Shown one piece after another: positions 1 through 64,000 of a stretch of 64,000 nucleotides of DNA. The stretch is from Calothrix sp. NIES-4101 (GTDB lineage: Bacteria; Cyanobacteriota; Cyanobacteriia; Cyanobacteriales; Nostocaceae), in NCBI GenBank assembly GCA_004296455.1, contig AP018280.1, positions 2,418,001 to 2,482,000 of the forward strand, in the 5' to 3' direction. How positions within the stretch are numbered: the stretch's first letter is position 1; each line of letters opens with the position of its first letter. The notes under the pieces are model-generated. The model was not told the DNA's origin, ran no database searches, and was given only the letters and a program-made list of their open reading frames with translations. The position numbers were made by a program, and so were the translations under genes.

Positions 1-1
1 T

Positions 2-1873
2 TCGGGCAAATTATATGTAACTCTACCTTTATTACAAGCAACTGGATTATATCCGGGACAGCAAATTGCTGTGACTGGTGTTTTGTATAAACCAAAAGCT
101 GCTGCAAACCCAGGTGCTTTTGATTTTCGAGAATATTTACAGAAAGAAGGTGTGTTTGCAGGATTAAGTGGACGACAGGTAAATATTCTTAATGAAGATA
201 AAAAGTGGGGATGGTGGAAGTTTCGTGAGCAAATTGTGAAATCTCAAGTTAGTTTTTTGGGTGTTCCTGAAGGTCCACTTGTCAGTGCTATGGTTTTAGG
301 TAGTAAAGCTGTAGATTTACCTTATGATATTCGCGATGGATTTGTACAGGTGGGTTTAGCACATGCCTTAGCGGCTTCTGGCTTCCAAACTTCATTAATT
401 TTGGGTATTGTTTTAGCCTTAACGAAACGTGCTACACAAAGAACTCAATTTACAGTAGGGTTTTTAGCTTTACTGGCATTTCTATGTTTAGCTGGGTTTC
501 AACCGGCGGTATTGCGTGCTGTGGTGATGGGGTTTGCGGCTTTAATTGCTTTGTTGTTGGGTAAAAAAGTTAGACAGTTGGGTTCTTTATTAGTAGCAGC
601 AACTTTATTATTAATCTTTAATCCTTTATGGATTTGGGATTTGGGCTTTCAATTGAGTTTTTTGGCAACCTTAGGGTTAATTGTTACAGTTCCCGCAATC
701 ACCACAAGATTAGGATGGCTGCCACCGACGATCGCATCTTTGATTTCTGTTCCTTTAGCTGCTACGATATGGACTTTACCGTTACAATTGCACGTTTTTG
801 GGGTTGTACCGTCCTATAGTTTGGCGTTAAATATTGCCAGTACCCCATTGATTTCGGTAATTAGTATTGGTGGGTTTATTAGTGCGATCGCATCTTTGAT
901 CGTACCTGGTATTGGGAGTGCGATCGCGAGTGTTTTGCATTATCCAACTGACTGGTTGTTGAAACTGGTAGATTTTTTTAGTAATTTGCGAGGAAATTCA
1001 TTTGCTGTTGGTAGCATCACCATCACGCAAATGTTCATTATCTATATAATACTAATTTTGATTTGGTTGGTACGTTGGTGGCAACGTCGTTGGTGGATAG
1101 GTTTAGGGATTGCACTAACTTTAGTATTAATTCCAGCTTGGCATCAAGCCAATACTTTATTTCGGGTGACAATGTTAGCAGCTAGTGGTGAACCTGTTTT
1201 AGTCATTCAAGACCAAGGTAAGGTAACGTTAATTAATAGTGGTGATGAAGGTACGGGACGCTTCACAATATTACCTTTTTTGCAACAGCAGGGTGTAAAT
1301 CAAATTGATTGGGCTGTTGCTTCGGATTTTCAGGGGAATGGAAGTCGGGGTTGGCTAGAGTTATTACCAAGATTACCAGTTAAAGTATTTTATGATTATG
1401 CAGCCAAAGTTGATAATCCTCTTACTAGTGGAGTCATTCAGAAGCAATTACAGCAAAATCAAGCAGCATATCAAATTCTCAGTGTTGGTCAAAGTATAAA
1501 CATTGGTTCTGCGGTTCTGCAACTAGTTAATGAACAATTACCGATTCTACAAATGCGAATTCACGATAAAGATTGGTTATTTGTGGGAAATCTCAAGCCG
1601 ACTGAGTTACGACAATTAATTAAAGCTGGTAATTTACCTCGCGCTCAGGTGTTATGGTGTCAACCGCAATCACTGAAGGAACTGGTTCCGTTATTGCAGC
1701 CGGAGGTGACAATTACAACTAGTGCTGACATTGAGCCTAATATTGTCTCTGCATTAGGTGATGTGAAGACACAATTATTATTTACAGGCAAAGATGGAGC
1801 AATTCAATGGACACCAAATGGACAATTTGAAGCATTTATTCAAGCGATGGAAAATAAATCTTCTGTTTTTTAA
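2..1873 (+). CDS. comEC: ComEC/Rec2 DNA-uptake channel, 5' end outside window
   Basis: This is the C-terminal part of the ComEC inner-membrane channel that carries single-stranded DNA into the cytoplasm during natural transformation. The frame is open from base 2, so the GTG at 71 is internal and the true start lies upstream. The order is the end of a DUF4131 domain, a multi-pass competence domain with the conserved HALAASG segment, several hydrophobic helices up to about 1120, then a soluble metallo-beta-lactamase-like domain. In that last domain the segment expected to read like THxDxDH reads ASDFQGNGS, so the metal ligands appear lost. Family membership is clear; nuclease activity of the last domain is doubtful. 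coaE follows convergently 28 bases away. Confidence 0.93.
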   Translation, partial: SGKLYVTLPLLQATGLYPGQQIAVTGVLYKPKAAANPGAFDFREYLQKEGVFAGLSGRQVNILNEDKKWGWWKFREQIVKSQVSFLGVPEGPLVSAMVLGSKAVDLPYDIRDGFVQVGLAHALAASGFQTSLILGIVLALTKRATQRTQFTVGFLALLAFLCLAGFQPAVLRAVVMGFAALIALLLGKKVRQLGSLLVAATLLLIFNPLWIWDLGFQLSFLATLGLIVTVPAITTRLGWLPPTIASLISVPLAATIWTLPLQLHVFGVVPSYSLALNIASTPLISVISIGGFISAIASLIVPGIGSAIASVLHYPTDWLLKLVDFFSNLRGNSFAVGSITITQMFIIYIILILIWLVRWWQRRWWIGLGIALTLVLIPAWHQANTLFRVTMLAASGEPVLVIQDQGKVTLINSGDEGTGRFTILPFLQQQGVNQIDWAVASDFQGNGSRGWLELLPRLPVKVFYDYAAKVDNPLTSGVIQKQLQQNQAAYQILSVGQSINIGSAVLQLVNEQLPILQMRIHDKDWLFVGNLKPTELRQLIKAGNLPRAQVLWCQPQSLKELVPLLQPEVTITTSADIEPNIVSALGDVKTQLLFTGKDGAIQWTPNGQFEAFIQAMENKSSVF

Positions 1874-1901
1874 AAGTATTTGTCTGCAAGGAAACTAAAA
1901 A

Positions 1902-2495
1902 CTAAATTACTTTTGCTTGATTTATGGCAGTGTCTACTGATTTTAAGAGTATTTCCAAACTTTGTGAATTATCCAAAACAACATCAGCAAGCTTTCTCTT
2001 TTCTGATAAAGGCATTTGACTCTTAATTCTTGCTTGTGCTTGTTCTAAAGTTAAATTATTTCGATGCATTAATCTGGCTAATTGTTGTTCTTCAGAGCAA
2101 CTCACAACCCAAGTTTCTGTCACTATATTAGTTAAACCAACTTCAAACAATAAAGGAATAACTAACACTAAGGTTTCACCAGTATATTTGACAATTTCTT
2201 GATTGAATTTTTTCCTAACATAAGGATGAATTAAACTTTCAATCCAAAGACGTTCATTTTGGTTTTTAAAAACTATTTCTCCTAAGAGTTGACGATTTAA
2301 ACTATTATCTGGAAGTAAAATATTGTCATATCTTTGAGAAATTTCTTTTAATATAGGTGAACCAACAGCAACTGCATCCCGCGCGTACATATCAGCATCT
2401 AGAATCGGTAATTGATATTTTTCCGCAAGATAATTTGACACAGTGCTTTTACCTGTTGCAATTCCACCTGTTATACCAATCAGACGTTTTTTCAT
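1902..2495 (-). CDS. coaE: Dephospho-CoA kinase
   Basis: CoaE phosphorylates the 3'-hydroxyl of dephospho-CoA with ATP, the last step of coenzyme A synthesis in the cytoplasm. The N terminus GITGGIATGKST is the P-loop (residues about 8-18), followed by the DADMYARDAV segment that matches the substrate-site aspartate of the family, and a HRNNLTLEQAQAR segment with the lid arginines. At 197 residues it has normal length. It is convergent with comEC and separated from hemD by about 240 bases, so it is probably transcribed alone. panD, another enzyme of the CoA pathway, lies at 28.7 kb but is not linked. Confidence 0.95.
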   Translation of the reverse strand: MKKRLIGITGGIATGKSTVSNYLAEKYQLPILDADMYARDAVAVGSPILKEISQRYDNILLPDNSLNRQLLGEIVFKNQNERLWIESLIHPYVRKKFNQEIVKYTGETLVLVIPLLFEVGLTNIVTETWVVSCSEEQQLARLMHRNNLTLEQAQARIKSQMPLSEKRKLADVVLDNSQSLEILLKSVDTAINQAKVI

Positions 2496-2738
2496 GAATT
2501 ATTTTTGTGATTATTTGCCATTAATTAATAGTTTAGGTATGCCCAATAAATATTAACCAGGACTAAGGGTGGGACGCACAATCATCATTTCACTCACATC
2601 CATATGAAAATGCGATCGCTCTAGGAATGGTATTCTTTGGTATTGTGTTTTTACAGAAGCCTCACCCCGGCAATTAGATTTGTGCGCCCCTAAAAGCTAT
2701 GATGATTAGATGATTGCGATCGCCTCACCAATTTAATT

Positions 2739-3566
2739 TTACTGACTTGCCCATTTAATCAAAGCTTGCGTTAATCCTGGCAAAGTATATTCCTCAGCTT
2801 CAACATCAACACGTCCGATTAAATCTTGACAGCTTTTGGAAGTTTGGGGGCCAATCGAAGCAATACAAATGCCTTCTAAACAACTGCCCAAAACATTTTC
2901 AGGAAACACTCTTGTTGCTAACTGGCAGAAAAATTTTACAGTTTTGGAACTTGCAAATGTAATGATATCGATGTTTCCACTTTGCAAAGCCAATTCTGCC
3001 GAAGGAGGTATATGACTAGGACAGCAAGACTGGTAAGCTGCAACCTCAATCACTTCCGCACCTTTTTGTGTTAATTCTTTCACCAAAACTTCCCGTCCAC
3101 CACTTTCGACACGGGGAAATAAAATCTTGAGATTAACCAGTTCTTCAGGAAAATTATCAACTAACGAGTCGGCAACAAAATTAGGAGGGATAAAATCTGC
3201 TTGTATGCTATGTTTCTGTAAAGACTGAGCAGTTTTTTCACCGACGACAGCTATTTTTACACCAGTCAAGGCACGCGCGTCTTTTCCTTGAGCAAATAAT
3301 CGTTCAAAGAAATATTCAACGCCATTGCTAGAAGTCAAAACTAACCAGTTAAAACTAGATAAATTTGCGATCGCATTATCCAATTTATCCCAACTTGATG
3401 GGGGACCAATTTCTAATGCTGGCATTTCTACAACATTTGCACCGGATTGAATGAGCAATTCGCTAAAATGACTCGATTGTCCTGCTGAACGTGTTACCAA
3501 GACTGTTTTACCAGCTAGAGGTTGCTGGGTAGAAGGAATAGAGGGCATAAAGATGTTGGTAGGCAT
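2739..3566 (-). CDS. hemD: Uroporphyrinogen-III synthase
   Basis: HemD closes hydroxymethylbilane into uroporphyrinogen III, the branch point for heme, chlorophyll and siroheme. The 275-residue product has the two-lobed pattern of the family: GKTVLVTRSAGQ near the N terminus, the LVLTSSNGVEYF segment, VVGEKTAQ in the hinge, and ITFASSKTVKFF with SIGPQTSK in the second lobe. Sequence conservation in this family is low, but these blocks in this order are diagnostic. It lies 20 bases downstream of cobA on the same strand, so the two are very probably cotranscribed and act consecutively. Confidence 0.93.
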   Translation of the reverse strand: MPTNIFMPSIPSTQQPLAGKTVLVTRSAGQSSHFSELLIQSGANVVEMPALEIGPPSSWDKLDNAIANLSSFNWLVLTSSNGVEYFFERLFAQGKDARALTGVKIAVVGEKTAQSLQKHSIQADFIPPNFVADSLVDNFPEELVNLKILFPRVESGGREVLVKELTQKGAEVIEVAAYQSCCPSHIPPSAELALQSGNIDIITFASSKTVKFFCQLATRVFPENVLGSCLEGICIASIGPQTSKSCQDLIGRVDVEAEEYTLPGLTQALIKWASQ

Positions 3567-3586
3567 GATTTTGGAGTGTTGATTAC

Positions 3587-4348
3587 CTAATTACCTATCA
3601 GAGTTTCATCTACCTCTATATTCTCAGGTTGAAGATATTTGCGTAACCCCACAACTTCACCAATTATAATTACTGTGGGCGAAAGTGAAACACCTGCTGT
3701 AATTTCCAGTATTGTTTCTAGTGTCCCCGTCCATATTTGCTGGCGTGCTGTTCCACAATCACGCACCACGGCTACAGGCGTGCTCCGGCTTTTACCATGT
3801 TTAACTAATTGATATACTACTTCTGGAAGATTTTTTCCTCCCATTAAAACTACCAGTGTCTCGATTCCTGTTAGTGCTTCCCAATTCAAAGCTTCGGGTT
3901 CGTGTGCTGTCACCACTACAAAACTTCGACTTAATACTGTATCTGTTAAAGGAATACTGGCAAGCAATGGGGCTGCCAATGCTGAAGAAATGCCTGGCAC
4001 AATTTCAAAAGCACATTTTGCAGCTTTCAATGCTTCAATTTCTGAGGTACAGCGCCCAAAAATAAATGGATCACCTGATTTTAAGCGAATTACTCGTTTA
4101 CCCTCTTGGCAATAATGAACTAGCAACTGATTAATTTCAGCTTGCGGTGTGCTTGGTTTACCTCCACGCTTACCTACTTCTAACTGTAAACAGTCTGAAG
4201 GTGCTAAATTCAGTAATTCAGTATCGACAAGCGCATCGTAAATAAGTACTTCAGCATTTTCTAACAGTTTGTAAGCCTTGATCGTTAGGTATTCAATATT
4301 ACCAGGTCCAGCACCGACAAGATAAACTTTACCTTTTTGCTGAGTCAT
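3587..4348 (-). CDS. cobA: Uroporphyrinogen-III C-methyltransferase
   Basis: This SAM-dependent enzyme methylates uroporphyrinogen III at C2 and C7 to give precorrin-2, the entry to siroheme and cobalamin. Family motifs are all visible: YLVGAGPGN at the N terminus, GKRGGKPSTPQ, RLKSGDPFIFGR and VPGISSALAAP. Length (253) is that of the single-domain CobA/SUMT; there is no CysG dehydrogenase domain. It precedes hemD by 20 bases. Siroheme is the prosthetic group of the nitrite reductase encoded at 43 kb, so this pair supports nitrate assimilation, although no NtcA site was recognised upstream. Confidence 0.95.
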   Translation of the reverse strand: MTQQKGKVYLVGAGPGNIEYLTIKAYKLLENAEVLIYDALVDTELLNLAPSDCLQLEVGKRGGKPSTPQAEINQLLVHYCQEGKRVIRLKSGDPFIFGRCTSEIEALKAAKCAFEIVPGISSALAAPLLASIPLTDTVLSRSFVVVTAHEPEALNWEALTGIETLVVLMGGKNLPEVVYQLVKHGKSRSTPVAVVRDCGTARQQIWTGTLETILEITAGVSLSPTVIIIGEVVGLRKYLQPENIEVDETLIGN

Positions 4349-4484
4349 TTTTTTAAGATTTATAAGCCAAACAAGTCAATTTTGATCAATCTCTAACTTC
4401 CTGAATGTGTCTATATCTAATACAGTTATTTCCAACAGCGACTGAGTATTTATCTACAGGAAAACGTAAATTTAGGTAGAATAT

Positions 4485-4955
4485 TTATTTTTGATTAGTT
4501 TTCAGTTTTTGCAACAGTTGATTAACTTGTTCAGCTTGCTGCGGTTGTTTTTGTATTTGGAATAAATCACGAGATTTTTCCAGGTTAGTAATAGCTTCAG
4601 TTTTATTTCCCTGAGCGATAAAAGCGTTACTTAAACGTAAATAGGCATCAACTTTTTTGGGTGCACGTTGAATTACGTCCTGAAACTCTTTCATCGCCTC
4701 TTTGACTCTATCTTGTTGCATTAAGCAATCACCTAATAACAGATGCACAACATCATTAGTAGAGTTAATTGCGATTACTTGTCGAAAAGTCGCTTCCGCC
4801 GCTTCATAGTCTTTTTTTTGATAGAGTGTGACTCCCTTCTGATAAAGGTTTGAGGTAATTAAGGTTTTCCAGGCAAAATAAATCAGGATGGCAGCAGCTA
4901 AAAATACGATAGTTGCGGCAATTAAATTAGTAGGGCGTTGAAAAATTTCCATCAT
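4485..4955 (-). CDS. Membrane-anchored TPR protein
   Basis: The product is a 156-residue protein with one N-terminal hydrophobic helix (about residues 12-30, LIAATIVFLAAAILIYFAW) followed by about three tetratricopeptide repeats, seen in segments such as GVTLYQKKDYEAAEATFRQ, GDCLMQQDRVKEAMKEFQD and SNAFIAQGNKTEAITNLE. TPRs are protein-binding scaffolds, so the likely role is holding a partner at the cytoplasmic or thylakoid membrane; the partner is unknown. It starts ATG and stands alone 136 bases upstream of cobA on the same strand. No enzymatic residues are seen. Confidence 0.8.
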   Translation of the reverse strand: MMEIFQRPTNLIAATIVFLAAAILIYFAWKTLITSNLYQKGVTLYQKKDYEAAEATFRQVIAINSTNDVVHLLLGDCLMQQDRVKEAMKEFQDVIQRAPKKVDAYLRLSNAFIAQGNKTEAITNLEKSRDLFQIQKQPQQAEQVNQLLQKLKTNQK

Positions 4956-5289
4956 TTGTCCTCAATTATGCTTTGATTTGCATATATTCCAATTCTTGGC
5001 AGTGTCAGTATATTAACAGTTCTCAACAACTGCATAAACTGACTTTAATGACACCCCTAACATGAGTGAGGCAGATATATGACTTGAGATGGTTGTGAAT
5101 TCTTTTGCTTTCGCGAATTATATAAATTTTCAGGTTGCCAAAAGAGAAGAAAAACATGAGGTTAAGTAGGTAGATTGAATTAAGTATCAAACCAGAAGTG
5201 AGCGTACTACAATTGCTTGATTGGTTTTGATTGTAAAAACGTACTTAACATCTACGTTAATTTGCTGAAGAGATATTAAATATTTACAG
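4956..5289. other. Intergenic, divergent promoters
   Basis: This 334-base stretch lies between two divergently transcribed genes and must hold both promoters. I see no strong sigma-70 pair, no NtcA or HLR1 site, no structured RNA and no open frame worth calling. Confidence 0.4.
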
Positions 5290-5538
5290 ATGGAGATAAA
5301 TGGTATGTTGACATCTATTTGGCTATGGATTGGGTTATTTGCTTATTTTGCAGGAGTTGCGATCGCATGGTGGGAATTTCAAGCTAGGATTCACGAATGG
5401 GAGGAATATAGTAATTTTCCAATTATTTGGACGGCGAAGGTAGTGATGACAGTTTGGTATTTTCTGAAATCTTTGATTTGGTTTTATGACTTGCTTTTGG
5501 AGGATGATAAAGCAGTTAATACAGTCATAAATAATTAG
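5290..5538 (+). CDS. Small membrane protein, unknown function
   Basis: This 82-residue ORF has an ATG start and a hydrophobic, aromatic-rich sequence with two probable membrane helices (residues about 7-28 and 46-66) joined by a polar loop rich in Trp, Glu and Arg. I do not recognise the family. Codon use and an internal GCGATCGC site match its neighbours, which supports a real gene, and the antisense frame of similar length looks like its shadow. It converges with the phytyltransferase gene 47 bases downstream. No function is assigned. Confidence 0.6.
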   Translation: MEINGMLTSIWLWIGLFAYFAGVAIAWWEFQARIHEWEEYSNFPIIWTAKVVMTVWYFLKSLIWFYDLLLEDDKAVNTVINN

Positions 5539-5585
5539 GAAGCGAGCATTATCAGCCAAAATCAATTAGACTTACGCAAATTTGC

Positions 5586-6518
5586 TTAACCTAATAAACA
5601 AGCGGTGGGAAAAATTAAATACTCGATAAAAAATAGTTTCCAAATAAACTGGTAAAAACTGGCTATTGAAATTCTATCTTCTAAGTTAACTTGGCGACTA
5701 CGCCACCACATTGCCACTAACGGGATTATATGGCTAAAAATTAAAAAAATTGAATTGACACCAGAAATATTTAATAATCCAGCAACAATCATGCCTAAAT
5801 AACAAACAGTAATTACCCAAAGTGAGATTTTAAAAACTGCTTTTTTACCGAGTTGGATTGAGAGGGTAGATATATTATATTGTGCATCTCCTTCCATATC
5901 GGGAATATCTTTAAAAATGGCGATCGCAAATGTAAATACTAGTACAAAGAGTGTTAGCAACCAGATAGATACGGGAATACTAGGAATATTAACTGTTTGC
6001 TGAAAAAGAGAATTATAGTGCAAATACAATCCTAAATTAACAATTGCTCCCCGCACTGAAAAAATACAAATAGCAGCCCAAAATGGAAATCTTTTTAAAC
6101 GAATTGGTGGCAACGAGTAAGCAGTACCAATCGCCAAACTAACGGCAACCATGCCAAATAAATACTGACCTTGAGTCATGGCAATAATCAATGCCAAAAT
6201 TCCGGTGATTGCGACAATACTTTTTCCAGTTAGTAAGGAAAAGTCACCCGATGCTAAAGGTAAATGTGGTTTATTGATTTTATCGATCGCAATATCTTCA
6301 AGTTGATTCAAGCCGACAATATAAACATTCCCGCACAAACAAGCAATCCACGCAGCCAATAAAGGAATTACAGCAAAGTTCGCATTAGCTAACGCCATAG
6401 CTATAAAATATAATCCTAATGCACTTAAACTTGTGCCAATAATCGTATGCGGACGTGAAAACTTCCACAAAGAATATAACCAAGCACCCTGAGATTGAAG
6501 ACCAAAAACCTTGCTCAT
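5586..6518 (-). CDS. hpt: Homogentisate phytyltransferase (UbiA family)
   Basis: This enzyme joins homogentisate to phytyl diphosphate, the committed step of tocopherol (vitamin E) synthesis in plastids and cyanobacteria. The 310-residue protein has about eight or nine hydrophobic helices and both aspartate-rich prenyl-diphosphate motifs: NQLEDIAIDKINKP in the first half and FKDIPDMEGD in the second. The KINKPHLPLASG extension after the first motif is characteristic of homogentisate prenyltransferases rather than of UbiA or chlorophyll synthase. It is located in a membrane. It appears monocistronic; the rph gene upstream is 82 bases away on the same strand. Confidence 0.9.
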   Translation of the reverse strand: MSKVFGLQSQGAWLYSLWKFSRPHTIIGTSLSALGLYFIAMALANANFAVIPLLAAWIACLCGNVYIVGLNQLEDIAIDKINKPHLPLASGDFSLLTGKSIVAITGILALIIAMTQGQYLFGMVAVSLAIGTAYSLPPIRLKRFPFWAAICIFSVRGAIVNLGLYLHYNSLFQQTVNIPSIPVSIWLLTLFVLVFTFAIAIFKDIPDMEGDAQYNISTLSIQLGKKAVFKISLWVITVCYLGMIVAGLLNISGVNSIFLIFSHIIPLVAMWWRSRQVNLEDRISIASFYQFIWKLFFIEYLIFPTACLLG

Positions 6519-6600
6519 AAAAATGCGTAATTTTTTAATTACTATTTCAATTACTAATTGCTAACCACAAACAGTAAATAGTTAACAGTGAATAGTATTA

Positions 6601-7341
6601 CTATCCCACATACAAATCATCCCAATCTAAAATTGCTTCCCTCTGTAACATCAAAAGCTGTTGAATACCTTTTTCAGAAAAATCCATAATTTGATTGAAC
6701 TGTTGCCTGCTCACATAGCCATCCTCAGCAGTACCTTGAACTTCAATAATTCCCAAATGCTGATTCATGACTACATTAAAATCACTTGTAGCAGTGACAT
6801 CTTCCACATAGTTTAAATCTAAAAATGCTTCTCCTTCCAACAGCCCCACCGATATCGCCGCAATCTGTCCAGTCAAAGGAGAACGTTCTAAAATTCCTTG
6901 CTGCAACAATTTAGAAATTGCATTCGCTAATGCCACAAATCCACCCGTAATTGCGGTTGTACGTGTGCCTGCGTCAGCCTGTAGCACATCTGCATCGACT
7001 GTTAATGTCTTTTCGCCCAAAATACTAAAATCTAGCGCAGCTCGTAAACTGCGCCCAATCAATCTTTGAATTTCCTGTGTCCGCCCCGACAACTTCATTA
7101 ACTCGCGATCGCTCCTTTGTTGCGTCGCTGATGGCAACATCCGATACTCAGCAGTTAGCCAACCTTTGCCACTACCTTCAAGAAACCTTGGTACTCCTTG
7201 ACTTAGGCTCACAGTACATAGTACATGGGTATCGCCACATTTAGCGAGTACGGAACCAGGTGCATACCGAGTAAAGTTTTGCTCAAAACTGACGGGACGA
7301 AGTTGTAATGGTTGTCTACCGTCGGGACGCTGCCAATTCAT
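6601..7341 (-). CDS. rph: Ribonuclease PH
   Basis: RNase PH is a phosphate-dependent 3'-exoribonuclease that trims tRNA 3' ends. The protein begins [10 protein letters not shown] and carries [32 protein letters not shown] with the phosphate-binding arginines, and the [18 protein letters not shown] core. The longer frame starting at 7383 is rejected: on the minus strand a GGAGG sits about 8 bases before the ATG at 7341, and homologues begin at this methionine. Length is then 246 residues, normal for the family. The start lies inside an AT-rich region with no clear promoter. Confidence 0.95.
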
Positions 7342-7573
7342 CGGATTTGCCTCCAATTTCTGCTTGATTTTAGGAGAATACAACCTGAAGGCGAAACTGT
7401 AAAATAAGGTTATAAGAATATTTATAAAAGACCAATAAATGACTTTTATTCTATCTTCAATTACTATTGCATCACCTTGGGAAATTAGTTTGAATCATAA
7501 TTCCCTAATCTTACAAGCAAAATGTCTATCCGTAGAATCATGTGAAAACACAAAACTTTTCTCGATATCAATT

Positions 7574-8122
7574 TCAGCCCACAAGGGAAATAATCTTGTT
7601 CAAAACCATATCCGGTGATTGATCCCCATTAATGGTTAACAAACGGCGGCGACGGTCATAATATTCCAAAATTGGTATAGTTCTGTCATAAAACAATTCT
7701 ATACGGCGCTGGACAATCTCCGGCTGGTCATCGGGTAAAGAACGTCCTAACGAACGACTCACCATCACTGCCTCCGGAACCTGTAAATAAATTGCCCAAT
7801 TTAACTTTTGTCCCAAATGATCAAGTAAAAAATCTAATTCTTCCGCTTGAAACGCAGTACGCGGATAGCCCTCTAAAATCCAACCACGCCCAACATCAGC
7901 TTCTTTGAGACGCGATCGCACAAATTCTATCATCAACTCATCTGGTACAAGTTCCCCTCTCTCAATAAAAGGTTGAGCCAATTGACCTAATTCCGAATTA
8001 CTGGCAATGGCTGCGCGTAAAACATCACCAGTCGCAACTAAAGGAATTTCAAAATGACTACCAAGGTGTTGCGCTTGCGTACTCTTTCCTGAACCCGAAC
8101 CCCCTAAAATCACTAATCTCAC
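7574..8122 (-). CDS. Adenylate kinase-like nucleoside monophosphate kinase
   Basis: The 182-residue protein has the adenylate kinase layout: P-loop GGSGSGKST at the N terminus (the usual form is GGPGSGKGT), the ATGDVLRAAI AMP-site segment, LEGYPRTAFQAEEL in place of DGFPRT, and a short lid GRSLPDDQPEIVQRR without a zinc-binding insert. It interconverts adenine nucleotides or another NMP in the cytoplasm. The substituted P-loop suggests it is not the main Adk of the cell, since cyanobacteria often carry a second canonical copy in the ribosomal protein cluster. That is inference; no second copy is in the window. Confidence 0.82.
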   Translation of the reverse strand: MRLVILGGSGSGKSTQAQHLGSHFEIPLVATGDVLRAAIASNSELGQLAQPFIERGELVPDELMIEFVRSRLKEADVGRGWILEGYPRTAFQAEELDFLLDHLGQKLNWAIYLQVPEAVMVSRSLGRSLPDDQPEIVQRRIELFYDRTIPILEYYDRRRRLLTINGDQSPDMVLNKIISLVG

Positions 8123-8482
8123 AAAACACTCCTCTGATTCCAGTCAAAATTACAACGTTCTCAATTTGTTGTGCCCAAACAAACAGCAAATGTAACATTG
8201 ACTAATTAACTGCTACTACTCCCAGCTTGACTCAAATATTTACTTACAGAGATTAGTTTTTATTTTTACTAGCACTGATTGAGAAAAGTGCCCAGAAAAT
8301 GCGAATATATATCTTTACCACTCTTGACTTAGGTACGAGCCTAATGTTTGACTAAGAATGCAACATGGTCAATAAACTATTACTTCGCAAAATTACAGAA
8401 AACTTCAGATTTATAGGTAAGTTTTCCATGCAAATATCAGCAAATTCGCTTTAACTTATTGTGTATTTTTAAACATTCAGAT
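8123..8482. other. Divergent intergenic region
   Basis: This 360-base region separates the adk-like gene from the BtuR-like gene. A small inverted repeat, TTAGG (8329-8333) and CCTAA (8340-8344), overlaps a TTGACTTAGG sequence and could be an operator. Otherwise I see no gene or RNA. Confidence 0.35.
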
Positions 8483-9019
8483 ATGGCTGTGCAGTTAGAA
8501 ACTCCTAGCGTAAATTCGACCCTAAAACTACCGTATACCGTTGAGGGTCTTATACAAGTTTTTACTACCTCGCATCGTGACTTTTTTACTTCTGTGATGG
8601 CGCAATCACTGAGAATTGCCGGACAAGGTACTTCTGTACTAGTCGTGCAGTTTCTCAAAGGTGGTATTAATCAAGGGCATGAAAAGCCAATAAAATTAGG
8701 ACAAAAATTAGATTGGATTCGCTGCGATTTGCCCCGTTGTATTGATACACCACACCTTGAAGAGAGTGAAACCGAATCTTTACAGAAGTTGTGGCAACAT
8801 ACACAAAAAGTGGTATCACAGGGTAAGTATTCTCTCGTTGTCTTAGACGAACTCAGTTTAGCGATTAATCTTGGTTTAATCTTAGAAACCGAAGTTCTGT
8901 CATTTTTAGCTAAACGTCCCACCAATGTGGATATTATTCTCACTGGTCCCGAAATGCCCAAATCGATTTTGGATGTAGCTGATCAAATTACTGAAATTCG
9001 TCGTAGCCAAAGACCTTGA
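8483..9019 (+). CDS. BtuR/CobO-like protein without P-loop
   Basis: The 178-residue product aligns by eye with cob(I)alamin adenosyltransferases of the CobO/BtuR type: LVVQFLKGG after the first helix, VVLDELSLAINLGLI in place of the DE-containing strand, and a VDIILTGPEMPKSILDVADQITEIR ending that corresponds to the family's TGR-DLAD-EMR region (shown here in pieces: VDIILTGPEMP, then SILDVADQITEIR). The normal Walker A, of GNGKGKTTAA type, is replaced by TTSHRDFFTSV, so ATP binding by the usual mode is unlikely. I chose the ATG at 8483 over the TTG at 8459. It may be a regulatory or structural homologue. It is monocistronic. Confidence 0.7.
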   Translation: MAVQLETPSVNSTLKLPYTVEGLIQVFTTSHRDFFTSVMAQSLRIAGQGTSVLVVQFLKGGINQGHEKPIKLGQKLDWIRCDLPRCIDTPHLEESETESLQKLWQHTQKVVSQGKYSLVVLDELSLAINLGLILETEVLSFLAKRPTNVDIILTGPEMPKSILDVADQITEIRRSQRP

Positions 9020-9203
9020 AAATTAGAGATTATGAGTTGATTTTCCAGTATTTCCACAAATATTTTAGAAATATATTGGCGATCGCTCCATTGCTTCCCT
9101 ATATTTCCGCAAGTTTCCTATGGGCACACTCCCCAGTGACAACATTCGCAAGGTATTCTAATAACTCTATTCGGATACTTCGAGCCACTTGAAATTATTA
9201 AAC

Positions 9204-9797
9204 GTGATTAAGAACGATATTTGGATTAAGGCAATGGCTCAACAGGGCATGATAACCCCCTTCGAGCCAAGTTTGATTCGCGAAACCAACGAAAATGATG
9301 TTACACGTCGTGTTATCAGCTACGGATTATCTTCCTATGGATACGATATTCGTCTCTCCCCTAAAGAGTTCCGTATTTTTCGTCATATTCCTGGAACTGT
9401 TATCGATCCCAAAAATTTTAACCCCCAAAATCTGGAATCAAGTCAACTTCATACTGATACTCAAGGTAGTTACTTTATACTTCCTGCTCATTCCTATGGT
9501 TTGGGTGTAGCTCTAGAAAAACTGGAAGTACCAGGTAATATTACGGTTATCTGTATCGGTAAAAGCACCTTTGCTAGATGTGGAATCATTGCCAACCTCA
9601 CCCCTGCTGAGGCTGCTTGGAGGGGTCATTTAACCCTAGAATTTTCCAATTCTTCGAGTGCTGACTGTCGCATTTACGCGAATGAGGGTGTGGTGCAATT
9701 ACTATTTTTAGAAGGGGAGCCTTGTGAAACTAGCTACGATGCCCGTCAAGGAAAATATCAAGACCAAGATGAGATTGTGACGCTAGCTAAAGTGTAA
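9204..9797 (+). CDS. dcd: dCTP deaminase
   Basis: Dcd deaminates dCTP to dUTP, the source of dUMP for thymidylate synthesis. The 197-residue form starts at GTG 9204 (VIKNDIWIKAMAQQGMI), which fits homologues better than the upstream TTG at 9189. Diagnostic segments are SYGLSSYGYDIRLS, the GKSTFARCG nucleotide-binding loop and HLTLEFSNSS with the catalytic glutamate. The C terminus YDARQGKYQ is also typical. It faces thyX across 88 bases, so the two enzymes that make dTMP in this organism are neighbours on opposite strands. Confidence 0.93.
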   Translation: MIKNDIWIKAMAQQGMITPFEPSLIRETNENDVTRRVISYGLSSYGYDIRLSPKEFRIFRHIPGTVIDPKNFNPQNLESSQLHTDTQGSYFILPAHSYGLGVALEKLEVPGNITVICIGKSTFARCGIIANLTPAEAAWRGHLTLEFSNSSSADCRIYANEGVVQLLFLEGEPCETSYDARQGKYQDQDEIVTLAKV

Positions 9798-9885
9798 TCA
9801 GAATTATTCTCATGAATATATTCGGAGGTGGGAAAATGACTACATCGCATTAACTTATGTCATAACTCAACTCTCCGAATATTTC

Positions 9886-10608
9886 TTAAGGGGAAAGTCT
9901 AGCTTTACCCAGACGACTAGATTTATACCAAGCAGCGATAGCAGGTGTCCATTCCTCAAGGTGGGGAAACATCATTTCGCACAGTTTTTGAATTTCCAGT
10001 TGTGCGTCTTTTTTGTAGCGTAGATCGAGGAAATGCAAAAGCGATCGCAAATTAAAACTGACGACAAAATGCTGGCGATAATCAAAGGGAACTTTTCCCC
10101 TGGCGTGTTCCTCGGACATTCCCGCTTCAAAATCAGCTTTGTAACGCTTTGCAGCTTCCAAACACCACTGTAAATCAGCTTCTCGCTGTTCGGGAGAATA
10201 ATAATATTTTTTGCCTTGGCGATCGCTATAGTAACCGACTGGACGCAGGTAGAAAACATCCTCAATATCTTTTTTCCCATCAACCACATCAATTACCTGA
10301 ATACCCGTATATCTATAGGACTGCACATCAAATGATACGCCTGTGCGATGAGTCCGTGCCTGTTGCATAACGCTGTGAGGAAAGTAACCACAGTTAAATA
10401 CTATTTGTGGATGTTCCGTACATCCAAAGTGTCCTCTGTCACCTGCTAATAAACGTTTGACAATAATCTCGCCACATTTATCTTCACTCGGAAAGCGATC
10501 GCGTTCATCATATACAAATGCCTCCGTGTAGTCTTGGTGCATGGCGGCATATATCACTTGCTGGGGATTGGGGGTTTTGGCAAGAACTTCTACACGGAAT
10601 CGCTGCAT
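9886..10608 (-). CDS. thyX: Flavin-dependent thymidylate synthase
   Basis: ThyX methylates dUMP to dTMP with methylenetetrahydrofolate, using FAD and NADPH; it replaces ThyA. The signature appears as ARTHRTGVSFDVQSYRYT, a version of RHRxxSxxxxSxR, and the C-terminal VVSFNLRSLLHFLDLR helix carries the second nucleotide-contacting region. At 240 residues the length is normal. ATG start 10608 is followed by MQRFRVEVLAKT. It converges with dcd, which makes its upstream metabolite. No thyA is present in the window. Confidence 0.94.
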   Translation of the reverse strand: MQRFRVEVLAKTPNPQQVIYAAMHQDYTEAFVYDERDRFPSEDKCGEIIVKRLLAGDRGHFGCTEHPQIVFNCGYFPHSVMQQARTHRTGVSFDVQSYRYTGIQVIDVVDGKKDIEDVFYLRPVGYYSDRQGKKYYYSPEQREADLQWCLEAAKRYKADFEAGMSEEHARGKVPFDYRQHFVVSFNLRSLLHFLDLRYKKDAQLEIQKLCEMMFPHLEEWTPAIAAWYKSSRLGKARLSP

Positions 10609-10724
10609 GACCTACCTGGAAATTTGTTTTATATAAATATTTTTCTCAGTCCTCCATCATATAACTCTAGGAAGAAACGCGGAAGAGGCCAGAAAAGCCT
10701 AGAAGAAAATAATGATTAATCTTC

Positions 10725-10764
10725 TTTACAAAAAGATACACTTTGCTTTACAATTAGTTACATA
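10725..10764 (+). promoter_or_regulatory. HLR1 (RpaB) sites upstream of hli
   Basis: The 18 bases at 10747-10764 (TTTACAAT, TA, GTTACATA) match the high-light regulatory element HLR1, two (G/T)TTACA(T/A)(T/A) units two bases apart, at every defined position. A second weaker pair at 10725-10742 (TTTACAAA, AA, GATACACT) lies just upstream. HLR1 is bound by the response regulator RpaB, which controls Hli genes. The next gene is an Hli gene, so the match is meaningful. Confidence 0.8.
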
Positions 10765-10789
10765 GAGAAAAAATATTTAAGGAAATCTC

Positions 10790-11005
10790 ATGACTTATAA
10801 AGGTGCTATTGTTGATGAGACTGGTAAATTAAATAATTTTGCGGTTGAACCTAAGGTATATGTAGACGTTCAAGGTGACCGCGCCGGCTTTACTCCCTAT
10901 GCAGAGTTGTTCAACGGGCGCTTAGCAATGATTGGTTTTATCTCGTTGATTGCCTTAGAAGTATTTACCGGACATGGTATTTTTGGTTTTTTACAAAATC
11001 TGTAA
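10790..11005 (+). CDS. High light-inducible protein (Hli/SCP)
   Basis: This 71-residue single-helix chlorophyll-binding protein belongs to the Hli/SCP family, which protects photosystem II assembly intermediates and quenches excess excitation in the thylakoid membrane. The conserved helix reads [20 protein letters not shown], with the E-x-x-N-G-R-x-A-M-x-G-F chlorophyll-binding motif at residues about 44-55. The N-terminal 38 residues are a polar stromal-side extension. A purine-rich AAGGAA precedes the ATG by about 6 bases, and a complete HLR1 site lies 26 bases upstream of the start. Confidence 0.93.
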
Positions 11006-11048
11006 AAGTACAGATTGCGGATGCAAAAATTTAATAGTCTTAATATAA

Positions 11049-11085
11049 GGGTGCAAGAGATTGCGCCCATGCTTATTTATTAACC
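11049..11085 (+). terminator. Possible hli terminator
   Basis: GGGTGC (11049-11054) pairs with GCGCCC (11063-11068) with one G-U pair, followed by an AT-rich tract with T runs. It lies 44 bases after the hli stop. Confidence 0.45.
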
Positions 11086-11234
11086 TTATTTATTAATCTT
11101 TATTTATTTTTGTTAAGCTCCTCATCCCATAATTTGTGGATGCTCCCCTGGTGGGAAAGTAATGAATCGCAAGTGAAGACTTTAAGACTGATAAGCTAGA
11201 GACTATGAATAAATCTGGATTATTGGATTAATTT

Positions 11235-11816
11235 ATGGCTTTAACTGCGTCTACAATGCTGTCACTGGGAACGAAAGCATTAGATTTTAATTTACCTGAT
11301 GTAGTGACGGGAGAAAGGATTTCGCTGGCTAGTTTTGCCGATAAAGAAGCAATTCTAGTCATGTTTATTTGCCAGCATTGTCCTTTTGTCAAGCATATTA
11401 AAAGCGAATTATCAAAATTAGGAAAAGATTATTTGCATAGACGTTTGGGTATTGTGGCTATTAGCGCCAACGATGCCGAGAAATACCCAGATGATGCACC
11501 CGCAGCCTTAAAAAAGATGGCTATAGAACTTGATTTGCAATATCCTATTTGCCACGACGAAACCCAAGATATTGCGAAACTATATACCGCCGCATGTACA
11601 CCAGATTTCTTTTTATTTGATAAACAAAGAAAATTAGTGTATCGCGGGCAATTAGACGACAGTCGTCCCAGTAATGGTTTACCTGTAACGGGTTCAGATT
11701 TACGTGCAGCAATCGATGCTGTACTGGCAGGCAAAGAAATAGTTGGGGAGCAAAAGCCAAGTATTGGTTGTAATATCAAATGGAAACCAGGTAATGAGCC
11801 TAGTTATTTTGGCTAA
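11235..11816 (+). CDS. Thioredoxin-like (AhpC/TSA fold) protein
   Basis: This 193-residue protein has a peroxiredoxin/thioredoxin fold: the strand AILVMFICQHCPFVKH carries a CxxC active site (CQHC, residues about 46-49), AISANDAEKYPDD follows, TPDFFLFDKQ supplies the cis-proline, and LVYRGQLDD is the next strand. Proteins like this reduce disulfides or peroxides in the cytoplasm; there is no signal peptide. The C-terminal IGCNIKWKPG segment is typical of a cyanobacterial and proteobacterial thioredoxin-family subgroup. It is monocistronic. The specific substrate cannot be read from sequence. Confidence 0.8.
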   Translation: MALTASTMLSLGTKALDFNLPDVVTGERISLASFADKEAILVMFICQHCPFVKHIKSELSKLGKDYLHRRLGIVAISANDAEKYPDDAPAALKKMAIELDLQYPICHDETQDIAKLYTAACTPDFFLFDKQRKLVYRGQLDDSRPSNGLPVTGSDLRAAIDAVLAGKEIVGEQKPSIGCNIKWKPGNEPSYFG

Positions 11817-11821
11817 TTGTG

Positions 11822-11935
11822 TATAGGTGAATAGCCATGATTACTAGTGAATAGTTCATTAGTAATGGTAAATAGGTCATAAGTAACGAGTAATAGGTAA
11901 TAAGTCATGATTATTGGTTAATAGCAAATTATTGT
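11822..11935. repeat. Degenerate short tandem repeats
   Basis: The stretch consists of about ten imperfect units built on AATAG, GTAAT and TCAT words (for example GTGAATAG, GTAATGG, GTAATAGG). It resembles the short tandemly repeated repetitive sequences known from heterocystous cyanobacteria. No ORF crosses it. Confidence 0.5.
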
Positions 11936-11971
11936 AGTAGCCTTAAATTATACGTAAAAAAGAAATGATTC

Positions 11972-11992
11972 TGGAGGCCGTTATAGCCTCCA
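11972..11992 (-). terminator. Terminator-like hairpin
   Basis: TGGAGGC (11972-11978) and GCCTCCA (11986-11992) form a perfect 7-bp stem with a 7-base loop. On the minus strand it is followed by ATTTCTTTTTT, so it probably ends transcription of the minus-strand gene whose stop is at 12052. Confidence 0.6.
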
Positions 11993-12051
11993 ATATCTAA
12001 CTTTACGGACAATTTTTGTCTTACTAACTATTAACTATTAACCACTAATAT

Positions 12052-12558
12052 CTAATGTTTAATTTCCAAATTCAAAATATAGCTACCTAACTGGAGTTCT
12101 CCAGACCATAATTCGTATTCAACTCGTAAATGCTCTGGTAGAGGATGTCCACTTAAGGAAAGGCTACGGGTAAAGTTTCGCAAACGAATGGGTTCGTGGG
12201 GTTGGAATGATTCGCTTGGTAGCCAATACCTGCTAATACCATAAACTCCTTCTTCCCAGAAGTGACGGTAACTTAGCTGCGTATTTCCTTGCATTGTCAT
12301 TGTGACGCGATAGGGGGATATTTCTAGCCACAAGATTCTCGGACTACCGGGTGTAGGTATGTTACAGCTTGGATATAATTCATTTTGCGATCGCGAACTA
12401 GGGTTTTCGCTATTTTTTTGGTGCGGTGCGGTTAAAAGCAAATGAAAGCGATCGCTATCTTTTTGATACAATGTTGCGGCAGTTTCAACTACAGACCACA
12501 CGGGTAAGTCTGTAGAAATCAAAGAAAGGCACACGGGTTTGCGTTGGTGAGTCAGCAT
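12052..12558 (-). CDS. Conserved-looking protein of unknown function
   Basis: The 168-residue product has no signal peptide or membrane helix. It is rich in Trp, Tyr, Arg and Pro in the second half (LRVEYELWSGELQLGSYIL), suggesting a compact beta-rich fold, with a variable Ser/Asn-rich segment at about residues 48-65. I do not recognise the family. A GCGATCGC site and codon use match the neighbours, and a terminator-like hairpin follows it. It is divergent from aroA. No function is assigned. Confidence 0.6.
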   Translation of the reverse strand: MLTHQRKPVCLSLISTDLPVWSVVETAATLYQKDSDRFHLLLTAPHQKNSENPSSRSQNELYPSCNIPTPGSPRILWLEISPYRVTMTMQGNTQLSYRHFWEEGVYGISRYWLPSESFQPHEPIRLRNFTRSLSLSGHPLPEHLRVEYELWSGELQLGSYILNLEIKH

Positions 12559-12777
12559 GGGAGCGATACCGGCAATTAAATTCCAAGTTGGTGAGTATGC
12601 AAAATCGAACTAGTAAAGAAAAAATCCAGACTTTGGCAAGCATCCTGATGACTTGGGTGGTACAAGAAGATTGCAGAACAAGCTTCAAGCAAAGCAAAAA
12701 TAAATTCAAATTAGGTAGAGCGTCACGGTCAAATAAAACGGTAGGATACTAGCGCAGTCACACGCCAGTTTATCCTA

Positions 12778-14130
12778 ATGTCGCCTTCTGTTATAACCGT
12801 AGAAACAAAAGAAGACGTTTCACAAGATTTAATTATTAACCTGTCACCTTCTGGAGTATCCTTACGAGGTTGCATCCGAGTACCGGGAGATAAATCTATA
12901 TCTCATCGTGCCTTAATGTTAGGTGCATTAGCGCAAGGTGAAACGAAAATTCAAGGATTACTTTTGGGAGAAGACCCTCGTAGCACCGCAAATTGCTTTC
13001 AGGCAATGGGAGCCGAGATTTCACCACTGAATACTGAATTAGTCACCGTTAAAGGCATTGGCTTAGGAAATTTGCAAGAACCTCTTGATATCTTGAATGC
13101 AGGTAATTCCGGTACAACTTTGCGGTTGATGCTGGGAATTTTGGCTTCACACCCCGATAGGTTTTTTGCTGTTACCGGAGATGACTCACTGCGTAGTCGT
13201 CCGATGTCACGGGTTGTCAAACCATTACAGCAAATGGGGGCTGAAATTTGGGGACGCAAAAACAATTCTCTAGCACCGTTAGCAATACGGGGCAACTCAC
13301 TCACACCTATCCACTACCATTCTCCCATTGCTTCGGCACAAGTCAAATCTTGTATTCTTTTAGCTGGGTTAATGACAGAGGGTAAAACCACCGTTACAGA
13401 ACCAGCCCTTTCCCGCGATCATAGCGAAAGAATGCTACGTGCGTTTGGTGCTGAATTATCGGTAGACCCCGATAGTAAAAGTGTAACCGTCACGGGTGGC
13501 AAAACGCTATATGGTCAGTCAGTGATTGTACCCGGAGATATTAGTTCGGCAGCTTTTTGGTTGGTGGCTGGGGCAATTGTTCCTGGGGCGGAGTTGGTGG
13601 TTGAAAATGTGGGTGTTAACCCGACGCGCACCGGTGTTTTAGAAGCATTGGCAATGATGGGGGCGGATATCCAACAAGAGAATCAACGGGAGGTTGCTGG
13701 AGAGCCTGTAGCTGATTTACGTGTACGTTGTGTCGGTAGATTAAAAGCTTGTACCATTGCTGGTGATATTATCCCGCGTTTGATCGATGAAATTCCCATT
13801 CTTGCAGTTGCTGCCGTATTTGCCGAGGGTACAACTGTAATTAAAGATGCTGATGAATTACGTGTAAAAGAGAGCGATCGCATCACTGTTATGGCTCAAC
13901 AATTGACAAAAATGGGTGCAAATATTACGGAATTACCTGATGGTATGGAAATTACTGGTGGTACTCCGTTAACTGGTGCTGATGTAGATAGTTATACAGA
14001 CCATCGAATTGCGATGAGTTTGGCGATCGCATCTCTGAATGCATCAGGAAAAACTACGATTCATCGTGCGGAAGCTGCGAGTATTTCCTATCCAGATTTT
14101 GTCACCACACTACAACAAATTTGTTTGTAG
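12778..14130 (+). CDS. aroA: 3-phosphoshikimate 1-carboxyvinyltransferase (EPSP synthase)
   Basis: EPSP synthase transfers enolpyruvyl from PEP to shikimate-3-phosphate on the path to chorismate. The 450-residue protein shows [68 protein letters not shown] and [12 protein letters not shown], the two-domain pattern of the family. The glycine in GNSGTT occupies the position that is alanine in CP4-type tolerant enzymes; this is a comparison from memory. It starts ATG at 12778 after a gap of 219 bases from the divergent unknown gene. It appears monocistronic. Confidence 0.96.
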
Positions 14131-14149
14131 TTAATTGTCATCAAAATTA

Positions 14150-14217
14150 AAAACCGGGTTTCTTCCATAAATAAATATGAAGTTTTTTGTATTTAATATT
14201 CATAGAAACTCGGTTTT
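14150..14217. repeat. Long inverted repeat downstream of aroA
   Basis: AAAACCGGGTTTCT (14150-14163) pairs with AGAAACTCGGTTTT (14204-14217) over 14 positions with one G-U in RNA, around a 40-base AT-rich centre. It starts 19 bases after the aroA stop and may work as a terminator. CCGGGTTTCT-type palindromes are dispersed in cyanobacterial genomes, so it may be a small mobile repeat. Confidence 0.55.
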
Positions 14218-14464
14218 ATCACGATTTAATCAACACATTTAGAGTCTATTTATAAAGCAAACCGATAAGACCAAGTAAACTCGTTTTCTTGGATTTAAAT
14301 ACCAAGCATCATCTTAACTTTTTGCCTATAAATTGAGTTTCTCCCCGCACGAATAAGGCACTCCGCATTCAATCTATCCTCGCATTTTGTTTTGTAAAGT
14401 CTTTAAATTATCACTATGCGATCGCAATTCCACCGCAACAATATTTAATTGTAGACACATCCAT
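14218..14464. other. Intergenic between aroA and ynfA
   Basis: With the inverted repeat just upstream, this completes a 334-base gap. I see no other gene; an in-frame ATG at 14387 extends the ynfA frame but homologues begin at 14465. Confidence 0.4.
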
Positions 14465-14785
14465 ATGCTCAAATCCTTACTTTATTTCTTCGTCGCTGGA
14501 TTATTGGAATTAGGTGGCGGATATCTTGTTTGGCTATGGATGCGTGAACACAAGCCTTTGTTGTGGGGTATCTTGGGTGCTATTGCTTTAGGAATTTATG
14601 GCATAGTTGCGACATTTCAACCAGCTAATTTTGGTCGGGTTTACGCTGCTTATGGTGGTGTATTTATTGTCATGGCAATGTTTTGGAGTTGGAAAGTGGA
14701 TGGCACTATACCGGACCGCTATGACTTGCTTGGTTGCTGTTTAGCTTTCTTGAGTGTACTAGTTATTATGTACGCGCCCAGATGA
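14465..14785 (+). CDS. YnfA family (UPF0060) membrane protein
   Basis: The 106-residue protein has four membrane helices and the conserved features of UPF0060: GLLELGGGYLVWLW in helix 1, a central FQPANFGRVYAAYGGVFI segment, and DRYDLLGCCLAFLSVLVIMYAPR at the C terminus (longer than the limit if quoted whole, so noted as DRYDLLGCC followed by IMYAPR). The family belongs to the small multidrug resistance/EamA transporter superfamily; its substrate is unknown. The start at 14465 is chosen because it gives the standard length; the 26-residue extension from 14387 is polar and unconserved in appearance. Confidence 0.87.
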   Translation: MLKSLLYFFVAGLLELGGGYLVWLWMREHKPLLWGILGAIALGIYGIVATFQPANFGRVYAAYGGVFIVMAMFWSWKVDGTIPDRYDLLGCCLAFLSVLVIMYAPR

Positions 14786-15284
14786 CAATATTTCATCAAA
14801 TCAATTCGGTTTCTGCATAAGATGAGTATCATAATTTAGTGCAGTTCAATATAATATTCTTCTTTGCCGTATTCAAACAACACTTATTTTCTTTACACTC
14901 AGGACAGGTAATCAAAAACTAAAAATCCTCTCAAAGACATTTAAAAATAATCAAAATACGATATTTTTAGAATAAAAATAAGTATTTTCCTTAGAGAAAA
15001 TATCTTTTTTGTAAGATACAAGTACTTATATCTTACTAGTTTCATAATCAAGTGAGTTAATACTGTAAAGCTTATAAGGGTTAACATTTCATTTATTTTC
15101 AGAAGTCGGAATAAATACGATGACACCTTTTTTAACAAAAAGTAACTGCTAATAGAAGTATATTCTGAATGAATATTTGCTTAATCTGATGATTAAATAA
15201 CCTTGACTACAGAACTAACGTTAAATTTTACGCAAACTGAAATGTTATTAGCATGAAAATTATTGCACTTCAGGAACAAAATAA
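14786..15284. other. amt upstream region, AT-rich
   Basis: This 499-base AT-rich gap precedes the ammonium transporter. It contains the 26-base palindrome listed separately. I searched for GTAN8TAC and found no exact NtcA site; GTCGGAATAAATAC at 15105-15118 fits only the relaxed GTN10AC and has no -10 at the right distance. An antisense ORF at 14941-15138 is low-complexity and not called. Confidence 0.45.
15011..15036. promoter_or_regulatory. 26-base near-perfect palindrome
   Basis: Bases 15011-15036 read GTAAGATA, CAAGTACT, TATATCTTAC and equal their reverse complement except at one base pair. The dyad centre is AAGTACTT. It lies about 250 bases upstream of amt and could be an operator for a dimeric regulator or a hairpin in a long leader. 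Confidence 0.5.
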
Positions 15285-16712
15285 GTGTTGAAGAAAGTAA
15301 TGATGATAGGAGCGATCGCCATATTATTCCTTGGTAGTCCCCTAATCGGTAATGCCTTTGCTCAGACAGTCACTGTCGAAGACTTGAAAAAAGTCGCAGA
15401 TGCCGCCGCCGCCGCTAAAACTTCAGGAGATACAGCTTTTATGCTGGTATCATCAGCATTGGTGTTGTTAATGACACCTGGCTTAGCTTTCTTCTACGGT
15501 GGATTTGTGCGATCGCGTAACGTCCTTAATACCCTAATGATGAGTTTTGTGTTAATGGGGATTGTGGGTGTGACTTGGATTTTATGGGGATACAGCTTGG
15601 CATTTGCCCCTGGGAATCCAATTATTGGCGGCTTACAATGGTTGGGGCTAAACGGAGTGGGGGTAGAAACCACTAATTATTTGCAGGGTTCAAAGCCGGT
15701 TGAGGTTGTTTCTTATGCCGCAACTATTCCCCACCAGGCATTCATGATTTACCAGGCAATGTTTGCCATAATTACTCCCGCATTGATTTCCGGTGCGATC
15801 GCAGAGAGAATGAGTTTTACCGGATACTCGTTGTTTGTATTGCTGTGGTCAACGTTTGTTTATTCCCCTTTGGCACATATGGTTTGGGCAAAAGGTGGAT
15901 TGCTAGGATTGTATGGTGGAATTGGAGCGCTCGATTTTGCAGGTGGTACAGTAGTCCACATTAGTTCTGGTGTTTCAGCACTAGTTGCAGCAATTGTTCT
16001 CGGGCCTCGCAAAACCTATCCTGATAAACTTAGTCCTCCCCATAACGTACCGTTTATCTTGTTAGGAGCTGGTTTGTTATGGTTTGGTTGGTTTGGATTC
16101 AATGCTGGTAGTGCTTTAGCTTCTGGTAGTTTAGCAACCACAGCATTTGTGAACACGAATACCTCAGCCGCCGCCGGCGCTTTGATGTGGTTAATCTTAG
16201 AAAAATCATTACGTGGTAAACCCACAGCAGTTGGTGCAGCCACAGGTGCTGTTGCTGGTTTGGTTGGGATTACACCCGCAGCTGGGTTTGTGACACCACT
16301 GGCGGCGATTTTAATTGGTGCAATTACTGCCTTTGTGTGTTTCTACGCAGTTAGTTTGAAGCACAAAGTCCAAATTGATGATGCATTAGATACCTATCCT
16401 GTTCACGGTGTTGGTGGTACAGTCGGTGCAATTCTCACGGGCGTATTTGCAACTACAGCCGTAAACTCAGACGGAAAAAATGGCTTGTTGGCCGGTAATC
16501 CTCAAGAAATATTGGTGGAATTAGCCGCAATTGCGATCGCTTATGTTATTGCTGGTGTTGGTACTTGGATTATTCTCAAGATTGTTGATGCTACTGTTGG
16601 TTTGCGTGTCGCGGAAGAAGCTGAATATCAAGGTATGGATATTCACCAACATGGAGAAGAAGGTTATAACGAGGAATTTGGTGACAGAATTTCAATAACT
16701 GACAAATATTAA
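15285..16712 (+). CDS. amt: Ammonium transporter (Amt)
   Basis: Amt proteins move ammonium across the cytoplasmic membrane as trimers. The 475-residue product has a cleavable-looking signal (GAIAILFLGSPLIGNAFAQ), then eleven membrane helices. Visible family features are DTAFMLVSSALVLLMTPGLA, GGFVRSRNVLN, the FAGGTVVHISSG segment carrying the first pore histidine and YPVHGVGGTVGAI carrying the second. The C-terminal tail GLRVAEEAEYQGMD is the conserved PII/GlnK-contacting region. A GTG at 15285 has AGGA about 9 bases upstream; an ATG at 15300 is an alternative. Expression is expected to follow nitrogen status, but no exact NtcA site was found. Confidence 0.94.
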   Translation: MLKKVMMIGAIAILFLGSPLIGNAFAQTVTVEDLKKVADAAAAAKTSGDTAFMLVSSALVLLMTPGLAFFYGGFVRSRNVLNTLMMSFVLMGIVGVTWILWGYSLAFAPGNPIIGGLQWLGLNGVGVETTNYLQGSKPVEVVSYAATIPHQAFMIYQAMFAIITPALISGAIAERMSFTGYSLFVLLWSTFVYSPLAHMVWAKGGLLGLYGGIGALDFAGGTVVHISSGVSALVAAIVLGPRKTYPDKLSPPHNVPFILLGAGLLWFGWFGFNAGSALASGSLATTAFVNTNTSAAAGALMWLILEKSLRGKPTAVGAATGAVAGLVGITPAAGFVTPLAAILIGAITAFVCFYAVSLKHKVQIDDALDTYPVHGVGGTVGAILTGVFATTAVNSDGKNGLLAGNPQEILVELAAIAIAYVIAGVGTWIILKIVDATVGLRVAEEAEYQGMDIHQHGEEGYNEEFGDRISITDKY

Positions 16713-17236
16713 TGCTTAATAATTAGTGGTCAGCATAGAAATCTGGTCTGATTTCTGAATAACCTGAATTTGATGAGCCTAACTCTAATTCCTTTCCTAT
16801 TAGGTTGACTATTAATTATTAACAAATCATTTTCATGCGGGCATCCTACCCGTATTTTTTTGTATTTACTGTTGAGTAAGCTGCCGAAAATCTCACCAAT
16901 TCGCCCAAATCCGGCTTCACATCAAATAAATCTCCGTGTCTCTCCATCCCCGCGTCACTATCTGTTACTTTCTTTTGGAGAATTGGTATAACTTGTTTTG
17001 GTGCAACTATTATCAATCGCTGAGATCAACTGTAAACTAAATATCTCCGTCTATTTTCATCAGTCAGGGATAATAAGTTACATTTTTTGATAAATCAAAT
17101 AGAATTACTATGTTCAGATGTTAAATAAATATTAATTTTTTAATATGATATTTTATACCAAATATATTGACTTTTTTGAATCAATATGGACTAAAATCAA
17201 TTCCATCTTCTAACACTCTCAACAATAACCAGCAGC
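16713..17236. other. Intergenic after amt
   Basis: This 524-base gap holds the amt terminator at 16835-16861, then a stretch with a CTCCATCCCCGCGTC-type pyrimidine-rich repeat word also seen near 50.2 kb, then AT-rich DNA that should contain the promoter of the SGNH hydrolase. No gene is seen. Confidence 0.5.
16835..16861 (+). terminator. Rho-independent terminator of amt
   Basis: ATGCGGG (16835-16841) pairs with CCCGTAT (16849-16855) with one G-U, loop CATCCTA, followed directly by six T. It lies 122 bases after the amt stop. Confidence 0.8.
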
Positions 17237-18142
17237 GTGTCTACTTCTATAGAAAATCCAAAAGATTCCAACACATCCAAAGCTGTAAATAGCTCAAAAA
17301 TCATGCCTCTTTGGGGATTTTTATCATTGCTATCGAACCTGATATTAATTGGGGCGATTGTACTACTGTATTGGCGACAACAGAGTGCAAATGGTTTATT
17401 CAGTCCAACTTCAATGCCTACAGTAGCTGCTACCGACAATCCCTTACCAAATCCGACTCCTGAATTTGGGAAACGTCATAAACTCAACTATAAGCAATGG
17501 GAAGATATTCTCAAACGTGAAGCCAATGTTGCAGCAACAAAACGTCCCCAACATCTGACAATTTTGGCTGGAGATTCTCTTTCTTTATGGTTTCCCACTC
17601 AATTATTGCCTGAACAACGAGAATGGTTAAATCAAGGAATTTCTGGGGAAACTAGTGAGGGTTTATGGAAACGCTTGAAGTTATTTGCTCAGACAGAGCC
17701 AGAAACAATTTTGGTAATGATTGGCATTAATGATTTGATTAAGGGCGTTAGCAATCAGGAGATTTTAGAAAATCATCGGCGAATTATCACTTATTTGCAA
17801 CAAGCACATCCAAAAACACAAATTGTCATTCAATCAATTTTGCCGCATGGTGGGGAAAATGCCACTTGGGAAGGAAGAGAAAAACTACTAGCTATTTCTA
17901 ATAATAATATTCGCCAATTAAATCAAGAATTGCAGAATTTAGCAGCTAAAGAAAATATCAAATATTTGGATTTACATCCATTATTTATTGATAATCAAGG
18001 CAATCTCAGCCCTGAATTGAGTACAGATGGTTTACATTTAAATTCTCAAGGTTATTTAGTGTGGCGATCAGCACTACAACTGTATAGTGATATGGTCTTA
18101 ACAAGAGAAAAATTATCAGTTACTAACCAAAAGAATCCCTAA
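17237..18142 (+). CDS. Membrane-anchored SGNH/GDSL hydrolase
   Basis: The 301-residue protein has one N-terminal membrane helix (about residues 26-45, PLWGFLSLLSNLILIGAIV), a linker, then an SGNH hydrolase domain: LAGDSLSLWFP supplies the nucleophile serine, NQGISGETSEGL the glycine block, VMIGINDLIKG the asparagine block and STDGLHLNSQGY the Asp-x-x-His pair. Such enzymes hydrolyse esters of lipids or acetylated sugars, here probably outside the membrane. The start is GTG at 17237; no ATG precedes the membrane helix, so the exact start is uncertain. It is followed by the DUF72 gene after 100 bases. Confidence 0.82.
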   Translation: MSTSIENPKDSNTSKAVNSSKIMPLWGFLSLLSNLILIGAIVLLYWRQQSANGLFSPTSMPTVAATDNPLPNPTPEFGKRHKLNYKQWEDILKREANVAATKRPQHLTILAGDSLSLWFPTQLLPEQREWLNQGISGETSEGLWKRLKLFAQTEPETILVMIGINDLIKGVSNQEILENHRRIITYLQQAHPKTQIVIQSILPHGGENATWEGREKLLAISNNNIRQLNQELQNLAAKENIKYLDLHPLFIDNQGNLSPELSTDGLHLNSQGYLVWRSALQLYSDMVLTREKLSVTNQKNP

Positions 18143-18242
18143 ATTAAAAATTTACAAATATTGTTAATAAATCTCATAAATATACCGAATTTTTCGGAAA
18201 ATTTATGTATATGAACTTTGAATCTCAAGGGATGACTGTTTG

Positions 18243-19109
18243 ATGAAATTTTTGATTGGGTGTGCTGTTTGGTCGTATAAAGGTTGGCTTGGTGATTTCT
18301 ATCCAAAAGGAACTCGTAATGCCGATTTTTTAAAATTATATAGCCGACGCTTTAGTGCGGTTGAAGGGAACACGACATTCTACGCAGTTCCAAATGCAGA
18401 AACAGTAAAAAAATGGGCAAGTGAAACACCAGAAAATTTTAGCTTTTGCCTAAAATTGCCGCGCGCTATTACCCACAACGGCATCCTCCAACCATACATC
18501 CCAAAAGCATTAGAATTTGCCGAACAAATGCGTCCTCTCGGTACGAGATTAGCGCCCATGTTTTTGCAATTACCACCCAGTTACTCACCAAAATTGATTG
18601 ATGATTTAGGTCTATTTTTAGAAGCTTGGCAACAGACAAAACTACCCTTAGCTGTTGAAGTTCGTCATCGTGACTGGTATCAAGAAATAGATGCGATCGC
18701 ATTGAATAAACTTTTAGAAAACTTTAATATTGGTAGAGTATTGTTAGATAGCCGTCCTATTTATACTGGAGATAATGATCCACAATTAGAATCAGAAAGA
18801 CGTAAGCCTAAATTACCTGTACAATTTACCATCACCTCAAATTTTAGTTTAGTTAGATTTATCTCCCATCCAAAATTAGAGATGAATCAGCAATTCATAT
18901 CAGAGTGGGTTACCCAAATTCAAAATTGGTTACAACAAAATAAAGAAGTTTACTTTTTTGTTCACTGTCCAATTGAAGATTATTCTCCTCGAAACGCACG
19001 ACATTTTTATCAAAATTTTTATCAAAAATTACGAGAAGATGGCTTGTATCTTCCCCCTTTACCCTGGGATGAAGTTGAGCAAGAGCCTAATCAATTAAGC
19101 TTATGGTAA
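18243..19109 (+). CDS. DUF72 (YecE-like) protein
   Basis: The product of 288 residues belongs to the DUF72/YecE family, a TIM-barrel fold of unknown activity. Characteristic segments are IGCAVWSYKGWLGDFYP, FSAVEGNTTFYAVP, FCLKLPRAITH, LPLAVEVRHRDWY and the C-terminal VYFFVHCPIEDYSPRNA. I use the ATG at 18243; a TTG one codon earlier is less likely. The stop at 19109 abuts the 8-bp target duplication of the element at 19118, so the element inserted immediately behind the gene and left it intact. Confidence 0.86.
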   Translation: MKFLIGCAVWSYKGWLGDFYPKGTRNADFLKLYSRRFSAVEGNTTFYAVPNAETVKKWASETPENFSFCLKLPRAITHNGILQPYIPKALEFAEQMRPLGTRLAPMFLQLPPSYSPKLIDDLGLFLEAWQQTKLPLAVEVRHRDWYQEIDAIALNKLLENFNIGRVLLDSRPIYTGDNDPQLESERRKPKLPVQFTITSNFSLVRFISHPKLEMNQQFISEWVTQIQNWLQQNKEVYFFVHCPIEDYSPRNARHFYQNFYQKLREDGLYLPPLPWDEVEQEPNQLSLW

Positions 19110-19286
19110 ATAATTGTGGCTCTTCGGCAAGTTTTATGGAGCTTGAGGTTTTTTTGCAGTAAAACCCTTACAAAACAATGATTACAAGCAACTATGATAC
19201 TTTTTGAGGCTAAATTCCTATGTAATAAGGCTTTCAAGGATTTTTAGCTAAGTTTTCCATAAAAAGAACTGAAGAGCCATAATTGT
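19110..19286. mobile_element. 161-bp MITE with perfect 8-bp target duplication
   Basis: The element spans 19118-19278. Its ends are GGCTCTTC (19118-19125) and GAAGAGCC (19271-19278). Counting inward, the ends match at 18 of 23 positions, including TTTTATGGA. Both sides carry the identical octamer ATAATTGT (19110-19117 and 19279-19286), a target-site duplication. There is no ORF inside. GGCTCTTC-type ends and 8-bp duplications are features of the ISL3 family, so this is probably an ISL3-derived non-autonomous element; the family assignment is inference. Confidence 0.82.
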
Positions 19287-19289
19287 AAG

Positions 19290-19324
19290 TAGGGTGTCTT
19301 ACGCTTTTGCTAACACACCCTGCG
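19290..19324. repeat. GGGTGT...ACACCC dispersed palindrome
   Basis: GGGTGT (19292-19297) pairs with ACACCC (19315-19320) around CTTACGCTTTTGCTAAC. It resembles the GGGTGTGTTAGCG/CGCTAACACACCC hairpin repeat that is scattered through many cyanobacterial genomes. It sits between the MITE and the 3' end of parA and could end transcription of either strand. Confidence 0.55.
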
Positions 19325-19353
19325 ACTAATTTTCAGTTAATCAACCTCTATGT

Positions 19354-20238
19354 TTAAAGTTTCAAAAGTAACTCCTGCGTTAACTGTACAAAAGCTTTAG
19401 AACCTGCCGATTGCGGATTATTTAACACCACAGGCATAAAACTATCAACAGCCTTCGCCACATTTGTATCTACAGGTACTTGGCTATTAAAAATTTTATC
19501 ATTCCCAAAATCTTGATAAACACGATTCATGACCTGTTTGTAATATCTGCCACTAAGCAAATTATTACTAAACATAGTAAAGACAATCCCTAGCATTTTT
19601 ATATCTATCTTTGCTTCTTGTTCATGACTATCTTTTAACTGTCCAATTCGTCTTTCTAACAACTGAATTCCGACAACAGAAAGCGGTTCCGGTTTTGCCG
19701 GAAGTAAATAATAATTGCTGGTTGCTAATGCACTACGAGTCAGTAAATTATAACCAGGAGCGCAATCTAAGATAATAAAATCATAATCATTGCGAATCGG
19801 TTCTAAAATCTTCCCTAACAAAACCCGTTCAAAACGATTCCAAATAGTTTCAAAATCTTTTTCACCTAATTGAATAGCTTGTTGGTGTAAAAGTTCTGAC
19901 ACTACAAATTCATCATATAAATCAATATCACCAGGAACCAAATTTAAACCTGGGACATTACAAACCTGTGTTTGAATAATATCTTGAATTGTGTGGGTTG
20001 GCGCATCTTCTGGAGTAATAATCTGGTCAATTAAATAGCGAAAAGTCTTACGTTGTTTGCGACGATTAGCAAATTCTACAGGTGACATCAAGCTGAGTGT
20101 CGCACTAATTTGTGTATCTAAATCGAGTACAAGTACCTTCTTACCATGATTTTTTGCCAAACATGTTGCTATGTTCACAGTGAGGGTTGTTTTCCCCACA
20201 CCACCTTTCATATTTGCTGTTGCAATTACATGTCCCAT
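19354..20238 (-). CDS. ParA family ATPase
   Basis: The 294-residue protein is a ParA/MinD-type ATPase with the deviant Walker A NMKGGVGKTTLTVNIA at the N terminus, VLVLDLDTQISATLSL as the Walker A' region, and DFIILDCAPGYNLLT as Walker B. ParA proteins polymerise on DNA and position plasmids, chromosomes or protein cargo. There is no N-terminal HTH, so it belongs to the short (type Ib or chromosomal-like) forms. No parB follows it on its own strand; instead a nuclease-ParA fusion and a ParB-like gene start 284 bases away on the other strand. Its role there is unknown. Confidence 0.88.
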   Translation of the reverse strand: MGHVIATANMKGGVGKTTLTVNIATCLAKNHGKKVLVLDLDTQISATLSLMSPVEFANRRKQRKTFRYLIDQIITPEDAPTHTIQDIIQTQVCNVPGLNLVPGDIDLYDEFVVSELLHQQAIQLGEKDFETIWNRFERVLLGKILEPIRNDYDFIILDCAPGYNLLTRSALATSNYYLLPAKPEPLSVVGIQLLERRIGQLKDSHEQEAKIDIKMLGIVFTMFSNNLLSGRYYKQVMNRVYQDFGNDKIFNSQVPVDTNVAKAVDSFMPVVLNNPQSAGSKAFVQLTQELLLKL

Positions 20239-20522
20239 TGATTAAATCCTTGGAAAAAGCTTCCATCTAAGTAGCGTACAAATCTAGTTATGAGTTGGAA
20301 ATTTTTGCTTGATTTAATATTTGCCACAACTCACTTTCATTTTTTTTGGCAGTCAGATTATATCAATGAAGTGCGTATTTTTTACTGCGATCGCATAAAC
20401 ACTGCCATAAACAGTATTGATAATACTCTGAGGGATTTACTTAATTTATAGATAGCAGATTTTATACATATTGTTTGTAAAACAGTTAAAATAAATACAA
20501 ATTAGAACCATCTTGTACTAGT

Positions 20523-22007
20523 ATGACCGTTCAGTATAGTTCAAGTTTGCACAGTATTTTTAGTGCGATAACACCTCATAGTAACGAGTCTGATGTCGAG
20601 AACAAGGTTATAGCCCCAATTTTACAAATGTTCGGCTACGATTCTTGCGATTGGGAATCTCAAGCCATAGTTGGTAAATCAAAACTTGACTTTTTGGTAC
20701 TTCCACCATCATCAGTAGCACCATATGCACCGTATTTAGTTATTGAAGCTAAGGCTCCTAATAAAAATTTAAGTAACAGCCTCTGGCAAATAAATGATTA
20801 TATGCGTAAGACAACAGCCTTTTTAGGGTTGTTAACTAATGGGTATGAATTTCGTATACTTTATAACTATGAGCAAAAGCCTAAAATAATTTTAGAATAC
20901 ACTCAAGAAGATTTTATTAATAATTTTGGTGTACTCAATAAGCTCTTATGTAAACAAACTTGCTTACTTATCTATAAGAGTTTATATCAAAATGAACTGA
21001 ATTTTCGTTCTAAATTAATCGAAAAAATTTCCCAGTTATTTAATGACAAAGATATTATTACAACAGTTACTAATAAAACTTCCTCAGGAACTAATAAATC
21101 ATCAACCAAAGACGAAAAGGAAAAACAAGGCATGATTATTACTGTATTTAACAATAAAGGTGGTGTAGGTAAAACCACAACTACAATAAATCTTGCTGCT
21201 GCACTAAATAAACTTGGGAAACGTGTATTACTTGTTGATATTGATGCACAGGCTAATTTAACAACAGGGTTAGGAATTGATCCATTAGAAGATATAGAAG
21301 AACAGGGTAAAAAAGATATTACACATTTTCTGACTAATCCAAGAGTTCAGTTAGAAGATGTGGTTATTCGTAAACAATGGGATGATGTTGAGCTTGATAT
21401 AGTCCCCTCCCATATTCGTTTAAGTTATATGGATAATGAATTAAGTAACACACTAGATATTGATCGAGTGTTAGACAAAAAATTAAAAAAACATCTTGGA
21501 CAATATGATTATGTATTAATCGATCCACCACCATCATTTGGGAAAGTCAATACTATTGCATTAATGGCATCTTCTGCCGTTTTTATTCCTACACAATTAA
21601 CTCCTTACCCTGTTCGTGCATTAGAATATGTCATGAATCGAGCAATCGCAGTAGATCAATCAAGAGATGAAGGTTTACAGATTTTAGGTGTTGCTGTCAG
21701 TATGTACGATAGAGCTTCCCGGAAAAATACTGCTGATATGACTCAAAAAATCAACGATATTATTGCAAAAAAGCCAGAAACAAAAGACGTTCAGTTGTTT
21801 CCTGCAAATACATGGATTCCAAGACTTACTATTGTTGCAAATGCTGCTGATGATAGTAAAGGGTATCCCCTTTGTTATGCAGAGTTTGATAAGGCTTTAA
21901 AAGCGAATGAAAAGGAATCTGCACAGGATGCTTTTAACTGTTATCTAGAACTAGCAAAGCATTTAATTTCCATAACTAAAACAAAAATGGAGTATACAAA
22001 TGGATGA
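20523..22007 (+). CDS. HSDR_N-type nuclease fused to ParA ATPase
   Basis: This 494-residue protein joins two domains. Residues about 15-125 look like the N-terminal nuclease of type I restriction subunits: KLDFLVLPP (Asp56), YLVIEAKAP (Glu75, Lys77) and QINDY (Gln89, Tyr93) give the D, E-x-K and Q-x-x-x-Y positions of that PD-(D/E)XK group. A Ser/Thr/Lys-rich linker follows, then a ParA ATPase from residue 204: FNNKGGVGKTTTTINLA (Walker A), LLVDIDAQANLTTGLG, and YVLIDPPPSFG (Walker B). The frame is uninterrupted. It overlaps the next gene by 8 bases (ATGGATGA), indicating translational coupling. Partner and target are unknown; partition, plasmid control or defence are possible. Confidence 0.85.
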   Translation: MTVQYSSSLHSIFSAITPHSNESDVENKVIAPILQMFGYDSCDWESQAIVGKSKLDFLVLPPSSVAPYAPYLVIEAKAPNKNLSNSLWQINDYMRKTTAFLGLLTNGYEFRILYNYEQKPKIILEYTQEDFINNFGVLNKLLCKQTCLLIYKSLYQNELNFRSKLIEKISQLFNDKDIITTVTNKTSSGTNKSSTKDEKEKQGMIITVFNNKGGVGKTTTTINLAAALNKLGKRVLLVDIDAQANLTTGLGIDPLEDIEEQGKKDITHFLTNPRVQLEDVVIRKQWDDVELDIVPSHIRLSYMDNELSNTLDIDRVLDKKLKKHLGQYDYVLIDPPPSFGKVNTIALMASSAVFIPTQLTPYPVRALEYVMNRAIAVDQSRDEGLQILGVAVSMYDRASRKNTADMTQKINDIIAKKPETKDVQLFPANTWIPRLTIVANAADDSKGYPLCYAEFDKALKANEKESAQDAFNCYLELAKHLISITKTKMEYTNG

Positions 22008-22764
22008 TAAACAAAGACGCGATCGCATTGTTAATTATCTGAGAATTAAACCAGTAAATCATGGTCAGATTTACGCTTTTCAAATTGCTATTCCAGCTTC
22101 TGAAAATAAAGATATTCCTTTTGAAAGACGTGAATATCTCAAGATGAGTTTAAGTCAGCAAGGGACAAATTTAATTCCGTTAATTGTGCGACGTACTGAA
22201 GCATATAGCGAAGAGGAAGAATATGAATTAGTATACGGTGCTGACTGGTGTTTAGTTGCTAAAGAATTAGATATCGAAAAGCTTTGGGTGTGGGTTTTTG
22301 ATATGTCTGATGAGGAAGCTGCTACTGCAAAAGAAGAGATGCAGCAATTGTTAGAAATAGAAAAATCTGAAGTGAGTAAAGTTTTAGTTGAGACTAATAC
22401 AAAAGAATCAGAACTGATTCAAACTATTGTTCAACAGATGAATAAGTTATTTCAGCAAGTGGAAGTACTCAGCAAGAAAATTGATCTAGTTTCTACATCT
22501 GTAAAAGAACTTCAGACAATTGAAAATAAACCAATATTAAGTGATGCTGTAATTAGCCAAATTATGACAAATATAAAAGAAGTCATAGAAGAAGCTATAA
22601 CCAAAATACCTACTTCGATCAGTGGTAATCAGCAAACAGACTACAATAAAATGACAGTTCCAGAACTGAAATTAATAGCAAAAGCACGAAAAATAAAAGG
22701 TCATAGCGGTATGACAAAAGCACCATTAATTGCAGCTTTGACAAAGTCTGATCAAGATGATTAA
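22000..22764 (+). CDS. ParB-like protein with coiled coil and Rho-N-like tail
   Basis: The 254-residue product begins with a ParB/sulfiredoxin-fold-like region (residues about 20-110) in which LIPLIVRRTEAYSEEEEYELV and YGADWCLVAKELDIEKLWVW correspond to the arginine motif and following helix of ParB N domains (these run on, so they are quoted in two parts). A Glu/Gln-rich coiled-coil stretch fills residues about 105-190. The C terminus MTVPELKLIAKARKIKG, then PLIAAL, fits a Rho-N/SAP-like nucleic-acid-binding module. No central ParB HTH is visible. Its start overlaps the stop of the nuclease-ParA gene, so the two are made together. Confidence 0.72.
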   Translation: MDDKQRRDRIVNYLRIKPVNHGQIYAFQIAIPASENKDIPFERREYLKMSLSQQGTNLIPLIVRRTEAYSEEEEYELVYGADWCLVAKELDIEKLWVWVFDMSDEEAATAKEEMQQLLEIEKSEVSKVLVETNTKESELIQTIVQQMNKLFQQVEVLSKKIDLVSTSVKELQTIENKPILSDAVISQIMTNIKEVIEEAITKIPTSISGNQQTDYNKMTVPELKLIAKARKIKGHSGMTKAPLIAALTKSDQDD

Positions 22765-22873
22765 GCAAGCCGTTGCGGTAAGTTATCTTGAGGAAACAGA
22801 ATAAATATCTACAGCGAAATTATTAAGTATATGAGCGTAACAAAATACGACCTTTAATGTGATTATCATCGAA

Positions 22874-22912
22874 AACTAAGTGAGCAACCGAGGAAGGTAG
22901 CTTAGTTATTTT
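22874..22912 (+). terminator. Probable terminator of the nuclease-ParA operon
   Basis: AACTAAG (22874-22880) and CTTAGTT (22901-22907) form a 7-bp stem with a 20-base loop, followed by ATTTTT. It is 110 bases after the ParB-like stop. Confidence 0.55.
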
Positions 22913-22943
22913 TATGCTCTTTTTACCGTCATTTTCGATCAAT

Positions 22944-23417
22944 TTAAAATATCTCAAATAACCCATCATCCAAGTCATAACCCAATAATTGCGCCATTGA
23001 TTTTAAGCGAGATTGGTGGGGTATACCCTGACGTTTGAGCCAATCACCCAAAACGAAAATTTTATGCATTAAAAATATCTCTAAAGCTTCGGGATTATAC
23101 TGAATCCCTTCTTTAGAAAACTGATGTGGTACAAGCATCGCACTATAGCGAGCAAATTCGCCTTCTTTCCAATCAAGTAAAAACGGCAACCAAGGATAAC
23201 GTGAATCAAGGCGTATAAACCACAGACGCACTTCCGGTATTTCCGACAATTCTCTAGGGTCACCGACTTCTCTGGGATAATCAATATTAAAGCTTAACTG
23301 TTGTTCTGAAGAGGCAAGTTTACCCTCAGCGAGAATTGGCTCGATTATCTCAGTAGCAGGTGATAAATCGAGGGTATTGATGTGATTAGAATTAAGTGCG
23401 ATCGCTATTGGAGCCAT
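22944..23417 (-). CDS. CRR6 family NdhI maturation factor
   Basis: CRR6 (DUF1817) assists assembly of the NdhI subunit into the NDH-1 complex of the photosynthetic membrane. The 157-residue product carries the strongly conserved blocks QQLSFNIDYPREVGDPRE, IPEVRLWFIRLDSRYPWLPF (20 residues) and GIQYNPEALEIFLMHKIFVL, ending with LLGYDLDDGLFEIF. The identification is by recall of these blocks. It is a soluble protein without a signal peptide. It converges with the nuclease-ParA operon and appears monocistronic. Confidence 0.87.
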   Translation of the reverse strand: MAPIAIALNSNHINTLDLSPATEIIEPILAEGKLASSEQQLSFNIDYPREVGDPRELSEIPEVRLWFIRLDSRYPWLPFLLDWKEGEFARYSAMLVPHQFSKEGIQYNPEALEIFLMHKIFVLGDWLKRQGIPHQSRLKSMAQLLGYDLDDGLFEIF

Positions 23418-23848
23418 TTGCTAGTCATTAAGCAGGTTCGAGAACCTAGCGTAGCAGGAAAGGGGACAGTGAGAAAGGGGGATTAGGAGACGCAGGGAGA
23501 TGGAGAGAAACGCTATAAATCGATTTATTGATTAAAAAAAACGCGACATCATTACGATATCGCGTCTATCCATCACGCATCTAACATCTATAAAGTCGAG
23601 TTGTTGTAGGGATTGGAACTCGATCGCAAATTCTGAACAATTAGTGAATCAATAGGGAAATATAAGGAATTGAAACCGGAAACAAGGATTAAAGATTGTA
23701 TGGGCAAATAATATTTGCCCCTACCTATCACTTCTCACACCACACAAATCACGAACCCACCCACCCATCCTTGACAACTATTTAGCTGTTTTTGCTTTTC
23801 GGGACTAACACAGATTTGTTAGTCCAATATCAAAATCTACAGAGGAAT
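23418..23848. other. Intergenic between protease and crr6
   Basis: This 431-base gap holds a purine-rich stretch (23457-23515) of the kind scattered in Nostocales, the protease terminator at 23534-23565, and two isolated words, GGATTGGAAC (23610-23619) and GGAATTGAAAC (23665-23675), that resemble the end of cyanobacterial CRISPR repeats but are neither identical nor part of an array. No gene is seen. Confidence 0.45.
23534..23565 (-). terminator. Rho-independent terminator, minus strand
   Basis: On the minus strand ACGCGA (23565-23560) pairs with TCGCGT (23546-23541) and is followed at once by a run of eight T. It is about 285 bases after the protease stop and the best terminator in this area. 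Confidence 0.75.
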
Positions 23849-26143
23849 CTAGCTGAAAGAATTGCGGTAAATAGAGTTATCACCACCCACCACAAACACA
23901 TCTAGCTTTTTCTCACCACGGGAAACCGCAGTTGGAGCAGAAATACTGATGCCGCCAATTTTCTCCCAGGAACTCCAGGTGACTCCATCAGAATATTTGC
24001 GGTAGACAGCATTATCTGTACCCACTGCAAATACATCCAAATGGTTTGCACCCCAGGAAGTTACAGCAGGTGCATATAACCACAAACCACCTAAGCTTGT
24101 CCATTCACTCCAAGCTGTACCATTCCAATACTTGTGGTAAATTGCATGATCACTACCGCGTACACACAAGTCAATTCTATTTTCGCCCCCAGAGACTGCC
24201 GCAGGTGCGGAAAGTGCAAATCCACCTAAGCTTGTCCATTCACTCCAAGCTGTACCATTCCAAGTCATTTGGTACACAGCATTGTCTGCACCAATTGTAA
24301 ATACATCCTGACGCTGTTCACCTAAAGTTGAAACTGCAATACCTTGCTTGCAGAAACCACCCAAGTTTTCCCATTCACCCCAAGCTGCATCATTCCCAGT
24401 TTTTCGCATCAGCTGACGTTCTTTCCCAATAATAAAGGTATCGATGCGTTTAGTTCCGGTACTAGAACTAATAGACACGGCAGCAGGTGCAGATAGGCTA
24501 AAACCACCTAAATTTTGCCACTCGCTGCTCCAGGTTGTGCCATCCCATGTTTTTTGATACAGGGCACTGTCACCAGCCAGTACAAACGCATCAAGGCGTT
24601 TTTCACCTAAAGTCACGGCAGCAGGAGCCGAGAAGCCATTTCCACCCAAGCTTTCCCATTCTCCCCACTTAGGTACATTGGGATTCAGAGCATCAAAAGC
24701 AACTTTAGGCTGAATGACACCCGCACCTGTATGTTGGTCAAATCCAGGCTCACCAAGATTTTTTGCGGTTTGCTTGAGTAAATTCTTTAATTCTTCTTGT
24801 TTGATGCTGGGTTTTGCTTGCTTGAGTAATGCTGCCACGCCAGCAGCAATTGGGCAAGCTGCTGAAGTACCGTTATCGCTGCCAAAATATCCTCGGAAGT
24901 GGGTTACAGAACAAAAATCAGGTTTATTAGGGTCGAGTGCTGCTGGCCCTTGGCTACTGTAGCCGACAAATTGCTCTTCTTTATTTACAGCACCAACTGT
25001 GATTGCCATTGGGTGTCCGTTTGCACCCCAAATACTTTTACCTTGACCGGTATCACCACCGCAACGGTCGGCTGGGCAGGTACTACCACAGTTTCCGGCT
25101 GCAAATAGAACTATGATACCTTCGTTGATGGCTTCAACTACTTTACGGGTAAAGGGGTGATCGGGGTTTGTGGCATAAAATTCATCCCAGTTTTTTTGGT
25201 AGATACCCCAGCTATTAGAAAGGATGTGAGGTGTACCATCGGTGCGGTATTGATTAATTGCCCAGTTGAAAACTGTCATGGCATTGGAGATGGAGTCACC
25301 ACCTGCAATCCGACAGTCGTATAACTTCGCCTCTGGTGCCATACCCAAGATATCTGTGGCGCACATATTACCATGTTCACCCCAAGAACGGGCTTTGGTT
25401 CCCCAGTCTGGTGCTGGCCCGCCGATAACATTGGGTATGCGACGAATCCCTTCCATTGGTTCGACATTACGACCTTCGGCTGTAATGCCACCATCGACTA
25501 CGCCGACTACAATCCCTTGCCCACGGAATCCAGCCGCCCAAATTTGATCTACACCAAAGTATTTTGCCACATCTGCGATCGTTCCTTTGGCGGTGGTGGG
25601 GGAACAGTCACAGGTGCCAACGGGACAATTACCTTTCCCGTCCATTGGTTTAACTAAATCGTTGGTTGCTTTCTCCACAACTGTGGGATTAAAGGCTGCA
25701 ATTGGGGTGTCTTTGTAGACTTTAATGACATTGGGTTGTGCTTCAAGTTCGCGGATGCTGGATTCTTCGATTTCGCCACGAATAATGTAAGTTTCCTGGT
25801 TAGTAGCCAAAAGACTTGGAGTAATGTCACTAGTTGCAGCAACTGGTACTGGTTCGTAATTGGTGTCGAGTCGAAAACTGGCGACGTTGGCGTTAACTCC
25901 TTCAGATACACCCATTACACCTTGGCTTCTAGATACTCGCAATTCTACGAGGACTTTTTGCATAGCGCTGTAGTTATCCGCAGAGTTCATGTCGCTATTT
26001 GCCATGTCACTTCTACTGCGTGGTGCATCCATGTTTAGGGATGGCATATTGTTGCTATTTCCCGGTGGTGTTGGCTGTTTTGCCTTGCCGTTACCGTTCC
26101 CATTGCCATTACCATTGGGAGCATTAAGTTCGTGATTCTGCAT
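23849..26143 (-). CDS. Subtilisin-like (S8) protease with lectin-like repeat domain
   Basis: The 764-residue protein has a GN-repeat and Pro/Ser-rich N terminus without a clear signal peptide, a propeptide-like region (about 60-150), and an S8 protease domain: Asp217 in GVVDGG, His257 in WGEHGNM, Asn351 in LFAAGN and Ser427 in NGTSAACP. Cys-rich segments (CPVGTCDC, CGSTCPADRC) suggest disulfides and an extracellular location. From about residue 492 follow six repeats of 42-50 residues with W-x-x-W-x-x-LGG and ALYxKxWDGTxWS blocks, like the propeller blades of PLL-type bacterial lectins. It may bind glycans and cleave nearby protein. It is preceded by a 1.3-kb gap and has its own terminator. 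Confidence 0.87.
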   Translation of the reverse strand: MQNHELNAPNGNGNGNGNGKAKQPTPPGNSNNMPSLNMDAPRSRSDMANSDMNSADNYSAMQKVLVELRVSRSQGVMGVSEGVNANVASFRLDTNYEPVPVAATSDITPSLLATNQETYIIRGEIEESSIRELEAQPNVIKVYKDTPIAAFNPTVVEKATNDLVKPMDGKGNCPVGTCDCSPTTAKGTIADVAKYFGVDQIWAAGFRGQGIVVGVVDGGITAEGRNVEPMEGIRRIPNVIGGPAPDWGTKARSWGEHGNMCATDILGMAPEAKLYDCRIAGGDSISNAMTVFNWAINQYRTDGTPHILSNSWGIYQKNWDEFYATNPDHPFTRKVVEAINEGIIVLFAAGNCGSTCPADRCGGDTGQGKSIWGANGHPMAITVGAVNKEEQFVGYSSQGPAALDPNKPDFCSVTHFRGYFGSDNGTSAACPIAAGVAALLKQAKPSIKQEELKNLLKQTAKNLGEPGFDQHTGAGVIQPKVAFDALNPNVPKWGEWESLGGNGFSAPAAVTLGEKRLDAFVLAGDSALYQKTWDGTTWSSEWQNLGGFSLSAPAAVSISSSTGTKRIDTFIIGKERQLMRKTGNDAAWGEWENLGGFCKQGIAVSTLGEQRQDVFTIGADNAVYQMTWNGTAWSEWTSLGGFALSAPAAVSGGENRIDLCVRGSDHAIYHKYWNGTAWSEWTSLGGLWLYAPAVTSWGANHLDVFAVGTDNAVYRKYSDGVTWSSWEKIGGISISAPTAVSRGEKKLDVFVVGGDNSIYRNSFS
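24087..24263 (-). repeat. Duplicated blade: two identical 42-base segments
   Basis: Bases 24087-24128 and 24222-24263 are identical and lie 135 bases (45 codons) apart inside the lectin-like region of the protease. The identity at synonymous positions points to a recent duplication or gene conversion of one blade. Confidence 0.8.
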
Positions 26144-27434
26144 ATTTTTACCCTTGTAAAGCTTGATTTTGTGGAAACATCGATGTCTGGTGATGTCTCA
26201 ACAGATATTGATTGGCATTGATTGGATATTGCCAAGATTGCGATCGCACGCATGAAATCACAGCAAAATCCCGGTTATAAGATTGCTAATTGATATTGCT
26301 ATATGACATTTGCTTGTAATGCTTCTATTTGTATAACTTGGCTCGCCGGCAATATTTACCTAAAAGCCCTGTCACCTAGCTGGAAATAAAGATAAAAGAT
26401 GAGTTTCAGAAATAAGACAAAAAATTATAGTCAGAAAAATATAGGTAAGGAAAGTTACCTAAGTTTACCTTTATTTTTCCGGGCTGTATTTATTGATCTC
26501 AAATCCTCATTAACTCATCTTTCACCATAACTGATAGGCTTTTCGACTTGTCAGGGAGGAATTCACTCCTCAGCTTTTACTGAGTTGCTTTGCATGACAT
26601 TATGAGCATTTTTAATGCTGATGTGAATACGTGTATACACTGAATATTCTGCTGATGCCTTTTGCAAGTTCAGTGTAAATCACAGTATCATTATGAAATT
26701 GAAGCGCTATGCAGCTTTTAGAGAGACTCAAACTATTCAAGGGGTCTTGCCCCTAAGTGCTTTCACCCCTGCTGCCTTTGACCCCTACATTATGACACCC
26801 CTTATTAGCATTGGCAACTTTTTTCATATCTGAGCAGAAGACAAATTAGACTAAGCTGAAATACTGACGACAAAATTGACGCGAAGAGTCTTTAATCACC
26901 AGTGTCGATTCTGAGCTAAGATATAAAACCTGACTCTGCCCATCTGCTGTGCCGATATCTGCGGTTAATTATCTCAAAAGCAAAAAAGTTACTGTGTGGT
27001 GAGCAACCCATTTTTTGCTTATGATGCTTTAGTGTGTAAATATCTCTCTATGATCAAAGCGAGATCATTCAGTGGTTGACATTTTTCCGCAACGGGTTTA
27101 CTGAAATTATTGAGATCAACTTGATGTCGGACTCTGTTTTTATTAATTTTTTCAACTAAATCATCTTGACCTACATATAATGTCACGTTCGATAATTACC
27201 TATTGGTAGACGTTTTCTAGTTTTTTAAGCTAAAGTTGTAATGAGTATGATTTAGATATACAACTAACAAAAGCAACTACTCAAACCTGGTACGGGTAAT
27301 TTAATCTTGACTGAATGTCGCCTAAGTTGAAATACAGGTAGCGATAGAATTAGTAATAGTTGCAAAATGGTTGCATATATAAAATAAAAACCATTCTCGT
27401 AGTCAAAAATATCCCAACGTTAACAAATTCACAT
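26144..27434. other. 1.3-kb intergenic region, no gene recognised
   Basis: This is the longest gap in the window. It has a hairpin CTCAG-CTTTTA-CTGAG near 26570, a small GC-containing block at 26739-26812 with an AGGGG/CCCCT hairpin (26740-26754) and three following (C/A)ACCCCT or GACCCCT words, and a sigma-70-like promoter TTGACA (27076-27081), 17 bases, TACTGA (27099-27104). The rest is AT-rich and stop-dense in all frames. It should hold the divergent promoters of the protease and furC. An unannotated small RNA is possible but not shown. Confidence 0.45.
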
Positions 27435-27878
27435 ATGCAAAACTCGGCGACATCGACAACTTCCAAACCTATTCGTTCGCTCGAAGATGCACTAGAGCGG
27501 TGTCAAAATCTGGGTATGCGCGTTAGCCGCCAGCGTCGCTTTATTTTAGAGCTATTGTGGCAGGCGCAAGAACACCTTTCGGCGCGCGAAATTTATGATC
27601 GCCTCAATCATCAAGGTAAGGGTATCGGTCACACTTCAGTCTATCAGAACCTAGAAGCATTATCCTCGCAAGGAATTATTGAATGTGTCGAGCGTTGTGA
27701 CGGGCGTTTGTATGGAAATATTAGTGATTCCCACAGTCATGTGAATTGTTTAGATACGAATCAAATCCTCGATGTGCATGTAGAATTACCCGAAGATTTA
27801 ATTCGTCAAATTGAAGAACAAACTGGAGTTAAGATTACCGAGTACAGTATCAACTTTTTCGGATATAAGAACTCTTGA
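27435..27878 (+). CDS. furC: Fur family regulator, FurC/PerR type
   Basis: The 147-residue product has a winged-helix domain (GMRVSRQRRFILELLWQAQ, SAREIYDRLN, GHTSVYQNLEALSSQGI) and a dimerisation domain with GNISDSHSHVNCLDTNQILDV. Fur proteins normally carry a CxxC zinc pair after the histidines; here the second position is Thr (CLDT), so the structural zinc site is incomplete. The wording matches, by memory, the FurC/PerR protein of Anabaena, which answers to peroxide. Homologues start at the ATG 27435 rather than the TTG 27360. It lies 202 bases before ppa on the same strand. Confidence 0.8.
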   Translation: MQNSATSTTSKPIRSLEDALERCQNLGMRVSRQRRFILELLWQAQEHLSAREIYDRLNHQGKGIGHTSVYQNLEALSSQGIIECVERCDGRLYGNISDSHSHVNCLDTNQILDVHVELPEDLIRQIEEQTGVKITEYSINFFGYKNS

Positions 27879-27938
27879 GAGATGAATATCAAGTTTGCCT
27901 AAATCATGAGGATAAGATCAACGGGGAAATGGGGCGAT

Positions 27939-27963
27939 AGGGAAACTTGATTATAATTTCCCT
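27939..27963 (+). terminator. Possible furC terminator
   Basis: AGGGAAA (27939-27945) pairs with TTTCCCT (27957-27963) across an 11-base loop. It is 60 bases after the furC stop but lacks a T run. Confidence 0.35.
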
Positions 27964-28080
27964 TGTCCCTCAAGCAATCAAGACTGAAAATCTTCAGAAA
28001 GTGTACAGATTAATCCTAAAATTCTAGACGGGGAATCTAGTAGATGACCCAATCTTTGGATTAACATGAGGAGATTTGTT

Positions 28081-28593
28081 GTGGATTTGTCCCGTATTCC
28101 TGCCCAACCTAAACCAGGTATAATAAATGTTCTGATTGAAATCACAGGCGGGAGTAAAAATAAGTACGAATTCGATAAGGATATCAACGCATTTGCCTTA
28201 GACAGAGTGCTTTATTCGTCGGTAAAATATCCTTATGATTACGGATTTGTTCCCAATACCTTAGCTGATGATGGCGACCCTTTAGATGGGATGGTAATCA
28301 TGGATGAGCCAACTTTTCCAGGGTGCGTAATTGCAGCTAGACCAATTGGGATGTTAGAGATGATTGATGGTGGCGATCGCGATGAAAAAATTCTTTGCGT
28401 TCCCGACAAAGACCCACGCTACGCTCACGTCAAATCACTCAAAGACATAGCGCCGCATAAATTAGACGAGATTGCCGAATTTTTCCGCACTTATAAAAAT
28501 TTGGAAAAGAAAGTCACAGAAATTCGCGGTTGGCAAGATGTTGACACGGTTCAACCTTTAGTAGATAAGTGCATAAAAGCTGGCTCTAAATAA
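28081..28593 (+). CDS. ppa: Inorganic pyrophosphatase
   Basis: This family I soluble pyrophosphatase hydrolyses PPi to phosphate and drives biosynthesis forward. The metal-binding and catalytic segments are clear: [20 protein letters not shown], and [10 protein letters not shown] with the aspartate cluster, then DKDPRYAHV. The start is GTG at 28081: AGGAG at 28069-28073 is correctly spaced for it, and homologues begin MDLSRIP. The ATG at 28066 overlaps the ribosome-binding site and is rejected. Length is 170 residues, normal for the family. Confidence 0.95.
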
Positions 28594-28748
28594 TTTTAGG
28601 GCAAAGAGGAAGAGGGAAGGAAAGGGGATATAGGACAAGGAATAGGAAAAAGATGTATTTATTTCATTTCTTTCCCTCTCCACCTCTGTATGTCTCTCCC
28701 TGACCCCTCTCCGACAATATCCAGCCCATTCCTCATTTCTAATTTCCA

Positions 28749-29132
28749 ATGCACAGGACACTTCTCCTCGCAAAAATTCATAACTGCACCCTAACGGCAG
28801 CAAATATTAATTACGTTGGTAGTATCAGTATTGACCAAGCTTTATTAGATAAATCTGGAATTGTCCCTTTTGAACAAGTACATGTTGTCAACGTTACTAA
28901 TGGTCAGCGTTTCACCACTTATGCGATTTCCGCACCAGCCAATTCGGGAGCCATTGAACTCAATGGGGCTGCTGCACGTCTAGGCATTTCCGGCGATCGC
29001 TTGATTATAATGTCTTACGGGCAGTTTACTTTAGATGAGTTAAAATCATACTCTCCTACAGTTGTCATCGTAGACGAGAACAACCGATTGTCAGAAGTGC
29101 GACGCTATGATGACCTGCTCAGTCAGACCTAG
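28749..29132 (+). CDS. panD: Aspartate 1-decarboxylase proenzyme
   Basis: PanD makes beta-alanine for pantothenate by decarboxylating aspartate. It is a pyruvoyl enzyme that cleaves itself; the Gly24-Ser25 bond is in NYVGSISID. The N terminus [20 protein letters not shown] and the [19 protein letters not shown] region are canonical. Length 127 is normal. The MBL-fold gene begins 12 bases after its stop, so the two may be cotranscribed although no functional link is known. Confidence 0.94.
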
Positions 29133-29144
29133 ATTTCCAAAAAA

Positions 29145-30044
29145 ATGTCAAATTTTGAGTTGTCGCCTCCTCAAATTCACGTAAATCAAGCAGAAGTTTC
29201 TTCTCTGGAAAGCCAAAAGGGAAATTTCGCCGTACAATTTTGGGGTGTACGGGGTTTAATTGCTACACCAAGTCACGACACCTGTCGTTACGGTGGCAAT
29301 ACTGCTTGTGTAGAAATGCTTGTAGCCGGAAAGCGTCTAATTTTTGACGGTGGTACTGGTTTACGAATTTTGGGTAAGAGTTTGCGGAATCATCAGCAAC
29401 TGCAAGCGCATTTGTTTTTTACAAATTCGCAGTCTAACCGTATTCTCGGTTTCCCATTTTTTGCTCCAGCATTTATCCCCGATAATCATCTTTATATTTA
29501 TGGGACTGCGGCTTCTAATAGTGCTTCTATTAAACAATGTCTGTGCGATCAAATGCTGCAACCCTATTTTCCCTATCCGTTACAGTTAATGCAGGCAGAG
29601 TTACAGTTTCATAACCTGAATTTTGGGCAGGTAGTGAATATTGATGACGTGAGTATTAGTACTGCTCTGATTAATCAAAGCCAGAAGTCCATAGGTTATC
29701 GAGTCACATGGCAAGATTATAGTGTTGCTTATCTGACTGATTTGAGTAAAATCGTCGAAGAAAGCGATCGCCAACCGATTATCGAACTCAGTCAAGGGGT
29801 TGATTTATTGATTGCGAATGCTACCTATACAGAACTGACACCGAGAAAATATCAAAATTGTGATTTTTACTGGGAAACAGCGCTTGACTTAGCCAATGCT
29901 AGCGGAGTCAAAAAATTAGTGATCTCTCAACACCATCCTGATGATGATGATGATTTTCTTGATGGAGTCGAAGCAAAAATTAAATCGATGTTTGCCGAAG
30001 CTGAATTAGCGCGAGAGGGTTTGATTGTCTCAATTGATCAATAA
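29145..30044 (+). CDS. Metallo-beta-lactamase fold protein lacking HxHxDH
   Basis: The 299-residue protein looks like a PhnP/RNase Z-type metallo-beta-lactamase: QFWGVRGLIATPSHDTCRYG, then GNTACVEML, LIFDGGTGLRILG, and a C-terminal LVISQHHPDDDDD segment. The strand that should end in the zinc motif THxHxDH reads FFTNSQSNRILGFPFF, so four metal ligands are changed to Asn, Gln, Asn and Arg. The fold is probably kept but hydrolase activity is unlikely. It lies between panD and the phosphatase-kinase island (38 bases to the PP2C gene), so it may be a sensor or binding subunit of that system. This is inference. Confidence 0.75.
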   Translation: MSNFELSPPQIHVNQAEVSSLESQKGNFAVQFWGVRGLIATPSHDTCRYGGNTACVEMLVAGKRLIFDGGTGLRILGKSLRNHQQLQAHLFFTNSQSNRILGFPFFAPAFIPDNHLYIYGTAASNSASIKQCLCDQMLQPYFPYPLQLMQAELQFHNLNFGQVVNIDDVSISTALINQSQKSIGYRVTWQDYSVAYLTDLSKIVEESDRQPIIELSQGVDLLIANATYTELTPRKYQNCDFYWETALDLANASGVKKLVISQHHPDDDDDFLDGVEAKIKSMFAEAELAREGLIVSIDQ

Positions 30045-30082
30045 TTTTTGATTTCTACATTCTTCTACTAGGAAAGAATTGT

Positions 30083-30910
30083 ATGCAACATCAACCCGAT
30101 AATCTCCGAGGTAATCAACCTAAATATGTTGTATGCAGCCAAACTAATCAACGCCAAAATAATGAAGATAGTTTTCAGATATTTTCTCTAACTCCAGTTA
30201 TTGGTCAAAGACCAGTAACAATTTTGACCATTGCTGATGGTATGGGGGGTCATGCCTATGGGGAACATGTCAGCGAACAAGCTTTACATAAGTTGAGTTT
30301 ATCGCTATTCGAGCAGTTAATTATCAAATCATCTTTAAATAGCAATGTAATTAATGAGACATCAGTCTCGGCAGAATCTCTTGCTCAAATTCTGTGGCAA
30401 GCTGTAGAACAAGCCAATGCCCACGTGAGAAGGATGATTGAGGTAAATAAATGGGGTAAAGCTGGCTCGACGATTTTAGTTACAGCTATTTTAGATCAGC
30501 AGGCGATCGCAATTAATCTAGGTGATAGTCCCTTATTTCACTATCAACAGGAAACTGGGAAGTTAACGAAGGTTACACAAGACCATACAGTTGCAAATAC
30601 TCTTGTAAATGCGCGTATAATTACTGAGGAGATGGCACGATACCACGAAGGCAAAAATCGTTTGGAGTTTTATATTGGTTGCTCAGAATTACCCACAAAA
30701 CTCCCCTGGTATCAAATATCATTAAAGCCGGGAGATTTATTACTTTTATGCACCGACGGAGTTAGTAGTTTATTGTTGTTGCCAGAAATTAAGCAAATAC
30801 TGGCAAATACCAATCAAGTATTAGAAGAAATAGCTCAAAACTTGCTCCAAGCAGCACAAGCAGCAGGAGAAACAGATAATCAAACATTAATTTTGTGGCA
30901 AGTAGATTAG
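30083..30910 (+). CDS. PP2C-type Ser/Thr phosphatase
   Basis: The 275-residue protein is a metal-dependent PP2C phosphatase. It shows RQNNEDSFQIF, the metal-binding TIADGMGGHAYGE, AINLGDSPLFHY, LLLCTDGVSSLL and a C-terminal GETDNQTLIL with the last aspartate. It removes phosphate from Ser/Thr in the cytoplasm. It is the first gene of a run with three kinases and a vWA protein, 63 bases before the kinase-FHA gene, so it is the probable antagonist of those kinases. Confidence 0.9.
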   Translation: MQHQPDNLRGNQPKYVVCSQTNQRQNNEDSFQIFSLTPVIGQRPVTILTIADGMGGHAYGEHVSEQALHKLSLSLFEQLIIKSSLNSNVINETSVSAESLAQILWQAVEQANAHVRRMIEVNKWGKAGSTILVTAILDQQAIAINLGDSPLFHYQQETGKLTKVTQDHTVANTLVNARIITEEMARYHEGKNRLEFYIGCSELPTKLPWYQISLKPGDLLLLCTDGVSSLLLLPEIKQILANTNQVLEEIAQNLLQAAQAAGETDNQTLILWQVD

Positions 30911-30973
30911 ATAATTCTTAATCTTAATTAAGGAAATCTTAGTTCCTCACTCAATACTCATGATGATGGAGCA

Positions 30974-32182
30974 ATGCAGCAGCCTTTAGAAATAATGCTA
31001 GGTGGACGAATACTCATAAATATTCCACCTATAGTTGAAGTTGAATTGTTAGAGTTATTAGGTGTCGGTGGTTTTGGTTCGGTGTGGAAAGTAATGGATA
31101 CCGCCACACATGATATCTATGTCCTGAAAATCATTCAGAATATCCCACCTGGTAGCTTACTGGCTGATCGTGTGCGTTTGGAAGCTGAGGTTTCTATACC
31201 TTCGGAGTATATAATACCAGTGCGGGGTTTGCGGCAGTGGGATGATAAAACTTATCTCTTATTATTCGAGTATTTTGCAGGTAAGTCTTTAGATAAGGTT
31301 TTAGCTGTCGGCTCGCTATCATCACTGCAAAAACGGAATATTTTTCAAGAAATACTCATTGGTGTTGGCGATGCCCATCGCTGCAATATTATTCATCGTG
31401 ACTTAAAACCTGCGAATATTTTGGTAAGTGATGCGGGGCAGGTTAAATTAATCGATTTTGGTATTTCTAAGTTTAAAGATTATCGCTTGACGGGGGATAG
31501 AGAGCTTTTTGGAACTCTTCCTTACCTAGCGCCAGAAATTCTCATATACGGTGCGAAAGTTGCGGATGCAAGGGCTGATATTTATGCTTTGGGGCATATA
31601 TTTTATCAGTTAGCGATGGGAGAGCATTTTTGGTACAGAAAGGGTTGGCGGGAGTTGGAGAATTTTATCAATTACCTGAGACAGGTACCTGCACCACTTG
31701 AAGCAATTGATTTAAGTGATTTTCACTGCGATTTTTTCCCTAGTGCTGCTTACGTACTATCACGGATGGTTAAGGTGGAACCTAATCAACGTTTCACTTC
31801 TGTTGATGAAATTCTGGGGGAATTGGGTTATGCAACTTATGTGCCATCAATTCCCGATGATTTACATTTGCGGTATCCGTTGTTAATTGTCGAATCGGGC
31901 AATAGCAAAGGAACAAGGAGCTTGATTAATATTGGCGATGGCGGCGTATTATTGATGGGACGTGCAGAAATCGCTGGTGCCAATGACAGCATTAGTCGTC
32001 GCCACTTGGAGTTTAGCCGTAGAGGCAACGATTACTTTGTGCGGGATTTGGGCAGTAAAAACGGGACATTAGTGCGAGGAATTACTTTAACTCCCTATGC
32101 AGCCCCTACAAAAATTTTACATAGCGATCGCATTAAAGTCGGTGATGTTTTTTTAAGGTTTGTTTTCCTCCGTGAAGTCTAG
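30974..32182 (+). CDS. Ser/Thr kinase with C-terminal FHA domain
   Basis: The 402-residue protein has an Hanks-type kinase domain in residues about 20-285: GVGGFGSVWK (glycine loop), YVLKII (Lys), IIHRDLKPANILV (HRD catalytic loop), IDFGISK (DFG) and LAPEIL. Residues about 305-400 form an FHA domain with GRAEIAGA, SISRRHLEF and DLGSKNGTL, which binds phosphothreonine. There is no membrane helix. The pairing suggests it docks onto its own or a partner's phosphorylated site. It sits between the PP2C and the vWA genes, close to both (63 and 47 bases). Confidence 0.9.
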   Translation: MQQPLEIMLGGRILINIPPIVEVELLELLGVGGFGSVWKVMDTATHDIYVLKIIQNIPPGSLLADRVRLEAEVSIPSEYIIPVRGLRQWDDKTYLLLFEYFAGKSLDKVLAVGSLSSLQKRNIFQEILIGVGDAHRCNIIHRDLKPANILVSDAGQVKLIDFGISKFKDYRLTGDRELFGTLPYLAPEILIYGAKVADARADIYALGHIFYQLAMGEHFWYRKGWRELENFINYLRQVPAPLEAIDLSDFHCDFFPSAAYVLSRMVKVEPNQRFTSVDEILGELGYATYVPSIPDDLHLRYPLLIVESGNSKGTRSLINIGDGGVLLMGRAEIAGANDSISRRHLEFSRRGNDYFVRDLGSKNGTLVRGITLTPYAAPTKILHSDRIKVGDVFLRFVFLREV

Positions 32183-32229
32183 AGCGATCGGCATCTATAC
32201 TGAGAGTTGCAGGCGAAAATAGCAACAAG

Positions 32230-33078
32230 ATGAAGATTTGCAGTAATTGCGGAGCATCAAACCTTGAAGGTAACAATTTCTGTATCGAATGTGGTACAGC
32301 CCTTGCAGTCGTCGCCACTACTAATAAACACCCACAACCAGTACAAACACCAATTGCACCGACTGTATTACCAACAATACCCCCAACCCAGCCCCTATCG
32401 CCCAGCGAAATCAACGCCTACGGATTAGGACAACAGGTACAGCAAAAACTCCAACAACTACAAAACAAGCGCAGTGCCGATATTATGTTTGTGCTTGATT
32501 GTACGGGGAGTATGCAAGGGGAAATTGAAGCTATTAAAGACGCAATTATTAGCTTTGCCAACACCATCGAATCTGATGGCGTACGGGTAAGAGTTGGTTT
32601 AATCGAATTTCGCGACAGATTAATTCAAGAAGAACATCGTGTTCTGACTTTCAATGGGGAAATTTTCACCAGAGATGCCGTAGCATTTCGTAACGAAGTT
32701 GCCAAACTGCGTGCAGGAGGAGGAGGCGACGAACCCGAAAGTAGTCTTGATGCGATTTTACTAGCACTGCGTCAACCCTTCACCGACACAGGTAGTAAAG
32801 TCATTGTGCTTGTAACCGATGCACCACCCCACATTCCCGACATCGAAACTCACAATATTGATCAAGTTACCCAAGCAATTCGCAATACAGGTGTGCAGCA
32901 ATTATATCTTGTGATTCGCACTCAAGAGCAGAGTAGTCAAGTTTATTTAAAACTATTGGAGGGAGCTAGAGGATTAGCTTTTGAATTAGGCAAAGGTGAT
33001 GATTTTCGCCAACGTGCTGAAGATTTTAAACGGACTTTGATGTCCTTAGGTAAAACAATTTCTCAAGCCACAAGGTAA
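32230..33078 (+). CDS. Zinc-ribbon and von Willebrand A domain protein (TerY-like)
   Basis: The 282-residue protein begins with a double-CxxC zinc ribbon (CSNCGASNLEGNNFCIECG, residues 4-22), a Pro/Thr linker, then a vWA domain (about 75-275) whose metal site starts VLDCTGSMQGEI and continues with GGGGDEPESS and VLVTDAPPH. A vWA domain uses a metal ion to bind protein partners. It follows the phosphatase and kinase genes, which matches the phosphatase-kinase-vWA triads called TerY-P. Function is inferred from that context only; no ter genes are in the window. Confidence 0.82.
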   Translation: MKICSNCGASNLEGNNFCIECGTALAVVATTNKHPQPVQTPIAPTVLPTIPPTQPLSPSEINAYGLGQQVQQKLQQLQNKRSADIMFVLDCTGSMQGEIEAIKDAIISFANTIESDGVRVRVGLIEFRDRLIQEEHRVLTFNGEIFTRDAVAFRNEVAKLRAGGGGDEPESSLDAILLALRQPFTDTGSKVIVLVTDAPPHIPDIETHNIDQVTQAIRNTGVQQLYLVIRTQEQSSQVYLKLLEGARGLAFELGKGDDFRQRAEDFKRTLMSLGKTISQATR

Positions 33079-33405
33079 TAGTAATAGTTGAAATGAATAT
33101 ATGGTGAAATATGGTGAATAATTTTTTGCAGATGAATATATTCACAAAACCAAGAATTGGGGGAAAATCTACCGAATCCTCTACAGAATGTGGATTGGTT
33201 TAAATTGGGGGTTAATTTTTTTATAATTGATTCTCAAATATTTTCTTAGCTGAACTGTATTGGATTATAACTGACATCTGAACATCTGAATTCTAAATTC
33301 TGGATGCCCGATAGGCAACTAAACATAAATATCAATATCAATTGCATAGCTTACTCACCTGCCGAAATATTAATAATTATCCCTGCCCTTAATCTCTCCC
33401 TAATT
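33079..33405. other. Intergenic in the kinase island
   Basis: A 327-base AT-rich gap separates the vWA gene from the next kinase. I see a repeated ATATGGTGAA word at its start and a GAATATATTC palindrome near 33134, but no terminator or strong promoter. Confidence 0.35.
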
Positions 33406-35445
33406 ATGCGCTGTTTAAATTGTCGGCTTGATGGCATTTCCCAATCAACGCAAATCTGTCCGAGATGTGGCGTACACTTACCATCACTACTGCGAGACTT
33501 GTTACCTGCTGGGACTTTGCTACGTGGTGGTGATTATCAAATTGATTATGCTTTAGGAAGAGGTGGTTTTGGTGTTACTTACCGCGCTGCACACACTCGT
33601 TTAGAAAAATTAGTCGCCATTAAAGAATTCTATCCCCAAGAACAAGCTTTTCGGGAAGGTACAACCGGGCGCTTAACAGTGCCAACCACCTCAGAGGAGG
33701 CATATCAACGGGGATTACAAAGGTTTGAAAAAGAGGGACGTACCCTTGCCAAACTTAACCATCCGAATGTAGTTCAAGTGATAGATTTCTTTCACGAACA
33801 AGGTACTGCCTATTTAGTAATGGAATTACTGGCAGGTGTTACATTACGGGATGAATTAGATTCTCAACCAGATAAAAAGCTCACGATTCCACGAGTTAAA
33901 ACCATTACCACAGCCTTAGTGAATGCTTTGAGTGCGGTTCACCAGCAAGAAATTTATCACCTTGATCTCAAACCCGATAATGTAATTATTACAGAGGAAG
34001 GGCGGATAGTTTTAGTAGATTTTGGTGCATCTCGACAGCATCTTGATATGAATCCAACACGTAAAAGCACCTATGCATTCACAGAAGCCTATGCAGCCCC
34101 CGAAGTGATTGCGGGAAGAGAAGTAGGTGCGGAAAGTGATTTATTTGAATTGGGGATGATTTTACATGAAATGTTAACGGGTACTCTGCCACCATCAGCG
34201 CTGAATCGCTTAATGAAGGATGAATGGTTTCCCGATAAATTAGATGAACCCTGGCAAGGAATGGTGATAGCGGCATTACAACTCCAAGCATATTTTCGCC
34301 CGAAAAATATACAGCAGTGGTGGGCAACTGCATCGCAATTTGAACAGAGGCAACAGCAAAATCAGCAACAGCCATTACAGCAAGCAGGGGAACAACAAGT
34401 AGCCACAGTACCATTGCTCCAAAAAGATTCACCAAAGTTTTCTAGAACGATTCCCATCGTTGCGATTGGTGTTTCGGCTTTGTCATTAGGATTACTCATG
34501 GTGACAAATGCGATTAATGGCAATTCAACATCACAGCCAACGCCAACAGCAAGCACAATTTCTAATTCAGCAACTTCTTCAACCAACCCAACACCTGAAT
34601 TAACACCCAATTCAAGAAATTTAGATACAACATCCAACATTGCACCAATCCCGACTTTTACACCTACTACTTTAACGTCACCACCACCGACAATAACACC
34701 TTTAACTACATTTTCTCCCCTACCTAAATTACCAACAATTAATTCCCAACCATTACAATTATCTGCGGGGAATTATGTGAATAGAGGTTTAATTAAACAT
34801 AATAAAAAGGATTATCAAGGTGCTATTGATGATTACAATCAAGCCCTAATTCTCAACCCTAATTATTCTCTTGCCCTTTACAATCGAGGTGTTGCACTCG
34901 ACGATACAGGAGATAAACAAGGTGCGATCACGGATTATACTAAAGCAATTCAAACTAATAGAAATTGGGGTTCTCGAAATCGTGCCGATGCTTATTATAA
35001 TCGCGGAATTATTTACAAACAATTAGGTAATAAACAATTAGCTTTAAGTGACTTTAATCAAGCAATTACTGTTAACCCCAAATTTACAAATGCCTATATT
35101 ATTCGGGGAAATACTCACAAAGAATTAGGAGATAAACACGCAGCTCTTAAAGATTACAATCAAGCAGTAAATCTTGACTCTAATAATGTTCTTGCTTACT
35201 ACAATCGCGGACTGATTCACTACCTATTAGGAAATAATCGAGATGCGATAGATGATTATAGTCAAACTATCCGTCTTAACTCTGAATATACTGATGCTTA
35301 TTACAATCGAGGATTAGCACAGTCCAAAATTGGCAACAAAGCCAGTGCCCTTGCAGATTTCCGCAAATCTGCTCAATTATACCAACAAGCCGGCAACACA
35401 GTATTTTATCAAGACGCACGCGATCGCATTAAAGAACTTGAATAA
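33406..35445 (+). CDS. Zinc-ribbon Ser/Thr kinase with TM helix and TPR domain
   Basis: The ATG at 33406 (MRCLNCRLDG) is preferred to 33304 because the zinc ribbon CLNC...CPRCG then starts the protein as in the next gene. The 679-residue order is zinc ribbon, kinase domain (GRGGFGVTYRA, VAIKEFYPQE, YHLDLKPDNVII, LVDFGASRQ), a Gln-rich linker, one membrane helix (IPIVAIGVSALSLGLLMV), a Pro/Thr/Ser-rich stretch and about six TPRs. The catalytic loop has HLD instead of HRD, so activation-loop control may differ. The kinase faces the cytoplasm and the TPRs the other side, if the helix crosses once. Confidence 0.87.
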   Translation: MRCLNCRLDGISQSTQICPRCGVHLPSLLRDLLPAGTLLRGGDYQIDYALGRGGFGVTYRAAHTRLEKLVAIKEFYPQEQAFREGTTGRLTVPTTSEEAYQRGLQRFEKEGRTLAKLNHPNVVQVIDFFHEQGTAYLVMELLAGVTLRDELDSQPDKKLTIPRVKTITTALVNALSAVHQQEIYHLDLKPDNVIITEEGRIVLVDFGASRQHLDMNPTRKSTYAFTEAYAAPEVIAGREVGAESDLFELGMILHEMLTGTLPPSALNRLMKDEWFPDKLDEPWQGMVIAALQLQAYFRPKNIQQWWATASQFEQRQQQNQQQPLQQAGEQQVATVPLLQKDSPKFSRTIPIVAIGVSALSLGLLMVTNAINGNSTSQPTPTASTISNSATSSTNPTPELTPNSRNLDTTSNIAPIPTFTPTTLTSPPPTITPLTTFSPLPKLPTINSQPLQLSAGNYVNRGLIKHNKKDYQGAIDDYNQALILNPNYSLALYNRGVALDDTGDKQGAITDYTKAIQTNRNWGSRNRADAYYNRGIIYKQLGNKQLALSDFNQAITVNPKFTNAYIIRGNTHKELGDKHAALKDYNQAVNLDSNNVLAYYNRGLIHYLLGNNRDAIDDYSQTIRLNSEYTDAYYNRGLAQSKIGNKASALADFRKSAQLYQQAGNTVFYQDARDRIKELE

Positions 35446-35489
35446 AATTCACATTTAATCATATTCCATCCTAGATTCTCTTTCCTTCC

Positions 35490-36737
35490 ATGCGTTGCCT
35501 AAATTGCCACCAAAAAAACATTCCCATCTCCACAGAAATATGCCCTCGATGTGGAGTGCATTTACCATCTTTAATGCGAGATATATTACCCCAGAATACA
35601 TTACTCCAAAATGGTAATTATCGGATTGATTATCCTCTGGGTAGAGGAGGTTTTGGGATTACTTATCAAGCAATGCATACTTCTTTAGAAAAGGTAGTAG
35701 CAATCAAAGAATTTTATCCCCAAGAACATGCATTAAGAAATAGTGCTAGTGGTGAATTAATCGTACCGACAACTAAACAAGAAATTTATCAAAGGGGAAT
35801 CGAAAAATTTTTGCGTGAGGGACAAACTTTAGCAAAAATTCAGAATCCTCATGTTGTGGGCGTTGAAAACTATTTTCAAGAACGCGGCACAGCATATTTA
35901 GTAATGGAATTAATTACTGGAAATACTTTACGTGAAGAATTAGAAGCGCAAGTAAATAGACAATTTTCACCTACACAAATTGAACATATTATGTCAGCTT
36001 TGGTAGGAGCATTAGCAGAAGTTCATATCCAAGGAATTTATCATCTGGATTTAAAACCCGAAAATGTTTTAATCACCTCGGAGGGTAGACTCGTTTTAGT
36101 CGATTTTGGTGCATCAAGACAAGGATTGAGTAGTAATACAACCAGCCAAGCCTTTACTCTCAGTTACGCACCTCTGGAGGTAATGTCTGGGAGAAACTTT
36201 GGAGCCGCTAGCGATATATTTGAACTGGGAATGATGTTACATGAGATGCTAACAGGAGTACTACCTCCTAGTGCATTAGATAGACTGGCAGGTAATACAT
36301 GGAATCCTCAAGCTTTTACAGAACCCTGGCAAACTTTATTAACATCAGCATTGAAATTATATCAAGAAGAGCGATCGCAAAATGTAAAATCATGGTGGGA
36401 AAGTCGAATTAGTGCCAGACAGTTAACTAACAATCAGGGAACAAAAGTTTGTTTAGCCTGTGGGAATTTGAATTTAGTCACTCACAAATATTGTCAAAAT
36501 TGTGGTAAAAGTTTAGATTCAGTCATCACTAAAAACGACTTATCAGCAAAAGTAAAAATTGAAAGTCAAGTTGATAGCAATAATCAAAATATTGCCGAAA
36601 ACATTACTGAAGCTATTACAAATAATATATCAAATCAGAATATTAAAACTAACACAGAAATTCATCCAGATGACTGGTCAAAATCTCAAAAAAGAGGTTT
36701 CTGGAAATTTTTTGATGCCTTATTAGATGATAAATAA
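35490..36737 (+). CDS. Ser/Thr kinase flanked by two zinc ribbons
   Basis: The 415-residue protein is closely related to the preceding kinase: N-terminal ribbon CLNC...CPRCG, glycine loop GRGGFGITYQA, VAIKEFYPQE, YHLDLKPENVLI (again HLD) and LVDFGASRQ. Instead of a membrane helix and TPRs it ends with a second ribbon (CLACG...CQNCG, about residues 322-340) and an Asn/Ile-rich tail. It is cytoplasmic. It lies 44 bases after the TPR kinase, so the pair probably arose by tandem duplication followed by C-terminal change. Its stop is within 45 bases of the next start. Confidence 0.87.
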   Translation: MRCLNCHQKNIPISTEICPRCGVHLPSLMRDILPQNTLLQNGNYRIDYPLGRGGFGITYQAMHTSLEKVVAIKEFYPQEHALRNSASGELIVPTTKQEIYQRGIEKFLREGQTLAKIQNPHVVGVENYFQERGTAYLVMELITGNTLREELEAQVNRQFSPTQIEHIMSALVGALAEVHIQGIYHLDLKPENVLITSEGRLVLVDFGASRQGLSSNTTSQAFTLSYAPLEVMSGRNFGAASDIFELGMMLHEMLTGVLPPSALDRLAGNTWNPQAFTEPWQTLLTSALKLYQEERSQNVKSWWESRISARQLTNNQGTKVCLACGNLNLVTHKYCQNCGKSLDSVITKNDLSAKVKIESQVDSNNQNIAENITEAITNNISNQNIKTNTEIHPDDWSKSQKRGFWKFFDALLDDK

Positions 36738-36780
36738 TGCTTCATTAATCATTAATTCACCTAACAAACAACATAAACAA

Positions 36781-37401
36781 ATGACAACATTTGCATCTAA
36801 CAATCAACAAAAAGATATTCAGATTGCATCAAGTATTATTCAACAAGCAATTCAAGATAATCCAGATGCGATCGCTACAATGTTCAAACAATTTCTACCC
36901 GAAAATGAATCAATTCATTTAGTTCAATATCTTGGCTTACAAGGATTATGGGGTTTTGGAACTCACGAATTTGCTTGCTTAACAGACCGAAGAATTGCAG
37001 ATATTACTGTTGGTCGTTTTGGTAAAATTAATTATCAAGATGGTTATTTAGAACATATTAATAGTAGTTATATTTTTCAACCATCGAAACTGAAGTTATA
37101 TATAACAGTGGGAATTTTGTTTTCTTTTCCCCTCATATCTTTGATATCCTTATTACCTACTTTACAATTTTTTGGAGCATTTCTTATTTCTTTAATTTTG
37201 TTCGGGATATCATTACTTTTATTACCATTAGTAGTCCAGTGGTACTATCGTTTTAATAAATGTGGAATTGTGATTGCAGTTAGAGGAGGTATACCCATTT
37301 ATATTTTTACTAATCGCAAGTTATTAACAAGAGCAAATACCCTTTGTCGTCAGATGACGATGAGTCGAGAAGAACGAATTAAATTGCGTGGTGTTGTTTA
37401 A
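36781..37401 (+). CDS. Membrane protein, paralogue of the following gene
   Basis: The 206-residue protein aligns over most of its length with the C-terminal half of the next gene: QGLWGFGTHEFACLTDRRIA, DITVGRFGKINYQDGYLEHI, two membrane helices, then a WYYRFNKCG segment and YIFTNRKLLTRAN. The soluble part before the helices (TDRRIADI) looks somewhat like a bacterial PH-type domain, but I do not recognise the family. The ATG at 36781 is used; an ATG at 36727 overlapping the kinase stop is possible. Its place after the kinases suggests a membrane client or anchor. Confidence 0.68.
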   Translation: MTTFASNNQQKDIQIASSIIQQAIQDNPDAIATMFKQFLPENESIHLVQYLGLQGLWGFGTHEFACLTDRRIADITVGRFGKINYQDGYLEHINSSYIFQPSKLKLYITVGILFSFPLISLISLLPTLQFFGAFLISLILFGISLLLLPLVVQWYYRFNKCGIVIAVRGGIPIYIFTNRKLLTRANTLCRQMTMSREERIKLRGVV

Positions 37402-37486
37402 GAATTAATGAATTGAGAGTAGTATATTCTCTGTAAAGAAAGGACGTAAAAATATTAATTTTAATTAAACAAGGCTGGTACTAATA

Positions 37487-38788
37487 ATGTCTTCAACAAT
37501 ATCTAAAATCACTTTAGAATGGCAAGAAGAAAATCAAAATAGGTCTTGCACAATATCCTCAGAACAGCAAACAAAAGTGCCAGGAATCATTCGGATTGGA
37601 CGAGACCCTGCACAATGCGATATTATTATTCAAGACCCAACTAATAAAGTGTCAAGATTACACGCAGAAATAATTTTTCATTCTAGTAATAGTAGCTTTT
37701 ATATTCGCAACGCAACTAAAAATCAAGGTCAGCCAAATATCATTTTAGTTAATGAAAATCCCATTCAAGAAGAAGAAATTTTAGCCAGTCATAGCCAGAT
37801 AAAATTGCGAGATTTTCCAATTTTGATTACTAGTATTGAAGTCCAATCACCTACAATTTTAATAAGTAACCAAGAAAATAATCAAACAAATCAGAGAATA
37901 AATAATACTAACTCAACCCAGCTAACTCCAAATTATCATCATCAGCCGCAATATATTAACCAAAATCAATTAAATCACTCAGTGATTAATTATCAAAATC
38001 CACAAATAGTTCATCAAGCAATTAATTACAATCAACCTCATCATCATCAACAGTATGAAAATCCGCAAATATCACAAAATCATCTTCATCCTCTCAATTC
38101 TGGCGAGATTAAACTAAATCAAAGCTTACTTCAAGCTGCATCACAAGATAATTTTGATGCAATTTCGGTGATGTTCAGACAGTTTATTCCTGAAGATGAA
38201 AAAATTCACTTTGCTCGATATTTAGGTATTCAAGGAATATGGGGTTTTGGCACTCGTCAGTTTGCTTGTGTCACAGATAGACGAGTTGCAGATATTACTG
38301 TTGGACGCTTTGGAAATATCAATTATCAAGATGGGTATTTAGAACATATTCACAGTGGTGTAGTTTATCAACCATCTAAATTTTTACTGTACTTCCTAAT
38401 TGGTATATATATAGTATTTGCTTTATGTTATATTTTACCAATTATCGCTCTTTTGTTATCTTCTTTGACTGGATTTGGAGGTTTTAATCTAGTTTCAATA
38501 TTCGTAGCATTAATATCATTATTTTTTAGCTTAGGGACGGCATTTTTAGTCTTGCTTTCGATTATGCGTTGGTATTATCGAATTGTGAAATGTGGACTTG
38601 TGCTGACTGTCGCTGAAGGAGAACCACTTCTAACAAGAATGGGAACTTATGCTTTTACCCAACGCTTGCTTTATATTTTCACGAATCGCAAATTGTTGAC
38701 AAGAGCCAATGGGCTTTATCGCTGTTTTATTATTCAACGAGAAGCTCGATTAGATATTGTTAAAAACTATCCTGTGGCTAATTTGTAA
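37487..38788 (+). CDS. FHA domain membrane protein
   Basis: The 433-residue protein has an N-terminal FHA domain (residues about 10-125; IRIGRDPAQCDIII, KVSRLHAEI), an Asn/Gln/His-rich linker (about 130-205), and a C-terminal domain shared with the preceding gene (QGIWGFGTRQFACVTDRRVA and following) containing two membrane helices and YIFTNRKLLTRANG at the end. The FHA domain should bind a phosphothreonine made by one of the neighbouring kinases, and the helices would hold the complex at a membrane. That is inference. It ends the same-strand island; cnaT follows convergently 25 bases later. Confidence 0.82.
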   Translation: MSSTISKITLEWQEENQNRSCTISSEQQTKVPGIIRIGRDPAQCDIIIQDPTNKVSRLHAEIIFHSSNSSFYIRNATKNQGQPNIILVNENPIQEEEILASHSQIKLRDFPILITSIEVQSPTILISNQENNQTNQRINNTNSTQLTPNYHHQPQYINQNQLNHSVINYQNPQIVHQAINYNQPHHHQQYENPQISQNHLHPLNSGEIKLNQSLLQAASQDNFDAISVMFRQFIPEDEKIHFARYLGIQGIWGFGTRQFACVTDRRVADITVGRFGNINYQDGYLEHIHSGVVYQPSKFLLYFLIGIYIVFALCYILPIIALLLSSLTGFGGFNLVSIFVALISLFFSLGTAFLVLLSIMRWYYRIVKCGLVLTVAEGEPLLTRMGTYAFTQRLLYIFTNRKLLTRANGLYRCFIIQREARLDIVKNYPVANL

Positions 38789-38813
38789 TTTTTTATCTTC
38801 TTTCCCAAAAAGC

Positions 38814-39905
38814 TTACACTGGTTGAAATGTTAGTTTGGAAATTGCCGTTATTTTTTGGGAAATTTCTTGTAACTTTTGTGCTAATGAACCGCGAGAAAT
38901 GAGTTCTTCGGTTTTAGCAATACCTGCCTCTATATCTGGACAAATTCCACTACGCCATAAATAAAATCCCCCATTCCACAATGCACTTTGTGTCATTTCT
39001 GAGGGTTTACCCGCAAGCGTTCCTTGAATTTCACGAACTAATTCTTCTGTAGTTCCTAAGCTTGTATTCTGGCTTGTGAAGCCATATTCGCGTGGGTTGA
39101 TGTTTAATCTTTCTATAGGTACATTACCTTCATCATCGGTTGCTAATCCATTACCCAAACCGATTATAGCAGTACGATCGCGCGGTAAATCACAACTACC
39201 TTCCAAACCCTTAATAGTAGTAAATTTTGTTACACCCCGCGAACTTAAGGCTATTTGAAACATTTTCTCTGTGGGCGGATGTACATAGCCAGCAATCAGA
39301 TGAGCATCCCCAGCATAAGGGCACCAAATCAACTCCATTGTCGCGAATGGTGGCCGCTTTCCCAATTGATCGCGATAATCCCACATTCTATTTGTTAGGG
39401 GATAATGCTGAGGCGCATAGACAAAACCAATACCAGTCTCCTCAAATATTTTTTGGGTTTTATGTAACGGTAATCCTGTCCAATCAACTCCCAAACCTTG
39501 CCACACCTCTACCAAAGGTAAACCATATTTTGTGGGCAAGCGATCGCCTCCATGCATAACCACAGGCTGTCCCACAGATGCCAGTAACAATGCTGTAATC
39601 GGGCTAATGGGAGCAGTACGGGTTCTGCCATCGTAAGGTATGCCCAAAACCATAACCGGACGATCAAATGCTACAGCTTCTAGTTTGCCTCCTAATTCGT
39701 CAAAGCCATCTAACATTCCCGCCAACTCTTCACCTGTGGGACGTTTGATCCGATGGGCAATCATAAATGCCCCAATTTGGGCTGGTGTTGCTTCACCCAG
39801 CAACATCATCTTGGTAGCACTTGCCGCTTCAATGCGAGTTAAACTTTCAGAAGTGTGATTCCCACTGCCGACTTTTCGCAATAAATCCCGAAATACATTG
39901 CTCAT
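38814..39905 (-). CDS. cnaT: CnaT, anthranilate phosphoribosyltransferase-like regulator of nitrate assimilation
   Basis: The 363-residue protein belongs to the TrpD/pyrimidine phosphorylase fold: helical N-terminal domain (MLLGEATPAQIGAFMIAHR), then VMVLGIPYDGRTRT, PVVMHGGDRLPTKYG and KGLEGSCDLPR. The TrpD loop GTGGD is absent, so it is unlikely to make tryptophan. In Anabaena 7120 a gene of this type next to ntcB, cnaT, is needed for nir operon expression; I rely on memory for that. The context here is the same: 117 bases downstream of ntcB on the same strand, probably cotranscribed. The substrate is unknown. Confidence 0.85.
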   Translation of the reverse strand: MSNVFRDLLRKVGSGNHTSESLTRIEAASATKMMLLGEATPAQIGAFMIAHRIKRPTGEELAGMLDGFDELGGKLEAVAFDRPVMVLGIPYDGRTRTAPISPITALLLASVGQPVVMHGGDRLPTKYGLPLVEVWQGLGVDWTGLPLHKTQKIFEETGIGFVYAPQHYPLTNRMWDYRDQLGKRPPFATMELIWCPYAGDAHLIAGYVHPPTEKMFQIALSSRGVTKFTTIKGLEGSCDLPRDRTAIIGLGNGLATDDEGNVPIERLNINPREYGFTSQNTSLGTTEELVREIQGTLAGKPSEMTQSALWNGGFYLWRSGICPDIEAGIAKTEELISRGSLAQKLQEISQKITAISKLTFQPV

Positions 39906-40022
39906 CCCAGTTAAAAGTTAATGGTTAATTGAGGTTAATGGTTGGCGGTTGGTTGTGCTTTGTCTCTCGTTTTTTGTCCTTGATCATTGGCAAAATAGGG
40001 CTTAATAACCAATGACAAATTC

Positions 40023-40973
40023 TTAACTCGCAGAACGCAATACTGTATCAGATTTTGGTGGAATATTATCTCGGACTAGTTGCCAAAAATGCTTGATGGG
40101 TGGAATTTGTAATCTGTCGTTAGTTGTCACCATGACGACTCGACGAGTCATGATTGCCGTATTATCTGGGGCAGTGGTATTCCGCTCTGTGAGGGAACGA
40201 ACTGCCAGCGTTGGATCATTACGTGCTTCCACTAAAGCCGAATGCGGTAACAATGCCACAAATTCACCTTGACGGACAACACCGCGAAACGCATCGAGAG
40301 TGTTTACCTCTAAGGCTGCTTGTAATGTTGCATCTAAACGCTCAAATTTATCTTGTACCAGCCTTTGCATTCCATAACCATCTTTGAAGACAACCTGTGA
40401 ATAATGAATTAATTCCGACCAGGGAACATACTCATATTGTGCTAGTGGATGATTAGCAGCAATTAATAACTCGATTGGTTCTTCATAAAGGGTTTCCACC
40501 ACCATTTCTCGACCTGTAGTTAAAAAGCGATTGTTCATGACAATTGCCAAATCTACAAGTCCATCTTTGAGAACCTTGAGAGCGCGATCGCTTCCTAGTG
40601 ATGTTACCCGTAACTGCACTTCCGGATAATCGTGACAAAACTGTTGCAATACAGGGGGCAAATAGTATGCACATAACGAATGAATCGCCGCAATGCATAA
40701 TTCAGGTTGCCTTCCCGATACCAAATCGGAAATTTCCTGCGTCGCAATTTGCCACTCTTGAGCTATCTTCCGCGCCCGAGGGAATAAGCGCTCACCAGCC
40801 AATGTTAGTTTTGCTTGGCTGGTACGGTGAAAAAGTTCCAACCCCAAGTCCGATTCTAACGCTTGGATTTGTCTACTGACAGTCGATTGGGTAACACCGC
40901 ATTTTCGCGCTGCCCCTTGAAAACTTCCTGTTTCCGCAATAGCCAGAAAAGCTTGCAACTGCTCTAGTCGCAT
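40023..40973 (-). CDS. ntcB: LysR-type activator of nitrate assimilation
   Basis: NtcB is the nitrite-responsive LysR-type activator of the nir operon. The 316-residue protein has an N-terminal winged HTH (ETGSFQGAARKCGVTQ, STVSRQIQALESDLGLELF) and a co-inducer domain (LCIAAIHSLCAYYLPPVL, LAIVMNN, YEEPIELLIAANHPLA). The name rests on position beside cnaT and nirA and on overall resemblance. Its own promoter has a complete NtcA-type architecture at 41012-41053. The protein would act on the twin boxes at 42666-42702. Confidence 0.86.
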   Translation of the reverse strand: MRLEQLQAFLAIAETGSFQGAARKCGVTQSTVSRQIQALESDLGLELFHRTSQAKLTLAGERLFPRARKIAQEWQIATQEISDLVSGRQPELCIAAIHSLCAYYLPPVLQQFCHDYPEVQLRVTSLGSDRALKVLKDGLVDLAIVMNNRFLTTGREMVVETLYEEPIELLIAANHPLAQYEYVPWSELIHYSQVVFKDGYGMQRLVQDKFERLDATLQAALEVNTLDAFRGVVRQGEFVALLPHSALVEARNDPTLAVRSLTERNTTAPDNTAIMTRRVVMVTTNDRLQIPPIKHFWQLVRDNIPPKSDTVLRSAS

Positions 40974-41011
40974 GTTGTTATGTAGCCTGATTTACATTTG
41001 TGGCTGTGATT

Positions 41012-41053
41012 AACTTAACGGATTTCCCACTAAGTTTTGGTAGAGTTTGTTAC
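41012..41053 (-). promoter_or_regulatory. NtcA-activated promoter of ntcB
   Basis: On the minus strand GTAACAAACTCTAC (41053-41040) is a perfect GTAN8TAC site. Exactly 22 bases later comes TAAGTT (41017-41012), a TAN3T -10 box. This is the canonical class II NtcA layout, and the ntcB start codon is about 39 bases further on. Confidence 0.88.
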
Positions 41054-41302
41054 ATCTCGCACTCTCTGCTGTCATTATAAATTGGCAGCATCAATGTTTA
41101 TTTCTTTACTTTTTCCATCAGTTAAATGACTGAGTTGATTGTGAAATATAGCTATCAGAAAATTGTAATATTTCTTCAATCCAGAAATCTCTTTCCTTAA
41201 GAAATTAATATTTCATCACATTTAGATTAAGTTTAGGTTAAGAAAAGAATACCAGGATCAGGGAAAAAATCGTAGAATAATCTCCCTCTCTATGGGTCTT
41301 GG
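41054..41302. other. Rest of the gap upstream of ntcB
   Basis: With the promoter region it makes a 329-base gap between ntcB and the HEAT-repeat gene, both on the minus strand. It is AT-rich; I see no further site or gene. Confidence 0.4.
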
Positions 41303-42529
41303 TTAATTTTGCTGTGCTGTAATTTCTGGGGCAAGATTCTTGAGTGCCGCGATCGCATGTAAACGAACTTGAGGATCGCGATCGCCTGAAAGTTGAATTA
41401 GTGTTTCAATTGCTTCTGTGGCTCCGAGTTGTCCCAAGGAAAGGGCGATCGCATTTTTAATGCTGTTAATCTCAGTCGCGGGATGCTGTTGATGCCAAAT
41501 CCCCAATAATATCTCAGTGGCTTTTTGGCTTAAAAATGGTTGCTGGACTCGTCCCAGTACAACTACTATTTCCTGCCATAATGTCGGTGAATCCAACTCA
41601 TTGAGGGCTGTTTGTAAATATTCCAATCCAGAATCGATTCCTAACCAACTTAATGCCCGAATTGCTTCTGTTTTCAGTTTTGGATGTGTATTGGCAGATA
41701 TTAAGACTTTGTATAAATGCTCGGCAGCCTCATCACAACCCATCCGCGACAAGGAAATCGCGGCGGCACAAGCCACATCAATATCGACATCGTACAGTTT
41801 GGCTTGCAGCTGTGTAACTAGGTCAAATTCATCGCGTAATTCTGGACGAAATCCTAATCCCCTCACAGCCTCGCATCTAACAGCATCCGATACATCTTTG
41901 AGGGCAAGTAATAGCACTGGGACAATACGGACATCGTGGAAACTACTGAGGGCTTCAAGGGCAGCCACACGAACAGCAACATGGGAATCTTGGACAACAC
42001 TAAGTAATGGCGCAATAGTTTCTTTGTTGCGGATATAACATAGTGTTCGCGTTGCCAAAAGTCTAGTGTCATCATGAGCCAGTAATTCAGTCAATGCTAA
42101 AATTGCTTCTTGACCAAGTTCCCCTAATGCGATCGCAGCCATTCCTCGTAGTTCTTCGTTATTGCTAGATTGAATTAATTCAACTAGCGGCGAAATCACT
42201 TTAGCTTCTTTTAATTCTCCCAAAATTCGCACAGCGTACCATCGCAACTCATCCTCTGCGGTATCATCTTCCAAAATGGCAATTAAGGCTGGAATTGCCA
42301 TACTTCCCAAGCGGATGAATATTTTAGAAATATCCCAGCGCTGTTGAAAATCGCCTTCTTCTAAAACTGATAATGCCAGTTCTAGTAAATTTTCTTGGTA
42401 CTCAACAACTTGAAAATGTTTAGAATCAGTTTCCAAAATCAACTGCTGCAAGCATTGAGTTAATAATGACCATTCAGCAACGTCATAAGCCGCTTGTGCC
42501 TGCACCAAAAGCTGATTGATATTGTTCAC
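41303..42529 (-). CDS. HEAT-repeat (PBS lyase-like) protein
   Basis: The 408-residue protein is made mostly of about ten HEAT-like repeats of the E-Z/PBS-lyase type, about 31 residues each, seen in LRWYAVRILGELKEAKVISP, LRGMAAIALGELGQEAI, VAVRVAALEALSSFHDVRIV and VRLHAIAALKNLAPEI. The N-terminal 60 residues are helical without clear repeats. Such scaffolds bind proteins; related ones are phycobilin lyases, but the position between ntcB and nirA suggests a role in nitrate assimilation or its control. That is inference. It diverges from nirA, sharing the promoter region at 42530-42766. Confidence 0.8.
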   Translation of the reverse strand: MNNINQLLVQAQAAYDVAEWSLLTQCLQQLILETDSKHFQVVEYQENLLELALSVLEEGDFQQRWDISKIFIRLGSMAIPALIAILEDDTAEDELRWYAVRILGELKEAKVISPLVELIQSSNNEELRGMAAIALGELGQEAILALTELLAHDDTRLLATRTLCYIRNKETIAPLLSVVQDSHVAVRVAALEALSSFHDVRIVPVLLLALKDVSDAVRCEAVRGLGFRPELRDEFDLVTQLQAKLYDVDIDVACAAAISLSRMGCDEAAEHLYKVLISANTHPKLKTEAIRALSWLGIDSGLEYLQTALNELDSPTLWQEIVVVLGRVQQPFLSQKATEILLGIWHQQHPATEINSIKNAIALSLGQLGATEAIETLIQLSGDRDPQVRLHAIAALKNLAPEITAQQN

Positions 42530-42541
42530 AATTCGTAATGA

Positions 42542-42562
42542 TTAATGGTTAATGGTTAATAG
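42542..42562. repeat. Heptamer short tandem repeat
   Basis: TTAATGG, TTAATGG, TTAATAG in tandem. This is the short tandemly repeated repetitive type known from heterocystous cyanobacteria. A related degenerate run (TTAATGG words) lies at 39914-39945, just upstream of cnaT. Confidence 0.75.
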
Positions 42563-42665
42563 TGTCAGGGAAAAACAGAAAGCATCTATTTCGGCTTCTA
42601 AATTCTCCCTTGTCCTAACTCTGCAACTTCATAAGGTCTGTTTTTGCGAAGATTAAAGGTAATTA

Positions 42666-42702
42666 ATGCAATCAAAGCATAGCTAAAATGCTTGTTTCGC
42701 AT
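42666..42702 (+). promoter_or_regulatory. Two tandem LysR-type boxes, probable NtcB sites
   Basis: ATGCAATCAAAGCAT (42666-42680) and ATGCTTGTTTCGCAT (42688-42702) are both ATGC-N7-GCAT dyads, containing the T-N11-A LysR signature, with centres 22 bases apart (two helical turns). They end 15 bases before the NtcA site. The first is one base from the TGCA-N5-TGCA form reported for NtcB. Binding by NtcB is inference. Confidence 0.7.
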
Positions 42703-42717
42703 GAATAAAAATATTTC

Positions 42718-42759
42718 GTAACAATTGATACGATTTTTCCACATATACGAGCTTAACTT
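42718..42759 (+). promoter_or_regulatory. NtcA-activated promoter of the nir operon
   Basis: GTAACAATTGATAC (42718-42731) is a perfect GTAN8TAC NtcA box. Exactly 22 bases later TAACTT (42754-42759) fits the TAN3T -10 box. Transcription would start near 42766, giving a nirA leader of about 385 bases. Confidence 0.92.
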
Positions 42760-42765
42760 AAGTTT

Positions 42766-43151
42766 ATGTAAATTGTTACCAACCCAGTATCCGAAACTTC
42801 TTGACAAGTTTGCAAAATAGGGATTGCAAAACGAAAACTTATGTAATTTCTGTTGATGACATTTGTGTCAGGTTGGGTAAATTAATTAGACCACTTGATT
42901 TTAGCTTTTAGATTTTAGATTGACTCTATTACCTATGCATAGGAAATGGAGGAATTTAATTTAGGATTTGCCATATCTGTAGGTAGTTTCTGCGGAATAT
43001 TGGCCAATCCTAAATCTAAAATTTGGTCACTGGGAAGGTACCAACAAAAACTAAATTTTTTTGATTTGCGATCGCCTGACCTAGCCCAAAACCTAACCCA
43101 AACATTGAATCCAAAATCTACCCCCAAATCTAAAATCCCGAATTAATTTAT
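42766..43151 (+). other. Long nirA leader
   Basis: The predicted 5' untranslated region of about 385 bases contains degenerate repeats of an AAATCTAAAAT/ATTTTAGATTT word (near 42900-42926, 43010-43022 and 43110-43138). A 66-codon frame (42946-43146) runs through it with a plausible purine-rich sequence around its ATG but its composition follows the repeats, so it is not called a gene. Confidence 0.5.
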
Positions 43152-44720
43152 ATGACAGACGCAGCAACCACTACCACTAAAATCAGTCTGAACAAATTTG
43201 AGAAATTGAAATCAGAAAAAGATGGACTTGCGGTTAAGGCAGAAATCGAGAAATTTGCCTCGTTAGGGTGGGAAGCAATGGATGAAACAGATCGCGATTA
43301 TCGACTGAAGTGGGTAGGCGTTTTCTTTCGTCCTGTCACTCCTGGTAAGTTCATGATGCGGTTGCGTTTGCCTAATGGTATTCTCACTTCCGCACAAATG
43401 CGAGTTTTGGGGGAAGTCATCCAACGTTACGGGGATGATGGTAGCGCTGATATTACCACTCGCCAAAATATGCAGTTGCGTGGCATCCGTATCGAAGATT
43501 TGCCAGAAATTTTCCACCGATTTCAAGCTGTTGGTTTAACCAGTGTGCAGTCGGGGATGGATAACGTGCGTAACATTACAGGTGACGCTGTTGCTGGCTT
43601 AGATGCAGAGGAGTTGTTTGACACTCGGGAAATAGTGCAGCAAATCCAGGATATGATTACCAATTCTGGTCAAGGTAACTCTGAATTTAGCAACCTGCCG
43701 CGTAAGTTTAATATCGCTATTACTGGGGGACGTGACAACTCCGTCCACGCCGAAATCAACGATTTAGCATTTGTTCCTGCATTTAATCACAACGAAGACG
43801 GCGAAAAAATATTGGGATTTAATATCCTCGTAGGTGGATTTTTCTCTGCCAAGCGTTGCGATGCGGCGATTCCCTTAAATGCCTGGGTGCCTCCTGAAGA
43901 TGTCGTCGCTGCCTGTCGAGCCATCCTCGAAGTTTATCGAGACAATGGATTACGTGCCAATCGCCAAAAATCCCGTTTGATGTGGCTGATTGATGAATGG
44001 GGTGTAGATAAATTCCGTCAAGCAGTCGCCCAAAAATTAGTTAAATCCTTATTACCTGCCGTCGCCGATGACGAAATCAACTGGGAGAAACGCGACCATA
44101 TTGGTGTATATAAACAAAAGCAACCAGGTCTTAACTACGTAGGATTACATATTCCTGTCGGTCGTTTTTATGCCGAAGATATGTTTGAAATTGCCCGCAT
44201 TGCTGAAGTTTACGGCAGTAGTGAGATTCGCTTAACTGTAGAACAAAACGTCATTATTCCCAATATCTCCGATTCACGTTTAGCCTCATTTTATACAGAA
44301 GCTATTTTACAAAAGTTTGGAATTAATCCCAGTTTGTTAACGCGATCGCTCGTATCTTGCACAGGGGCGCAGTTTTGTAACTTTGCCATGATTGAAACCA
44401 AACAACGCGCGATCGCCATGATGGCAGCCTTGGAATCAGAGTTAGAACTAACTCGCCCAGTCCGGATTCATTGGACTGGATGCCCCAATTCTTGCGGACA
44501 ACCTCAAGTAGCCGACATTGGTTTGATGGGAACCAAAGCCCGTAAAAATGGTAAACCCGTCGAAGGAGTTGATATTTACATGGGGGGAACAGTCGGTAAA
44601 CATGCCAGCTTGGGAACATGCGTCACTAAAGGTGTTCCCTGCGAAGACTTACAACCAGTTTTACGCGACTTACTCATCCAACATTTCGGTGCCAAACCCA
44701 AAGTATTAGTCAACAGCTAA
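43152..44720 (+). CDS. nirA: Ferredoxin-nitrite reductase
   Basis: NirA reduces nitrite to ammonium with six electrons from ferredoxin, using siroheme and a [4Fe-4S] cluster. In the 522-residue protein the cofactor cysteines are in LVSCTGAQFCNFA and WTGCPNSCGQPQ, and the two ferredoxin-like repeats are recognisable (FMMRLRLPNGILTSAQMRVL; YVGLHIPVGRFYAEDM). There is no signal peptide; it is soluble in the cytoplasm. The substrate-binding arginine region DITTRQNMQLRG is intact. It is the first gene of the nirA-nrtABCD-narB operon, 94 bases before nrtA, under the NtcA promoter at 42718. Confidence 0.96.
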   Translation: MTDAATTTTKISLNKFEKLKSEKDGLAVKAEIEKFASLGWEAMDETDRDYRLKWVGVFFRPVTPGKFMMRLRLPNGILTSAQMRVLGEVIQRYGDDGSADITTRQNMQLRGIRIEDLPEIFHRFQAVGLTSVQSGMDNVRNITGDAVAGLDAEELFDTREIVQQIQDMITNSGQGNSEFSNLPRKFNIAITGGRDNSVHAEINDLAFVPAFNHNEDGEKILGFNILVGGFFSAKRCDAAIPLNAWVPPEDVVAACRAILEVYRDNGLRANRQKSRLMWLIDEWGVDKFRQAVAQKLVKSLLPAVADDEINWEKRDHIGVYKQKQPGLNYVGLHIPVGRFYAEDMFEIARIAEVYGSSEIRLTVEQNVIIPNISDSRLASFYTEAILQKFGINPSLLTRSLVSCTGAQFCNFAMIETKQRAIAMMAALESELELTRPVRIHWTGCPNSCGQPQVADIGLMGTKARKNGKPVEGVDIYMGGTVGKHASLGTCVTKGVPCEDLQPVLRDLLIQHFGAKPKVLVNS

Positions 44721-44814
44721 GGGAAAGCCAGGGAACGCCAAGGCTAAAGAAAAAAGTTTCTTCTCCACTCCCAGAATTAACCAATCAACAAAAAACAAAA
44801 ATCAAAAATTAACA

Positions 44815-46140
44815 ATGACTAACTTCTCCAGAAGAAAATTTATCATCACCGCAGGTATTACCGCAGCTAGCACTCTCATCGCCCATGGTTGTTCTTCGAG
44901 TGGAACGAATGCTGATAACTCTGGAGAGACAACAACTTCGGCAAGTCCAGCATCTAACACCTCTACTAGTGCAAATGCCCTCAAAGTGGAGACAACCAAA
45001 GCCAGACTTGGGTTTATCCCCTTAACCGACGCAGCACCTCTAATTATCGCCAAAGAAAAAGGATTCTTTGCCAAATACGGGATGACAGATGTGGAAGTGA
45101 GTAAACAAACATCCTGGCCTGTAACCCGCGATAATTTAAAATTAGGCTCATCGGGAGGTGGGATTGATGGAGCGCACATTCTGAGCCCCATGCCCTACCA
45201 AATTACTATCGTTGACAAAGTGCCAATGTATATTTTGGCACGATTAAATCTCAATGGTCAGGCGATTTCGGTAGCGAATAAATTTAAAGACTTGAAGGTG
45301 GGGATCGAAAGCAAAGCCCTGAAAGATGTTGCTAGCAAAGCTAAAGCCGAAAACAAAGCAACAAAGGTTGGTATCACTTTCCCAGGTGGGACTCACGATT
45401 TATGGATGCGCTACTGGTTAGCTGCTGGAGGTATTGATCCAGACAAAGACCTTGGTTTAGAACCCGTACCACCGCCACAAATGGTTCAAAATATGAAAGT
45501 TGGGACGATAGACGCTTTTTGTGTGGGAGAACCTTGGAATGCTCAGTTAGTCAGCCAAAAATTGGGTTATACAGCTTTAGTTACAGGTGAGTTGTGGAAA
45601 GACCACCCAGAAAAAGCTTTTGCGATGCGAAAAGATTGGGTAGATAAAAATCCCAATGCTACACAGGCTTTGCTGATGGCAGTTATGGAAGCACAGCAAT
45701 GGTGTGATAAACTAGAAAACCAAGAAGAAATGTGTAAAATATGCTCCAACCGTAAGTACTTTAACGTAGCTGTCTCGGATATTTTGGAGCGCTTCCGAGG
45801 TAATATAGATTACGGCGATGGACGCAATGCCAAAAACTTTGACTTCCGCATGAAGTTCTGGGCTAATAACGCTTCCTACCCCTACAAGAGTCATGATAGT
45901 TGGTTTTTAACTGAAAATATCCGTTGGGGCAAGTTACCAAAAGATACTAATATTCAGGCGATCGTCGATCAAGTCAACAAAGAAAATTTGTGGAAGAAAG
46001 CTGCTCAAGCTTTGAAATTACCAGCTGACCAAATTCCCGCAAGTACTTCCCGTGGAGTGGAAACTTTCTTTGATGGGGTCAAATTTGACCCCGAAAAACC
46101 AGAAGAGTATTTAAAGAGCTTAAAAATTAAAAGTGCCTAA
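44815..46140 (+). CDS. nrtA: Nitrate/nitrite ABC transporter binding lipoprotein
   Basis: NrtA is the periplasmic binding protein that captures nitrate and nitrite for the NrtBCD transporter. The 441-residue product has a twin-arginine-like RRKFIITAG start, a signal ending in LIAHGC (lipid attachment at the Cys), a Ser/Thr-rich linker, then the binding domain: LGFIPLTDAAPLIIAKEKGF, VGITFPGGTHDLWMRYWLAA and FCVGEPWNAQLV. The same binding domain recurs at the C terminus of NrtC. It lies between nirA and nrtB, with an inverted repeat in the 188-base gap that follows. Confidence 0.95.
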   Translation: MTNFSRRKFIITAGITAASTLIAHGCSSSGTNADNSGETTTSASPASNTSTSANALKVETTKARLGFIPLTDAAPLIIAKEKGFFAKYGMTDVEVSKQTSWPVTRDNLKLGSSGGGIDGAHILSPMPYQITIVDKVPMYILARLNLNGQAISVANKFKDLKVGIESKALKDVASKAKAENKATKVGITFPGGTHDLWMRYWLAAGGIDPDKDLGLEPVPPPQMVQNMKVGTIDAFCVGEPWNAQLVSQKLGYTALVTGELWKDHPEKAFAMRKDWVDKNPNATQALLMAVMEAQQWCDKLENQEEMCKICSNRKYFNVAVSDILERFRGNIDYGDGRNAKNFDFRMKFWANNASYPYKSHDSWFLTENIRWGKLPKDTNIQAIVDQVNKENLWKKAAQALKLPADQIPASTSRGVETFFDGVKFDPEKPEEYLKSLKIKSA

Positions 46141-46163
46141 CTTCAGTTATCAAAATCATAGCC

Positions 46164-46246
46164 TTGCTGAATTGAAACACAAAATTAAGAGACGAGGTTT
46201 TGGAAACTCCTAATCTCTGCACAAGATTAATTTTTGAATTCAGCAA
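46164..46246. repeat. Inverted repeat between nrtA and nrtB
   Basis: TTGCTGAATT (46164-46173) and AATTCAGCAA (46237-46246) are perfect 10-bp inverted repeats flanking 63 bases. TTGCTGAATT-ended elements recur in cyanobacterial genomes, so this may be a small mobile element. In the mRNA it would form a stem that could stabilise nrtA message or reduce read-through into nrtB. Confidence 0.65.
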
Positions 46247-46328
46247 CATTTAAAGAATTGAATCACCAATAAATAACCCAAGCATAATCTCAAACCCATT
46301 ACTCAATTACTGTTGGAGATATTCAAAA

Positions 46329-47171
46329 ATGACAGCAACACTTGGCAGACGTACTCGAAAAAAAAGTATCCAAAATGATGTCATGAAAGTGATATCAAAA
46401 AAAGTAGTACCACCATTAATTGCGCTTGCTGTCTTTCTCGCAATTTGGCAAATCGCTTGTTCTTTTCCCGGTTCAAAGTTACCTGGGCCGATTGAAACTA
46501 TTGCTGAAACTTGGGATCCATTCATCATTCAACCATTTTTTGATAATGGTGAAAACGATAAAGGATTAGGATGGCAAATACTGAGTAGTTTAGGAAGGGT
46601 TAGTATTGGGTTTACTTTAGCGGGAACAGTGGGTGTCATTTTAGGGATTTTAATTGGCTCAAATGCATTAGTTTATAATGCTGTAGACCCCATATTTCAA
46701 GTCTTGCGAACAGTTCCACCACTAGCATGGTTGCCAATCTCCTTAGCTGGATTTCAACAAGCAAATCCTAGCGCTATTTTCGTAATTTTTATTACTTCGA
46801 TTTGGCCAATTCTCATTAACACGACGGTGGGCGTACAGCAATTACCACAAGATTATCGCAATGTTGCCAGAGTCTTAAAATTGAGTGGAATGAAGTATTT
46901 CTTAAAAATTCTTTTTCCGGCAACAGTTCCTTATATTTTTACTGGTTTAAGAATTGGAATTGGCTTATCTTGGTTGGCAATTGTAGCGGCAGAAATGTTG
47001 ACTGGTGGTGTGGGAATTGGTTCCTTTATTTGGAATGCTTATAATACTAATACTGAAACAAACTTGAGTGAAATTATCTTAGCCTTGGTTTATGTTGGTT
47101 TAGTTGGTTTATTACTCGATCGCCTGGTGGCATTTGTGGCTAGCAAAGTCGTCCCTGAAGGGCAAAAATAG
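46329..47171 (+). CDS. nrtB: Nitrate ABC transporter permease
   Basis: NrtB is the membrane permease of the nitrate transporter. The 280-residue protein has about six membrane helices and the BPD permease signature near FQVLRTVPPLAWLPISLAGF and the EAA-like loop VARVLKLSGMKYFLKILFPA. The ATG at 46329 follows a gap of 188 bases after nrtA. It works as a dimer with the NrtC and NrtD ATPases. The C-terminal half LSWLAIVAAEMLTGGVGIG is typical of the NrtB/TauC group. Confidence 0.95.
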   Translation: MTATLGRRTRKKSIQNDVMKVISKKVVPPLIALAVFLAIWQIACSFPGSKLPGPIETIAETWDPFIIQPFFDNGENDKGLGWQILSSLGRVSIGFTLAGTVGVILGILIGSNALVYNAVDPIFQVLRTVPPLAWLPISLAGFQQANPSAIFVIFITSIWPILINTTVGVQQLPQDYRNVARVLKLSGMKYFLKILFPATVPYIFTGLRIGIGLSWLAIVAAEMLTGGVGIGSFIWNAYNTNTETNLSEIILALVYVGLVGLLLDRLVAFVASKVVPEGQK

Positions 47172-47221
47172 GATTATTGAAACTAATTTATCTGTTGATA
47201 ATAATCAAGTAGGACTAATCA

Positions 47222-49213
47222 ATGACTACCAGTTTTGTGGAAGTAGACCATATTGACCGTGTGTTTAATTTGCCTAATGGCAATCAATATATCGCCCTGA
47301 AAAATATTGAATTAAAAATTCAACAAGGTGAATTCATCTCATTGATTGGTCATTCTGGTTGCGGTAAATCAACTTTACTTAATATTATTGCGGGATTAGA
47401 TCGGGCTAGCGTTGGTGGTGTCACCCTAGAAGGGCGGGAGGTACGTGAACCAGGACCCGATCGCATGGTGGTGTTTCAAAATTACTCATTACTACCCTGG
47501 CTCAATGTCCGCGAAAATATTGGCTTGGCAGTCGATGAAGTATATAAAAACAAACCCAAAGGAGAACGCCGGGGAATTGTCGAACACCACATTGATTTAG
47601 TCGGACTTCGTAATGCTGCCAACAAGCTCCCCCATGAATTATCGGGAGGGATGAAACAGCGTGTATCCATTGCTAGAGCATTAGCAATCCGTCCCAAATT
47701 ACTCTTACTCGACGAACCTTTTGGGGCACTTGATGCTCTAACCAGAGGTAGTTTGCAGGAACAGTTGATGAAAATCTGCAATGAAAACAACCTCACCTGC
47801 GTCATGGTGACACACGACGTTGACGAAGCATTATTATTAAGCGATCGCATTGTTATGCTTACCAATGGGCCGGAAGCACATATCGGGCAAATCCTCGAAG
47901 TCCCCATTCCCCGTCCACGCCAACGCTTAGAGGTGGTGAATCATCCCAATTACTACGGTTTGCGGAATGAAATGATTTATTTCCTCAACCAACAAAAACT
48001 TGCTAAGAAACGCGCGACGACGAAACAATCTGCCCCTGTGGTGATTTCCCGCAATGGCTTGGAAAAAGTCAATCTCGACCTTGGTTTTATTCCCCTCACC
48101 GATGCTGCACCCCTAATTGTGGCGAAGGAAAAAGGCTTTTTTGCAGAGTTTGGATTAGAAGAAGTCACCCTGAGTCGGGAAGTTTCTTGGAAGGAAATAG
48201 CCAAAGGTGTAGGTAGTGGTAGGCTAGATGCCGCCCAAATGGTTGCCGGGATGCCACTGGCTCTGACTTTAGGGGCTGGGGAGAAAACACCTGTGCCTGT
48301 AGTCTGTGCAATGATTCTCTCCCGCAATGGGAATGCGATTACTTTAAGCAAGAAACTCCAACAGCAAGGAGTTCACTCCCTCGCAGATTTAAAAGCCGCA
48401 TTACAAGCAGATGAAAATCACAACCACGTTTTGGGAGTAGTGCATCCCGCCTCAATGCAAAACCTGCTCATGCGCTATTGGTTAGCTGCTGGTGGTATCA
48501 ATCCCGACGAAGATGTGAATTTAACCGTTGTGCCGCCACCGCAAATGGTAGCAGCCCTCAAATCCGGTGCGATCGATGGTTATTGTGTTGGAGGTCCTTG
48601 GAATACCCGCGCTGTCAATGACGAAATTGGTTTTGTTGCCGCTACTGCCTTAGAAATTTGGTCGGGACATCCCGAAAAAGTTTTAGGTGTGCGGGAAGAT
48701 TGGGCTGAAAAATATCCACAAACCCACATAGCTTTGGTCAAAGCCCTATTATCTGCCTGCGAATATTGCGACGACTTACGCAATCGTGAAGAAATTGTCG
48801 AAATTCTCTCCCGTCCCGAATATCTAGGTACAAATCCCGAATCGATTCGTCCTGGCTTTATCGATGCCTATGACAAAGGTGACGGTCAAGCAGCACAATT
48901 TTTACCATCATATAATCAGTTTTTTGTCAATAAAGCTAATTATCCCGATCGCACGGAAATGTTATGGATTTTGACGCAGTTAGCGCGCTGGGGAATGGTT
49001 TCTTTCCCGAAAAACTGGGTAGATATTATCGAACGAGTCTGCCGCACCGATATATTTGGTGAAGCCGCCCGTGAATTGGAAATTATTGATATTGGACGTG
49101 ATGCTCCGATTAGTTTATTCGATGGCAAAGTATTTAACCCTTCCGAACCGATTGAATATATCCGCAGTTTTGCAATCAAGCATCCACTGAGTGTTGAAGA
49201 AGTATTTATTTAA
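47222..49213 (+). CDS. nrtC: Nitrate ABC transporter ATPase fused to NrtA-like domain
   Basis: NrtC is 663 residues: an ABC ATPase (about 1-255; GHSGCGKST Walker A, LSGGMKQR signature, LLLLDEPFGALD Walker B) followed by a cytoplasmic NrtA-like domain (about 285-660; LGFIPLTDAAPLIVAKEKGF, LMRYWLAAGGINPDED, YCVGGPWNTRA). In related cyanobacteria the C-terminal domain inhibits transport when ammonium is present. Both halves are intact. It begins 50 bases after nrtB and ends 65 bases before nrtD. Confidence 0.96.
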   Translation: MTTSFVEVDHIDRVFNLPNGNQYIALKNIELKIQQGEFISLIGHSGCGKSTLLNIIAGLDRASVGGVTLEGREVREPGPDRMVVFQNYSLLPWLNVRENIGLAVDEVYKNKPKGERRGIVEHHIDLVGLRNAANKLPHELSGGMKQRVSIARALAIRPKLLLLDEPFGALDALTRGSLQEQLMKICNENNLTCVMVTHDVDEALLLSDRIVMLTNGPEAHIGQILEVPIPRPRQRLEVVNHPNYYGLRNEMIYFLNQQKLAKKRATTKQSAPVVISRNGLEKVNLDLGFIPLTDAAPLIVAKEKGFFAEFGLEEVTLSREVSWKEIAKGVGSGRLDAAQMVAGMPLALTLGAGEKTPVPVVCAMILSRNGNAITLSKKLQQQGVHSLADLKAALQADENHNHVLGVVHPASMQNLLMRYWLAAGGINPDEDVNLTVVPPPQMVAALKSGAIDGYCVGGPWNTRAVNDEIGFVAATALEIWSGHPEKVLGVREDWAEKYPQTHIALVKALLSACEYCDDLRNREEIVEILSRPEYLGTNPESIRPGFIDAYDKGDGQAAQFLPSYNQFFVNKANYPDRTEMLWILTQLARWGMVSFPKNWVDIIERVCRTDIFGEAARELEIIDIGRDAPISLFDGKVFNPSEPIEYIRSFAIKHPLSVEEVFI

Positions 49214-49278
49214 TCAAGGAAAGGGAATTCCTTCTTCCCAGTTGCCTCGCTGATAAAAACTACCCATTACCAAAAGTT

Positions 49279-50136
49279 ATGATTATGCAAGCACCACAGC
49301 GCGTCCCCAATAGAATGCCATTTCAGTCACCACCCAATCAAAATCAAAATTTCCTCACCATCAAAGGTGTAAGCAAAATCTATCCCACTGCGAATGGGCC
49401 TTACACAGTCTTAGATGGAATTGATTTAAATGTGCAAGAAGGTGAATTTATTTGCATAATTGGGCATTCTGGCTGCGGCAAATCGACTTTGTTGAATATG
49501 GTTTCTGGATTTAATACTCCCAGTGATGGGGTAGTCTTACTACAAGACCAACCAATTACCGAACCGGGACCCGATCGCATGATGGTGTTCCAAAATTACT
49601 GCCTGCTACCTTGGATGTCAGTATTTGACAATGTTTATACTGCGGTTGATGCGGTATTTCCCCATAAACCCCAAGCCGAAAAACGCGCCATTGTCAAAGA
49701 ACATTTAGCGATGGTGGGATTGACTGAAGCAATGGATAAAAAGCCCGGTCAAATTTCCGGGGGGATGAAACAACGAGTGGCGATCGCTCGTGCTTTGTCT
49801 ATCCGTCCCCAAGTGTTGATTCTTGATGAACCTTTTGGGGCTTTGGATGCCATTACTAAAGAAGAACTCCAGGAAGAACTCTTAAAAATTTGGCGTGAGC
49901 ATCGAGTCACAGTATTAATGATTACTCACGATATTGACGAAGCCTTATTTATGGCAGACCGTCTCGTGATGATGACAAATGGTCCCGCAGCTAAGATTGG
50001 CGAGATATTAGATATACCTTTTTCCCGCCCTCGTAACCGTTCCCGGATTATGGAAGACCCCAAATATTACGAGTTACGCAACTATGCACTAGACTTTTTA
50101 TACAATAAGTTTGCCCACGACGATGCAGCAGAATAA
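49279..50136 (+). CDS. nrtD: Nitrate ABC transporter ATPase
   Basis: NrtD is the second ATPase of the nitrate transporter, 285 residues, with GHSGCGKSTLLNMV, ISGGMKQRVAIARAL, VLILDEPFGALD and MITHDIDEAL. It resembles the ATPase half of NrtC and lacks the binding-protein-like extension. The first codons MIMQAPQ offer two in-frame ATGs at 49279 and 49285; the first 25 residues are Pro/Gln-rich. It is 157 bases upstream of narB in the same operon. Confidence 0.95.
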   Translation: MIMQAPQRVPNRMPFQSPPNQNQNFLTIKGVSKIYPTANGPYTVLDGIDLNVQEGEFICIIGHSGCGKSTLLNMVSGFNTPSDGVVLLQDQPITEPGPDRMMVFQNYCLLPWMSVFDNVYTAVDAVFPHKPQAEKRAIVKEHLAMVGLTEAMDKKPGQISGGMKQRVAIARALSIRPQVLILDEPFGALDAITKEELQEELLKIWREHRVTVLMITHDIDEALFMADRLVMMTNGPAAKIGEILDIPFSRPRNRSRIMEDPKYYELRNYALDFLYNKFAHDDAAE

Positions 50137-50293
50137 TTAGCAAAAATTAGATTAGAAAAAATTAGGAAAGATATCAAAGGGGATATACAGAAACAGGGTT
50201 TTATTTCTTCTTATCCCCGCGTCCCCGTGTCTTCTCTTCTCCGTGTCTTCCCCTCTTCCCCTTCCACTTTGAAATTACCAGGGTTTCTAGACT

Positions 50294-52438
50294 GTGACTG
50301 AGATTGTTAACACTATTAAGTCTCTTTGCCCTTATTGTGGTGTTGGATGTGGTTTAGAGGTTGCTTCTAGTTCGACAGATAATCCCCAATCTAAGGCAAA
50401 AGTCAGAGGCGATCGCACCCATCCATCGAGTCAAGGTATGGTTTGTGTTAAGGGTGCAACTGTGGCTGAATCCCTTGATCAAGATAGATTATTGTACCCA
50501 ATGGTGCGGGATTCCCTCGATGACGAATTTCGGCGGGTAAGTTGGGACGAAGTATTGAATTTGATTTGCGATCGCATTCAAATGATTCGCACAACCTTTG
50601 GTGCTGATGGTTTGTGTATGTATGGTTCTGGGCAAATGCAGACTGAGGACTATTACATTGCTCAAAAGTTACTCAAGGGCTGTTTGGGAACGAATAATTT
50701 TGACTCGAATTCGCGCTTGTGTATGTCGAGCGCTGTCAAAGGTTACAGCCAAAGTCTTGGTTCTGATGGCCCACCTTGCTGTTACGAAGATTTAGAATTA
50801 ACTGATTGTGCGTTTATTATTGGCTCGAATACTGCCGAGTGTCATCCGATTGTCTTTAATCGGTTTGCTAAATACCATAAGAAAAATCCCCAAGTAAAAT
50901 TAATTGTTGTTGATCCTCGTCGGACTCCAACTGCGGAAATAGCAGATTTACATTTAGCTATTCGTCCAGGAACAGACATCAATTTACTCAATGGTATTGC
51001 TCATTTATTATTACGTTGGGGTGAAATTGACGCTGCATTTATTGAAGATTGCACCAACAATTTTCACGAATTTGCCCAACTCGTCCAATACTATCCACCC
51101 GAAGCAGTTGCCGAAACCTGCGGTATTTCCCTTCCAGAATTAGAAACCGCAGCACGTTATTGGGCTGAATCAAAAAATGTCCTATCCCTGTGGTCGATGG
51201 GTGTTAATCAATCGCGGGAAGGTACAGCCAAAGTCAACAGTATTATTAATTTACATCTATTAACGGGACAAATTGGCAAACCTGGTGCTGGCCCTTTTTC
51301 CCTCACCGGACAACCAAATGCAATGGGTGGCAGAGAAACAGGGGGATTAGCAAATCTATTACCAGGTTATCGATTCATTACCAATCCTCAACACCGGAAT
51401 GAAGTCGAACAATTCTGGGGAGTCACCCCTGGCAGCATATCGCCTCATAATGGTCGCACAGCTTGGGATATGATTACTGGCTTGGAAATTGGTGATGTGC
51501 AAATGCTTTGGGTGGTGGCAACAAACCCAGCAGTCAGTTTACCGGACTTGGAACGTACCAAAGCAGCATTAAGAAAATCACCTTTTACCATTTGCCAAGA
51601 CGCATATTACCCCACAGAAACCGCAGCATTTGCCCATGTTTTATTACCTGCTGCTCAATGGGGTGAGAAAACTGGGACAATGACTAATTCCGAGAGAGTT
51701 GTCACTTTATGTCAAGCATTTCGCCAACCACCTGGAGAAGCAAAACCCGACTGGGAAATATTCGCCGAAGTCGCTCGTCGCTTGGGTTTTACCGATAAAT
51801 TCGCATTTACTAATTCTGCCGCAGTTCATAGTGAATTTGTCCAACTCACCAAAAATCGTGTCTGCGACATGAGCGATATCAATCATGGCAGACTCAAACA
51901 GGAAGGTGCGATTCAATGGGGCACCTCAAAACGTCTCTACACCAACTACATTTTTCCCACACCCAATAGAAAGGCAAATTTTGTTCCTCGTCATGCCCTG
52001 GGATTAGCAGAACCACCCGACCCCAATTTCCCCTTTGTATTGACAACAGGTCGAGTTTATGGGCATTGGCACACCCAAACCCGCACGGGAAGAATCGAGA
52101 AAATTCGCCAAATGTATCCCGAACCCTTTATCGAGATTCATCCTCTTGATGCCAACGATTTGGGTATTATTCATGGTAACTGGGTAGAAGTGCGATCGCG
52201 TCGTGGAAATGCCAAATTTTGCGCTAAAGTGACTCGTTCCATAGCTCCCGGTACGGTGTTTGTCCCCATCCACTGGGGTGCTATTTGGGCAGAAAATGCC
52301 GAAGCTAATGCACTTACCCATCCCCAATCTTGCCCCGACTCGCTGCAACCAGAATTAAAAGCCTGTGCTGTGCGACTTGTGCCCATTGCGATCAAATTGA
52401 TTGTTAATAACTATCAATTGCAACCCTCTGAATGTTAA
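50294..52438 (+). CDS. narB: Ferredoxin-dependent nitrate reductase
   Basis: NarB reduces nitrate to nitrite with electrons from ferredoxin. The 714-residue protein carries an N-terminal [4Fe-4S] site ([11 protein letters not shown] plus MVCVKGAT), the molybdopterin-binding blocks [36 protein letters not shown] and [14 protein letters not shown], and a C-terminal cap with [15 protein letters not shown]. There is no Tat signal, as expected for the cytoplasmic enzyme. The start is GTG at 50294, the only start that precedes the iron-sulphur cysteines by a few residues. It ends the nir operon. Confidence 0.96.
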
Positions 52439-52797
52439 GCTGCTAATATATTCAACCTGAAAATAATAATTACGATTAAGAGTGCGATCGCCTTTATCAA
52501 TTGCGCTCTAACTACCAGTTTGTGATTATTTATAAATCACATGAGATGCATTAACTTATGTCGATGCATCTAACCATATTTTTTGTATTTTATTGCTGAG
52601 TTTATCAGTTGGCTTGATGTAATCAATGCATAAAATATAAGTTTTCTGGTTGAATTTACATTTACTTCAGTTCAGCAATGCAGAGGAAGCACAAGGAATT
52701 ATTAGTAACCCAAAAGAAAAATAAATTTGATTTATCAACAAATATTTTTATTTATCTTTTAACTTTTGATTTGTTACTTCAGAGAGGAGCAAGGTAC
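52439..52797. other. Intergenic between narB and psiE
   Basis: The 359-base gap contains a hairpin, GAGTGCGAT (52480-52488) with ATTGCGCTC (52500-52508), nine pairs including two G-U, 42 bases after narB; it lacks a T run and may be a processed operon end. A frame open from 52678 is an extension of psiE, not a separate gene. Confidence 0.45.
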
Positions 52798-53256
52798 ATG
52801 CGGAGATTATTCAAAAATTTTCGTGAGTGGACTACAGATGAGAATTTTATGCACCTAATTGAGAATATTGAGGTGATAGTTGCAAAAATTCTTTCCCTTT
52901 GCATGTTAGTTGTTATTTTGGCAGCCATAGGCGATTTAATTACTTTGATGTTTAGAGAATTACTCGCATTTGCCAACTATGGAAGTTTTTATAAGACTTT
53001 ATTTAAAGTATTTGGATTATTTTTAAATGTTTTAATTGCCTTAGAAATTTTGGAAAATATAACAGGCTATCTCAAAAAACATGTTTTACAAGTTGAATTA
53101 GTAATTGTAACTTCTTTAATCGCCGTTGCTCGGAAAATTATTATTTTAGACCTCGATAAAGTCTCGGGTATGGATATTATTGGTCTTGGGATTGCTGTTT
53201 TATCTTTATCAATCAGTTATTGGATTATTCGTAGTGGTAATTCTAAATCAAAATAA
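52798..53256 (+). CDS. psiE: PsiE family membrane protein
   Basis: The 152-residue protein has four membrane helices and matches the phosphate-starvation-inducible PsiE family by its IENIEVIVAKILSLCMLVVI segment, the FGLFLNVLIALEILENI helix and the TSLIAVARKIIILD segment. The function of the family is unknown. The start at 52798 is chosen because AGGAG (52785-52789) is well spaced for it; the frame open from 52678 would add 40 polar residues. It lies between narB and the nitrate-reductase-associated gene; I see no clear Pho box. Confidence 0.8.
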   Translation: MRRLFKNFREWTTDENFMHLIENIEVIVAKILSLCMLVVILAAIGDLITLMFRELLAFANYGSFYKTLFKVFGLFLNVLIALEILENITGYLKKHVLQVELVIVTSLIAVARKIIILDLDKVSGMDIIGLGIAVLSLSISYWIIRSGNSKSK

Positions 53257-53334
53257 TAAGTATAATTCCCATTTTCCAACCTGGGATTAATCACTATATA
53301 ATCTCGACATTTTAATTATATTTAATCAAATAAA

Positions 53335-53799
53335 ATGGCAAATTTCTTCATATTTGAAGCTGATTTTGTTGACTCTCTGCGTTGTATACCTATGCAAGTA
53401 AGATACAACCTTGATACCTGCGGTATTAAGCTAAAATTAGCTGACTGGAATCAGATGAATTCAGATGAACGTCAAGCTTTAGCTGATATGCAATGTACAA
53501 ATGAAGAGGAGGTGCAAGCATATCGTAAATATTTGCAAAATCTTATCCTTCAGCATACTGGGAAAACAGCTTCAGAATTACCAATTGAGCAATATCCAGA
53601 TTGGCTAAATACAAATAAAATCCCTGAAGAAATTCAAAAAAAAGCCTCTGAATTTAGCGTCAGAATTACACAACAACAATGGAGAGATTTATCTCCTTTA
53701 CAAAGATTTGCATTAATCAAGCTCAGTCGTTCAGGGCATGAAAATAAAAATTTTCCGCAAGCATTAAAAGAATTTAATTTAATTTCGTCTTCAGATTAA
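53335..53799 (+). CDS. narM: Nitrate reductase-associated protein (NarM type)
   Basis: The 154-residue protein matches the family named nitrate reductase associated protein, needed for active NarB in cyanobacteria. It starts FIFEADFVDSLRCIPMQVRY and has DTCGIKLKLADWNQM and a C-terminal LSPLQRFALIKLSRSGHENK. It is soluble and mostly helical. Its position 0.9 kb downstream of narB supports the role. A TATAAT sequence at 53297, about 38 bases upstream of the ATG, suggests its own promoter; no NtcA box was seen. Confidence 0.84.
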   Translation: MANFFIFEADFVDSLRCIPMQVRYNLDTCGIKLKLADWNQMNSDERQALADMQCTNEEEVQAYRKYLQNLILQHTGKTASELPIEQYPDWLNTNKIPEEIQKKASEFSVRITQQQWRDLSPLQRFALIKLSRSGHENKNFPQALKEFNLISSSD

Positions 53800-53954
53800 G
53801 ATTATAAATATTTGAGTAAAATTACGAATCAATAAATTTGGATAACTAGTTATGATCATTTGTTAAAATATGAAAACCCTGTTTGATTACTGAAATAAAA
53901 TATAGATTCAATAAATAAATGTAAAAAATATAGAAAATCAAAGAGAGTAATGAG

Positions 53955-54557
53955 ATGTCTACCAAAAAAATATTAATGCTTGTTGGTGACTACGTTGAAG
54001 ATTACGAAGTCATGGTTCCTTTCCAAGCTTTACAAATGGTTGGTTACACCGTCCATGCCATTTGTCCTCACAAGAAGGCTGGAGACAAAATCCGCACAGC
54101 AATTCATGATTTTGAAGGAGACCAAACTTACAGCGAAAAACCTGGTCATAATTTTACTCTTAACGCTACCTTTGATGAAATTCAAGCTGCAAATTATGAC
54201 GCTTTGGTGATTCCAGGAGGAAGAGCACCTGAGTATATTCGCCTAAATAATCAAGTAATTGAAATTACACGTCATTTTGCGGACACAAAAAAGCCGATCG
54301 CAGCTATTTGCCACGGAATACAATTACTCGCCGCAGCTAATGTCTTAAAGAATAAAAATTGTACTGCTTATCCTGCTTGCAGTCCTGATGTAAGTAACGC
54401 AGGTGGAAATTACATAGAAACTTCATTGGATGGGACAATTGTTGATGGTAATTTAGTTACTGCACCAGCTTGGACTGCCCATCCGCTTTGGTTAGCAGAA
54501 TTTATCAAATTGCTTGGGACTAAAATTGAGCATTTGGAAATGGCGGAAATTAATTAA
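53955..54557 (+). CDS. DJ-1/PfpI family protein
   Basis: The 200-residue protein has the DJ-1/PfpI fold: [20 protein letters not shown] with the conserved glutamate, [14 protein letters not shown], and the nucleophile elbow AICHGIQLL with Cys119. Members include proteases, glyoxalases and chaperones, and the specific activity cannot be read here. It has an ATG start with a GAGAGTAATGAG context and a good terminator after it. It is not linked to nitrate genes functionally as far as can be seen. Confidence 0.86.
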
Positions 54558-54613
54558 TGATAAATGTGATACAAAAATCATCGCTAACATAAATTTGTGA
54601 TAAAGATACCAAT

Positions 54614-54650
54614 CGCCATTAGCAGCATTTGCTAGTGGTGTTTCTATTTT
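54614..54650 (+). terminator. Rho-independent terminator of the DJ-1 gene
   Basis: CGCCATTAGCA (54614-54624) pairs with TGCTAGTGGTG (54630-54640), an 11-bp stem with two G-U pairs and a 5-base loop, followed by TTTCTATTTTT. Confidence 0.78.
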
Positions 54651-54780
54651 TAATTTTTAATTTCTAATTCTCTAATAGAGAGTAAAGCTATAGTGTATTT
54701 AGCAATGCTGCTGATGCGGTTGGGGTTAATCCTACTGCCAAATTCGTTTCAAAAAATGTTTAGATTTATCCCGTAACTCG

Positions 54781-56166
54781 ATGACAGCCAAAAACGCAAG
54801 ACAGAATGCATTTCTCCGGCTAGTGTCTGCTAATGGGACAGCTTTGGAGTCGGAGTCTGGCTACTCGCTGCTCGCTCATAGGGAGGTAGTAATTGGACGT
54901 GATCCTGGTTGTCAAATTGTTTTGGATGCGACCAAATATCGAATGGTATCGCGTCGCCATGCAGTAGTTCGCCCATTATCTCCATCCCCCGATGGCGGGA
55001 ATACTTGGGTCATTTGTGATTTGAGTAGCGCTAACGGTACTTACTTAAATGATCACCGAATTGAAGGTTGTCAGGAATTACAAAACGGCGATCGTATTTC
55101 TCTGGCACAAGATGGCCCGCAATTTTTGTTTGAGTATGAAGTTAACTATGAAGCAACAGTTATCGGTTCTCCTGCTGCTGTTTCTCTCGCACCTGCTAGT
55201 AGGTATGAACCTGATACACAAATTGATTCGGTCAGTTTTACACAATTGTTTCCCATTATTTCCACAGGCAAAGATTTAACCAGTAAAGCTTATTTAGTTC
55301 CGGGAATACTAACTGTAGTATTTGTCGTATTAATGTTTGCTACCGTTGGTCAAGCAAGACCACATCCCATTTTTAATACCAACAATATTGTCGGTACTTA
55401 TATCGCTTCGGCTGCATATTACTTTATTTATCGATTGTGTGGTAGACACAAGCCTTGGTGGGTAATTGTTGCTGTTGCATTATCGACAGCAATCATTTTA
55501 AAAAGTCCAATTCTGGATTTATTTATTTATGTTTTTCGCGACACATTAGGAGGTCGTTTACCCCGAGATAACCAACCAATTACCCTCACCGAGTTGTTAT
55601 GGCGAATGTTTGTAGGTGCCGGTTTAATGGAGGAATTGCTCAAAGCTTTACCTGTACTCGTTGCCTACGGAATTGGTCGATTTTTGCCCCATCCTTGGCG
55701 CGATCGCGTTGGTGTTTGGGAACCACTTGATGGTATTTTGCTGGGAACAGCTTCAGCTGTAGGTTTCACCTTATCGGAAACTCTAGGACAATACGTCCCC
55801 CAGATTGCTTTCAATGTTGCTCAACAATCAGGTGTAGATGCCGGACAGTTGGTGGGATTACAACTGCTAATTCCCCGAATTTTAGGTATAGTTGCCGGAC
55901 ATATGGCTTATAGCGGGTATTTGGGCTATTTCATTGGTTTGGCTGTGCTCAAACCCAGTAAAGGCTGGCAAATTCTCTTAGTAGGTTATTTAACTGCATC
56001 TGGACTTCATGCCCTGTGGAATGCAACAGGGGCGATTAGTGCTTTGTTATTAGTGGCTGTTGGGGTGATTTCTTATGCCTTTTTAATGGCTGCAATTCTT
56101 AAAGCTAGAGCACTTTCACCAAATCGGGCACAAAATTTCGCGACTCGTTTTTTGGAAAGAAAGTAG
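54781..56166 (+). CDS. FHA domain fused to PrsW-type intramembrane protease
   Basis: The 461-residue protein starts with an FHA domain (residues about 25-115; VVIGRDPGCQIVLD, MVSRRHAVV, DLSSANGTYL). After a linker come eight or nine membrane helices with PrsW features: LMEELLKALPVLVA (EExxK), GFTLSETLGQYVP, GHMAYSGYLGYF and ASGLHALWNA, giving the Glu and His metal ligands. PrsW proteases cut anti-sigma factors or membrane proteins. The FHA domain would tie cleavage to a phosphothreonine signal. That link is inference. It is 57 bases upstream of the SNase-like gene. Confidence 0.85.
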   Translation: MTAKNARQNAFLRLVSANGTALESESGYSLLAHREVVIGRDPGCQIVLDATKYRMVSRRHAVVRPLSPSPDGGNTWVICDLSSANGTYLNDHRIEGCQELQNGDRISLAQDGPQFLFEYEVNYEATVIGSPAAVSLAPASRYEPDTQIDSVSFTQLFPIISTGKDLTSKAYLVPGILTVVFVVLMFATVGQARPHPIFNTNNIVGTYIASAAYYFIYRLCGRHKPWWVIVAVALSTAIILKSPILDLFIYVFRDTLGGRLPRDNQPITLTELLWRMFVGAGLMEELLKALPVLVAYGIGRFLPHPWRDRVGVWEPLDGILLGTASAVGFTLSETLGQYVPQIAFNVAQQSGVDAGQLVGLQLLIPRILGIVAGHMAYSGYLGYFIGLAVLKPSKGWQILLVGYLTASGLHALWNATGAISALLLVAVGVISYAFLMAAILKARALSPNRAQNFATRFLERK

Positions 56167-56223
56167 AATTTACACCTGTAATTAGAAGAGATATAAAAGA
56201 TTCAATAGCTTGGTAAAAGTTAA

Positions 56224-56988
56224 ATGAATATGATGGATTTAATTGAACTCATTTTAGTGCTGGCTACAGTAGTGGGTGTTACAGGTGGTCATCAAATTAC
56301 TGTTAAAGATAATGGAGGAAAAACAAATACAATAAATCTAGCTTGTATTAGTACTCAAAGTTGGTATGATTCAATTGCAACACAAAAGCTAAAACAGCTA
56401 TTGCCAGCTAAAACTCCTATTGTGATTAAGAATCTAGGAGTAGATGAAAATGGGAATAACTTGGGTGAGGTTTTCCTAGATAATCGTTCTGTCAATCTGC
56501 AAATGGTGGTAGATGGTAATGCAATTGTGGATAAAAATTCTTTACACTATTGTCTTGAGAATAGAAGCCAATTGTTAATAGCAGAAGCGAATGCAAAGAA
56601 TAAGCGCCTGGGACTTTGGCAGAAGCAGGAAAGTAATTCCAACTCAAATCTACATAATTCCCAGATAAAAACTTTACAAGGGAAATTAATTTATGAAGAA
56701 ATACCTCCCACCAGGTCAGTTAGAGCTTATCGAGGTGAAGAGTTTTTTCTGATTACTAATTCTTCCAATCCAACTCGCTTATTACTACGTCCTTCTGGAA
56801 AAATTAACCGCGATCACTTAAAATTTTGGCATAATCAATCAGTCGAAATCACTACAATTTATGCAGAAGGAACTCGCCCTTCATCTGCTAAAACACCTTG
56901 CCCTATCGATTCCAATGGTCAATGTCTGCCACAAGGAGATGGATATCAAGTTCTTTCGATTAAGGGGTTAAGTTCACCCATCAAATAA
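56224..56988 (+). CDS. Staphylococcal nuclease-like protein, catalytic residues lost
   Basis: The 254-residue protein has a hydrophobic N terminus (LIELILVLATVVGVTGG) and an OB-fold domain resembling thermonuclease: NLACISTQSW stands where RLxGIDTPE is expected, NNLGEVFLDNRSVNLQMV for GRxLxxVxVxGxxVN, and EANAKNKRLGLWQ for ExxAxxxxxGLW. The catalytic Asp, Glu and both Arg are replaced, so nuclease activity is unlikely. The C-terminal 100 residues match nothing I know and carry two cysteines in CPIDSNGQC. It may be an exported binding protein. Confidence 0.7.
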   Translation: MNMMDLIELILVLATVVGVTGGHQITVKDNGGKTNTINLACISTQSWYDSIATQKLKQLLPAKTPIVIKNLGVDENGNNLGEVFLDNRSVNLQMVVDGNAIVDKNSLHYCLENRSQLLIAEANAKNKRLGLWQKQESNSNSNLHNSQIKTLQGKLIYEEIPPTRSVRAYRGEEFFLITNSSNPTRLLLRPSGKINRDHLKFWHNQSVEITTIYAEGTRPSSAKTPCPIDSNGQCLPQGDGYQVLSIKGLSSPIK

Positions 56989-57016
56989 TTAGTAATTACC
57001 TTATATTTTATTTGTA

Positions 57017-57071
57017 AAAAGTAATATCTTATATCCCCATTTTGTTTAATAAGTCGGGGATATTTACTTTT
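57017..57071. terminator. Bidirectional terminator hairpin
   Basis: ATATCCCC (57031-57038) and GGGGATAT (57056-57063) form a perfect 8-bp stem, extended outward by AAAAGTAA (57017-57024) with TTACTTTT (57064-57071). A-rich and T-rich flanks let it serve both converging genes. Confidence 0.75.
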
Positions 57072-57107
57072 AACCAATTACTTCTCAATTCTAGAAAATA
57101 TTGATGG

Positions 57108-58037
57108 TTATTGATTTTTACTAATTATGTTGTGCTTAATTAAAAATAGTTTAATGGAAGCATATATTTGTTGTTTTTGTATCTTACTAAAACCTCCATG
57201 TGCTGCACCTTTAACTGTGAATAATTGATTTACAGTCCCAACTTTCTTGAGGGCTTGATGCAGTCTAGTCGCATGGCTATAAGGAACAAAAGTATCTTTC
57301 TCACCATGTATTGTCATGATTGGAGGTAAATTTGGACGCACAAAAGTTATTGGAGAAACACTTTTAGCAATTTCAATTTCCCGTGGGGAAGTTTGATTTC
57401 CAAACCACTGAACTGCAAAGTATTTCTGGTTGCGTCCAACTAGTAAATCATTAACGTCAGTAATTCCAGACCAGTTAATAATTGCAGCAGCTTTTGTTTT
57501 TTTAATATCTGGACAGTTTTGATTGAATTTTGTCACATCAGGCATTATCCCTGTTGTCAAAGCAAGATGCCCACCTGCTGAAAATCCAGTTAAAACAATT
57601 TTTTTGGTATCAAAATTATATTTTGATGCATTATTATTTAGCCAATTTAAAGCACATATAGAATCTTCTACTGCTGCTGGAGCTAATGCTGTATTTGCCA
57701 ACCTATAGTTAATATTAACGACAGAAAAACCCCAATCAAGATAGGGTTTAAAAAAGAGTTCTTCTCCTTCTTTGTTCCCTTTAATCCAACCTCCACCATG
57801 AATTACCATCAATGTAGGACGCAAGCCAGCTTTCTTATTTTTATAAACATCAAGTTTTAATTGATGCTGATTTACTGTTTGGTAAACAATATTGCGCTCT
57901 ACATCATAAGCTTGTTTCTGCACCACTTGGGCAATGGAATTGGCAAATACTTTTCCCCAAATCAAGGTTGTGATACTGAAAAAGGTAATTGCAGTAATAA
58001 TCAAAAATTGGCGAAATGAGATTTTTCTTAAGTTCAT
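57108..58037 (-). CDS. Secreted or anchored alpha/beta hydrolase (esterase)
   Basis: The 309-residue protein has an N-terminal hydrophobic segment (FLIITAITFFSITTLIW) that is a signal or anchor. The hydrolase domain shows LMVIHGGGWIKGN (oxyanion HGGG), LTGFSAGGHLAL (nucleophile Ser), GEKDTFVPYSHA (Asp) and GAAHGGFS (His), as in hormone-sensitive-lipase and BD-FAE-type carbohydrate esterases. It probably removes acyl groups outside the membrane. It is downstream of the SGNH and MBOAT genes on the same strand with 44 bases between, so it may act on the same acetylated polysaccharide. That is inference. Confidence 0.82.
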   Translation of the reverse strand: MNLRKISFRQFLIITAITFFSITTLIWGKVFANSIAQVVQKQAYDVERNIVYQTVNQHQLKLDVYKNKKAGLRPTLMVIHGGGWIKGNKEGEELFFKPYLDWGFSVVNINYRLANTALAPAAVEDSICALNWLNNNASKYNFDTKKIVLTGFSAGGHLALTTGIMPDVTKFNQNCPDIKKTKAAAIINWSGITDVNDLLVGRNQKYFAVQWFGNQTSPREIEIAKSVSPITFVRPNLPPIMTIHGEKDTFVPYSHATRLHQALKKVGTVNQLFTVKGAAHGGFSKIQKQQIYASIKLFLIKHNIISKNQ

Positions 58038-58081
58038 GAAACTAATTAATTTGAAGTAACATTTTCAATTATTTTGTCCGA

Positions 58082-59224
58082 TTATTTACTCGGTTTTGCT
58101 TTTGGTTGTAAAACACCCTCATCAATCATTTTCTTTTTGAGAATTTCAATCATAATCTTTGCGCCATGTTCGCTGGGATGTAACCCATCGTTATACCGTA
58201 CTCTGGCACGTCTACCTTTACTATCAGCAGCTATGGGAGAAAATTTACCATTGACAGCAAAAGTATTCCAATAATCAACAAATTCAATTTTTGGATGTGC
58301 GGCTAAGACTTTCTTATAAATGCGATTAAAAATAGCAAAAAAACGATTATATCTAGCTATATTAGACATTGGATGACCTATCCAGTACACTTTTTTGACA
58401 GGATATTCATCAAGCAATTTTGCATATCTTTCCACACGTTCCTCATATGCTTTTTCCCACTCTGGTGTTAATTCGGCTCGTAATTTTTTGTTCACATCTA
58501 AAATATGTTGGTCATCGTTACCACCAAAAACTACTACCATTACATCAGGGTTATTTTGTTGAATAAGTTCTCGTGTTCGTGAATACCAATTATAAAAATC
58601 GATGCGGTTTAAGCCTGTGGAAATTTTATAAGCAACTTTAATTATTTCCAAGTCGTAATCCGATTTTTTGATACTATTCTCAAATGCAACTCCCAGAAAA
58701 GACATAATAGAATCCCCCAGCAACAAAAAACGTTTAGATGGTGCTGCTTGGCGTATAGGTGGATTGGACGATGATTCTTGAGCAAGAATATCTGGATTTG
58801 TTTCTTGTTTTTCTAAAGGTGTTTCTAATTGTTTATTTTGGAAATTTACTGAATAGATTACGGATGTTTTTGATTGTAGTTGAGTTTTAGTTTGTACAAT
58901 GTTTTTAACTTGCGGTTTCAGTTGACTATTTTTTTGAGTATTAGCGTTAGTTTTAATAGATTTTTGAATTTTGGATTCTGGTTCTATTTCTGATTCTGTA
59001 GTTTGTGCTGCTATTTGAGATTCACTATCAATTTCTTTGATACTATCCCAAAAATCAGATTCAACTTTCCTGAATCCCTCTAACTTAATTTGCTGTGCGG
59101 CTTGTTTAATGTCATTGCTAGCCAGTTGACTAGAACCAAAACTTTTAATAAAGAGTGGTATATTCACTGCAATTAGGCTAGAAGTAACTAAACCACAAAG
59201 AGCTAAAAACTTTAAGTCCTGCAT
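58082..59224 (-). CDS. SGNH hydrolase-type (DUF459-like) O-acetyltransferase partner
   Basis: The 380-residue protein has an N-terminal membrane helix (LALCGLVTSSLIAVNIPLF), a long Gln/Ser/Thr-rich linker, and an SGNH domain from about residue 170: LLLGDSIMSFLG (Ser), VVVFGGNDDQHIL (Asn) and DGLHPSEHG (Asp, His). It follows an MBOAT gene on the same strand (46 bases). In alginate, cellulose and peptidoglycan O-acetylation, MBOAT proteins pass acetyl groups across the membrane and an SGNH partner transfers them. That role is inferred here. It is not a close match to AlgJ by eye. Confidence 0.82.
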   Translation of the reverse strand: MQDLKFLALCGLVTSSLIAVNIPLFIKSFGSSQLASNDIKQAAQQIKLEGFRKVESDFWDSIKEIDSESQIAAQTTESEIEPESKIQKSIKTNANTQKNSQLKPQVKNIVQTKTQLQSKTSVIYSVNFQNKQLETPLEKQETNPDILAQESSSNPPIRQAAPSKRFLLLGDSIMSFLGVAFENSIKKSDYDLEIIKVAYKISTGLNRIDFYNWYSRTRELIQQNNPDVMVVVFGGNDDQHILDVNKKLRAELTPEWEKAYEERVERYAKLLDEYPVKKVYWIGHPMSNIARYNRFFAIFNRIYKKVLAAHPKIEFVDYWNTFAVNGKFSPIAADSKGRRARVRYNDGLHPSEHGAKIMIEILKKKMIDEGVLQPKAKPSK

Positions 59225-59270
59225 AATATTAATAAATATTAGAAATATCGGAGCAAGTATCTAATAAGAA

Positions 59271-60788
59271 TTAGAAACCAAAATAAACAAATGGTGGCAC
59301 AGTATTTGGTCCTAATCTAAAAACAACGTAGAGTAGAATAGATATAAACGTTGTTTGAATTATCAGATTGCGCTGTGTCAGAATATTTTGCAAGCCAAGA
59401 CTAATCTTATCTCCGTAAAAATTCATCATAAATATAATGCCAAAGGTTGCATATAACTGCCAAATATTAAATTGCGATCGCAATTCTAAATTTGATGAAA
59501 AATTGGCAATCTGTTGTAAAAATTTGAGAGATGTTTCCCAATTAGAGGTATTGAAAAATATCCAACACATAGTTACATAGCTGAAAGTCAATGTACAAGC
59601 AAATATAGGTCTAAATATAGATACAACTTGTCCCCAATAAAACCGGAACCAATTCGTAAAGACTTGTTTTTGATTAACCTCAGAAAAAACAACAAGATTA
59701 CTACCTAAAGCAAATTGATGAGATTGGTTTTTGGATTGGATATTTTTCATAAAATCTTTCCATAGGTGAGTAAAAACTAAACCAATTCCATGTAAAAAAC
59801 CCCAAATTAGGAAATTCCAACCCGCACCATGCCAAAAACCACCAATCACCATTGTCATTAGCAAATTAAAATGTTTTCTAAAGTTACCTTTGCGGCTTCC
59901 TCCCAATGAAATATATAGATAATCTCGTAACCATTCTGAGAGACTAATGTGCCATCTTCGCCAAAATTCCTGCAAACTTTGAGCGCGATAGGGCATATTA
60001 AAATTCTGGGTTGGTGGGAATCCAAATAAGCTAGAAATAGCATTTGCTAGATCAGAATATCCACTAAAATCAACATAAATATAGCAGGAATAAGCTAGTG
60101 CAGCTAGGATTAAATCAAAGCTAGAATATTGCTCTGGTAGTTGAAAGGGAACTTTAGTAAAGTTAAATAGAAAGCTGGATAAAGTATATTTTTTAAAAAG
60201 TCCAGATATTATTAGTACAATGACTGATTCTACTTTGTAGTAATATTTATTATGACTATTTAGTTGTGTGTAAAAGTCTTTAGCTCTAGCAATTGGCCCA
60301 GAGGCAATTTGCGGAAAATAGGTAACATATACAGTATAATCTAAAAATTTAGGGACTTGAATTTGCTTTTTATAGCAGTCAATGAGATGAGCAATAACTC
60401 TAAATGTATAAAAAGAAATTCCCACTGGTGCAATAATCTGCAATATTAATATATCGCTAGGAATCTGAAATTTATTTAATGTTTCTTGCAGTGAATCTAC
60501 AAAAAAATTGTAATATTTAAAAAATCCTAGATAGGCTAAGTTAATAAAAATTCCGACAATCAGAAAAAACCGTTTATTTTTACTAGTATTTATCCCTTCC
60601 AGAATGAGATAGTTAATAATAACATCTATAATTAATAACTCTAAAAATCTCACACCCCAAAATGAATAAAAAATAATATTAGTAATTAATAAAAAATATT
60701 TATAAAAGGTAATATGTTGTTTGAAACAACTAGCACAAGCAAAAGCAATTATAAAAAAAACGAAAAATTCGTAAGTAGGAAAGAGCAT
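59271..60788 (-). CDS. MBOAT family O-acyltransferase (AlgI-like)
   Basis: The 505-residue membrane protein has about eleven helices and MBOAT features: VGISFYTFRVIAHLIDCYK, FPQIASGPIARAKDF, FWRRWHISLSEWLRDYLYI and MVIGGFWHGAGWNFLIW, which holds the catalytic histidine. It resembles AlgI and PatA proteins that carry acetyl groups to exported polysaccharides or peptidoglycan. The SGNH gene follows 46 bases downstream, so both are likely cotranscribed. The nature of the polymer is unknown. Confidence 0.92.
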   Translation of the reverse strand: MLFPTYEFFVFFIIAFACASCFKQHITFYKYFLLITNIIFYSFWGVRFLELLIIDVIINYLILEGINTSKNKRFFLIVGIFINLAYLGFFKYYNFFVDSLQETLNKFQIPSDILILQIIAPVGISFYTFRVIAHLIDCYKKQIQVPKFLDYTVYVTYFPQIASGPIARAKDFYTQLNSHNKYYYKVESVIVLIISGLFKKYTLSSFLFNFTKVPFQLPEQYSSFDLILAALAYSCYIYVDFSGYSDLANAISSLFGFPPTQNFNMPYRAQSLQEFWRRWHISLSEWLRDYLYISLGGSRKGNFRKHFNLLMTMVIGGFWHGAGWNFLIWGFLHGIGLVFTHLWKDFMKNIQSKNQSHQFALGSNLVVFSEVNQKQVFTNWFRFYWGQVVSIFRPIFACTLTFSYVTMCWIFFNTSNWETSLKFLQQIANFSSNLELRSQFNIWQLYATFGIIFMMNFYGDKISLGLQNILTQRNLIIQTTFISILLYVVFRLGPNTVPPFVYFGF

Positions 60789-60953
60789 ATTTTAAAATAT
60801 ATACAAAGATAAATTACTGATTGATAAAAAGATGTACTTAGCATCAAAATAGTATAAACATAGCCATAAGTCTAAGACTATTGGAAGCTAATGTTAGACA
60901 TTAGATAAATTCACTAAATATTCACCAGATTCCGGAAAATACTAATATTACAT

Positions 60954-63521
60954 TTAAGGATTAATACTAGGTGCAGTCAATTGACTATCTTGGGAATTTT
61001 GGTTTTCGTATCCTGATTGAGGATTAAAACCTTGAGGATTTTGATTAGAATTTGTTGTTTCAGCATTAGTAATTTGTTGTTGGTAATTATCTGCTAAAAC
61101 GTTTCTATATTTAGGCTTTTTATACATTTTTGCTAAAGCTTCAATCAGGGAAAAATCATAAATACTCAGAGCTTTATCATCGTAGCAATTTGGAGCATTA
61201 GGGTCTTGCTCCATATATCCATGAACAAGACTAAATAACTCTGGGGGAACATTAGTAATGTTCTCTGTATATCTAAGTTGTTCACCTGTAATGTATGTAA
61301 AGCAAATAGCTCTGACATTAAGAGCATCATTATCAGCAACCTTAAGGTTTTTCAATTCATCTAAGTTTGATTTAAAAAGCCCTGCTACCGATTCTGTCCA
61401 ATATTTTTGACGATATTCTTCGTCTTGTAAAGCTTTATTGTCTTTTGGAGACACAATTAAATCTTGAACAGCAGAAATAATGGAGCCATTTGTACGAGCT
61501 AACTGTGTTAAATTCAATAAGTTTCTGTCGATTTTTTCAGGAGTTTGCTGATTTTTATCTAACCATTTCGTGATTCTAATCCAAGCACGCTGATTAAAAA
61601 GATGAGCTTGCCTGAGATTTTCATCAGTTACCGAAGGTTGAACACGTGAATTAGGTGGATTTTTTAAGAAGAAATCAACCAGACTCAATCGAGCATAGCG
61701 AGTCATACCTTCAATATTGTCTAAGTATGCAGCTTGTTTGTAATAATCTTTAGCTTTAGCTAAATCTCCTAGATGTTCATAGGACATTCCTAAACCAATT
61801 TCGACTTCCGCTTTGTCTTCATCTCCACTAATAAATTTTTTTGCCTGAAGAAAACTATCCTGAGCTTTCAGCCAATTGGTATTTTGTAGATGTGCTTCTC
61901 CTTGAGAGATATAAACTTTTCCCCATAATGGTAAAGATGCAGCAAGAGTACCAGTAATTGCAGTCATTCCAGCTGCGATCGCTAAAGCAGTAGGTGCTTG
62001 TTTACTAGGGGGTAATTGTAAATTGGTAAATAGTTTTTCCAGGGTTTTTCTACCACCACTAGTTAATGCTGCTGCACCACCTGCACCCAAGCCGATGACT
62101 TGCAAGACAGCAGCCATGTTTTGGGATAAATCAGCTTGTTGAACCTCTTGTCCTTCAACTTTCTGGAAAAATACCTGACTACTATAAGCAGTAAAAGCAG
62201 CACCAACACCCAAACAAACTACAGCTAAAGTGTTAAATAACCAATCTTTACGGGTTCCGGGTTCTTCCTCAGAACCAACGATCGCAGGTTTGAGTTCCCA
62301 CCACCAGCGATTTTGACGTTTTAAACTATCTTTCCATTGCCTAATTTGGTTGTCTTTATTCAAATCAAGCCGATATTGCTTTAATTTGTTGTCTAGAGCA
62401 ATTATTTGTCTGGCTAGCTTTTCGGGAACAGGTTTATCTCGATAAGCTCCCTCAACTGCTTCCTCTACCCCATCGCGAGCTAAAAGGGTGTCTAAAAGTT
62501 GTTCTGAGGAAGGGGGTTTGCTGTTATCAATTACCTGAATAGTTTTTTCGTAACGAGCGATCGCTTCATTAGGTAAAGGAATAGAACGAGTGAAAGACCA
62601 CCACCAATTCATCTCTGGTGGTTTGAGGTTATTTTTCCACTCATCAACGATGTCGTCGTTAGCAAAAGCTTGCGATTGAGCTTTTAACCGCTTATCTAAT
62701 TCAATAATTTTTGCAGTCAGATGACGAGGTGGTTGTTGCTGCTTAGTCCAAGCTTTTTCTACAGCATCCCGTGCTAGCAACACCTCTAATAATTCTTCAG
62801 AACTGGGTTTTGGCGGTGATTCTAAAGCAAATAAAGCCTTTTCGTAACGTTCTACCGCTTGAGTTGGTATTGGTTCAATATCGCTGAGTTCCCACCACCA
62901 AGTATTAGGTGTAATTTTACTTAAACTCTTCTTCCAATACTCCAACTTCCCATCTCTATTAATTACATCCGCAAGCGATCGCAATCTTTCATCCAAATCT
63001 ATAACTATTTTGGCAATATGTTCTGGTAAAGGTTGATTATCTCGAGAAGTCTCAATTGCATCACGAGCAAGTAATACTTCTAAAACTTGTTCTTGAGTCG
63101 GGTAGGGAAGTGCTGCTTCGAGTAGGGAAATACTCTCTTGATAACGTTTTGCTACTTTGGTTGATGACATTACCAAAGGATATTTCAAATGCCACCACCA
63201 CATATTTGGCGCGGCGTTCAAACTATCTTTCCATTGCGCTAGTTCGTCATCTTCACTGAGAATTTTGGCTTGTGCTTTCAGACGCTCATCCAAACTTAGT
63301 AATCTGGCGTAACTAATACTAGTAGGATTTTGATCCATTTGCTTTTTTTTCTCTACCCCATCACGTGCTGCCAGCACAGCAACTTTCTGCTCAAATGTTG
63401 GTCGTAAAGATTCTTGTTCCAACGTAATTAGAGTTTCTTCATAAACATCGAGTGCTATATCTAATGGTGATCTGGGGGATGTAGTGGGAGATATTGGAGC
63501 TTGTCCGTTGACCTGAATCAT
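60954..63521 (-). CDS. Large protein with four WWW-ending repeats, TM helices and TPR
   Basis: The 855-residue protein is not a family I recognise. Residues about 20-410 hold four tandem repeats of about 90-100 residues. Each has a YEExLxxLE helix, a VLLARDAxE block, an xLDxRLKAQA block, a W-K-x-S-L block and ends in WWWxL or WWWSF. About residues 420-540 contain three hydrophobic helices, the second next to a Gly/Ala-rich loop. After that come TPR-like units (GLGMSYEHLGDLAKAKDYYKQ, 21 residues if quoted with its neighbours, so shortened: MSYEHLGDLAKAKDYY) and a Gln/Asn-rich tail. It is monocistronic. Scaffold or surface role is a guess. Confidence 0.7.
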   Translation of the reverse strand: MIQVNGQAPISPTTSPRSPLDIALDVYEETLITLEQESLRPTFEQKVAVLAARDGVEKKKQMDQNPTSISYARLLSLDERLKAQAKILSEDDELAQWKDSLNAAPNMWWWHLKYPLVMSSTKVAKRYQESISLLEAALPYPTQEQVLEVLLARDAIETSRDNQPLPEHIAKIVIDLDERLRSLADVINRDGKLEYWKKSLSKITPNTWWWELSDIEPIPTQAVERYEKALFALESPPKPSSEELLEVLLARDAVEKAWTKQQQPPRHLTAKIIELDKRLKAQSQAFANDDIVDEWKNNLKPPEMNWWWSFTRSIPLPNEAIARYEKTIQVIDNSKPPSSEQLLDTLLARDGVEEAVEGAYRDKPVPEKLARQIIALDNKLKQYRLDLNKDNQIRQWKDSLKRQNRWWWELKPAIVGSEEEPGTRKDWLFNTLAVVCLGVGAAFTAYSSQVFFQKVEGQEVQQADLSQNMAAVLQVIGLGAGGAAALTSGGRKTLEKLFTNLQLPPSKQAPTALAIAAGMTAITGTLAASLPLWGKVYISQGEAHLQNTNWLKAQDSFLQAKKFISGDEDKAEVEIGLGMSYEHLGDLAKAKDYYKQAAYLDNIEGMTRYARLSLVDFFLKNPPNSRVQPSVTDENLRQAHLFNQRAWIRITKWLDKNQQTPEKIDRNLLNLTQLARTNGSIISAVQDLIVSPKDNKALQDEEYRQKYWTESVAGLFKSNLDELKNLKVADNDALNVRAICFTYITGEQLRYTENITNVPPELFSLVHGYMEQDPNAPNCYDDKALSIYDFSLIEALAKMYKKPKYRNVLADNYQQQITNAETTNSNQNPQGFNPQSGYENQNSQDSQLTAPSINP

Positions 63522-63738
63522 GATTTATACACTCCTTTGATAATTTATATCTAATTGATATTTGTATATTGTTTAGGTATATGAATGTACTTTAATAGTT
63601 AACTTTAATGCTGGAATTAATGATTCAATGAATCTCAAAATATCAGATGTTAAAAAGCATGGGAAAATGTTAGTAATAGCATTTTGCTCCTACTAAAAAT
63701 ATGATTTTCATCACAGAAAAAGCATACATTCCAGCTTT

Positions 63739-63768
63739 GAAAATGCCCACAGGCTAATAGCCTGGGGC
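63739..63768 (-). terminator. Rho-independent terminator, minus strand
   Basis: On the minus strand GCCCCAGGCT pairs with AGCCTGTGGGC across the loop ATT with one bulged base, followed by ATTTTC. It is 50 bases after the stop of the peptidoglycan-binding gene. With the flanking DNA it fills the 296-base gap 63522-63817, which also holds the promoter of the repeat protein and no gene. Confidence 0.75.
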
Positions 63769-63817
63769 TTTCTGCTTGTAGCGATTTAAAAAGTGGGATA
63801 CTTGCTTCTTTTACTAG

Positions 63818-64000
63818 TTAGCAACGTGCTTGGCACATTAAAGCATTCCAGGTATTTGGACCAACAATCCCATCACCGACAAGACCATTTGCCACTTGGA
63901 AATTTATGACTGCATTTTCGGTCATTGGGCCAAATGCACCATCAGCATTCAAAGAATATCCTAATGCTTGCAAAGTTTGCTGCACCATGTATACTTCTTG
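63818..64000 (-). CDS. Peptidoglycan-binding domain protein, 3' end only
   Basis: The minus strand is open from the window edge to a TAA at 63818-63820, giving 60 residues. They form a PG_binding_1 domain: VQQTLQALGYSLNADGAFG, PMTENAVINFQVANGL and GIVGPNTWNALM, in the usual order, ending in MCQARC. Proteins of this kind bind peptidoglycan, often beside a hydrolase domain, which would lie beyond the right edge. The reading frame is supported by the terminator downstream. Confidence 0.85.
   Translation of the reverse strand, partial: QEVYMVQQTLQALGYSLNADGAFGPMTENAVINFQVANGLVGDGIVGPNTWNALMCQARC

What the first reader, a model, noticed from the sequence alone, without database searches (positions are those of the whole stretch)
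19354..22764. Nuclease-ParA fusion with a ParB/Rho-N-like partner and a divergent ParA
Seen: an unbroken 494-codon frame joins an HsdR N-terminal-type nuclease (Asp56, Glu75, Lys77, Gln89, Tyr93) to a complete ParA ATPase. Its stop overlaps the start of a ParB-like protein that has no HTH but a coiled coil and a Rho-N-like tail, and a second ParA diverges 284 bases away. Known: ParA and ParB normally move DNA, and PD-(D/E)XK nucleases cut it. Inference: a DNA-surveillance, plasmid-exclusion or phage-defence device, or a partition system with a control nuclease. I do not know a described system with this architecture.
Basis: partly seen in the sequence, partly recalled or inferred. Interest (0 to 1): 0.75.

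Follow-up and report, generated by a model that had tools for sequence, protein, structure and literature searches.

The report
Cyanobacterial ParA-nuclease fusion with ParB-like partner
Many cyanobacteria carry a protein that joins a DNA-cutting domain to a DNA-positioning motor, with a partner whose tail varies, and in one family this pair and an unrelated cutter-plus-motor set seem to stand in for each other, which points to a shared job in handling or policing DNA.

Summary
In detail: window 20523-22007 encodes an HsdR-N-type nuclease domain fused to a complete ParA; its stop overlaps a ParB_N/coiled-coil/Rho_N partner, and a second ParA (PARA2) diverges 284 bases away. It is not a one-genome oddity: 70 of 76 family sites (75 of 145 genomes) and 16 of 20 sites read outside the family keep fusion plus partner. 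D56, E75, K77, Y93 and KGGVGKTT are invariant in 89 full-length fusions; Q89 is not. The partners lack the ParABS motifs tested and carry swappable tails. No plasmid record of 72,556 covers 80% of it. In the family, 59 genomes have only the fusion, 65 only an unrelated exonuclease-PD(D/E)XK-FtsK/ATPase set often in the same slot beside PARA2, 16 both, 5 neither. The exclusion survives phylogenetic correction (21 independent pairs, p about 6e-5) and holds where the fusion lies elsewhere (17 of 19). So the two look interchangeable. I judge it an ATP-gated DNA-policing nuclease, probably against foreign DNA (0.45); chromosome maintenance is the close rival. Structure prediction failed; activity is untested.

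The parts
20523..22007 (+). Fusion gene (clade A): HsdR-N-type nuclease domain, linker of about 70 residues, ParA ATPase; 494 aa
20580..20912 (+). PD-(D/E)XK (HSDR_N) domain, residues about 20-130; catalytic codons D56 20688-20690, E75 20745-20747, K77 20751-20753
   Evidence: Pfam; D56, E75, K77, Y93 in 89 of 89 full-length fusions
21135..21992 (+). ParA ATPase domain, residues about 205-490; deviant Walker A KGGVGKTT (212-219) at 21156-21179
   Evidence: AAA_31 E 2e-45; KGGVGKTT 89 of 89
22000..22764 (+). Partner gene: ParB_N-like head, coiled coil, Rho_N/SAP-like tail; 254 aa, start overlaps fusion stop by 8 nt
   Evidence: a partner in this position at 86 of 96 sites read, 83 of 86 with a gap of 30 nt or less
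22123..22326 (+). ParB_N-like head, best Pfam stretch residues 42-109; no LG-R/K-GL motif, no GxxR P motif
22639..22746 (+). Rho_N/SAP-like tail, residues 214-249: one of three main interchangeable tail classes
   Evidence: Rho_N 27.6 bits, cut-off 24.9; tail classes
19354..20238 (-). PARA2: divergent ParA, 294 aa; one match at E<=1e-80 in each of 142 of 145 family genomes; forms one side of the variable slot
20239..20522 (.). 284-nt divergent spacer; no Rfam match, no iteron or centromere-like repeat array

Best explanation
The two genes make one complex: a nuclease that patrols DNA under ParA control. Shown by sequence: an HsdR-N-type PD-(D/E)XK site and a full ParA ATPase site in one chain, both invariant; a coupled partner with a ParB_N-like head, a predicted coiled coil and one of several small tails, two classes of which match DNA- or nucleic-acid-binding families (HhH, Rho_N/SAP). 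Inferred: ATP-bound ParA dimers spread on DNA nonspecifically; the partner pairs through its coiled coil, recognises a DNA class or structure through its tail, and its head switches the ParA; this gathers and pairs two nuclease domains at the marked DNA, which is cut. Most likely role: policing of DNA that does not belong (plasmid, phage, conjugating DNA). The repeated swapping of the cassette and of the partner's tail looks like an arms race. In this family the job can be done instead by an unrelated exonuclease-PD(D/E)XK-FtsK/ATPase/third-gene set, which explains why a genome usually has exactly one of the two.
For: Conserved unit: 70 of 76 family sites and 16 of 20 fetched non-family sites have the fusion with the partner directly downstream. 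Both active sites invariant in 89 of 89; 16 of 16 N-domains match HSDR_N. Rho_N-type tails occur on both head types (10 and 3), and so do 'TWENL' tails (5 and 7); heads 71% vs tails 33% mean identity in 11 clade A partners. Interchange with the FtsK-nuclease set: both 16, fusion only 59, set only 65, neither 5 of 145, p 2e-19; within-genus permutation p<=5e-5; 21 independent pairs, opposite in a median of 15, same in 0, unchanged in 6, median p 6e-5, range 8e-6 to 2e-3; set absent in 17 of 19 genomes with a fusion not within 10 kb of PARA2. Turnover: fewest changes on the PARA2 tree 38 (fusion) and 36 (set); 4 broken fusion frames among 76 sites, so it is dispensable.
Against: No visible defence-gene enrichment around 20 non-family sites: 10 PADLOC models hit, by 1-2 of 113 neighbours each, against 33 models, up to 3 of 49, in the window control. 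Family-slot neighbours look like IleRS and glycosyltransferase genes (named by eye; order). No phage or plasmid record in the searches carries the fusion. One-of-two in 140 of 145 genomes fits a standing cellular need at least as well as defence. PADLOC gives no convincing system match for fusion or partner. Nuclease activity, partner binding and fold are untested; models had pLDDT 34 and 44.
Confidence: 0.45

Rival explanations
1. Chromosome-maintenance machine: the nuclease-ParA/ParB-like pair and the FtsK-nuclease set are two solutions to one standing task on the cell's own DNA, such as clearing or resolving DNA trapped in the septum or trimming unsegregated copies in polyploid filaments.
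For: One of the two in 140 of 145 family genomes; exclusion also when not adjacent to PARA2 (17 of 19); both often sit beside a near-universal ParA (142 of 145; order); ParA and FtsK are classical segregation motors (recalled); fusion not found on plasmids, the FtsK set on one plasmid record.
Against: Swapped dozens of times within one family, with modular tails: odd for housekeeping. Not in most of the phylum sample: fusion-type N-domain at E<=1e-20 in 54 of 292 (counted), set in 32 of 292. Five genomes have neither, and two of the four genomes with a broken fusion (G065, G135) have no set.
Confidence: 0.33
2. Positional exclusion only: one recombination slot next to PARA2 exchanges unrelated cassettes through shared flanks, and the two cassettes need not share a function.
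For: Same slot with shared flanks (genes that look like IleRS, then PARA2, cassette, two glycosyltransferase-like genes).
Against: Of 16 genomes with both, 12 have both within 10 kb of PARA2, so the slot can hold both; and 17 of 19 genomes with the fusion not within 10 kb of PARA2 still lack the set. Ten of the 19 are on another contig, so their distance is unknown; on the same contig it is 8 of 9, seven of these at more than 380 kb.
Confidence: 0.12
3. An ordinary ParA/ParB partition or positioning locus whose HsdR-like domain has lost activity and serves as a DNA-binding or dimerisation part.
For: ParA with full signature, ParB_N-like partner, overlapping genes; phrog_164 ParA-like partition family E 6e-49.
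Against: Catalytic D56, E75, K77 and Y93 invariant in 89 of 89, not expected of a dead nuclease; no ParA-binding motif and no P motif in the partners; no centromere-like repeats in window 19000-23000; 24 of 76 family sites lie on contigs above 5 Mb (contig lengths), so it is no plasmid gene there.
Confidence: 0.07

Closest known systems
ParABS / ParA-ParB partition systems (Soj-Spo0J, plasmid ParA-ParB)
   Same: ParA with deviant Walker A and signature lysine; downstream partner with a ParB_N-like head, genes mostly overlapping or abutting
   Different: Nuclease fused to ParA; partners lack the LG-R/K-GL ParA-binding motif and the GxxR P motif and, in the 11 scanned, an HTH; they have HhH, Rho_N/SAP or unnamed tails; no centromere-like repeats found
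Type I restriction subunit HsdR (N-terminal nuclease domain)
   Same: Same nuclease family by Pfam and the D...ExK site
   Different: No helicase motor in the chain and no HsdM or HsdS among the 15 window neighbours scanned; the motor is a ParA
ParB-CTPase-fold proteins with lineage-specific fusions (PMC12704722; abstract, section 7 and passages read)
   Same: ParB_N-like head joined to non-canonical domains
   Different: In section 7 of that paper only the DUF3850 fusion is said to be consistently co-encoded with parA; a nuclease-fused ParA or HhH/SAP tails are not mentioned in what I read. Its searches used Pfam gathering cut-offs, under which the window partner falls (19.4 vs 26.3)
FtsK-nuclease set (c10-c9-c5), possibly akin to SspH-type restriction motors
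   Same: Also joins nuclease domains to a DNA-moving ATPase and often sits in the same slot beside PARA2
   Different: Different domains; c5 matches SspH only over the FtsK motor (481-848; E 2e-68), and no ordinary FtsK was run as a control for that match
McdAB carboxysome positioning
   Same: ParA-type ATPase with a non-HTH adaptor (recalled)
   Different: PARA2 gave no hit to the McdA structures at E<=1e-3; the fusion's ATPase matches them only weakly (E 2e-7); a nuclease is present

Membership tests
ParABS partition system | ParA ATPase with deviant Walker A / signature lysine | tested here: met
   KGGVGKTT invariant in 89 of 89; AAA_31 E 2e-45
ParABS partition system | ParB with ParA-binding motif LG-R/K-GL | tested here: not met
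   0 of 86 partners; motif as given in PMC12704722
ParABS partition system | ParB nucleotide pocket with GxxR P motif | tested here: not met
   0 of the 81 partners in which a regular expression located the site have R there (61 have E); 5 of 86 were not located; 0 of 86 contain GxRR in the first 120 residues; GxxR as given in PMC12704722
ParABS partition system | Central HTH domain that reads parS | tested here: not met
   No HTH_ParB match in the 11 distinct partners (of 86) scanned with Pfam; TIGR00180 finds 8 places in the own genome at E<=1e-6, not the partner
ParABS partition system | Centromere (parS or iteron array) near the operon | tested here: inconclusive
   No repeat array in window 19000-23000; no parS search of the whole genome was made
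Type I restriction-modification (HsdR) | N-terminal PD-(D/E)XK HSDR_N domain | tested here: met
   16 of 16 N-domains at E<=1e-3, the window domain alone above the HSDR_N_2 cut-off; D56, E75, K77 in 89 of 89
Type I restriction-modification (HsdR) | SF2 helicase motor in the same chain plus HsdM and HsdS | tested here: not met
   No significant helicase, methylase or specificity match in the window fusion, the partner or the 15 window neighbours scanned
Known anti-phage system (PADLOC-DB 2.0.0) | Component matches a system model over most of its length | tested here: not met
   Best: PDC-M28B, residues 156-242 around the Walker A site, E 3e-10; mad2 E 0.006 over the N-domain
PD-(D/E)XK nuclease fold | Fold shown by structure or confident model | tested here: inconclusive
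   AlphaFold2 model from 2 sequences, mean pLDDT 34; not searched further
McdAB | Sequence match of PARA2 to McdA | tested here: not met
   No 6non, 6noo or 6nop among the 30 matches at E<=1e-3
Active nuclease | DNA cleavage in vitro | not testable with these tools
   Needs the purified protein

The most novel reading that the evidence does not exclude
Cyanobacteria of this family have a near-obligatory, so far unnamed DNA task on their own polyploid chromosomes that is carried out by either of two unrelated machines, a nuclease-ParA/ParB-like pair or a nuclease-FtsK/ATPase set, both working with the conserved ParA next door. It would be a partition-type system that cuts DNA as part of moving or clearing it.
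Probability: 0.3. Interest if true: 0.9.

Novelty: categorically new. Interest (0 to 1): 0.76.

Why it matters
ParA/ParB systems move DNA or other cargo; a ParA that carries its own conserved nuclease, with a partner whose tail is swapped like a cartridge, is a design that none of the titles and abstract starts listed by my paper searches mention. The repeated mutual replacement with an FtsK-nuclease set gives a strong comparative argument that the two do the same job, and makes that job testable by swapping one for the other. If it acts on the cell's own DNA, it bears on how polyploid cyanobacteria sort and clean their chromosomes, where little is known (abstract starts of PMC6469415 and PMC3480399, listing only). 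If it acts on foreign DNA, it is a new kind of chromosomally fixed restriction and a likely obstacle to genetic work in these strains.

Tried and rejected
Structure prediction: fusion (window plus L040) mean pLDDT 34; partner alone 44, with only the helix around 141-170 at 63-72. Neither model was used for fold searches. The PDB profile search with the N-domain gave one chain (7ue2) with no single stretch better than E 4.5, taken as spurious.

McdA reading of PARA2: rejected. Plasmid origin: rejected; two of the best plasmid places (H28, H39) are ParA-type genes without a nuclease part next to an annotated ParB; the N-domain alone matches six haloarchaeal plasmids at HsdR-N-type proteins, at most 65% of the query. 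Viral origin: one viral contig (L188) carries an HSDR_N-like domain on an 890-aa protein that is not a ParA. Defence island: neighbour scan not above control; the control is small and is the window itself, and the 113 neighbours (up to six of 120-1100 aa per locus) include a few ParA- or partner-like genes. RNA element: no Rfam match in the window.

Phylum-wide exclusion: among the 260 sampled genomes of other families, fusion 37 and set 15 overlap in 1 (G249), where about 2 would be expected (my arithmetic), so no signal overall; within the 47 that have PARA2 it is 1 both, 20 fusion only, 11 set only, 15 neither, p 0.006, not corrected for relatedness.

Rows dropped or kept: one weak match (G026, E 3e-4) was left out of the 2x2. 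The four broken and two contig-edge fusions count as present; with the four broken ones as absent the table is 14, 57, 67, 7, p 4e-19. Genomes without a detected PARA2 (3 of 145) are not in the tree. One search used one c9 sequence at E<=1e-20, and partial c9 matches (G014, G063, G085) count as present. The set is scored by c9 alone; c5 and c10 were seen only in the loci read. The tree is a quick single-gene tree of PARA2, which lies in the slot and could travel with it. Of 37 non-family N-domain matches 20 were fetched and read; five of the 37 (G157, G197, G212, G249, G401) lie in frames under 300 aa.
Full report
1. What is there. The window lies at 2418001-2482000 of the 7.24-Mb contig of a 7.59-Mb genome, so the locus is chromosomal. 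The one relative found in named genome contigs is a Calothrix sp. MAG.

2. The fusion is a conserved gene. A search with the first 202 residues in 145 genomes of the same family found it in 75 genomes at 76 sites, plus one weak match that I dropped. There are two clades: A, like the window (12 sites), and B, mostly about 460 aa and 26-31% identical to the window in the N-domain for the nine compared (64 sites). I read all 76 sites: 70 have an unbroken nuclease-ParA fusion with a partner right behind it, 4 have a broken frame (G021, G065, G037, G135) and 2 run off a contig. Of 20 fetched sites from other families, orders and classes, 16 have both; 2 have the fusion without a recognised partner and 2 have broken frames. 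Over the phylum the N-domain profile finds 63 of 292 genomes at E<=1e-6, of which I count 54 at E<=1e-20, 37 of them outside the family; only the 20 fetched ones of these 37 were read. The gap between fusion and partner is 30 nt or less in 83 of 86, so the two are probably translated together (inference). 24 of the 76 family sites lie on contigs above 5 Mb.

3. Both activities look kept. All 16 N-domains tested match HSDR_N and HSDR_N_2 at E<=1e-3.

4. The partner. It has a ParB_N-like head (weak in the window, above Pfam's cut-off in L056, and L058 and L124), a predicted long helix, and a C-terminal tail. Of 86 partners the tails fall by BLAST clustering into three classes and 4 singletons: 57 in a class of which L056 matches the helix-hairpin-helix model HHH_3, 13 in the window's Rho_N/SAP-like class, and 12 in an unnamed 'TWENL' class without a convincing Pfam tail match in the members scanned. 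Rho_N-type tails sit on both head types (10 and 3), and so do 'TWENL' tails (5 and 7): tails are swapped. In 11 clade A partners the heads are 71% identical on average and the rest 33%. The motifs that PMC12704722 gives for ParB (ParA-binding LG-R/K-GL; P motif GxxR) are missing: 0 of 86 and 0 of 81 located sites. This is not a ParABS ParB by these tests.

5. The slot and its other tenant. In many of the family loci read the order is an IleRS-like gene, PARA2(-), then a cassette, then two glycosyltransferase-like genes (these names are by eye, no family search was made). The cassette is either fusion plus partner, or a three-gene set: c5 (864 aa in L045; 3'-5' exonuclease, PD-(D/E)XK and FtsK domains), c9 (690 aa; AAA_16 ATPase) and c10 (285 aa, no clear Pfam match). 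The best PADLOC match of c5 is SspH, over the FtsK motor only. PARA2 is in 142 of 145 genomes. c9 is in 81 of 145.

6. One or the other. Of 145 genomes, 59 have only the fusion, 65 only c9, 16 both, 5 neither (Fisher p 2e-19; broken fusions counted as present, for the other way). Because relatives share genes I tested this three ways. Within-genus permutation: 124 genomes with exactly one, against a mean of 100.6 and a maximum of 118 in 20,000 shuffles. One genome per genus: median p 4e-7, worst 3e-5 over 2,000 draws. Independent pairs on a PARA2 tree of 142 genomes: 21 pairs on supported branches; c9 goes the opposite way in a median of 15, the same way in 0, unchanged in 6; median p 6e-5, range 8e-6 to 2e-3. 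The fewest changes on that tree are 38 for the fusion and 36 for c9. In the window's own genus the three genomes sampled show fusion A, fusions A and B together, and c9 only.

7. Exclusion is not just competition for a seat. In 19 genomes the fusion is not within 10 kb of PARA2; c9 is absent in 17 of them, although 65 of 70 fusion-less genomes have it (p 5e-12). Ten of these 19 are on another contig of a draft, so the distance is unknown; of the 9 on the same contig 8 lack c9 (p 4e-7), seven of those at more than 380 kb. Of the 16 genomes with both, 12 have both within 10 kb of PARA2, so the slot can hold both; two of the 16 (G021, G037) have a broken fusion. The simplest reading is functional interchange: whichever module a genome has, the other is lost or not taken up.

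8. Is PARA2 part of it? In five genomes of other families the fusion also lies head to head with PARA2 or a second PARA2-like copy (G199, G318, G307, G404, G244; positions; four of them also seen). G149 has c9 about 5 kb from PARA2. But most of the 20 non-family fusions read have no PARA2 beside them, and 16 of the 37 non-family genomes with the N-domain have no PARA2 match at E<=1e-50. So PARA2 is a frequent neighbour and possible helper; fusion plus partner is the unit.

9. Role. For policing of foreign DNA: a restriction-type nuclease domain, modular tails, fast turnover, occasional decay. Against: ordinary-looking neighbours, no excess of defence models (10 PADLOC models, 1-2 of 113 neighbours each; control 33 models, up to 3 of 49), and near-constant one-of-two occupancy. 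For chromosome maintenance: that occupancy, ParA and FtsK as motors, chromosomal seats. Against: dozens of swaps, absence from most of the phylum sample, five genomes with neither. I put 0.45 on policing, 0.33 on chromosome maintenance, 0.12 on positional exclusion without shared function, 0.07 on a partition locus with a dead nuclease.

10. What is known. None of the titles and abstract starts listed mentions the fusion (57 and 73 listed no paper). The library holds open-licence PMC text only, and I opened two papers. PMC12704722 (abstract, section 7 and passages read) surveys ParB folds and, in what I read, does not mention this architecture. PMC4619093 (passages only) has HSDR_N as a neighbour domain of GmrSD. 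Plasmids: 0 of 72,556 records cover 80% of either fusion; partner none. Phages: 20 records match the N-domain, 18 of them haloarchaeal, mostly annotated as methylase or type IIG proteins, none over more than 60% of the query. Searches outside cyanobacterial genomes were limited: one degenerate-pattern scan of bacterial and archaeal genome contigs found only the Calothrix relative, and it also missed the many family members that one search shows, so absence elsewhere is not shown.

11. Verdict. I file it as categorically new in architecture, with its role open between two testable readings.

Noticed in passing
L045:1801-7468 (and NC_019690.1 plasmid region, L199): c10-c9-c5 set: FtsK with 3'-5' exonuclease and PD-(D/E)XK domains, an AAA_16 ATPase and a third protein; c9 is in 81 of 145 family genomes and on one conjugative Pseudanabaena plasmid.
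   Followed up: partly
L113:7668-8570 and 9793-10749; G244 contig C120: A second, about 51-52% identical PARA2-like ParA sits head to head with the fusion, apart from the main PARA2 copy.
   Followed up: no
L115:7922-10366: One fusion followed by two partners in a row, one matching the B-type and one the A-type partner profile.
   Followed up: no
L132:1079-7152: Broken nuclease-ParA frame plus a second 523-aa ParA-bearing frame without a detectable nuclease domain and with its own partner.
   Followed up: no
L188:5004-7676: Viral contig with an 890-aa protein: HSDR_N-like N-terminus, P-loop ATPase-like middle and an S1-like end by eye; possible nuclease-ATPase relative.
   Followed up: no
G000:C1:826149-826472 and contigs C2, C3, C4: In the window's genome three small contigs (55-127 kb, presumably plasmids) have a ParA-like and a canonical ParB match side by side, while the chromosomal TIGR00180 match above cut-off has no ParA-like match nearby.
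   Followed up: no
window 71-1873: ComEC-type competence protein (Pfam Competence E 4e-53), a DNA-uptake gene in the same window.
   Followed up: no
window 22944-23417: CRR6 family NdhI maturation factor directly behind the cassette on the other strand; the flanks here differ from the slot seen in sister genomes.
   Followed up: partly
window 60954-63521: 855-aa frame without any Pfam match at E 1e-5.
   Followed up: no
L045:663-1445: c12, about 260-aa protein with a membrane-type C-terminus by eye, recurs at several of these loci.
   Followed up: no
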